Shown here in pieces: positions 1-35,061 of a stretch of 35,061 bases of DNA. Position numbers and translations under genes: made by a program. The stretch covers positions 1 to 35,061 of the forward strand of contig CANHIS010000031.1 of NCBI GenBank assembly GCA_947460255.1, in the 5' to 3' direction. The notes under the pieces are model-generated. The model had not been told where the DNA came from. It made no database searches and saw only the letters and a list, made by a program, of their open reading frames with translations. The stretch's first letter is position 1. Each line of letters starts with the position of its first letter. The DNA comes from Bacteroidota bacterium (GTDB lineage: Bacteria; Bacteroidota; Bacteroidia; M30B66).

Positions 1-1
1 A

Positions 2-1183
2 ATTGCAATGTTGGCCAAAGGGCCGATGGGCTTGGTTTCGCCAATTCTAGCCTTTGGCACACACATACTTTTTAAAAACGATTGGAAGATCCTTTGGCGC
101 TGGCAATGGCTAGCTGGCCTGCTGGTGATTGGTGTAGTGCTTAGTCCTATGTTGATCGGCTTATACCAACAATTCGATCTTCAGCCAGATAAAATCGTGA
201 ATGGAAAAACAGGGGTTTCGGGCTTGGAATTCTATTTTTGGGAGCAGAGTTTTGGAAGAATTACAGGGGAAAATGTTTGGAAAAACGATACAGGACCATT
301 TTTCTTTGTGCACAATCTTGGCTGGTCATTTTTGCCTTGGACTTTGCCATTTTTCGGTGCATTCTTTCTGCTAATCAAGGATTCAATTACCAATGGCGCT
401 AAGTTTTTTCAACTGAAAAAAGAGTGGATCACTTGGGGTGGTTTCTTGCTTCCATTCATTGCTTTGTCGATGTCGAAATACAAGCTGCCGCATTATATTT
501 ACGTAACCTTCCCATTTGCAGCAATTATTACAGCAGATTATCTCGATCAATTGAGAAATCGAATTTCTCCAACAATCAAATGGTTAAATATTGCGCAAAT
601 CGTTGTTCTATCAGGCGCTTGGATATTTGGAGGTTTGATTTTTCTGTGGTTTTTTCCTCTAAAAAATCCAATATTGATTGCTGTTGGTCTTAGTGGATTT
701 ATGCTTTTCATTTATGCTTCAATCATCAAATTCAAAGGAGCATTAGACAAATGGATGATGATTTCATTGAGTTCATCGTTTGCTATTAATATCCTGATGG
801 CTTGTCAGTTCTACCCTTCAATCATTCAATATCAAGCTTCTGGTAAAGCTGCACATTTTGCAATTGAGCAGGAGCTTCCTCTTGATCGCTTGTTCATTTA
901 TTTCGTAAACGGCCGATCATTAGACGTTTACACAGAACATATTCAAAGAGAAAGCAGCGATGAAAGCCTCTTGAGGGAATGGGAGCAAAATCGCAGAGAA
1001 ATATACGTTTTCACGAACCGTGAAGGAAAAGGAAAGTTAGAAGCTGCAGGTTGGACAACCGAATCTATTTTTGATGCAGAAAGCTACGCAGTAAGTTTGC
1101 TGACAATGAATTTTGGAAACCCTCAAACGAGAGCAAAAGTGCTCGATAAGGCTTTTATTCTGAAACTAAGACGAGATTCTTAA
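2..1183 (+). CDS. GT39/ArnT-like membrane glycosyltransferase, C-terminal part (5' end outside window)
   Basis: The reading frame is open to the left edge of the window, so the ATG at 8 is almost certainly internal. What remains is about 393 residues. The start of the visible part holds a KGP loop and, near residues 75-110, an aromatic stretch (FWEQSFGR, then FFFVHNLGW and PWTLPFF) typical of the dolichyl-phosphate-mannose mannosyltransferase/ArnT superfamily, which moves a sugar from a polyprenyl-phosphate carrier to an acceptor on the outer face of the inner membrane. Roughly eight hydrophobic segments follow, then a soluble C-terminal region of about 100 residues. The catalytic N-terminal acidic loop is not in the window, so activity cannot be judged. 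The gene converges on the lipoprotein gene 9 bases away. The family assignment is good; the sugar and acceptor are unknown. Confidence 0.8.
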   Translation: MAMLAKGPMGLVSPILAFGTHILFKNDWKILWRWQWLAGLLVIGVVLSPMLIGLYQQFDLQPDKIVNGKTGVSGLEFYFWEQSFGRITGENVWKNDTGPFFFVHNLGWSFLPWTLPFFGAFFLLIKDSITNGAKFFQLKKEWITWGGFLLPFIALSMSKYKLPHYIYVTFPFAAIITADYLDQLRNRISPTIKWLNIAQIVVLSGAWIFGGLIFLWFFPLKNPILIAVGLSGFMLFIYASIIKFKGALDKWMMISLSSSFAINILMACQFYPSIIQYQASGKAAHFAIEQELPLDRLFIYFVNGRSLDVYTEHIQRESSDESLLREWEQNRREIYVFTNREGKGKLEAAGWTTESIFDAESYAVSLLTMNFGNPQTRAKVLDKAFILKLRRDS

Positions 1184-1192
1184 ACAGGGCGA

Positions 1193-1663
1193 TTATTTGT
1201 TCAGGTCGTACTGGCAATTGTTGCTCTCCCCTGCATAACCAGTTTGAAATGAAATATTCAAGTTATTGCCAATTATAGTTCCTGAACCTGTAATGTAAAA
1301 TCCAGAACCATCAGGATCTTGGGTTTGGATAATCAATGTACTACGATCTACTATCGCACGAACAGGATTCGAGAATCGTCCAGCCAAATTATAAATAAGA
1401 ATATCTCTCAAATTGTCTTTGGCAGGAGTTACTTCAGATTGATAAATACCATTTGGTGGCTGCAAACAAGACGCTTGACCAATATAGACACCTAAGAATT
1501 TTTCTCTTTGTAGGGTACAAGTACCATCTTCAACCTCCGCGGCAGGATCAAAATTTTCTGCCATTGGATCTGTGCAACCGCCTTGTTTGTCGCATGAAAC
1601 CAACGCAATCACTATAAGCGTGATTGGTATGAATAAAATTCTACGTGGTAAATTTGAATACAT
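1193..1663 (-). CDS. small lipoprotein with CTDP...DGTC motif (paralogue of the next gene)
   Basis: 156 residues. The N-terminus has basic residues, a hydrophobic segment and a lipobox (LVSC, Cys at about 24), so lipid attachment and export to the periplasm or outer membrane are expected. Directly after the lipobox comes a Cys-containing motif (GCTDP, NFDP, DGTC) that recurs in many Bacteroidota secreted proteins. The remaining 110 residues look like a compact beta-rich domain and match no family I can name. The upstream minus-strand gene (1745-2227) has the same layout and similar residues, indicating tandem duplication with divergence. The 81-base gap to it allows co-transcription. Function unknown. 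Confidence 0.75.
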   Translation of the reverse strand: MYSNLPRRILFIPITLIVIALVSCDKQGGCTDPMAENFDPAAEVEDGTCTLQREKFLGVYIGQASCLQPPNGIYQSEVTPAKDNLRDILIYNLAGRFSNPVRAIVDRSTLIIQTQDPDGSGFYITGSGTIIGNNLNISFQTGYAGESNNCQYDLNK

Positions 1664-1744
1664 TATCTTACAGCAATGGCAAACTTAGTAATATTTTTTG
1701 TTTTTCCCATCACATCATAAACAAACGTAAAAATGCGAGAATGG

Positions 1745-2227
1745 TTACTTCCGGGTCACACGAACAAATGAAGTATCGATACCTCCAAATTCAACAAAAC
1801 GGTAATATGTGATCACTAGTGAATCGTTGGTCAGCGTGCCGTTACCAGAAATTTCCGAAACATCGAGGCCGTTTTCAAGCGCCTGATTTGGAATGATTAG
1901 TTTATTGGAATTACCAAAATCAAGATTGGCATAAATTGAAGCTCCACTTTCGGGAAACTCATTCATTATCAAGCGACCACTATTTTCGATTGCTGGAGAA
2001 ATACTAAAAACAAATGCCGAATCGGAATTGTAAATCTGACATAACTTGAATCCTTCGAATTCACCAATATACTTATCGCGGATGTAAGTACAAGTGCCAT
2101 CATTGACCTCTGCTGAAGCATCAAAATTCGTTGCGTCCTCATCGGTACATCCTTTTTCATCTTCTTTACATGAATTGAAAATCAATACATTACAAATCAA
2201 GAAAGTTATAAATAAAATATTTTTCAT
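1745..2227 (-). CDS. small lipoprotein with CTDE...DGTC motif (paralogue of the previous gene)
   Basis: 160 residues from the ATG at 2227. An upstream extension to 2302 is open, but it would bury the signal peptide and overlap the end of the preceding gene, so 2227 is preferred. The N-terminus is a short Lys-Asn start, a hydrophobic stretch and a lipobox ending in FNSC (Cys at about 20), followed by charged residues. As in its neighbour, a GCTDE...NFDA...DGTC motif follows at once, then a beta-rich domain of about 115 residues. It starts 34 bases after the membrane glycosyltransferase gene on the same strand and may share its transcript. Predicted to be an exported lipoprotein; function unknown. 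Confidence 0.75.
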   Translation of the reverse strand: MKNILFITFLICNVLIFNSCKEDEKGCTDEDATNFDASAEVNDGTCTYIRDKYIGEFEGFKLCQIYNSDSAFVFSISPAIENSGRLIMNEFPESGASIYANLDFGNSNKLIIPNQALENGLDVSEISGNGTLTNDSLVITYYRFVEFGGIDTSFVRVTRK

Positions 2228-2261
2228 TGTTATAATAATTGTTGCCACAAATGTGGTGAAT

Positions 2262-3992
2262 TTATTTTTCCCTCCGGGGAAGGCATAAAAATCCTGTTTC
2301 ATTCGACTTCCAAACTTGAAACGAAATGCAGGAATCCATTACACTTTCGTGAAAATGATTCTCGAACGCATGAAACAATCGATCAATTTCCAGCTTTGAG
2401 AAATCGATGGAAGAATATCCTCCAAAACCAATAGGATGTTCACTTTTCCAACTTTCGCTGAGCGGATAATGCATGGCACTGCTTTTTGAAAGAAAAACCA
2501 TCGAAAATGTTGTAGCATTTCCTGCAATTTGGCCACGTTCATTTTTCAGAACCGAGGCTACCATTTGAGCATTGTTGCGTTCAGTAAATGTTAGATTGAA
2601 AAGTGTGGTAAGGTTTATTGTAAAACCAACCATCGCAATAAAGACAAAGCCATGTGCAAAGAATCTGTTGTCGGAGAAAAACAGTTGCAACAGAATTAAA
2701 ACTAATGCTCCTACTACGAGACTCATCAAGAAATTAAATTCGAAATGAACACGCAAACAAACGGTCAGCATCGACAAGGCAAAAATCAATGCCGAAAACT
2801 TAAAATACGATGTTATTCTACCCTTTTTATTTCTATTTATTGCACCAAAAAGTGAGATAAATGCAACATGAAAAAGAAGAAAATAAAATGCAGGGTCGCT
2901 GAATTGAAAGTATGTTCCATCAAAGTTAAAAATCGAATTGGTCGATAGCAAAGCACCAAATGAACTCCAATTTAACATCAGAGCGCCGATCAACATTCCT
3001 ATAAAATTGAATTCTGCCTTTTTCTTGGGTTCTAAAATGGCAGCAATTAATATAGGAAACAGTGGAATAAAGCGACGCCCTGCAAAATCGGATGGAAGTA
3101 AAAACAGAATGCTCAATAAAAAGAAGAATGAAAAACTCCAACGAGAATCAGCCGTAAATCCAGAACCAATTTGGACGAGCAATGCAACACTCATAAGGAC
3201 AACAGACGGATCTTGAAAAAATTCTCTATCAGTAAAATAAACAACCCGAGCCCACAATCCGCTTGGGTCTAATAACTGTGAAACTGTAAAATAATCGGCT
3301 GAAAATTCCTTTAAAAAAGGAGCAAACAAAGAAGTATTGGGTTGCAGATAGAAAAAATAATAGGGGATGATTAAAAATAAAATTGTAGCAATAAAAACTG
3401 CTATTGATTTTCGATCGAATTGTTTCCACCAAAGAATAAAAACAGGAAACACCAGCAAGCACTGATAAATAAATGAGGCTTTCAAGAGAAAACCAGCAAC
3501 GAAACACATTGCGGATAAGCATGCTTTGAATGCGTTGCCATTTTTCAATAAAACTAGACCCAAAAGCAGTAAACCGCCCATGAGAACCTCTGCAATTCCT
3601 AATCGCGCCGAAACAAACCAAACCGTAGAGGTGAGCAATAAAGCGGCATGATTCGCACCGAATGTTTTGTTGAATCTAAGCCACCAAGCTGCACAAACAG
3701 CTGGGAGCAACGAAATGCACCGCAATGAAAAAAAACTGATACCCAAGAGCTTAAATGATGCAAATTGGATCAATACAGTAAGTGGTCCGACCGACAATGC
3801 TCCAGCGAATGGCCCATTCATCCAATTGCCGTTAACGATCATCTGTTTTGCAGGATCCGCCCACCAGGCAGCATCATGTATGTCGTTGGCAACTTTCAAC
3901 CACGACGGATCAGCTTCAGGCCACAGGAAAACCATCACCGACAAAAGAATCAGGCAACAATCAAGAAAGATTTTCCGGGTAGAACTGGCCAT
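2262..3992 (-). CDS. polytopic membrane protein, GT39/ArnT-like glycosyltransferase
   Basis: 576 residues from the ATG at 3992. The frame stays open to a TTG at 4031, but that would run through the terminator hairpin of the preceding gene. After a first transmembrane segment there is a periplasmic loop with acidic residues (NDIHDAAWW, then DPAKQ), the position where GT39/ArnT-type enzymes carry catalytic acids. About a dozen hydrophobic segments follow, then a soluble C-terminal tail of about 80 residues. This topology fits the GT-C glycosyltransferases that use polyprenyl-phosphate sugars. The donor and acceptor cannot be told. It lies downstream of the T9SS hydrolase gene but is separated from it by a terminator, and may lead a transcript with the two lipoproteins. 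Confidence 0.7.
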   Translation of the reverse strand: MASSTRKIFLDCCLILLSVMVFLWPEADPSWLKVANDIHDAAWWADPAKQMIVNGNWMNGPFAGALSVGPLTVLIQFASFKLLGISFFSLRCISLLPAVCAAWWLRFNKTFGANHAALLLTSTVWFVSARLGIAEVLMGGLLLLGLVLLKNGNAFKACLSAMCFVAGFLLKASFIYQCLLVFPVFILWWKQFDRKSIAVFIATILFLIIPYYFFYLQPNTSLFAPFLKEFSADYFTVSQLLDPSGLWARVVYFTDREFFQDPSVVLMSVALLVQIGSGFTADSRWSFSFFFLLSILFLLPSDFAGRRFIPLFPILIAAILEPKKKAEFNFIGMLIGALMLNWSSFGALLSTNSIFNFDGTYFQFSDPAFYFLLFHVAFISLFGAINRNKKGRITSYFKFSALIFALSMLTVCLRVHFEFNFLMSLVVGALVLILLQLFFSDNRFFAHGFVFIAMVGFTINLTTLFNLTFTERNNAQMVASVLKNERGQIAGNATTFSMVFLSKSSAMHYPLSESWKSEHPIGFGGYSSIDFSKLEIDRLFHAFENHFHESVMDSCISFQVWKSNETGFLCLPRREK

Positions 3993-4000
3993 AAACAAAG

Positions 4001-4027
4001 AAGTCCCTCCCGATGTGGGAAGGACTT
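4001..4027 (-). terminator. intrinsic terminator of the T9SS hydrolase gene
   Basis: An inverted repeat of AAGTCC-x-TCCC against GGGA-x-GGACTT with a five-base loop forms a stem of about ten pairs with one mismatch. On the minus strand it is followed by a T-rich stretch (TTCTTTGTTT). It begins 21 bases after the stop of the hydrolase gene and ends 9 bases before the ATG of the next minus-strand gene, so it decides against a longer start for that gene. Confidence 0.75.
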
Positions 4028-4047
4028 CCAAATTAAGTCAAAAAAGA

Positions 4048-5742
4048 TTATTCGATTACGATATTCACCGAACCAACACCTTTGTTTGTTTCAAAACGGA
4101 TCAAGTATAATCCTGAAGCCAAGTTTCCACGGCTAATTTGAACTGCATTGGTATTGATGTTTTGCTCAGTAAGTACCATTTTTCCTGTAAGATCGAACAT
4201 AGACCAGTTGCGGATTGATCCACCATTCTTTGCCTCTAGGTTGATCAAATTGTTAGCAGGATTTGGGAAAGCAATCACAAGATCAGATTTCGCTGCAATT
4301 TCATTGATACCAACAGTTGGGTAAAGATCGCATTCGGCCAAACCAAGAGCACAAACGATGCGTGGGTTAATGAAACGCTGAATGGTATCCATGTAAGTTA
4401 GCGCTGTTGCACGACCTACTTCATTGCTTTGTGCCATGAAAGGATTACTTGCAGCAGATGCTTGGTGAGCAGTAACACCACCACCGTTAAGAATTGGAGC
4501 TAGTGCAGACGGCTGATTGGAATTCCAGAACTGCCAAGGGCTACCGTGATTGAATGGGTAAGTTCCAGCTTCAGTTAAAATGAAAGGAAGAAGACCTTTA
4601 CCAGTTCCTACATTGATTGTGCTTCCGTTAAATGGAATTGTTGTTCCATAATTGGATTCAACTGCTGCAGTTACAGCATCATCATAAATTTTATTGGCAA
4701 ATGAAGCATTGTTTTCGAAGAAGTTTGCACGTTCTACATTGTAACCTGCACCTGTTGCCCAAGGAATAACGATACTTGGTGGTGTAGTTGGAACAACAAC
4801 GTCGCCCAATTGGTAAGGTGCATTTGGATCACGCACTGCGTGGATACCAATCATTGGCACCTGACCTCTGTCCATCCAAGAAGAATCTCCAAGTGCACCG
4901 CCCATGTTGATTACCATGTTTACATCTGATGAATAGCTAGGGTTGTTGGCAATGTTACCTGAAAATTTTGTAAGGTCACCAGTTGTTAGAAGTCCGATAA
5001 GATCATATGGAACATCGTTAGTCCCGTTAAAGTTACCAACGCGGTTCGTATCAATCACTGAGCTATCAGGATTTTGCGTGCGAAGGAACTTAGATCCACC
5101 TAAACCTGGAAGACGACCGATTTTGTCGGGAGAGTTCAAGAAAGCGTGAGCCATGGCAATGTAGCCACCAGTACCTTCTCCTAACAAAACAATCTTGTTA
5201 GGATTAATTTTGTAGGTATTTGAAGTTGCACGGTCGTTGCGAAAGAAGCGAACTGCCGCTTTTGAATCCTGCATTCCTTTGTAAGCTGCATTCAAAATTG
5301 TTCCTGTACGCACCACTTGACTTGGTGAAGTTGGATTCCAACCTAAACGATACTCAATAACAGCTACAACATATCCGCGTTTAGCGAGCAATTTAGCCAT
5401 GTTCACAGCAGAACTATCTTTACGTGAACCGTTTGGAGAACCATTCACAACAGGAGGTAGAAAGTTGCCCGTTGGTATGTAAATAATTAAAGGACGCTCT
5501 TGTTCTGTGTCGATACTGTTTGTTGGATGGTAAATATCGGCTTCAAGCGTATCCAATCCTGGAGGAACTTGACCTGCAGATAAAACAACAGGTAACACAG
5601 AGTAATTTTGTGCATATGTTTGATCCAAAGCAACAGAGATCTGAGCGTCGGTAAAAACCTCAGTTACATAACGCTGCGCTTGAATGTTCGCGCCGAAAAG
5701 CATCAATGCTCCAGCTAAAACTTTAGCGTAAATTTTTTTCAT
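4048..5742 (-). CDS. T9SS-exported alpha/beta hydrolase-like (carboxylesterase-type) protein lacking the nucleophile Ser
   Basis: 564 residues from the ATG at 5742, chosen because a classic signal peptide follows (residues 1-23, ending in IQAQ). Residues about 65-330 resemble a carboxylesterase/BD-FAE alpha/beta hydrolase: IIYIPTG where the oxyanion strand is expected, then YVVAVIEYRLGW, a KAAVRFFR helix and the strand-elbow IVLLGEGTGG. In active family members that elbow reads GxSxG; here residue 190 is Gly (codon GGT on the minus strand), so the nucleophile is missing. The last 80 residues form a T9SS type A sorting domain (FPNPANN, then LTGK, ending in SVNIVIE), so the protein should be exported across the outer membrane and anchored or released. 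Terminators flank the gene, indicating its own transcript. Either a pseudoenzyme or a divergent enzyme. Confidence 0.8.
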   Translation of the reverse strand: MKKIYAKVLAGALMLFGANIQAQRYVTEVFTDAQISVALDQTYAQNYSVLPVVLSAGQVPPGLDTLEADIYHPTNSIDTEQERPLIIYIPTGNFLPPVVNGSPNGSRKDSSAVNMAKLLAKRGYVVAVIEYRLGWNPTSPSQVVRTGTILNAAYKGMQDSKAAVRFFRNDRATSNTYKINPNKIVLLGEGTGGYIAMAHAFLNSPDKIGRLPGLGGSKFLRTQNPDSSVIDTNRVGNFNGTNDVPYDLIGLLTTGDLTKFSGNIANNPSYSSDVNMVINMGGALGDSSWMDRGQVPMIGIHAVRDPNAPYQLGDVVVPTTPPSIVIPWATGAGYNVERANFFENNASFANKIYDDAVTAAVESNYGTTIPFNGSTINVGTGKGLLPFILTEAGTYPFNHGSPWQFWNSNQPSALAPILNGGGVTAHQASAASNPFMAQSNEVGRATALTYMDTIQRFINPRIVCALGLAECDLYPTVGINEIAAKSDLVIAFPNPANNLINLEAKNGGSIRNWSMFDLTGKMVLTEQNINTNAVQISRGNLASGLYLIRFETNKGVGSVNIVIE

Positions 5743-5824
5743 GTTTTTGATTTTTGTTTGGTACGCAAGTACGGTAAAAAGTCGCTTCAAATAAAGCTGC
5801 ACATGAAAGACTTTTCAACCAAAT

Positions 5825-5870
5825 ATATAGCGAACAGCATGAGTGAAAATCCTCATGCTGTTCGCTATAT
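5825..5870 (-). terminator. perfect 19-bp stem hairpin, terminator of the TonB receptor gene
   Basis: A perfect inverted repeat of 19 bases per arm (5825-5843 and 5852-5870) surrounds an 8-base loop. It lies 46 bases beyond the stop of the TonB-dependent receptor gene. On the minus strand the stem runs into TATATTTGG, a weak U-tract. There is no comparable tract on the plus strand. The arm length is unusually long for a terminator. Confidence 0.7.
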
Positions 5871-5916
5871 CAGAGACATTAAGTCGTCTTTTCAAATTTT
5901 GGCTATTAACCGCAAT

Positions 5917-8733
5917 CTAATTGTTGTTTGGGATATCGACCAAAATGGAGAAATAAGCCATTCGACCAACGCGCGGCCCTCCGTAAACCATGAAAACACG
6001 ATTATTTAAGATGTTCGAGGCGCCCAATTTAAATACACTTTTAATTTTCGTAACAGCCCAAGAAATTTGTGCATCCACCATGGCATAGGATGGAATCGAG
6101 CCTGTAAATTGCGGAGCGCCTTCAAATCTGAAGCCTTGAATCCATTTGTAGTTCGCGCTAAACGAGAAATTTTCTCCACGAATAAATGGTAGTTTAATTT
6201 CCCTTCCGTTTACACCGATATTGAATTTATTAAGCGGTGTGTTGAATGCTGTAATTATCTCATCTGTGCTGTCGGGTCTGCTCATTCTGTTGTATGAGTA
6301 ATTCCCAATAACACTGTATTTGTTGGCAAAATAGTAATTCACACCAACCGATGCTCCTTGGGTAAATACCAAATCATTGGTATTGCTCGACATCCTATAA
6401 ACGCCATTTACTTGCGGGAAAATTGGGATTGTAAAATCTGCATCAATACCTACTTTAAAACCAATAAAATCTCTGTAAATACTGTAGTAGTAGCTTGCAT
6501 CTACAAATATTTTCTTAAACCAAGTGCCTCGGTAACCAGCTTCGAAAGTTCTTACGCGCTCTGGTCGAATTGGATCCACATTGAAGTACTGAAGTTTGGA
6601 GAGGTCGGCATTGATTAAGTATTCTCGAAACGATTCTACACGAATAAGAGAATCCTTGCCTTCAAGATTTCCTAACAAAACGGCACGACCAACATTGTAA
6701 AACAAATATTGGTCTTGAAGTGTAGGGTTTCGGATAGCGCTAGAAAATACAGCTCTAAATGTGTGTGTATTGTTCACAGTGTAAACTGCCGACGCGCTTT
6801 GTGTGGAGATATAATTAAAATTCTGGTTCTTATCCACACGCACTGTGGCGCTTAATTTCAAGCGATCTTCTAACAATTTAATTTGGTATCCTGCATAAGC
6901 CCCAAACTCTCGATTAATAATTACGCGGCGTTTGTAAGTGGTATCGGTGCCTTCAATTCTGTCTATTTGGAGTGTATCGCTAAAAATAGAGCCTTCTGAA
7001 TTTGGGCGGTAAATTCGGCCATTGGAACCCACGGTGAGATCGGAGTTCTTTGTGATTTTAAATTTATACTCCCCATGAAGATGGTAAAGTGCCGATCTGT
7101 CTATCAATCGAGAACCTCCTTCAGATAAACTCTTTGATCTAATTTCTGCCAATGCAGAATCAAATCTTGCTGTTCCTGGTTCGAAAAAGTCGAGCTCGTT
7201 GAGGAAAATTTTCTTGTTTACTTTATTTCGAGTTTGAGTGTGTAATCCAAGTAATTCATCGTAATTATCACTAATTACTTGGTCATAAATTGCTTCGTCA
7301 AATTGTGAAGTTGGGTAGCCTGGGAAATTTTGTACCTGAAAATAAGGTGCATTAAAACCGCCTTGTTTCCACGCATTGAAATACTGGCTTGTCCATACAC
7401 TGTTAGACTTCGATAAATTTTGCAATTCAAACGCTGAAACCACAGCATCGAAAGAGTTCCCAGCATTTTCGTGCGTGGCATACATTCGGATAAAACCTTT
7501 GTCTTTTTTCACCAATTCGAGCCTATTCTGGAAGAATAAGATATCCCTTAAGCTAAATCGATTTTCTCCTTGATAAATAGTTGTTCCTGTTCCGAAATTT
7601 GAACTGAATATCAATTCAACATCTGGCTTTATTCGGTAATGAAAGGCCGCATTTAGCTTGAGATTTCGTGTGTTATAATCCACCAAATCTCTTTCTTCGT
7701 AACCATTTCTAAAAATAGCACCTAAACCTGAATTAAATTCTTTGTTAAATGCAGAAGTATAATCATTAAAAAATGTTCCAATAGCTTCGTCTCCGTAGCG
7801 ATTCACGGCATCATATCCTCCAGGATTTCGGGCATCGGCGATTGATTGTTCTGTGGGCGACATATTATCCGCTTCCCAATCGTAGGCACGCATGAAGGAA
7901 ATGTTGAGTTTGTAGGCAAATTTCTCCACGCTGTCTTTATTCTTGAATTTCTGCGCGTAGCGGATAGCCGTTTCGAATAGCTCCCGCTCACCTACTTTCA
8001 TTTGCACAGACAAGCCAGGAAAATCGAACGGACTTTTCGTATTCATGCTGATCACCCCGTTAAAGGCGTTTGGGCCATAAAATGCAGATGAAGCACCAAC
8101 GATAATGTCGACTTTTTGCACGTCGAGTTCCGAAGAACCAAGGAAATTCCCTAACGAAAAGTTCAAGCCTGGCGCCTGATTGTCGACCCCATCGATAATC
8201 TGTAATGATCTAACTGGCGATGTGGAGTTGAATCCCCGCGTATTGATGATTTTGAATCCTAAACTGGCAGCTGTTAAGTCCACTCCTTTTAGTGCTCCTA
8301 ATCCGTCGTAGAAATTGGCTGCAGGGGTTTCCTTAATGGCAATAATATCGAGTGCTTCCACGGTTAATGGCGATTCTCTTTGCTTTTCGGTAATTCGTAT
8401 GTCGGAAATTTCCTGAATCTTTAAAACAGTTTCAGATTCCTTCATTGCAATCTTCACTTTTTGATCGGCAGCGTTCACTTTGTACTCGAATGGCTCGTAT
8501 CCCAAGTAAGAAATCTTGAGATTCACAGGGAAAGTACCCACATTGTTGAGCACGAATTTTCCGTTCACATCTACCGTAGTACCGGTGTTTTTACCAACGA
8601 TCACAACCGTTGCACCAATAAGTGGTTCACCTGTTTTGGTATCAACCACAGAACCTGTAATGGTTTGAGCCTCTAATACTTCTGTACACAAAAGGCAACA
8701 AAGTAAAACTACAATTCTGTAAAGTTTTTGCAT
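5917..8733 (-). CDS. TonB-dependent outer-membrane receptor with carboxypeptidase-regulatory-like domain
   Basis: 938 residues from the ATG at 8733; upstream in-frame codons exist, but this Met is directly followed by the signal peptide (about 1-21, ending in LEAQ). Residues about 24-105 are a CarboxypepD_reg-like beta-sandwich (GSVVDTKTGEPLIGATV, then GTTVDVNGKF), as in SusC-type and Oar-like receptors. The plug domain follows at about 130-235 (INTRGFN, IIDGVDNQ, VDIIVGASSAFYGPNAFNG), then a long beta-barrel with alternating aromatic strands. Such receptors import large substrates across the outer membrane with energy from TonB. No SusD-like partner is adjacent, so the substrate is unknown. 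The preceding gene is a surface protein 97 bases upstream; the following hairpin ends the transcript. Confidence 0.9.
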   Translation of the reverse strand: MQKLYRIVVLLCCLLCTEVLEAQTITGSVVDTKTGEPLIGATVVIVGKNTGTTVDVNGKFVLNNVGTFPVNLKISYLGYEPFEYKVNAADQKVKIAMKESETVLKIQEISDIRITEKQRESPLTVEALDIIAIKETPAANFYDGLGALKGVDLTAASLGFKIINTRGFNSTSPVRSLQIIDGVDNQAPGLNFSLGNFLGSSELDVQKVDIIVGASSAFYGPNAFNGVISMNTKSPFDFPGLSVQMKVGERELFETAIRYAQKFKNKDSVEKFAYKLNISFMRAYDWEADNMSPTEQSIADARNPGGYDAVNRYGDEAIGTFFNDYTSAFNKEFNSGLGAIFRNGYEERDLVDYNTRNLKLNAAFHYRIKPDVELIFSSNFGTGTTIYQGENRFSLRDILFFQNRLELVKKDKGFIRMYATHENAGNSFDAVVSAFELQNLSKSNSVWTSQYFNAWKQGGFNAPYFQVQNFPGYPTSQFDEAIYDQVISDNYDELLGLHTQTRNKVNKKIFLNELDFFEPGTARFDSALAEIRSKSLSEGGSRLIDRSALYHLHGEYKFKITKNSDLTVGSNGRIYRPNSEGSIFSDTLQIDRIEGTDTTYKRRVIINREFGAYAGYQIKLLEDRLKLSATVRVDKNQNFNYISTQSASAVYTVNNTHTFRAVFSSAIRNPTLQDQYLFYNVGRAVLLGNLEGKDSLIRVESFREYLINADLSKLQYFNVDPIRPERVRTFEAGYRGTWFKKIFVDASYYYSIYRDFIGFKVGIDADFTIPIFPQVNGVYRMSSNTNDLVFTQGASVGVNYYFANKYSVIGNYSYNRMSRPDSTDEIITAFNTPLNKFNIGVNGREIKLPFIRGENFSFSANYKWIQGFRFEGAPQFTGSIPSYAMVDAQISWAVTKIKSVFKLGASNILNNRVFMVYGGPRVGRMAYFSILVDIPNNN

Positions 8734-8830
8734 GCTGAACTGCTTTGATTTCAAGTTTCTAAAGTAATCAAGGAAGCCTGAGTTCAGTACAGGTAAGCAA
8801 AAAAATTCTGAACGATGAAATTCACCAGAT

Positions 8831-11542
8831 TTAACGTGTAATGAAGACAGTGCCTTTGTATTCCTTTTCAGGATCGTTAAGTAATAAAACGAAGAAATAT
8901 GTTCCATCAGGATTCTCCTCGCCATCCCAATTGTTTTGGTAATTATCTGAACTGTAAAGCAGTTTGCCCCAGCGGTTATAAATCCAGATTGCAGGATTCT
9001 TGAAAGCTTCCAAATTTCCGATCACAAAAAAGTCGTTTTTACCATCTCCATTGGGTGAAAAAACGTTTGGAACAATCACATCACCAATCACTTTGAGCTC
9101 GGAAATCAAAGTGTCTAAACAGCCTTCAGAATTGGTAACTACGTAAGTTACGTTGTAGGTTCCAGTGTCGGCATAGGTGTAGGTTTGTTGAGGGCCTAAC
9201 GCTGCATTTCCATCGCCAAAATCCCATGAATAAATTACTTGATTGGTTCCAGGGAAAACGAATGATGAATCGGATAAATCCACTGAATTACCTTTAAGAA
9301 TCGTATTTCCAGGATCAGCTGTGAACAAAGCTTCGGGTTCTGCCAGAAGCACTACTACGGTTGCTGTATCTCCGCATCCTTCAGCAGAATTTGAGGAAAC
9401 CGTCCATGTACCTGGACCAACTTCGATGCTTTCGGTGGTACTTCCGTTCGACCAAGTGATGCCGGAAAACTCCCCTTCCGCGGTTAGCGTTGAAATTTCG
9501 CCTTCACAAATTAACGTATCACCAGAAATTGATACCGATGAACTTTCATTTACCACAATATTAAATTGTGCAGGCGGACTATCGCATCCATTCACCGATT
9601 GCACTACCGAATAGTTACCGGCCTGATTAAGTGCAACATCGGTAAACAAAACCTGATCATTTGAGGAGGTAAAATTTGATGGACCATTCCAAGAAATTGT
9701 ACCTATTGCATCGATTGCCGACAACGTGAGCGGAGCGCCTTCACACACAGGAGATACAAATTGCACGTTGAGAATAGGTGGAATTTCGTTGAACGTAACA
9801 TTCACAGTATCGCGAGCTCGACAACCTGCAGAGGTAAATGCTTCGATCCAATAAGTGCCTGGTGATGTGACGTTTAGTGTGGATGAAGTTGCATTTGTGT
9901 TCCACAGGAAATCAACAAAACCTGGACCTGGATTAAGCACCAAATTCGCTGATCCACAAGCAACTACATTGTCACCAAGGTCGATTGCAGGATCATCTTG
10001 CACAACATTCACGGTATCGCTACTCTCGCATCCATCTTTAATAGTTACAACCCAGTATTCACCGGGATCGTAGACGTAAATCTGCTGAATTGTATCACCT
10101 GTGCTCCAGAGGTAAGAATCTTTTCCTTCACCGCCATCGAGCAACAGTGAATCGTTAATACAAACTGTTTGATTTTCACCGAGATAAGTACTCGAAAAAT
10201 CTGAAAAGTAACCGTATCTGCAGCCTGTTGAATTTCCTCCATTGATAATGCCAAGGTGAAACAATTCGGAATTTGTGGCGATATTAATTAAGGATGAGGT
10301 AGTGCCCACAGGAATTTGCGCTTCATTGAAAGATAGTTGTGCAGTCATCCATTCTCCGGATGAACCTGGAACCACAGTGAATGCGGATGCAGGAACTAAC
10401 GTTGTTGAACCATTGAGCAGAAAACTTCCTTCAGAGCCAGGCCGAACCATGATATTAAGTCCAAAGAACTCATTTGTAGATCTTGTAAAGAAAACTGAGG
10501 AAGATCCAGTACATTGAATTGACGGTAAAATTGCGCTTCCTAATTCACAACCGAAGCCAGAAGCATGCAGAACATACACTGGCGCTGAAGATGTGATGTA
10601 ATGTGTGGGATTCACAATGTCGATTGGAAATTGCTGACCAATGTTTAAGGTAGCGACCGGTGTTGCATTTCCATCTAAAAAAACCTCTGTATTATTCTCT
10701 ATTGCAAGCACATAAGCCCTTTCGTTGCTGTTAAGAAAACCCTTCATTACGATATACTCGGTTCCAATTACTCCTGTTGGAACCAATTGATCTCCCATTA
10801 GATCGCGGCAACCTCCTAGAGCGCCAGAATCATCTTTTAAAGTAATTGCAATGGGTTTATTGGAGGTAACAGATGTTCCTACAGGTCTAGTGGCGGCATT
10901 TGTGGAGGTCGATATGCAAGAATATGTTTGTCCGCGGTTGAGCGAAATTGTAAACGGTACACCAGCTGGATGCGTTACCAAATCGGCAGTTGGAGTGATT
11001 GTGATTTGTGTGTTGTCTTCAGTAGCAACGATATCGAACCCGCTAATAGCAAGTGGAGTGTAAGCTCCATTATTGTAGTCGGTTGGAAATGGCGTGTAAA
11101 ATGTTTGCCCTAATGCATTTTTACCTTTTAATGCAAAAATTTCAGGGTTTACAAAATTGTTCACTTCATAATAAGCAGTTACAGACACTGAAGATTCGAG
11201 CAACAAGCCCTTGTTAAGAGCCTGATTTGCAGGTTGATTTTCGATGAGATTTTGAAAAGTAGTTAAATCTATTGTTTCTGTTGATCCTGCTGCAACCGTG
11301 AGGCTAATTGGTGTGAAATTGGGATTTGCAGGTTGAGAAACAGTAATGTCGGCATCCTCAGAAAAAGCGCTTACTCGAAAAACGACTGGATTGTCGCCAT
11401 GATTTGAGGTAACTTCTGGCGCAACAAACCAAAATTGATCGTCGGTTTGTGCATTTAAAATAATTGATGATAAGGTGGATAGGACTAAAAATAATGCGGA
11501 TTTCAGATAATTCACTTGACCTTTTCTCATTTTTTGTTTCAT
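8831..11542 (-). CDS. large secreted protein: IgGFc-binding-like, Ig/PKD repeats, CHU_C (T9SS type B) domain
   Basis: 903 residues from the ATG at 11542; a second ATG at 11530 is equally possible, and both precede the signal peptide that ends in LNAQ. The N-terminal 400 residues (starting TDDQFWFVAPEV, with later EDNTQITI and YVLHASGFGCELGSAILP) match the IgGFc-binding N-terminal domain found in Bacteroidota surface proteins. Four Ig-like modules of 50-60 residues follow, each with a Cys-rich start and a WS/WN-G motif, then one PKD domain (YSWDFGDGN ... TYADTGTYNVTY). The last 80 residues are the gliding-motility-associated CHU_C domain (FSPNGDGKND, YNRWG, NWDGE, ending GTVFITR), a type B T9SS signal. 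It is expected at the cell surface as an adhesin or matrix protein; the ligand is unknown. Confidence 0.88.
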   Translation of the reverse strand: MKQKMRKGQVNYLKSALFLVLSTLSSIILNAQTDDQFWFVAPEVTSNHGDNPVVFRVSAFSEDADITVSQPANPNFTPISLTVAAGSTETIDLTTFQNLIENQPANQALNKGLLLESSVSVTAYYEVNNFVNPEIFALKGKNALGQTFYTPFPTDYNNGAYTPLAISGFDIVATEDNTQITITPTADLVTHPAGVPFTISLNRGQTYSCISTSTNAATRPVGTSVTSNKPIAITLKDDSGALGGCRDLMGDQLVPTGVIGTEYIVMKGFLNSNERAYVLAIENNTEVFLDGNATPVATLNIGQQFPIDIVNPTHYITSSAPVYVLHASGFGCELGSAILPSIQCTGSSSVFFTRSTNEFFGLNIMVRPGSEGSFLLNGSTTLVPASAFTVVPGSSGEWMTAQLSFNEAQIPVGTTSSLINIATNSELFHLGIINGGNSTGCRYGYFSDFSSTYLGENQTVCINDSLLLDGGEGKDSYLWSTGDTIQQIYVYDPGEYWVVTIKDGCESSDTVNVVQDDPAIDLGDNVVACGSANLVLNPGPGFVDFLWNTNATSSTLNVTSPGTYWIEAFTSAGCRARDTVNVTFNEIPPILNVQFVSPVCEGAPLTLSAIDAIGTISWNGPSNFTSSNDQVLFTDVALNQAGNYSVVQSVNGCDSPPAQFNIVVNESSSVSISGDTLICEGEISTLTAEGEFSGITWSNGSTTESIEVGPGTWTVSSNSAEGCGDTATVVVLLAEPEALFTADPGNTILKGNSVDLSDSSFVFPGTNQVIYSWDFGDGNAALGPQQTYTYADTGTYNVTYVVTNSEGCLDTLISELKVIGDVIVPNVFSPNGDGKNDFFVIGNLEAFKNPAIWIYNRWGKLLYSSDNYQNNWDGEENPDGTYFFVLLLNDPEKEYKGTVFITR

Positions 11543-11596
11543 TTTCCAATAATAGCAGATTGCGACCAATTGTTTGATACAAAATGCAGAAGTTTC

Positions 11597-11610
11597 ATGC
11601 AACGTTGCAT
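11597..11610. promoter_or_regulatory. perfect 14-bp palindrome in a divergent intergenic region
   Basis: ATGCAACGTTGCAT is its own reverse complement. It lies in the 110-base gap between the start of the CHU_C surface-protein gene (minus) and the start of the SDR gene (plus), where both promoters must be. A dimeric regulator could bind here, but no regulator gene is adjacent and chance occurrence is possible. Confidence 0.35.
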
Positions 11611-11652
11611 CTCTACCGAAAAAATTGAAACCCTTTGATTAACTTGCCGGCG

Positions 11653-12444
11653 ATGGATCAGCTACCTAAGGTTTACTGGATCACCGGGGCATCATCCGGT
11701 ATTGGAGAAGCATTGGCAAAGCAGCTTGCAAAAAGAGGTAATTCACTAATTATCAGTGGTCGAAACCTCGAAAGTTTAGCACAATTGAAGGCTCAGATCT
11801 CTCCAGAAATCCAGGTTGAAATCCTGCCTTTTGAGCTCACTGAAATCGATCAGTTTCCATCGATCGTGCAACGAGCCATTGGATTTTTCGGTAAAATCGA
11901 CGTTCTGGTGAACAACGCAGGTGTGAGTCAGCGGTCGCCCGCCATGGAAACTTCCACCGAGGTTGAGCGTAAATTGATGGAGATTAATTATTTCGCTCCA
12001 GTTGCCTTAACGAAAGCACTTCTTCCACATTTCGTGGCCCGAAAAAATGGCCATATCGTAGTCGTATCGAGCATTGCAGGAAAGTTCGGATTTTCACTTC
12101 GAAGCACCTATGCAGCAGCAAAACATGCGTTGCATGGATATTTCGAGGCGCTTCGATTGGAACTAAAAGACGTGCCTGTGTATGTTACCTTGATTTGCCC
12201 TGGAAGAGTGCTCACAAAGATCTCACTAAACGCTGTAAAGGGCGATGGAAGTGCTCACAATCAACTAGATGATGGGCAACGAAACGGAATCACTGCCGAA
12301 CATTGTGCTCGTGTGATTGACAATGCCATTCAAAACAAAAAATACGAAGTGCTTACCGGTAAAATGGAATTGCTGCCAGTGTACTTAAGAAGATATTGTC
12401 CGCCGGTATTTTACTGGCTCATTAAAAAAGTGAAAGCAACATGA
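11653..12444 (+). CDS. short-chain dehydrogenase/reductase (classical SDR)
   Basis: 263 residues from the ATG at 11653; an in-frame TTG at 11635 is possible but gives no extra conserved sequence. Everything for a classical NAD(P)-dependent SDR is present: the cofactor motif TGASSGIG at 11-18, NNAG at 87-90, the catalytic Ser at about 140 (VVVSSIAG), and Tyr153/Lys157 in YAAAK. The substrate loop and the hydrophobic C-terminus (PVFYWLIKK) resemble the DHRS7-like group, whose members are often membrane-associated. The stop overlaps the start of the next gene (ATGA), so translation is probably coupled to the VOC protein. The substrate is not predictable. Confidence 0.9.
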   Translation: MDQLPKVYWITGASSGIGEALAKQLAKRGNSLIISGRNLESLAQLKAQISPEIQVEILPFELTEIDQFPSIVQRAIGFFGKIDVLVNNAGVSQRSPAMETSTEVERKLMEINYFAPVALTKALLPHFVARKNGHIVVVSSIAGKFGFSLRSTYAAAKHALHGYFEALRLELKDVPVYVTLICPGRVLTKISLNAVKGDGSAHNQLDDGQRNGITAEHCARVIDNAIQNKKYEVLTGKMELLPVYLRRYCPPVFYWLIKKVKAT

Positions 12445-13490
12445 GTTCAAAACTATCGCTCCTCAGCGGAATTCAACAAGTTGGAATCGGATGTTCTGAT
12501 GCTGAAGCCAGTTGGATCTGGTACCGCAAAATGTTCGGGATGGATGTTCCTGTTTTTAAAGATGCGTCTACAGCCGAGCTGATGGTCCGTTACACGGGAA
12601 ACGAGGCCCGGAAGCGGTATGCCATTTTAGCTTTGAACATGCAAGGTGGTGGTGGATTTGAGATTTGGCAGTTTACCGATCGACCTCCGCAAAAACCAGA
12701 TTTCAAGGTGAAGCCAGGCGATTTAGGCATTTTCGGTGTGATGATGAAATGTAGAAATGTTGCAAGAGCGAGAGAATTTTTCATCCACCGTGGATTGCAG
12801 CCTTCGGAATTACTTCCTGATCCAATTTACGGCGAGCGATTTTTCTTGGAAGATCCAGATGGTAATAGATTTACGTTTACTAGAGGATTAACATGGTTTG
12901 GAAGTGGAGCGCACACAAATGGTGGAGTTCAGGGCGTTCAAATTGGAGTGAGCGACATGGAAAAGGCAAAGAAATTTTATGCTGAAGTACTAGGATTTGG
13001 TCGCGTTGCCGCGGATCATTCATCGAGACTCACCGAATTTAATGGGATGAATTGTAGGCGTGTATTGCTTCAACCAAGCGAAAAACCAGGAGGAGCTTTC
13101 AGCAATTTATTGGGAATGGCGGAAGTTGAGCTTGTGCAATTGCTTGATGATGAAGCGAAAAAGATCTACGGAGGAAGATTTTGGGGCGATCAAGGATTTA
13201 TCCATATCTGTTTCGATGTAAACGACATGCAAGCGTTGAAGAAAAATTGCGAAACCAAAGGTCATCCATTTACAGTCGACAGCGCAAACAGTTTCGATAT
13301 GGGTGAGGCTGCAGGTCATTTTTCGTACACCGAAGATCCAGATGGCACGCTAATCGAATTTGTGCAGACACATCGTTTGCCAATCTTGAAAAAGATCAAT
13401 TGGTACTTGGATTTACGTAAGCGAAATCCAGCGAAACCTTTACCGAATTGGATGTTAGGAGCTATGCGCCTTCAGCGGGTGAAAGATTAA
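12441..13490 (+). CDS. VOC superfamily protein with two glyoxalase-like domains
   Basis: 349 residues. Two vicinal-oxygen-chelate domains are seen, each built of two beta-alpha-beta-beta-beta modules. The first spans about 8-150 (QQVGIGCSD ... WYRKMFGMDV, later DPDGNRFTF), the second about 158-320 (VQIGVSDMEKAKKFYAEVLGFG, HICFDVNDM, DPDGTLIEF). The second domain keeps a His and a Glu at likely metal positions (HICFD, IEF), while Gln replaces the usual first His in both domains. Members act as lyases, dioxygenases, isomerases or resistance proteins, so no reaction can be named. It overlaps the SDR gene by four bases, suggesting a two-enzyme operon. Its last 29 bases overlap the 3' end of the convergent acyltransferase gene. 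Confidence 0.85.
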   Translation: MSSKLSLLSGIQQVGIGCSDAEASWIWYRKMFGMDVPVFKDASTAELMVRYTGNEARKRYAILALNMQGGGGFEIWQFTDRPPQKPDFKVKPGDLGIFGVMMKCRNVARAREFFIHRGLQPSELLPDPIYGERFFLEDPDGNRFTFTRGLTWFGSGAHTNGGVQGVQIGVSDMEKAKKFYAEVLGFGRVAADHSSRLTEFNGMNCRRVLLQPSEKPGGAFSNLLGMAEVELVQLLDDEAKKIYGGRFWGDQGFIHICFDVNDMQALKKNCETKGHPFTVDSANSFDMGEAAGHFSYTEDPDGTLIEFVQTHRLPILKKINWYLDLRKRNPAKPLPNWMLGAMRLQRVKD

Positions 13491-14763
13491 TAGCACCAGA
13501 TTGCATCAATAAGTTTTCACGAGTCATCTCCAGCTTCATCATGAGGTCTGGAGATTTTTTATACCATAGATGTTCTTGAATTCGCGCCCGTCGAAGTTGA
13601 AGTTGCTCCCACCAAACAGTCGTTAAAACTGTTAACCAAGGGAAAACAAACAAGCAAAAAATGAACTTCCAAGAAACGAACATTAAGCCTAAGGAAATCA
13701 GCAAATAGATTAAGTACGACACAATTGAAGAAGCACCAAGCATCACTGAAGCTCTGAATTTTGGGTCCTTCTTGGTGGCCGCTAAAGCCTTATTGGTAAG
13801 CCAAATTGGGAAAATATTAATCAGCAAGGAAATGCAGGCAGGTAAAAAACCAATACTAAGCAAAACTGTATTCCAGAATGAAATTTCTTTGGAAAAAGTC
13901 CCTGGACGAAACCCAGCCTTCTTGATGGCAATGCCCGTCCTGCTGGCCTCTTCGATGATGGCTTGATGATCATTATCCTTAAATAAATCATTCAAAAACT
14001 TATCTTCTTGATCGAATCGATTAGATTCAAAGAAATAGGTTTGAAACATTGGATATTTATGCAAGCTGCGTTTCAAATCAAGAAGCACTTCAGTTCCGTG
14101 ATCGAATTTTGGGTCCGGGATAATCAACATTTCATTTTCCAAGCCAGCAGTAAGTCGCTCGTTGAACAATCTAATTGCCAATGGATTATCATTATACCAA
14201 TGATCTTTGAGATCCGAAAATTGTAAGCCTTTTCCAAAACATACCATCAGTTCTGAGCGAAAATCGAAAGGATGCGAGTAATTGATCCCTATAGGAATGA
14301 TAGGAATTTCGAGTTTCCATTGGTTAGCTTCCATGGCGCCAAACCAAATTCTGGCTGTTCCTTTTTTCAGGGTGCGCAAACGCTTCTCGACTACACAATT
14401 GCCTTCTGTGAAAATGAGCAATAGCCCTCCCCTGCTCAGAATTTCGGAACAGATTCGAAACGTTTCGTTGTTACGATCCAAATTCCCAACGCCTTCTTGC
14501 AAACGATAAATTGGAATCATGTTTAACTTTCGGAGCAGATAATTTGCCCATGGTTTTCTAAATACATCAGAGCGTGCTAGAAAATGGACATCACGCTTTA
14601 AGATAAGCGACACAACTATTGCATCTAAAAACGAATTGGGATGATTGCACGAAAGCAATGCTGGACCTTTACGAGGAACATTAGCAATCGTTTTTACGAA
14701 AATTCTTCTGAAATGCACCCGCATCCAGAAACCAACAATGAAGTGAAGAAATTTATACAACAA
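13462..14763 (-). CDS. lysophospholipid acyltransferase (PlsC-like) with C-terminal membrane segments
   Basis: 433 residues if translation starts at the TTG at 14763; the first ATG is 14724 (420 residues). The TTG is favoured because LYKFLHFIVGFW resembles the N-terminus usual in this family and the frame closes just upstream. Residues about 25-200 form the acyltransferase domain: NHPNSFLD (His41, Asp47), then FTEGN (Glu120), the equivalents of the HX4D and EGT motifs; here five residues separate His and Asp, a spacing I recall from the bacterial LPLAT_AAK14816-like group. About four hydrophobic segments occupy 325-420. The enzyme probably transfers an acyl chain to a lysophospholipid or related acceptor at the inner membrane. 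It follows the response regulator gene by 56 bases and may belong to that operon. Confidence 0.82.
   Translation of the reverse strand: MLYKFLHFIVGFWMRVHFRRIFVKTIANVPRKGPALLSCNHPNSFLDAIVVSLILKRDVHFLARSDVFRKPWANYLLRKLNMIPIYRLQEGVGNLDRNNETFRICSEILSRGGLLLIFTEGNCVVEKRLRTLKKGTARIWFGAMEANQWKLEIPIIPIGINYSHPFDFRSELMVCFGKGLQFSDLKDHWYNDNPLAIRLFNERLTAGLENEMLIIPDPKFDHGTEVLLDLKRSLHKYPMFQTYFFESNRFDQEDKFLNDLFKDNDHQAIIEEASRTGIAIKKAGFRPGTFSKEISFWNTVLLSIGFLPACISLLINIFPIWLTNKALAATKKDPKFRASVMLGASSIVSYLIYLLISLGLMFVSWKFIFCLFVFPWLTVLTTVWWEQLQLRRARIQEHLWYKKSPDLMMKLEMTRENLLMQSGAINLSPAEGA
13526..13560 (+). terminator. intrinsic terminator of the SDR-VOC transcript, inside the convergent acyltransferase gene
   Basis: ATCTCCAG (13526-13533) pairs with CTGGAGAT (13548-13555); the loop can pair further apart from one bulge. 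A run of six T (13555-13560) follows on the plus strand. The hairpin begins 35 bases after the VOC stop codon. It lies within the last codons of the minus-strand acyltransferase gene. Confidence 0.65.
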
Positions 14764-14819
14764 GAGCTTGAACTTGAAAGTGCAAAACTAAACTTTCCGT
14801 CAAAGCGTCCAAGCCACAG

Positions 14820-15584
14820 CTAAGCACCAAGCCAAGTTTTAAATGCAGGAGCCCTTTCTCTGCTCACATATACTTCAATTTCAGGGTCTGGATGTAAATG
14901 CAATTTCAATTTCCCATTAAAATGAAAGCTTGCTTTAATGATTGATTTTCGATTTACGATAAATGATCTGTTTGCCCGATGAAAAGCATTGGGATTTAGC
15001 TCACTAGAAAGTTCATCAAGGGTTTGATTCACGATATAGGATTCTTTTTGAAATGTACCTAGATAATTTAATTTATCTTCAGCATAAAACCACGCCACAT
15101 CATTAACGTCGAGCGGAATTAAACTATCTGATTTATTTACTAAAATTCTCGCTCTAAATTCTTGCGCAATTTTCAATCCGCTAATTAATTGATTTAACTT
15201 CTCCATTTCAGAAGCAGCATTCTTAGAAGCAGAAAGATTTCTCCATTTATTTAATGCACGAGAGAGTTCAATTGGATCAATAGGTTTCAGTAAATAATCA
15301 ATAGAATTCACTTTAAAAGCTTCTAATGCATGTTCATCATAAGCCGTTGTAAAGATTACAGGACATTTAACTTCCACTTGATTGAAGATACTAAAACTGC
15401 GGCCATCAGCAAGTTCAATATCCATAAAAATCAAATCAGGTAAATCTGAATCTTGTAAAAATTTAACTGTTGATTCAACACTGTCGCAAAAAGTGATCTT
15501 CGTTGCCCGTATTTTCTGTTCAGAAATAAGCGCAACCAAACGCTTTGCTGCCAGTGGCTCATCTTCAACGATCAATAAGTGCAT
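14820..15584 (-). CDS. LytTR-type response regulator
   Basis: 254 residues. The receiver domain (1-120) has the acidic pair Glu7/Asp8, the phospho-acceptor Asp55 (FMDIEL), Thr80 (FTTAYDEHA) and Lys100 (YLLKPID). The LytTR DNA-binding domain covers about 145-254 (WFYAEDKLNYLGT, SFIVNRKSI, near-terminal VSRERAPAF). It is expected to bind paired direct repeats in promoters when phosphorylated. It starts 2 bases after the stop of the histidine kinase gene, so the two form a cognate pair. The target genes are unknown; the operon itself or the downstream acyltransferase gene are natural candidates (inference). Confidence 0.93.
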   Translation of the reverse strand: MHLLIVEDEPLAAKRLVALISEQKIRATKITFCDSVESTVKFLQDSDLPDLIFMDIELADGRSFSIFNQVEVKCPVIFTTAYDEHALEAFKVNSIDYLLKPIDPIELSRALNKWRNLSASKNAASEMEKLNQLISGLKIAQEFRARILVNKSDSLIPLDVNDVAWFYAEDKLNYLGTFQKESYIVNQTLDELSSELNPNAFHRANRSFIVNRKSIIKASFHFNGKLKLHLHPDPEIEVYVSRERAPAFKTWLGA

Positions 15585-15586
15585 TG

Positions 15587-16621
15587 TTATATATTTAAGA
15601 GTGGTAATTTAACTTGAAAATAAGCATCAGATTCAACAACCTCAATTGATTGATTGCACACAATGGCATATCTGTTTCGGATGTTATCAAGTCCTAAGCG
15701 GTTAGAAATTTCGGAAGCATCCTTTTTCTGCAGATTGTTTCGAACAATTAAATATTTATCTTCTATGATTATTGAAACAGTGAGCGGTTTAGACGATGAA
15801 ATAATATTATGCTTGACCGAATTTTCAATCAATAACTGAATAGCCAATGGTACAATATGCTTGTTGTAACTAGCTGAATAAACGGGAAATTCAACTTTCA
15901 AGTTATCACCAAATCTGCTTGTAAGTAGAAAAATATAGTTCCTAACTAAATTCAATTCTGTTTCCAAATCAACGGTTTCATTTGCATTAACTTGCATCGA
16001 ATAACGATAGTAATTGGCAAGATGTTGAACAAAATCTTTTGCTGTCTTCGGATTTTCATCAATTAAAGCTATCAGTGTGTTTAAACTGTTAAATAAAAAA
16101 TGCGGCGCTACTTGACTTTTTAATGTTTCAAAATGCGATTCGAGTGTTTTCCTTTTCAAAATCTCTGTACTTACTGCAGTTTCTTTATACAATTTAAAAA
16201 TTGTTGAACCTTCAGTAAATAAGTTGATGATCACAGAAACCAAAAATGAAATGGTGCAATTCATAAATAAAATCGCATTGGAGGTTTCCTTGTTATGTAT
16301 CTGATTCCAAAACAATGTAAAAAACAGCATAGCACCAATTGAAATAATTAAAATCAATGGTACTTCAATCATTAATCGTTTTTTAATCGATTCTTTCCAG
16401 GGGAATTTATCATTGAGAAACCCAAACATCCTGCGAAAAAGGAAATACAAAATGAAGGTGATCAATATCGAAAATGCCGCATCAGCAGAATATTCAGTAG
16501 TGTTTCTTCCAGAAAGGTAATTTATTGTCGTGTAAAAAACAATTATTACTAGTCCGACTGCAAGCATAATCAGCATGTCGAAGAATATTGAATATTTACC
16601 TGTTCGAAAAATTCCCTTCAT
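15587..16621 (-). CDS. LytS-type sensor histidine kinase (His_kinase family)
   Basis: 344 residues. Four transmembrane segments lie at about 13-33, 46-62, 86-105 and 115-135, with no sizeable extracellular domain, so the signal is probably sensed in the membrane or through a partner. The phospho-acceptor motif is VAPHFLFNSLN with His174. The catalytic domain shows the N-box (ENSVKHN) and a G-box with GLDNIRNRY. The gene starts 10 bases after the stop of a small membrane protein gene and ends 2 bases before the LytTR regulator, which gives a three-gene operon. The small membrane protein is a possible sensing partner (inference from context). Confidence 0.93.
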   Translation of the reverse strand: MKGIFRTGKYSIFFDMLIMLAVGLVIIVFYTTINYLSGRNTTEYSADAAFSILITFILYFLFRRMFGFLNDKFPWKESIKKRLMIEVPLILIISIGAMLFFTLFWNQIHNKETSNAILFMNCTISFLVSVIINLFTEGSTIFKLYKETAVSTEILKRKTLESHFETLKSQVAPHFLFNSLNTLIALIDENPKTAKDFVQHLANYYRYSMQVNANETVDLETELNLVRNYIFLLTSRFGDNLKVEFPVYSASYNKHIVPLAIQLLIENSVKHNIISSSKPLTVSIIIEDKYLIVRNNLQKKDASEISNRLGLDNIRNRYAIVCNQSIEVVESDAYFQVKLPLLNI

Positions 16622-16631
16622 TTGCTGATTA

Positions 16632-17297
16632 TTAAAGGTTAATCGCTTTGTGCTTGATTTTTAAACGTCTAATGGATGACGAGATAAATATAGTACCAAT
16701 TAAACTTGGCCCCAACCACAGGACCAAAGGTGGCAAAAAATCAACATTCACAACAATGAAAGCTGTTACAGCAGAAATGTATGACCCTCCCATTCTCCCA
16801 ACGTGGGTATAGAGCCAAGTAAATCGAACAGAGCCAACTCTTGAGGCATTGTAAAACTTCCATAAATCGGCTATCGAAATGAACAAGCCACCTAGACCGA
16901 AAATGACCAGAACTGGATTAAAATTAATGGCTCCATTTGGTTTGAAATTCACACCAGAAACTACCATAAAAACAGAAAATACGACAGTAATCAAAGCGAT
17001 AGTATAATCTAAAACATGAACACTATATGAATTGGTTTCTTGATATTTTAATACTCTCCAACCAGAAAAGCAGAGATAAAAACTAAATACTCCAATTAAA
17101 AACAAAAATTGATTGTCTTTTAAAAATGCCAATAAAACTCCCGATAATGTAGCACAGAACATGGCTGTTACATAAATTTTCCCAATAAAACGGTGCTTGC
17201 TTGTACCTTTTGGGTTTACTGAATTCAGAAAGCCAGAGATTAAACCTAACATTCCTCCAGCGATATGAAGAATGAGAAATACTTGCGTTGTTTCCAT
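16632..17297 (-). CDS. small polytopic membrane protein, DUF2306-like
   Basis: 221 residues with about seven hydrophobic segments. The early part has His residues in or near membrane segments (LHIAGGMLG and KHRFIGKIYV), which is the look of DUF2306-like membrane proteins, a family with possible cofactor-binding His; this is recognition from memory and moderate at best. The start is an ATG preceded by a long gene-free region, so it is the first gene of the operon with the sensor kinase (10-base gap) and the LytTR regulator. Function unknown; the context suggests a link to signal input or a target of the circuit. Confidence 0.7.
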   Translation of the reverse strand: METTQVFLILHIAGGMLGLISGFLNSVNPKGTSKHRFIGKIYVTAMFCATLSGVLLAFLKDNQFLFLIGVFSFYLCFSGWRVLKYQETNSYSVHVLDYTIALITVVFSVFMVVSGVNFKPNGAINFNPVLVIFGLGGLFISIADLWKFYNASRVGSVRFTWLYTHVGRMGGSYISAVTAFIVVNVDFLPPLVLWLGPSLIGTIFISSSIRRLKIKHKAINL

Positions 17298-17374
17298 GAT
17301 GAATATTATATTTAGAAACGTTAAGCTGATTTTATTAATTGATATTCAAGTTATTGAAAAAGTCCTGACCCTAT

Positions 17375-17476
17375 TGAAACGGTTATAAACGATTATACAC
17401 GGCTACGATTTGCGTCCTATAATTTCAGAATATACATTGCCGCCGGGAAGGGGGCTTTGGAAGTTTCCCACAAAAT
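17375..17476. repeat. diverged repeat, copy 1
   Basis: Shares with copy 2 (17656-17749) a start of TGAAACGG-TATA and a GC-rich end built of ATTGCC, GGGAAGGGG, TTGG and TTTCCCA. About three quarters of the last 42 bases match by eye; the middle matches little. The GC-rich end can fold through GGGAA/TTCCC pairing. Confidence 0.45.
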
Positions 17477-17655
17477 ATTCCAATAATTTCCAAATAAACT
17501 TATGCACCGTTTTCATGTAAATTCCAATTTTGTAGGTGCATGAAGAATCATTTTTACACTTCTGCTATAATCTGTACTTCGCGTAAACTCAAACTTCATT
17601 GCAAATATAGTACTCATGAGAAATACAGACTTTCTTGAAAATAGAATAGCCGAAA

Positions 17656-17749
17656 TGAAACGGCTATATCCGGTTAAAACTTTTAGGTTCATTAAAAAAC
17701 GTTTAGATTGCCCCTTGGGAAGGGGATCATTGGGTTTTCCCAAAGAAAT
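17656..17749. repeat. diverged repeat, copy 2
   Basis: Same order of anchors as copy 1. The GC-rich end contains a small perfect hairpin, CCCCTT-GGG-AAGGGG, followed by a second one, TTGGG-TTTT-CCCAA. No flanking target duplication or transposase is visible. Confidence 0.45.
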
Positions 17750-17932
17750 AAAATTTGATTTTGCAAAGGCAATTTTTAAATAAAATCATTTTTTCTGTTC
17801 AACCTTTAAATTCATAGCTCGAATAATAAGAACTTGACCATTCAATGCATTAAGGAAAAATTCATGATACTCCATTCATGTAAATTCAATCCATTCATTT
17901 TCGAATGATCACAATTGATTGCACAATCTTCA

Positions 17933-20311
17933 TTAAAAGGTAATTCGGTACAATGCCATTGGGAAGAATCCAACTTGGTTATTGCTTGTAATATTGCCGG
18001 TTAATGGGTTAAATCGCTCACTGAAAACATTCTGTCGATTGAATATATTCTGAATGTCAAAGCCATATTCCTCCGAAAATCGTTTTTTGTTTCTTCTAAA
18101 TCCAATCCGAATGTCGGTTCTTAAATAGTCTTTCAATTGCTGAGTGTTGGCATTGATATCGTCTCGTACTTCTGTGCCAGCCAATTTTGAAGCATCCAGA
18201 TTAATTGGGCTCGTCCACATACCACCCGTAGCCACCGTTCTGAAACTTAAGATTATCGCATTTTGCTTTTCTTTACCAACAGGAATTTCCTTTCCAGCAA
18301 GCAAATTCAATGCATATCGATTGTTAAATGCAGTATTGCGTTCTATTCCATCGGAACCTTTGTATTTACTATCATAAATACTTCCTGTAAGCAAGAAATA
18401 GTAGTTCTTACTAAAAAATTTCTCCAAGGTTAATTCCAAACCTACATTTCTACCTGTGCCTTTTCCAACCAAGCTATCTGGTCCTATAACATCACCGAAA
18501 TCAGAACCAAAATTTACAATCGATAATGATGATGCTCTTGCTGATTGCACACCAATTTTACTTAATTCTTGATAATATACCTCCGACTTTAATCTCAAAT
18601 TCTCATTAATCAACCAATCATAACCTAAAACCAAATGATCGGCCATTAAGAATTCTAAATCCTCATTTGTTTTTGTAACTGATCCGTCAGCATTTAGAGT
18701 TTCACGCAAATAGATATTAATCGGTAATACCCTGCTGTGGCGGCCATAACCCAAACTAATCGACTGGTTTGATGTTGCCTGAAATTTCACAGAAGCTCTT
18801 GGCTCTAAACTCAACTTGTCATTAATTGAGAAATAAACACCATGTGCTCCAATATTAAATGTCCATTTTTCTGAGGCTTTTATTTGCAGTTGACTGAAGG
18901 CTTGCAATAAATCGCCATTTCCATTAAAATTGATTAACGATTCTGCTTTCCCCAATGCTGGATTGAAAAGACGTACATCATTTTCATAAAACAATCTACT
19001 GGCAATGATTCCGCTTCTAAGAAAAAATCGTTGATTTAACTTTGAATTTAATACCGCATTTAACAAAATTTTATTCTCCGTGATGGCCGACTTAAAATCC
19101 TCAACTCTAATGTAATTAGGAGAAATCGAATCAACTTGTGTTCGAAATCTATTGCCTGTTCCTGCAATAGTGATTTTGAGTGAATTATTAGAATTCAAAA
19201 ATCTTAAATGATTCAAACCAAAAACACCGATATCCGATCCATTTCTTAAATCCTGTTGATCGTCTGGAGAATCCACCCAAATTAAACTATCCGATTCACC
19301 AGGGAAGAAAATATCACTTGTACCCAAAATTCCAAAAATCGATGTGTTTCCTTTTTTGTGGGGAAAATTAAATTTGAAATTTAAATCTTGGTATTTCGGA
19401 ACTCCACCTTTTACAAACTCAATGCCTACAGCATCAAATGCTCCCAATGTAGAATAACGGTAAGACGCCATATATGAAGCCTTGCCTTTTTTTCCTAATG
19501 GTCCTTCAGCCCCAAATTCAAAACCGTTGAAACTAATTTGACCAGTAAATTCATGTTTTTCGTTGTTGCCTTTGCGCATTCTCACATCAAAAGCACCAGA
19601 TGTGGCATTTCCATATTCTGCAGCAAAAGCACCAGAACTGAAGTCGCTATTGGCCAATAAATTTGTATTCAATGCCGATACCGCACCACCTGATGTTCCT
19701 GAACCTGAAAAATGGTTCGGACTTGGAATATCGATGCCTTCCAAACGCCATAAAATACCTAAAGGAGAATTTCCGCGCACAACAATATCGTTACGTTGGT
19801 CATTTCCAGCAACCACACCAGCAAAACTCGTCACCAAGCGCGCAGGATCTCCAAAACTTCCCGCATAACGCTGCGCTTCATCTACTGAAAATGTTCTAGA
19901 ACTAACTACCGACAATTCATTGAGTGGCTTGTCTTTATCGAGCTTTGCAACAATCTCCACTTCATTTCCAATAATGATTTGCGGCTCCATTTCAATGTTA
20001 AGCACAATTTCCTTCGACGACGATAAAACGATGTTGCTCAGCTTAATAGCATCGTATCCAACCATTGAAATTCGGATAGAAGGCCGACCAACTGGAACGC
20101 CTGCCAATCTAAACTTACCATCTAAATCTGTGGTGGTGCCAATCAATGGCGAACTTCCTTCTAGAATTACTGCCGCGCCCGGAATAGGCATTTGTGTTCC
20201 TTTTTCCGCCACGCTACCGCGGATAGTTTGAACCATTGTTTGTGCATCTGTTGTGCTTACAAAAAACATAATCAACGCAATGATTCGGATTCTTAAATAC
20301 TGTGGTGTCAT
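17933..20311 (-). CDS. TonB-dependent receptor with carboxypeptidase-regulatory-like domain
   Basis: 792 residues from the ATG at 20311; a TTG seven codons upstream is less likely. A signal peptide (1-24, ending in TTDAQ) precedes a CarboxypepD_reg-like domain at about 30-115 (IRGSVAEKGTQMPIPGAAV, TTDLDGKFRL). The plug follows at about 140-250 (RNDIVVRGNSPLGILWRLEGIDIPSP in two pieces, later FAAEYGNATSGAFDVRMRKG), then a beta-barrel of about 540 residues ending in Phe (ALYRITF), the usual outer-membrane barrel terminus. It imports an unknown ligand across the outer membrane. No SusD-like gene is adjacent. It differs clearly from the other receptor in this window in length and plug sequence, so the two are not recent duplicates. 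Confidence 0.9.
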   Translation of the reverse strand: MTPQYLRIRIIALIMFFVSTTDAQTMVQTIRGSVAEKGTQMPIPGAAVILEGSSPLIGTTTDLDGKFRLAGVPVGRPSIRISMVGYDAIKLSNIVLSSSKEIVLNIEMEPQIIIGNEVEIVAKLDKDKPLNELSVVSSRTFSVDEAQRYAGSFGDPARLVTSFAGVVAGNDQRNDIVVRGNSPLGILWRLEGIDIPSPNHFSGSGTSGGAVSALNTNLLANSDFSSGAFAAEYGNATSGAFDVRMRKGNNEKHEFTGQISFNGFEFGAEGPLGKKGKASYMASYRYSTLGAFDAVGIEFVKGGVPKYQDLNFKFNFPHKKGNTSIFGILGTSDIFFPGESDSLIWVDSPDDQQDLRNGSDIGVFGLNHLRFLNSNNSLKITIAGTGNRFRTQVDSISPNYIRVEDFKSAITENKILLNAVLNSKLNQRFFLRSGIIASRLFYENDVRLFNPALGKAESLINFNGNGDLLQAFSQLQIKASEKWTFNIGAHGVYFSINDKLSLEPRASVKFQATSNQSISLGYGRHSRVLPINIYLRETLNADGSVTKTNEDLEFLMADHLVLGYDWLINENLRLKSEVYYQELSKIGVQSARASSLSIVNFGSDFGDVIGPDSLVGKGTGRNVGLELTLEKFFSKNYYFLLTGSIYDSKYKGSDGIERNTAFNNRYALNLLAGKEIPVGKEKQNAIILSFRTVATGGMWTSPINLDASKLAGTEVRDDINANTQQLKDYLRTDIRIGFRRNKKRFSEEYGFDIQNIFNRQNVFSERFNPLTGNITSNNQVGFFPMALYRITF

Positions 20312-20423
20312 ATGATGAAGATTACGCCACAAAAGTGAAACATCAACACCATGTAATTAATCGCTTTCCGATGAACCGTATATTTTTACGATTCAATTGC
20401 CTTCATAACTGGATGAGGCGTTT

Positions 20424-21263
20424 TTAAATAAATTCTGATAACTTCAATAACATCCAAAACAATGGCGCAGAAAGGAATGTAGAATCAAATCGATCTAAAA
20501 TTCCGCCGTGTCCAGGAAGCAAATTCCCAGAATCTTTAATTCCAGATTGTCGCTTCAACATAGATTCAAACAGGTCTCCAGCCGTTCCGGTAAATGCCAT
20601 CAATGCACCCAATGAAACCCACGTCCACAAAGGAATCATCCCCAAAACATACCAAGCTGCAACTCCCATCAATGCAGAAACAATCATTCCGCCAATAAAG
20701 CCTTCCACCGTTTTCTTGGGCGACAACCTTTCAAGAAGTTTGGTCTTTCCAAAGAACCTACCAGTGAAATAGGCACCAGTGTCGGAAGACCACATAAAAA
20801 AGAAAAAGAAAAGCACTGTCCAAGGGTGAAATCCATTGTCAGGAAACATCGCGATCAACACCAGAAAACCTAATGGAATCGACAAATAAACAGATCCAAA
20901 CAGTGAAAAAACAATGTTTTCAGCTGCTTTATTACTTGCATTAAATAACTCTACCACCATGATCGCTGTGATCAACAAAATGATGATTGAGAAATAAATA
21001 TAATAATGAATTGAACTTATGCCTAGTGCAGAATCAAGTACTGAAAAAAAAATAAAACCTCCAAAAACCGTGAGGCTCAGGAGGTATGATAAAAATTTAT
21101 TAGGCTTTGCCGAAATTGCAGTTGTCGCCAAAAGTTTGAGCAGTTCGTACTGACCAATTAGAAGTACACCTAGCAATAATGCAACAAAACTGTACTCAGA
21201 AAGCAGGATGCCGCCAATGAGTATGATTCCAAATAGGAATCCGGTGATTATCCTTGTACGCAA
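20424..21263 (-). CDS. cdsA: phosphatidate cytidylyltransferase
   Basis: 279 residues, starting at TTG (21263); no ATG lies between this and the upstream stop, and the RTRIITGFLFG start matches the family. It makes CDP-diacylglycerol from phosphatidate and CTP, the branch-point lipid for phospholipid synthesis at the inner membrane. About eight membrane segments are seen. The signature near the C-terminus is clear: SPKKTVEGFIGG, then TAGDLFESMLKR, KDSGNLLPGHGGILDRFDS. It starts 9 bases after the stop of the DUF2007 gene, and the ftsH-DUF2007-cdsA order supports one operon. Confidence 0.95.
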   Translation of the reverse strand: MRTRIITGFLFGIILIGGILLSEYSFVALLLGVLLIGQYELLKLLATTAISAKPNKFLSYLLSLTVFGGFIFFSVLDSALGISSIHYYIYFSIIILLITAIMVVELFNASNKAAENIVFSLFGSVYLSIPLGFLVLIAMFPDNGFHPWTVLFFFFFMWSSDTGAYFTGRFFGKTKLLERLSPKKTVEGFIGGMIVSALMGVAAWYVLGMIPLWTWVSLGALMAFTGTAGDLFESMLKRQSGIKDSGNLLPGHGGILDRFDSTFLSAPLFWMLLKLSEFI

Positions 21264-21272
21264 CGTGGTAAA

Positions 21273-21476
21273 TTACTGATTAGCAGCAAGAATGTCGGAT
21301 GCCTTCTCGAATTCTTCTTCAAGCACGAATAGCTCAGATTCAGCAGTTGAAGGAAATGCTGAGTCTGAATGGTCAATCATGCTTGTTTGGAGGCCTTCCG
21401 TTTCAAGCACGGATTGCATCAAACGAACGTGGTGACTATCTGAGTCAGAAAGAATTAATTTCCAATTAATCTCCAT
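21273..21476 (-). CDS. DUF2007-type small protein
   Basis: 67 residues. The pattern fits the DUF2007 'putative signal transducing' family: an N-terminal strand (WKLILSDSDSHHVRLMQSVLETEGL), a variable middle and a C-terminal ELFVLEEEFEKASDILA helix. It is soluble, with no signal peptide. The gene lies between ftsH (23-base gap) and cdsA (9-base gap), a place where Bacteroidota often carry it. The molecular function of the family is unknown. Confidence 0.75.
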   Translation of the reverse strand: MEINWKLILSDSDSHHVRLMQSVLETEGLQTSMIDHSDSAFPSTAESELFVLEEEFEKASDILAANQ

Positions 21477-21499
21477 GGTTTTGTGGCGTTAATGATGAA

Positions 21500-23656
21500 T
21501 TAAGATGGATCGGCTTCTTTATTTTCAGCGGAAGCAACAGCTTTAGCAGCTTCAGCCTTTTCAGTGGCTTCAGCAGTTGCAGCAGCTTCTTCGATAACAG
21601 CCTGATCATCACGATGTTGTTTGTCTTCTTTAAAAGCTTTCGACATCTCACCAGCGGTGAAATTTCCATCTTGGTCTTTGTCGAAAGGGCGCTTGCCAAA
21701 GATATCTTCCAAATCTTCCCTGAAGATCACTTCTCGCTCCAATAGCTTGGTAGCCAATTTGGTAAGCTTGTCTTTATTTTCCGAAAGAATCACTTTCGTA
21801 CGGGCATAAGCCATGTCAACAAGTTTCTTCACTTCTTCGTCGATGGCCTCAGCAGTTTTTTCGCTGTATGGCTTGCCAAACGTATATTCTGACTGACCGG
21901 TAGAATCGTAATAACTAATATTACCGATTCGCTCGTTCAATCCGTAAATGGTAACGATCGCATAAGCTTGCTTGGTGATTTTTTCAAGATCGCTCAGTGC
22001 ACCAGTAGAAACTTTTCCAAAGATGATGTCTTCAGCAACACGGCCACCCAAGGCTGCGCACATTTCGTCGAGCATTTGCTCAAACGTAGTGATCTGACGC
22101 TCTTCGGGTAGATACCACGCAGCTCCTAACGATTGTCCACGAGGAACGATTGTAACCTTTACCAATGGAGAAGCATGTTCCAACAACCAACTTGTGGTGG
22201 CGTGACCAGCTTCGTGGTATGCTATTACTTCTTTTTCGTGCTGAGAAATGATCTTGTTCTTTTTCTCTAATCCTCCGATAATTCTATCAACCGCATCAAG
22301 GAAGTCTTGTTTCCCTACAAAATCCTTGTTTTTACGTGCGGCAATTAGCGCCGCTTCGTTACACACATTTGCAATATCTGCACCTGAAAAACCTGGAGTT
22401 TGACGAGACAAGAACTCGATATCCAAACTTTCGTCAGTTTTAATTGGCTTCAAATGCACTTTGAAAATTTCCTTACGGCCATTCAAATCTGGCAGTTCTA
22501 CGTAAATCTGACGGTCGAAACGACCTGGGCGAAGCAATGCTCTGTCGAGAATATCGGCACGGTTTGTTGCGGCGAGGATAATTACACCACTGTTTGTCCC
22601 GAAGCCATCCATCTCTGTAAGCAACTGATTAAGTGTGTTTTCACGCTCATCGTTAGCTCCTGCCATTGGATTTTTTCCACGTGCTCGGCCTATCGCATCA
22701 ATTTCATCAATAAAGATGATCGCAGGTGCTTTTTCCTTGGCTTGCTTAAAAAGGTCACGCACTCTTGAAGCTCCAACACCCACAAACATTTCCACAAAAT
22801 CGGAACCTGAAAGGGAGAAAAATGGCACTTGTGCTTCACCTGCAACAGCTTTGGCAAGAAGTGTTTTACCTGTCCCCGGAGGGCCAACCAATAAAGCACC
22901 ACGAGGAATTTTACCTCCAAGAGTGGTGTATTTTTTAGGATTCTTAAGAAAATCGACAATCTCTTTAATTTCCACCTTGGCTTCATCCAAACCTGCAACG
23001 TTGTCGAAGGTGATTGAAACTGAAGTGTCTTTATCGAAAAGCTGTGCTCGGCTTTTTCCGATGTTGAAAATTTGACCGCCACCGCCGCCACCGCCCATTC
23101 GGCGAATGAGTAACATCCAAAAGAGGAATACAACTCCCAACAAAATCACCCAAGAAATTACCTCTCCACCCCAATTTTTTCGGGATGTATAGTTTGGCTT
23201 CACCTTCATTTTCGGATCTGTAACGTCCAATTGAGAAGCTTCAATTTGCTTGTTCAATTCTTCGATTGATCCGATTGTATAAATATAGTGCGGCCCTTTT
23301 TCGGCAGACGAGGACATAGAAGGCGATTTCAGGTCGCGGTACTTTGGATCTGAAAGCTTTTCCTTACGTATCGTGATTTCTGCAAATTCTCTGTTCACTA
23401 CGGTAATGTCTTTTACATCGCCGTTTGTGAGCATTTCGCTGAATTTTTCAGTCGTAATGTCTCGAGAAGAAGATCCAGTATTGTAAAAATAGCTGCCTAT
23501 AAAAAGCAGAATAATGATTCCGTAAATCCAGTAGAAATTGTTTCCTCCTGGACCGCCTGAACGACCTTTATTGGAAGTAGGGAAGAGTTTTCTTCCAGGT
23601 TTGTTTGCTTCAGGCTTTGCGCCATCGGCTTTGTTTTGTTCTGGTTGGTTGGCCAT
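21500..23656 (-). CDS. ftsH: ATP-dependent zinc metalloprotease FtsH
   Basis: 718 residues. It is a membrane-bound hexameric AAA protease that extracts and degrades membrane and some soluble proteins. The N-terminus is a polar Gly/Lys-rich stretch, then a transmembrane helix (about 41-58), a periplasmic domain and a second helix (about 166-186) followed by a run of Gly. The AAA module has Walker A GPPGTGKT (258-265), Walker B IIFIDEID (313-320) and the second region of homology ending LRPGRFDR. The zinc site is HEAGH (481-485). After the usual end (EDIFGKRPF) comes an extra tail of about 60 residues with an EF-hand-like loop at 659-670 ([12 protein letters not shown]) and an Ala/Glu-rich end. 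It follows rsfS by 56 bases. Confidence 0.97.
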
Positions 23657-23712
23657 TGTGTGTGCTGTATGCGCTTCGAATTAGAACAAACGAAGGCGCT
23701 GAAAGTTTGGGT

Positions 23713-24102
23713 TTATTCGACGTCGGTTGAAATCACTCTCACTATGGCGTCGGCCCAAAGACGTTCAAGTTTATAAAATTCTCTAATTTGTGTTTGAAAT
23801 ACATGTACAACAACATTTGAATAATCTACTAAGATCCATTCTTTGTTCTCGAAACCTTCGCTTTTCCAAGGAGAGCGACCTGTATTCTCTTTAACTTCAT
23901 GCTCAACAGAATATGCGATGGCATCAACTTGAGTGCCCGAATCTGCGTTGCAAATCACGAAATAATCAGACACTGCATGCCCAATCTCACGAAGATCGAA
24001 GATTTGAATATTGCTGCCTTTTTTTTCCTCTATGCCTTTTACGATGCTATCGAGCATCAATTGATTTTCGTCCTTGGCAAGAACTGTTGCCTGTTTTTTC
24101 AT
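23713..24102 (-). CDS. rsfS: ribosomal silencing factor RsfS
   Basis: 129 residues, the usual length. RsfS binds ribosomal protein L14 on the large subunit and blocks subunit joining when nutrients are low. The family core is visible: DYFVICNADSGTQVDAIA, then a basic linker (ENTGRSPWKSEGF), WILVDYSNVVVHVF and FYKLERLWADA. It is the first gene of the minus-strand rsfS-ftsH-DUF2007-cdsA cluster. The start codon lies only 17 bases from the likely start of divergent birA, so its promoter must sit within the 5' part of birA. Confidence 0.95.
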   Translation of the reverse strand: MKKQATVLAKDENQLMLDSIVKGIEEKKGSNIQIFDLREIGHAVSDYFVICNADSGTQVDAIAYSVEHEVKENTGRSPWKSEGFENKEWILVDYSNVVVHVFQTQIREFYKLERLWADAIVRVISTDVE

Positions 24103-24119
24103 TCAGTTTGATAAGTGAT

Positions 24120-24905
24120 ATGTCGTGCAAATTTAGTATTTCTGCCGGTGTGGAAACTCTGTTTATTGGCAAGAAGCAAATTCATTTGAACGAAACGGTC
24201 TCAACCAACAATTATGCCGCTGAAATGCTGCGTCAGGTTGGCACGATAGAAGGCACTGTGATTACGGCAGACTATCAATCTGGTGGCCGCGGACAACGCG
24301 AACGGCACTGGCAAAGTACGCCTAAAGAAAATCTTTTGTGCACATACATCCTTAAACCAACGTGGCTTCAAATTGACCAGCAATTTTTACTTAACAAAGC
24401 TATTGCATTGGCTGCGCATGATACCGCTGATGCATTTTCTCCGGGAAGCTTTATTCGAATCAAGTGGCCTAATGATATTTTATTGGAAAACAAAAAGCTG
24501 TCAGGAATTTTAGTGGAAAACACGGTTCAGTCAGGACATATTGTCAGCACCTTGGCAGGAATTGGCTTCAACGTGAACCAAGACAACTTCGATAAGGGCG
24601 CTGGAAATCCAGTTTCGCTAAAAGTAGAATTGGGGGTGGAAATCGATGTAAATCATGTTTTGAAAACCCTCTCGTCTTTCCTAGAAGCTTGGTATTTACG
24701 TTTGAAATCTGGAAAGTTTGATCAAATCGAAAAGGCATATGATGCGGCACTTTGGAGAAAAGATGAATGGCAATTTTGGCAATCGAATGACCAAGTTTTT
24801 GAAGGAAAAATTGTAAGATGTGACCATCAAGGGAAACTCGTTATCATGGATAAATCAAATCAAGAGTTTAAATTTTCGCACGGTGAAGTATCTATTAAAG
24901 ACTAA
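24120..24905 (+). CDS. birA: biotin--[acetyl-CoA-carboxylase] ligase, no DNA-binding domain
   Basis: 261 residues from the ATG at 24120. The frame is open further upstream, but that part is antisense to rsfS and has no family similarity. The enzyme makes biotinyl-AMP and moves biotin to the carrier Lys of acetyl-CoA carboxylase. Visible motifs are the substrate loop GGRGQRERHW (55-64), KWPND (115-119), KLSGIL with Lys127, and GIGFNVNQ (147-154). There is no N-terminal helix-turn-helix, so it is a group I ligase without repressor function. It runs divergently from rsfS with starts 17 bases apart. The first 20 residues have no recognised motif, so a start slightly downstream cannot be excluded. 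Confidence 0.92.
   Translation: MSCKFSISAGVETLFIGKKQIHLNETVSTNNYAAEMLRQVGTIEGTVITADYQSGGRGQRERHWQSTPKENLLCTYILKPTWLQIDQQFLLNKAIALAAHDTADAFSPGSFIRIKWPNDILLENKKLSGILVENTVQSGHIVSTLAGIGFNVNQDNFDKGAGNPVSLKVELGVEIDVNHVLKTLSSFLEAWYLRLKSGKFDQIEKAYDAALWRKDEWQFWQSNDQVFEGKIVRCDHQGKLVIMDKSNQEFKFSHGEVSIKD
24128..24156 (-). promoter_or_regulatory. candidate Bacteroidota-type promoter for rsfS
   Basis: On the minus strand TAAATTTG (24135 to 24128) fits the -7 consensus TAnnTTTG exactly. A TTTC, one base off the -33 TTTG, lies 17 bases further upstream (24156 to 24153). Transcription would start about 20 bases before the rsfS ATG, inside the first codons of birA. Confidence 0.4.
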
Positions 24906-25001
24906 ATAAAATTTGATTTTTCATCAGAAATTATTGAACAATCAAAGGATGGCAATTGAATCAGCATTTTTAACTAAACTCGCACAAAATTCACATAACC
25001 A

Positions 25002-26234
25002 ATGGAGGTTTTACTGGTAAATATTGGACAACTAATTCAAGTTCGAGAATCCTCACCTATTACGTTAAAAGGCTCCGAAATGGCCGAATTACCTTGCATT
25101 TCAGATGCATGGTTGTTGGTAAAAGACGGTATCATTAGCGATTACGGCAAAATGGAAAATTGCCCGAATGGCAACTACGAAACCTTCAACTGCAAAGGAA
25201 GATTCGTCTTTCCTTCTTGGTGCGATTCACACACTCACATTGTTTATGCAGGAAGCCGTGAAAGCGAATTTGTCGATAAAATCAAAGGTTTGAGCTACGA
25301 GGAAATTGCGCGTCGTGGTGGTGGGATTTTAAATTCTGCAGCGCGACTTCAGCAAACATCCGAAGACGAATTGTATCGCCAAGCGCTTGTTCGTGCGCAT
25401 GAAATCATGCAATATGGCACTGGTGCTGTAGAAATAAAAAGTGGTTACGGATTAAGTACCGAAGATGAATTGAAAATGCTTCGCGTGATTCGTCGGTTAA
25501 AAGAAACCACGCCGCTAACTATAAAAGCAACATTCCTTGGTGCGCACGCCTTGCCGGCGGAATACAAAGAGAATCGACCTGCATTTATCCATAAAGTAAC
25601 ACACGAGATGCTGCCTCAATTGGCTGGCGAAGGCTTAGCGGATTTTGTAGATGTTTTTTGTGATAAAGGATTTTTCACCGTTGATGAAACTGCCGAAATT
25701 CTCGAAAAGGCTGCACATTATGGATTACAAGCAAAGATTCATGCCAACGAACTCGATTATTCTGGCGGCATTCAAGTAGGAGTAAAATTCGATGCCCGAA
25801 GTGTTGATCACCTTGAATACACTGGCGAGAAAGAAATGGAAGTCCTCTTGAACAGCAACACAATGCCTACGCTGTTGCCATCTACTGCATTTTTCTTGCG
25901 CTTGAAACAACCACCAGCCCGAGAAATGATTGAAGCCGGGTTACCTATAGCATTGGCAAGCGATTACAATCCTGGGTCATCGCCATCGGGAAGAATGCAA
26001 TTTATTTTAAGTTTAGCCTGTGTTAATCTTCGCATGCTGCCCGAAGAGGCTATCAATGCTGCAACAATAAATTCGGCTTATGCAATGAATGTGCACCAAG
26101 AATTGGGCTGCATTTCAAAAGGAAAAAAAGCAAATTTATTTGTGAGCCATGAAATTCCATCTATCGCATTTTTACCTTATGCATTTGGAACCCAATTGGT
26201 TGACAAAGTGATGCTAAACGGCGTTTGGATTTGA
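25002..26234 (+). CDS. hutI: imidazolonepropionase
   Basis: 410 residues, the family's usual length. It opens the ring of 4-imidazolone-5-propanoate to N-formimino-L-glutamate, the third step of histidine degradation, in the cytoplasm. Amidohydrolase metal and active-site residues are visible: His77 and His79 (DSHTH), the EIKSGYG strand at about 144-150, His182 (GAHALP), His247 (IHANE) and Asp321 (ASDYNPG). hutH, hutU and hutG are not in the window. The stop codon shares one base with the start of the next gene (TGATG), so the two are probably translated from one message. The 96 bases upstream show no strong promoter match. Confidence 0.95.
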   Translation: MEVLLVNIGQLIQVRESSPITLKGSEMAELPCISDAWLLVKDGIISDYGKMENCPNGNYETFNCKGRFVFPSWCDSHTHIVYAGSRESEFVDKIKGLSYEEIARRGGGILNSAARLQQTSEDELYRQALVRAHEIMQYGTGAVEIKSGYGLSTEDELKMLRVIRRLKETTPLTIKATFLGAHALPAEYKENRPAFIHKVTHEMLPQLAGEGLADFVDVFCDKGFFTVDETAEILEKAAHYGLQAKIHANELDYSGGIQVGVKFDARSVDHLEYTGEKEMEVLLNSNTMPTLLPSTAFFLRLKQPPAREMIEAGLPIALASDYNPGSSPSGRMQFILSLACVNLRMLPEEAINAATINSAYAMNVHQELGCISKGKKANLFVSHEIPSIAFLPYAFGTQLVDKVMLNGVWI

Positions 26235-27631
26235 TGCTTAATCCGAAAATGAAATACTCCGAAATCCTCAATAAATCCTTTTGGATTGCGGCAGCTATTT
26301 TCGTTTCTGCACCATTTGTATGGCTTGCCTTGAACAACATGGCCGCCAGCGATGATTATTACGATTATTATTTATTGCAACGCTTTGGACCATTTAAAGC
26401 AGTGTATCATTATTACCTAAATTGGAGCGGGCGATTTGTTTCTCATTTCCTGGCATTTTGCTTAAACCCACTGCAATTGGGTGAAAAAATAGGTCCAGCA
26501 ATTTCAGGTTTATTCGGAATTTCTATGATGTGGTTCACTGCTTTCCAAGTGAGCAAAGTGATACAAAGAATTTATCATGTTAATTTAAATTCATGGTCGA
26601 TTGGTGTTATTCTTGGCGCTTTTTGGCTTTGCTACCTGCCCTACCCTTCCGAGATTATTTATTGGTTCACAGGCATGATTGCTTACCAACCAGGATTGGC
26701 CATGATTGCGCTTTGGAGTGTTTTACATTTCAAAAAAGAAAAATCGAAAATCCTGAAAATCATTTATTTTACTTTACCTTTTTTAATTGGAGGAACCAAT
26801 GAAGTAAATGTTTTCATCATGGCATTTGTACTGGTATTGTTGTTTCCAATTGAAAATCCGAAATCGAAGCAATTCTGGATAACTGCTGGCATTTTCTTGC
26901 TAGCGGCTTCACTTGAATTACTTGCTCCGGGAAGCAGGTATAGAATGGAATACTTCACCGAAACAGCTGGAAATCCTGTTGCGAATTTACCGTTTGCAAT
27001 TCAACACAGTTTTTCGTCGATGTGGTTCGTCATCCGCGATTGGAGCAGATCTACACCATTGCTTTTGGTCGCATTTATCATTGGGATTAGCATTAAAGTC
27101 AATCCAGAATTGAAAATTCATCCCATCAAATTGCTTTTCGCATTTCTTGGCATTTTGATCGTTCCATTGATTTATTTCCCTTTTTTCTATGGAACAGGAA
27201 TGACAAATCCTCCAGGTCGCTTGCATGATGTAGTATTTTTATTCATTACTACATGGACAATCGGAATTTCACCAATTGTCTTGAATAAACTAAAAATAGA
27301 AATTCAAAAGCCGATTTTAATTCAAGGATTATTTTCAATTATACTCATTTGGCAAGCAAGCTACAGCAGCCGGTTTCGGGGGGCTATTTCGGATATGAAA
27401 GTAATATCCCAATTCAGAAATGAATTAAATGAAAGGGCAGATAAAACCACTTTGCATAAACGTACAATTCCGCATAAAAAACTTGTACTCAATCCAATTA
27501 CAAAAATACCATATACTATGTTTTTCGGTGATTTAACGAACGATCCGAAACACTGGTACAACGAAGGTTATGCGAGATATCACAAGATTGATGAAGTTGT
27601 TATTTTGGAAGATTCATTAAAAGTGAAATAA
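26234..27631 (+). CDS. polytopic membrane protein, DUF6056-like
   Basis: 465 residues from the ATG at 26234, which overlaps the hutI stop; a second Met (26249) is possible. It starts with a transmembrane helix, followed by an acidic-aromatic loop (ASDDYYDYY) and a loop with YLNWSGRF. About ten further membrane helices follow and an APGSRYR motif lies near residue 236. This combination resembles DUF6056 proteins, which look like GT-C glycosyltransferases in layout (recognition from memory). The last 80 residues are soluble. No enzymatic function can be shown. The tight overlap with hutI suggests shared expression, not a shared pathway. Confidence 0.7.
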   Translation: MLNPKMKYSEILNKSFWIAAAIFVSAPFVWLALNNMAASDDYYDYYLLQRFGPFKAVYHYYLNWSGRFVSHFLAFCLNPLQLGEKIGPAISGLFGISMMWFTAFQVSKVIQRIYHVNLNSWSIGVILGAFWLCYLPYPSEIIYWFTGMIAYQPGLAMIALWSVLHFKKEKSKILKIIYFTLPFLIGGTNEVNVFIMAFVLVLLFPIENPKSKQFWITAGIFLLAASLELLAPGSRYRMEYFTETAGNPVANLPFAIQHSFSSMWFVIRDWSRSTPLLLVAFIIGISIKVNPELKIHPIKLLFAFLGILIVPLIYFPFFYGTGMTNPPGRLHDVVFLFITTWTIGISPIVLNKLKIEIQKPILIQGLFSIILIWQASYSSRFRGAISDMKVISQFRNELNERADKTTLHKRTIPHKKLVLNPITKIPYTMFFGDLTNDPKHWYNEGYARYHKIDEVVILEDSLKVK

Positions 27632-27647
27632 ATACAAATTTACTTCT

Positions 27648-28184
27648 CTAATATTCTTCTTTTAATAATCCGTAGAACACCGAATTCTCAAACACGCCGT
27701 TTTTGTTGTAATGGCGTCTCAATTCTCCCTCGTGCACAAATCCATTGGCATGGAGAAGCTTCTGTGAAATTTCATTGGTTGGACTAGTAAGCGCTTCAAT
27801 TCGATTCAAATTTAATTCGCTAAATCCGAATCTCAGAACTGCTTTCAATGCTTCACCCATGTAGCCTTTGTTACGCTCTTCTTCAGCCAATAATTCATAT
27901 CCGATTTCAGCACGTTGATGATTTATCACGATAGTATGAAAACCACACCAACCCAAGTATTTCATATCGGCAGATCGGAAAATTTGAAACCATGCAAATT
28001 TGAACCACCAAGATTCAATTCCTGCTGCATAGCGCTCCTTTGCAGCTAGCAATTCGGCTTCTTCTTGAAATTGAAAAAGTGAAGAAATTTCATTGTCTGA
28101 TAATTCCTTGAATGCCCAATGAAAAACCATTGGATCGATTAACCTCAACGTGAGTCTTTCTGTTTCAATTGTTTGAAATTCCAT
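27648..28184 (-). CDS. GNAT N-acetyltransferase, RimJ/RimL type
   Basis: 178 residues. It starts with ETERLTLRLIDP, the typical N-terminal strand of RimJ/RimL-like acetyltransferases. The acetyl-CoA loop is EERNKGYMGEAL, followed by a helix, and LLHANGFVHEGELRR marks the C-terminal part. Such enzymes acetylate N-terminal residues of ribosomal proteins or small molecules; which one applies here cannot be told. It converges on the preceding membrane protein gene (16-base gap) and diverges from holA across 101 bases. Confidence 0.88.
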   Translation of the reverse strand: MEFQTIETERLTLRLIDPMVFHWAFKELSDNEISSLFQFQEEAELLAAKERYAAGIESWWFKFAWFQIFRSADMKYLGWCGFHTIVINHQRAEIGYELLAEEERNKGYMGEALKAVLRFGFSELNLNRIEALTSPTNEISQKLLHANGFVHEGELRRHYNKNGVFENSVFYGLLKEEY

Positions 28185-28285
28185 ATGGCTAATGTACGTT
28201 TCTCACACCCAATTCACAGCGATATTCACAACCAAGTTGACAACTTCCTCCACAATCAGACGAATTTTAGGGTTACTTTGCACCC

Positions 28286-29392
28286 ATGACAGTTGAAGCC
28301 GTTCTGAAAGACCTCAAAGCCCGGAAATATGCTCCGGTTTACGTGTTTCACGGTGATGAGCCGTATTACAACGAACAGCTCGTGAAATTCATGGAGGAGA
28401 ATATCCTCAATCCTGACGAGAAGGAATTCAACTTCACGGTGTTGTATGGGGCCGATGTGAGTCCTGAAGACGTTGTTGTTGCAGCACGACGCTTCCCAAT
28501 GATGGCAGAATACCAAATTACCATCGTGAAGGAAGCACAAGCGATGAAACGCCCTGGCCCAGATGTATTTCAACGGATGGTGCCATACATAGAAAAGCCA
28601 AATCCTAATACCATACTTATCCTATTCTTCAGAGGTGTAAAAGTGCCGAAACGCGCCGTCTCGGAAGGCACCGATGAAGAAAAGGCAGCCAAACCAGTGG
28701 CTATTCTTCAACCAGGTGAGAAGAAAGCCCCAGCACCGAAAAAGCAAAAATCTTTTTACGACGCCGCCAGTGAACATGTAATGGTGGAATCGAGCAAGAT
28801 GAAGGATGAGAAAATCCCGGAATGGGCTGCTGGATACTTTCAAAAACGAGGTTATCGAATCAATGCAAGAGCCGCTATCTTGCTCGCAGAATCTCTTGGA
28901 AATGAACTGGATAAAGTAACCAACGAAGCGGATAAGTTGATGATCAATCGGCAGGCGGGCTACGAGTTCACCGAAAGAGACGTTGAAGAATCTGTTGGTG
29001 TAAGCAAAGAATATACAGCTTTTGAATTACAGAATGCTTTAGCAACCAAAAACATACTGAAGGCCAATAAAATTGCATTCTTTATGGGGCAGCATGAAAA
29101 AGTTTTACCGATTCAGATGGTACTTCCAACATTGCTCTCTTTTTTCATGCGGGCACTACAATTCCATTGGTTAAAAAGCACCGGCAAGACCACCAATATG
29201 GCGCAGGCAATGGGCGTAAATCCGTATTTCATGCGAGAATACGAAGCTATGGCTCGGAACTACACACCTGCCAAAGTGATCAAAATCATTCACCATTTAC
29301 GTGAATACGATATGCGCAGTAAAGGATGGAACACCGCCGATAATGATGCAGGGAAACTCATGAAAGAACTCGTTTTCAAAATTATACATTGA
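28286..29392 (+). CDS. holA: DNA polymerase III subunit delta
   Basis: 368 residues. It opens the sliding clamp within the clamp-loader complex. Family features include the N-terminal YVFHGDEPYYNEQL, the RRFPMMAEYQITIVKEAQ strand-helix, LGNELDKVTNEADKL and the C-terminal ELQNALATKNILKANKIAF and MREYEAMARNYTP helices. Residues about 124-160 form a Lys/Ala/Pro-rich insertion between the AAA-like domain parts that is not typical of the family. It is probably the first gene of a three-gene transcript: its stop overlaps the EVE gene start (TGATG), and a GNAT gene follows. Confidence 0.92.
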   Translation: MTVEAVLKDLKARKYAPVYVFHGDEPYYNEQLVKFMEENILNPDEKEFNFTVLYGADVSPEDVVVAARRFPMMAEYQITIVKEAQAMKRPGPDVFQRMVPYIEKPNPNTILILFFRGVKVPKRAVSEGTDEEKAAKPVAILQPGEKKAPAPKKQKSFYDAASEHVMVESSKMKDEKIPEWAAGYFQKRGYRINARAAILLAESLGNELDKVTNEADKLMINRQAGYEFTERDVEESVGVSKEYTAFELQNALATKNILKANKIAFFMGQHEKVLPIQMVLPTLLSFFMRALQFHWLKSTGKTTNMAQAMGVNPYFMREYEAMARNYTPAKVIKIIHHLREYDMRSKGWNTADNDAGKLMKELVFKIIH

Positions 29393-29796
29393 TGAATTAT
29401 TGGTTGGTAAAATCGGAACCCGTGAAATACGCCTGGGACCAATTTGTGAAGGACGGTAAAACCTTTTGGGATGGCGTGCGAAACTACCAAGCGCGAAACA
29501 ACCTGCAAGCCATGAAAAAAGGCGACTTGGTACTTTACTACCACAGCAACGAAGGCATGGAAGTGGTCGGAATCGCAAAGGTGTTGAAAGAACATTATCC
29601 CGATCCAACCATCGATGATCCAAGGTGGGTAGTGGTGGATCTTGCACCATATAAAGCACTGAAGAAACCTGTATCACTTGCTCAAATGAAGCAAGATCCG
29701 ATGCTTGCCAATATCGGACTCATCCGTCAAGGACGATTAAGTGTGATGCCTTTAAAGTCGGAAGAATTCGATCGAATCGTTGAAATGGGAAGCTGA
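29392..29796 (+). CDS. EVE domain protein
   Basis: 134 residues from the ATG at 29392. It consists of a single EVE domain: the start YWLVKSEP, WDGVRNYQARNNLQAMKKGDLVLYYHS and later VDLAPYKALKKPVSL are characteristic. EVE proteins belong to the PUA/YTH-like fold and are thought to bind modified bases in nucleic acid; some occur in modification-dependent restriction systems. This one stands alone with no nuclease domain and is likely a housekeeping stand-alone form. It overlaps holA by one base and is followed after 3 bases by a GNAT gene. Confidence 0.93.
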   Translation: MNYWLVKSEPVKYAWDQFVKDGKTFWDGVRNYQARNNLQAMKKGDLVLYYHSNEGMEVVGIAKVLKEHYPDPTIDDPRWVVVDLAPYKALKKPVSLAQMKQDPMLANIGLIRQGRLSVMPLKSEEFDRIVEMGS

Positions 29797-29799
29797 GCA

Positions 29800-30243
29800 A
29801 TGCAGATTCGCACGTTCGAAGAAAAAGACACTGCTCAACTGCTCGATTTGATAAAGCTTCATGTTCCTGCATCTTTTGCGGAAACTGAAATTCAAGACTT
29901 TGAGGACTATTTAAAATTTGAGCGAGAACACTATTTCGTCATTCAAGTGCATGAAATGGTAGTGGCTTGTGGAGGAATAAATTTCAAGGAAACTGCCGAT
30001 CAAGCTTGGTTAAGCTGGGACATGGTGCATCCCGATTTTCAATCAAAAGGTTTTGGAAGTATGTTGCTAAACCACCGCATTGAAGTGATAAAGCGAATGC
30101 CTCAAATTCATACACTCTGGGTTAGAACATCTCAAACTGCCAGTAAATTCTATGAGAACAAAGGCTTCAAAACTTTGAGGCACGTTGCAGATTTTTGGGC
30201 TGAAGGATTTGATCTTGTTGAAATGAAAATGGAAATGATCTAA
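29800..30243 (+). CDS. GNAT N-acetyltransferase
   Basis: 147 residues. The strand-helix start (MQIRTFEEKDTAQLLDL), the core strands (FVIQVHEMVVACGGI) and the acetyl-CoA loop HPDFQSKGFGSMLL at about 77-90 are clear, and FYENKGF lies in the C-terminal part. The substrate is not predictable. It starts 3 bases after the EVE gene stop and is the last gene before a strong bidirectional terminator, so it closes the holA transcript. Confidence 0.88.
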   Translation: MQIRTFEEKDTAQLLDLIKLHVPASFAETEIQDFEDYLKFEREHYFVIQVHEMVVACGGINFKETADQAWLSWDMVHPDFQSKGFGSMLLNHRIEVIKRMPQIHTLWVRTSQTASKFYENKGFKTLRHVADFWAEGFDLVEMKMEMI

Positions 30244-30246
30244 AAC

Positions 30247-30283
30247 AAAAAGGGCCACCAATCGAAATCGGCAGCCCTTTTTT
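30247..30283. terminator. bidirectional intrinsic terminator between convergent genes
   Basis: AAAAAGGGC (30247-30255) pairs with GCCCTTTTT (30274-30282). The T-run works for the plus-strand holA transcript and the A-run gives a T-run for the minus-strand adhesin gene. It lies 4-40 bases after the GNAT stop and 18 bases after the stop of the adhesin gene. Confidence 0.8.
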
Positions 30284-30300
30284 GCAAAGAAAAATCTCGT

Positions 30301-33300
30301 TTATCTCACAATCAATTTACCAGTAGTTTGCTTACCTGCACTTGTTACAGTGTAGAAGTAAACACCCGATGACAAGCCTGAAGCATCAAACATCGTTGGC
30401 TTGCCATGTTCTGCATTGAACTTCGCAATCGATGCACCTAACACGTTGTGAATAGTAACATCTGCATCTTGCTGGTTAGCAGTATGGATAACAAACTGCG
30501 TAGTGCCATTAAATGGATTTGGATACACATTCACTAAAGTTTCGATATCTGATTCAATACCTGTTGGAAGATCAATTGTATGTAACGAAGTATTGGTACG
30601 AATAGGCTCGTTGAAGTCGAAATAGATATCGCAGAAATTCTCCAATCTTGTACCTGAAGGTTGATTCAATTGAGGTGAAATACTGAAGTTCACAAATCCG
30701 ATACTTCCAATTGGGTCGGAAGTACTATCAGGAAGCATAATGCCATTGAACACCCAACGAATTACACGTGTTTGAGGATTCACAGTCATTTGATAAAGAT
30801 CAGACGAGCCATTCATCGTAAGTGTTTCAAGGATGAAATCAGTTGAAATGGTATCAACCAATACCACGTTCACTGCTGGAGCTGTTCCGGTGTTTTGGAA
30901 TCTTACAGTGTAGGTGATTCGAGTGTTTGGAAGAATGCTACCTTCTTCACCTTCACCATAAGGCGTTCCGCGTTTGTCGTTTGGATCCCAAGATCCTACA
31001 ACTGTTTGATGTGTAGTGTCGATGTTGTTGATTGGATTGTAATCATCCAACGGCGTAACCATCACCAAGTTGGTAATTGACGTTCCGAGTGCTAATGAAA
31101 CCGGTGCAGTTGAGTTCCAATTGATATATGAACATCCGCCAGCGGCGAGATTGCTGAAATTCCAAGATGCGGTGTTGTTTGCAGCATCGAATGCGCTTGG
31201 CTGTGGATTGAATACATTAGATGAACTGATTGCCAACAAAGGATCCCAGTAAAGTGTGAAAGTTCCACTTTGTGATACTGCACCTTGATTGCAGTAAGAA
31301 AGTGAATTCATCACAGGGAAACCTGGCGTTACTGTTGAAATATTGTAGATAGAAGCGCGCATATCCTGAAGATCTGGATCTGCATAATAACCAAAATCAT
31401 ATCCTGTGTAGGTGTTACCTGTTGCTGCAATTACATTGTAACCTGGAGGATTCATTGTAGGCTCGGTAAGCACATAACCTGAAGGCAATGTAGAGATTGT
31501 GATCAGATAAGTTCCCGGTACCAATTGAAGGGAATAATCGCCATTGGCATTGGTGTAAGTCCAAGTGTTGCCCACATAAATCAATTTGTTAGGCATGCCC
31601 GGTTCGTTCGGATCGCGCATTCCGTTGCCATTGAGGTCGTTGTAAGCATTTCCGCTGATAGTAACCGCTTGATTTTGGAAACCAAAGTTGAAATTGCCTT
31701 GATTTACGCCACCCGATGCTGTGTATGTGTAGCCTTGTGCACCGATCGGGAAGGTTTGTACAGCAAAGGACTGGTTCACGTAGCCTGTAATGGTATAAAC
31801 ACCATCGAACACATATACAGTGTAGTTTCCATTGGCATCAGTAATTGCCCATTGACAATTCAAGGAATCAGTTCCGGCACATACATTTACATATCCGTTT
31901 GATATCGGCAGTTCGGTATCATCAAAATATCCATCACCATCGGTATCATTCCAAAGCGTTCCTGAAAGCGTATCAACACCTTCGCCTGAAATTGTTACTG
32001 TTGTGCAAGTTGAATCGAAACAGTTTCCATCAGCATACAAACACACATCGAAAACACCAGGATTTGTAAAGGTGTAGTTAATTGTATCATTGGTTACTTG
32101 CATCCAAGACTGGTTGCCATTTGGAATGAATAACGAGTAGTAATAATTCGGATTCATGTTCGGAATCACCACTTGCATTATGTTGGCATTTACCGTTGTT
32201 TCCATCTGAACTTGGAAGTTGCAAGGAATGTTGATCCACTCACAGGTACTAAAGGTACATCCCTCAGTTGTAGTTACAGTGACACAAACTTGGTAGCTGC
32301 CGCCATCAGGGAATGTATTGATCGGATTTGCCAGTGTTGAAGATCCTGCTCCACCGAATGTCCAAGCATATGTTTCAATATCATTCAAAGTAGATTGAAC
32401 TGAAAATGCTTGTGCTGTACCTCCAACATTGTTAGAAACAATATCGATGGCATTGCATGAAATTGTAGCATTCCAACCTGCTTCAATTACAGTTAAATCG
32501 CTAGTCCATTTAAAAGTTAATGCTCCATTGGCTGCTGCCGAAGTGTAAGTTACTGGAGCGGTAGCGTTTCCGTTGAGTGTAGCTAAAATTGGAGAATTAA
32601 TGTTGGTTCCACTGTAGATGGTTAGATAATCGTAGTTGTCTTCTAACGAATAGCTATTGAAAGTAACCGAAAGCTGACCGCCTGCCGTTGCTGGATATAC
32701 TGTGAGGGTTTGTGTTTGATTGTTCAGATAATTACCTGTTAACCCGCCACTGTCGTAGAAATTTGCATTGCAAGTAGTAGCGACTGAAGTAGCCCCCATA
32801 ATGATAGTTGATGCAGCTTGTTGGTTGCATCCTAGGGTTACAAAAACGCTAGCTGTGTTAGAACAACCACAGCCATCCGCGGTTACCGCATAAATTTGAA
32901 ATGTTCCATTATTGGGGAAGAAGAACATAGCTGGATTGTTGCCGCCCATGTATTGGCCGCCAGTGGATGTCCATTGATAAGTGTTACTTCCGCATCCTCC
33001 AGTAGTTTGAGGATATACCATAACCGTATCTCCAGAAGTTTGGTAGGTAAGGTTGGTAACAATTGGATTTTGCTGACAATTCCAACCTGCATAAACCACC
33101 TGACAATATTGTCCAGTGCAGCCTTCAAAGGTGGTAACGGTTAAACAAACTGTGTAAAAACCTGATTGGTTGAAAAGGTGATTTTGGGTTGGACCTGTAG
33201 CGGTGTTTCCATCTCCGAAATTCCATTCATACGACGCAATATTTCCTTGGGCAGTTCCAACAAAATTGACAACGTTATTTGTTTGAATTGGCGTAGCAGA

Positions 33301-33903
33301 AAATGTGGTTGGAACTTGATTAATACAACCGGTAAAAACCGTATCGCAGTATGAGGCAATGCAACCATTTGCATCCGTTACTGAAGTGCAATAGGAATGG
33401 GCTCCATCATTCGGATAATCGAAAGCAGTTGGACTTGCCGTGCTTGTTTGATTTTCACTAGTGGTAGTGAAACTATAAGGCGGTGTACCTCCTGTTACAT
33501 AATGGTAGATGTATACACTATTGTTTACGACCGAGTCTTCAGCAAAAACGTAAAACTGATTTTGAGAGCACGGTTGAGCGAAAACAGGAACACAAACTGA
33601 ATCTACACATCCGTTGTTGTCGGTTCCAATTACGCAAAGGTTATAGGTACCTGGGGCCGGATAACTGTGTTGCCAAGTAAAGGCAGAAGTCATCATATTT
33701 GTAACGGGGCCAGAGTTATCGCCAAAATCAACCACAAGATCGATAGGCATTGCTCCACCTTGATTGTATGCAACGAGCAGCAGTTGCTGGCCATTCATTT
33801 GTGGTTGTAATTGAAGGAAATTCTGTGGGCACTGAGCTTTCAATGAAGCAATGCCGGCCCAAGTGAACAGCATAAATGCTAAAAGGTAGCGGTTAATTTT
33901 CAT
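30301..33903 (-). CDS. large T9SS surface protein: PKD, CUB, SdrD_B-like and type A sorting domain
   Basis: 1200 residues. Signal peptide 1-23 (ending LKAQ). PKD-like modules lie at about 35-110, 215-275 (YEWNFGDGN) and 490-560 (YAWTFGGAG). A CUB-like domain follows at about 360-485, with FYDSGG, NNQTQTLTV, SLEDNYDYLTIYSG and a later FKWTSD. Two SdrD_B-like modules at about 645-735 and 745-835 each carry a Ca-binding-type Asp/Asn loop (DTDGDGYFDD and NDLNGNGMRD). A DUF7619-type repeat domain, starting SWDPNDKRG, spans about 971-1110. The last 75 residues are a T9SS type A sorting domain (VNVYPNPFNGT ... GKLIVR). It is expected outside the outer membrane as an adhesin or matrix protein. No enzymatic motif was seen. 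It is a single-gene transcript with a terminator. Confidence 0.88.
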   Translation of the reverse strand: MKINRYLLAFMLFTWAGIASLKAQCPQNFLQLQPQMNGQQLLLVAYNQGGAMPIDLVVDFGDNSGPVTNMMTSAFTWQHSYPAPGTYNLCVIGTDNNGCVDSVCVPVFAQPCSQNQFYVFAEDSVVNNSVYIYHYVTGGTPPYSFTTTSENQTSTASPTAFDYPNDGAHSYCTSVTDANGCIASYCDTVFTGCINQVPTTFSATPIQTNNVVNFVGTAQGNIASYEWNFGDGNTATGPTQNHLFNQSGFYTVCLTVTTFEGCTGQYCQVVYAGWNCQQNPIVTNLTYQTSGDTVMVYPQTTGGCGSNTYQWTSTGGQYMGGNNPAMFFFPNNGTFQIYAVTADGCGCSNTASVFVTLGCNQQAASTIIMGATSVATTCNANFYDSGGLTGNYLNNQTQTLTVYPATAGGQLSVTFNSYSLEDNYDYLTIYSGTNINSPILATLNGNATAPVTYTSAAANGALTFKWTSDLTVIEAGWNATISCNAIDIVSNNVGGTAQAFSVQSTLNDIETYAWTFGGAGSSTLANPINTFPDGGSYQVCVTVTTTEGCTFSTCEWINIPCNFQVQMETTVNANIMQVVIPNMNPNYYYSLFIPNGNQSWMQVTNDTINYTFTNPGVFDVCLYADGNCFDSTCTTVTISGEGVDTLSGTLWNDTDGDGYFDDTELPISNGYVNVCAGTDSLNCQWAITDANGNYTVYVFDGVYTITGYVNQSFAVQTFPIGAQGYTYTASGGVNQGNFNFGFQNQAVTISGNAYNDLNGNGMRDPNEPGMPNKLIYVGNTWTYTNANGDYSLQLVPGTYLITISTLPSGYVLTEPTMNPPGYNVIAATGNTYTGYDFGYYADPDLQDMRASIYNISTVTPGFPVMNSLSYCNQGAVSQSGTFTLYWDPLLAISSSNVFNPQPSAFDAANNTASWNFSNLAAGGCSYINWNSTAPVSLALGTSITNLVMVTPLDDYNPINNIDTTHQTVVGSWDPNDKRGTPYGEGEEGSILPNTRITYTVRFQNTGTAPAVNVVLVDTISTDFILETLTMNGSSDLYQMTVNPQTRVIRWVFNGIMLPDSTSDPIGSIGFVNFSISPQLNQPSGTRLENFCDIYFDFNEPIRTNTSLHTIDLPTGIESDIETLVNVYPNPFNGTTQFVIHTANQQDADVTIHNVLGASIAKFNAEHGKPTMFDASGLSSGVYFYTVTSAGKQTTGKLIVR

Positions 33904-34446
33904 GAACGAGAGAGTTAGTTTGACAAGTTAAAAGTACATTTAATTAGAAACATACAAAGGGATATTCTTAGAATTTTCAAAAAAGCATTTTTCATCTAAA
34001 ATAATTAGAGAAAATTCATTGAATAAATTGATAGTTATTTATGGAATTAAAAGCAATAATGCTTGGATATATTTAAATGATTCTGGGCACTATTATTATT
34101 AAAAATAATTAGTTATTGTTTATTAAAAAGAGGGAGAAAATTAGCTACAAATAAGCTACAGCAATGTCTTTATAAAACAAGCCTAAAACATCAAATAACG
34201 AAGAAGTGTGAATAATGTATCATTTAACCAAAGTTGTATAATATAAAATATACCATTGTAAAGAATCTTTGTTAAAGAAAATTATTCAAACCATTCTTCA
34301 TGTTTCATCACTTAAAAGAACTACAATTCTTGGCTGTTTTGGAACAGTGGCAGTGTTCGTGATTATTTTCATTTTACTGGGCCAATGCAATTAATTCAGC
34401 ACTCCAATTACTTTTCAAAAATTCACATTTATTTAAATTAAATTTT
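33904..34446. other. AT-rich gene-free region of 543 bases
   Basis: It separates the divergent adhesin (minus) and stress-protein (plus) genes and must hold both promoters. No RNA gene or clear repeat was seen. A degenerate promoter-like TATGTTTC lies upstream of the adhesin start, and TACTTTTC (34409-34416) lies about 30 bases before the stress-protein ATG; each is one base off TAnnTTTG, so both are weak. The stretch 34270-34390 is less AT-rich than the rest and holds an ATG-less 41-codon frame with a hydrophobic C-terminal half. Confidence 0.5.
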
Positions 34447-35010
34447 ATGCAAAATTCAAATCATCTAGACACTGCTCCTGTAAAAGGAACAACAAACAAA
34501 AGAATGCTAACGGGAATGTTTCGCGATCGTGAAAGTACCGAAAATGCATACAATACACTTCATGCACGTGGCTACACACCCGAAGACATTAACTTGGTTA
34601 TGTCGAACGATACACGCCAAACACATTATAACGACGATGAAACTTCTCAAACCGAAATTGGCACCAAAGCAGCCGAACACGCAGGGAAAGGTTCGGCCAT
34701 TGGAGGCACGATTGGCGCCATATTCGGCATTATTGCTGCGCTTGGAACCAGCATATTGATTCCTGGACTTGGAATCTTAATTGCAGGCCCATTGGCAGCA
34801 GGATTGGCCGGGGCTGGTGCTGGTGGTTTAGCTGGCGGACTCATTGGAGCATTCGTAGGTTCTGGAATTCCAGAAGCAAGAGCAAAACTCTACGAAACAG
34901 GAATCAAAGAAGGGAATGTAGTGCTTTCTGTAGTACCTAAAAACGAAGAAGACGCCGAGTTTTTAAAAGAGAATTGGAAAACCAATAAAGGCGAAGAAAT
35001 TTACTGGTAA
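34447..35010 (+). CDS. YflT-like stress protein with glycine-zipper segment
   Basis: 187 residues. Residues about 20-55 (MLTGMFRDRESTENAYNTLHARGYTPEDINLVMS) resemble the YflT/general-stress-17M-type domain. A low-complexity Gly/Ala stretch at about 78-140 forms two glycine-zipper hydrophobic helices (GGTIGAIFGIIAALG; GGLAGGLIGAFVG), likely membrane-inserting or self-associating. A soluble end (KEGNVVLSVVPKNEEDAEFL) recalls related stress proteins that end in a copy of the same fold. Such proteins are commonly induced by heat, cold or envelope stress. It is monocistronic, with its own terminator and a long AT-rich leader. Exact function unknown. Confidence 0.8.
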   Translation: MQNSNHLDTAPVKGTTNKRMLTGMFRDRESTENAYNTLHARGYTPEDINLVMSNDTRQTHYNDDETSQTEIGTKAAEHAGKGSAIGGTIGAIFGIIAALGTSILIPGLGILIAGPLAAGLAGAGAGGLAGGLIGAFVGSGIPEARAKLYETGIKEGNVVLSVVPKNEEDAEFLKENWKTNKGEEIYW

Positions 35011-35022
35011 CAATAAATAATC

Positions 35023-35060
35023 AATCTGCAGGAGATCCTAACCTATCTCTTGCAGATTTT
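35023..35060 (+). terminator. intrinsic terminator of the stress-protein gene
   Basis: AATCTGCA-g-GAGAT (35023-35036) pairs with ATCTC-t-TGCAGATT (35045-35058) with one G-T pair and an 8-base loop, followed by TTT before the window ends. It begins 12 bases after the stop codon. Confidence 0.8.
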
Positions 35061-35061
35061 A

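Follow-up and report, generated by a model that had tools for sequence, protein, structure and literature searches.

A T9SS-type esterase-like family of Bacteroidia with glycine at the nucleophile position and a paired TonB-dependent receptor gene

We analysed a window of 35,061 nucleotides, meaning the whole stretch of DNA studied, from contig CANHIS010000031.1 of a Bacteroidota bacterium (GenBank assembly GCA_947460255.1; class Bacteroidia, M30B66). A gene for an esterase-like protein, hereafter the pseudo-esterase, lies on its minus strand, and a gene for a TonB-dependent receptor is located directly upstream (Table 1). The mechanical open reading frame of the pseudo-esterase starts at 5802, compared with the ATG at 5742 used here, and the minus-strand translation contains NPNKIVLLGEGTGGYIAMAH. 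The Pfam scan matched BD-FAE (PF20434) with an E-value of 6.6e-12 at residues 69–207, and the fold-profile score of 45.8 bits against a cut-off of 26.8 places the protein in this fold. The same profile was detected at E ≤ 0.01 in all 64 rows of a family alignment, A2. At the C-terminus, Por_Secre_tail (PF18962; E 2.5e-11) and TIGR04183 both scored above their cut-offs, and a T9SS tail was present at E ≤ 0.01 in 59 of 61 full-length relatives. From these matches we infer that the pseudo-esterase is exported by the T9SS. AlphaFold2, run on a five-row alignment, gave a mean pLDDT of 32.5. The viral contigs searched yielded no relative.

Table 1 Features of the pseudo-esterase locus in the window.
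Feature	Position	Strand	Basis or detail
T9SS-type pseudo-esterase, 564 aa	4048..5742	(-)	ATG at 5742; signal peptide by eye; BD-FAE and Por_Secre_tail matches
Type A T9SS sorting domain	4054..4269	(-)	PF18962, residues 492-558; TIGR04183, residues 492-563
NHGSPWQFW segment, residues 398-406	4525..4551	(-)	alignments; position computed from residue numbers
Retained catalytic-type Asp305 (RDPNAPY)	4828..4830	(-)	alignments; position computed from residue numbers
Nucleophile elbow GEGTGG	5164..5181	(-)	Gly190 codon GGT at 5173-5175; Thr191 codon at 5170-5172
Altered oxyanion motif Pro90-Thr91-Gly92-Asn93	5464..5475	(-)	alignments; position computed from residue numbers
Perfect inverted repeat (arms of 19 nt, loop of 8 nt)	5825..5870	(-)	between the receptor and pseudo-esterase genes
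Partner TonB-dependent receptor (CarboxypepD_reg_2 and Plug)	5917..8925	(-)	domain scans; recurrence at relative loci

The receptor probably starts downstream of its listed ATG, because matches in relatives mostly begin near residues 40–85. Its TIGR04056 (SusC/RagA) score was 96.6 bits against a cut-off of 368.25, which places it outside the SusC/RagA family. The inverted repeat between the two genes lies in a region (5790–5916) with an RNA fold z-score of −6.07; it may serve as a terminator, an attenuator or a processing site, and any link to the receptor/pseudo-esterase system would be putative. Two further minus-strand ORFs were noted. The one at 8831–11602 encodes a large adhesin-like protein of T9SS type B in which IgGFc_binding and PKD domains were detected, and this gene recurs in four of 64 neighbourhoods, the window counted. 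A 589-residue ORF at 2262–4031 had no Pfam or NCBIfam match, and a similar ORF was found in two of 63 relative loci.

The elbow of the pseudo-esterase reads GEGTGGY, so that the GxSxG nucleophile of serine alpha/beta hydrolases is replaced by Gly190. When the family profile was aligned with 6nkf, a solved esterase, GqGtGg fell opposite GDSSGG, with Gly in the nucleophile column, and a joint alignment placed Gly190 opposite the Ser found in 38 canonical sister esterases (rows picked by their Ser motif, with ends trimmed for joint alignments). Both alignments agree with an earlier sequence-only reading, which had assigned this GGT codon to the position of the catalytic Ser. That reading had also regarded the gene as not decayed, and the orthologues bear this out. 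GEGTGGY was conserved in all seven closest orthologues (L010–L016), with the codon GGT in five and GGA in two, and pairwise dN/dS was 0.045–0.154 for orthologue pairs with finite dS, several pairs being saturated. The gene is under purifying selection. A more distant member from the window's taxonomic family (L017) had the elbow GQGSGGY, and no strong pseudo-esterase match was found in an 84% complete genome of the same genus (G005).

We searched 395 genomes of the class with the pseudo-esterase, and 247 matched at 1e-12; identity was 37–50% among the matches listed outside the window's taxonomic family. Ninety-three sequences were aligned, leaving 87 distinct non-canonical rows after removal of one duplicate and five canonical rows. 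Their nucleophile column held Gly in 84, Ala, Asn and Tyr in one each, and Ser in none. The view that Ser never occurs in non-canonical rows was dropped when weaker matches gave a sister clade with Ser or Asn.

A wider elbow survey covered 180 distinct matches in tiers of bit score, pooling best matches, about one locus per genus and then weak matches, and is not a random sample. At ≥340 bits (n = 100) the nucleophile column was Gly in 95, Asn in two, Ala, Tyr and Asp in one each and Ser in none, and the following residue was Thr in 60 and Ser in 36 (96 together). The 18 matches at 230–340 bits had Ser in 12, Gly in three, Asn in two and Ala in one, followed by Ser in 16; two of the three Gly rows were a fragment or second copy. 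Below 210 bits (n = 62) the column was Ser in 61 and Gln in one, with Ala next in 61. Thirty of 395 genomes of a separate phylum draw matched at 1e-20, and all elbows read from matches outside the class were of the GxSAG type. We prefer these survey counts to those of alignment A2, whose 64 rows were picked for Gly at the nucleophile column, making its 64/64 Gly uninformative; A2 left out the three other rows (Ala, Asn, Tyr) and the five canonical rows.

Read from these alignments, Gly at the nucleophile column characterises a widespread family and is not confined to one gene. The sequence-only reading had treated it as the oddity of a single gene, which does not hold; its proposed alignment of close homologues gave Gly in 95 of 100 and no Ser at the column. 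A sequencing error or gene decay, for which a change of one base (AGT to GGT) would suffice, has a negligible probability and is ruled out by the Gly of the seven closest orthologues with its two GGA codons, the low dN/dS and the family-wide Gly.

The other parts of the active site were compared in the same alignments. Asp was found at the Asp305 column in 64/64 family rows, so the catalytic-type Asp is retained. Canonical sisters had Asp in 38/38 and His in 38/38, five of the 38 rows being gapped at the His column in joint alignments where row ends were cut. No His after the Asp was conserved across the family. Within 10 residues of the column aligned with the sisters' His, only 3/64 family rows had a His at all, and in 18/64 the domain contained none beyond the Asp. 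The best His column after the Asp was that of His426 (31/64 or 46/88 rows in two alignments), and the His399 stretch had His in 12/88. Alignment near the sisters' His is gappy and uncertain, with different family residues placed there by two alignments. Both His399 and His426 were present in 8/8 rows of the window's own lineage. An initial statement that the His is missing was accordingly softened to the lack of a family-conserved His, given the two His that follow the Asp in the window's lineage, one of them in a column where roughly half of the rows carry His. This slightly lowered our confidence in the loss of classical catalysis and slightly raised that in a displaced nucleophile. For the same reasons a partly rebuilt active site is possible in some lineages.

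The oxyanion motif, HGG in the sisters, reads HTG in most rows of the family and PTG in the window protein, the second residue being Thr in 61/64 family rows. A C-terminal region with a PWxWW-like segment stands where the sisters have the catalytic His loop; within the corresponding NHGSPWQFW segment, P402 and W403 are conserved and His399 is not. Nearly invariant positions of the family include the glycines of the elbow, the Gly of the oxyanion motif and the Asp segment; G92, D109, R132, D159, D286, D305 and P402 are among the invariant residues. The sequence-only reading had described the rest of the fold and the T9SS domain as intact: Asp305 and the BD-FAE and T9SS matches agree with this, but the absence of a family-conserved His, a change it had overlooked, and the altered HGG motif do not. 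Judged by these alignments, classical Ser-His-Asp catalysis has very probably been lost.

A quick tree reconstructed without the elbow columns showed that 14 of 15 middle-tier rows form one clade (SH-aLRT 94). This clade was sister (SH-aLRT 94) to the Gly family, the latter including the Ala, Asn and Tyr rows and a long-branch middle-tier row (L206), and both together were split from the canonical group with an SH-aLRT of 100. The 14 rows had Ser in 12 and Asn in two at the nucleophile column and a similar C-terminal segment (GFEPFGW or alike), and no His column after the Asp was common to at least four of them. Members of the L163 type have the elbow GSSSGAY. By parsimony on this tree, His was probably lost first and Ser later, because the sister clade has Ser (Asn in two rows) without a conserved His. 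With such a clade, laboratory work could test in which order the triad was lost.

The receptor gene, which the sequence-only reading had not noted, recurs beside the pseudo-esterase. The receptor family was encoded directly upstream on the same strand at 48/63 relative loci, establishing an adjacent receptor and partner gene, and directly downstream at three more; neither arrangement was seen at 12 under the adjacency rule. Two loci (L039 and L111) are one place, giving 47/62 distinct loci with the receptor directly upstream. Apart from these two genes, wide recurrence was limited to ORFs (24 and 14 loci) that overlap the pseudo-esterase or receptor ORFs.

Co-occurrence was counted in the 395 genomes at thresholds of 1e-24 for the hydrolase-like gene and 1e-130 for the receptor. 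Both were present in 166 genomes (middle-tier genomes included), the hydrolase-like gene only in five, the receptor only in seven and neither in 217. Two other threshold pairs gave 159/7/11/218 and 167/4/16/208 in the same order. Since relatedness inflates the Fisher values of co-occurrence, counts were also made within taxonomic families. The within-family count covers 12 hand-copied families, genomes without any match being mostly unlisted by name, and gave 84 both, four hydrolase-like only, two receptor only and 26 neither. The eight families holding both states (f1, f10, f20, f27, f41, f60, f61 and f62) had 40 genomes with both, 24 with neither and none discordant; the six discordant genomes of the 12 families fall in f28, f43 and f50. 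Two families outside the 12, f9 (G240) and f38 (G178), have one discordant genome each. Among the seven receptor-only genomes are two (G331 and G376) whose contig breaks off at the receptor.

The middle-tier clade has the receptor as well, with the hydrolase-like gene non-adjacent in G056, G183, G237 and G346 and on a different contig in G181. Another fixed partner for receptors without a pseudo-esterase neighbour was considered and rejected, as the next genes at L153, L155 and L156 are housekeeping genes; at L157 there was no same-strand gene just downstream of the receptor. A T9SS S15-type peptidase adjoins the receptor in a single case without an adjacent pseudo-esterase (L158:1121-4030).

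The pseudo-esterase shares its fold profile and Asp with BD-FAE (PF20434) esterases and with T9SS-tailed canonical relatives from the same and from related genomes. By eye, the canonical relatives have a similar N-terminal RYxxEVF-like segment, and a T9SS tail scored above the cut-off in 5/5 of those scanned, as in the pseudo-esterase. It differs from BD-FAE esterases in having Gly for Ser, no family-conserved His, HTG for HGG and a remodelled C-terminal part with PWxWW. SusD hands substrate to SusC, and the pair studied here resembles that system in combining a TonB-dependent receptor carrying a CarboxypepD_reg-type N-terminal domain with an adjacent exported partner. It differs in that the window receptor is far below the SusC/RagA cut-off and in that the pseudo-esterase has a T9SS tail and no SusD match in Pfam scans, relatives included.

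Our preferred reading, to which we assign a probability of roughly 0.55, is that the pseudo-esterase belongs to an esterase family with a dismantled triad that binds a substrate without cleaving it and hands it over to the paired receptor. The ancestor would have been a secreted BD-FAE-like serine esterase, its His loop being replaced first and its Ser then changed to Gly. The present protein would reside at the cell surface, where the old active-site cleft or the surrounding face would bind the uncleaved substrate, plausibly a glycan or esterified glycan. Contacting the receptor encoded by the adjacent gene, it would pass the substrate on for TonB-driven uptake, SusD-like in role and not in sequence. 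Its service to the paired receptor as a T9SS-exported surface capture partner is, taken separately, about an even bet. The sequence-only reading had proposed a surface pseudoenzyme that acts by binding; loss of the classical mechanism upholds the pseudoenzyme, whereas binding and surface location we, too, can only infer.

More tentatively, and with somewhat less than even odds, the pair may represent a widespread second receptor-plus-capture-protein uptake system in Bacteroidia. A dead T9SS-exported esterase would play SusD's part, and living genomes would still hold each stage of its evolution, from the active esterase through a Ser form lacking a conserved His to the Gly form. If so, many Bacteroidia catch substrate with a repurposed dead esterase on behalf of a non-SusC TonB receptor, and neuroligin-type pseudoenzymes would have a counterpart in bacteria whose partner can be named. 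The annotation "alpha/beta hydrolase" would mislead on the chemistry of the pseudo-esterase. A literature search of limited reach, whose phrase matching may miss spellings of alpha/beta hydrolase with a slash or Greek letters, found no paper on the bacterial pair, the matches listed concerning only eukaryotic carboxylesterases or neuroligins.

Alternatively, the pseudo-esterase could be an adhesin or structural surface protein comparable to neuroligins, its link to the receptor reflecting co-regulation and not substrate transfer. According to PMC12931606, neuroligins are extracellular proteins of the alpha/beta-hydrolase fold without a catalytic Ser, and their role is one of binding, not catalysis. 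The family profile matched neuroligin-4 (E 9.3e-6), and the adhesin-like type B gene lies upstream in the window. The recurrent neighbour, however, is the TonB receptor, the adhesin-like gene appearing in only the four neighbourhoods mentioned above. The pseudo-esterase also differs from neuroligins in being bacterial, of T9SS type and paired with a TonB receptor, and its COesterase (PF00135) score of 20.5 bits against a cut-off of 27 leaves it outside that family. We consider this alternative unlikely, though it is the strongest of those weighed.

A retained enzymatic activity with an unusual mechanism appears still less probable. A displaced nucleophile, Thr191 or Ser, would act perhaps with His399 or His426, or Asp305 would act with water or a metal; a displaced nucleophile had also been raised by the sequence-only reading. 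The Thr or Ser that follows Gly in close relatives (60 and 36 of 100), the Ser at this position in 16/18 middle-tier matches, the Asp305 column and the two His of the window's lineage, one of them in a column with His in 46/88, are consistent with such a mechanism. It is made unlikely by the lack of family-wide conservation of either His399 (12/88) or His426 (46/88). Ordinary elbows also have Ser after the nucleophile, as in 6nkf (GDSSGG), and the second HGG residue is Thr in nearly all family rows. The residue after the nucleophile normally contributes a backbone NH group to the oxyanion hole.

Similarly improbable is a receptor partner that binds no substrate, such as a lid, gate or assembly factor with the hydrolase fold merely as scaffold. 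The tight genomic link to the receptor would be expected here too, but the near-invariant elbow glycines, oxyanion-motif Gly and Asp segment suggest that the old site is still in use, as in the preferred reading of a substrate-capturing pseudo-esterase.

Features found in a minority of relatives, namely CBM fusions, SusE matches and adjacent esterases, hint at a function that involves glycans or glycan esters. The pseudo-esterase domain is fused to domains of starch-binding type in two proteins of family f50, both with CBM_20 and with a dockerin in one (L066) and CBM_48 in the other (L067); the receptor family is not adjacent at these loci, whose contigs measure 9.4 and 4.8 kb. SusE matched at E ≤ 0.01 in 4/61 full-length relatives (best 2e-8), and two of the matches viewed individually fall below the Pfam cut-off. 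A canonical GSSAGAF esterase directly follows the pseudo-esterase in 5/6 f61 loci read, and a T9SS tail scored above the cut-off in 4/4 scanned of these five esterases. Receptor, pseudo-esterase and canonical GSSAGAF esterase are consecutive on one strand at L073, L078, L100, L104 and L114. Tandem second copies of the pseudo-esterase were observed at L097, L087 and L110, the L097 copy having Tyr at the nucleophile column (GEYTGGD).
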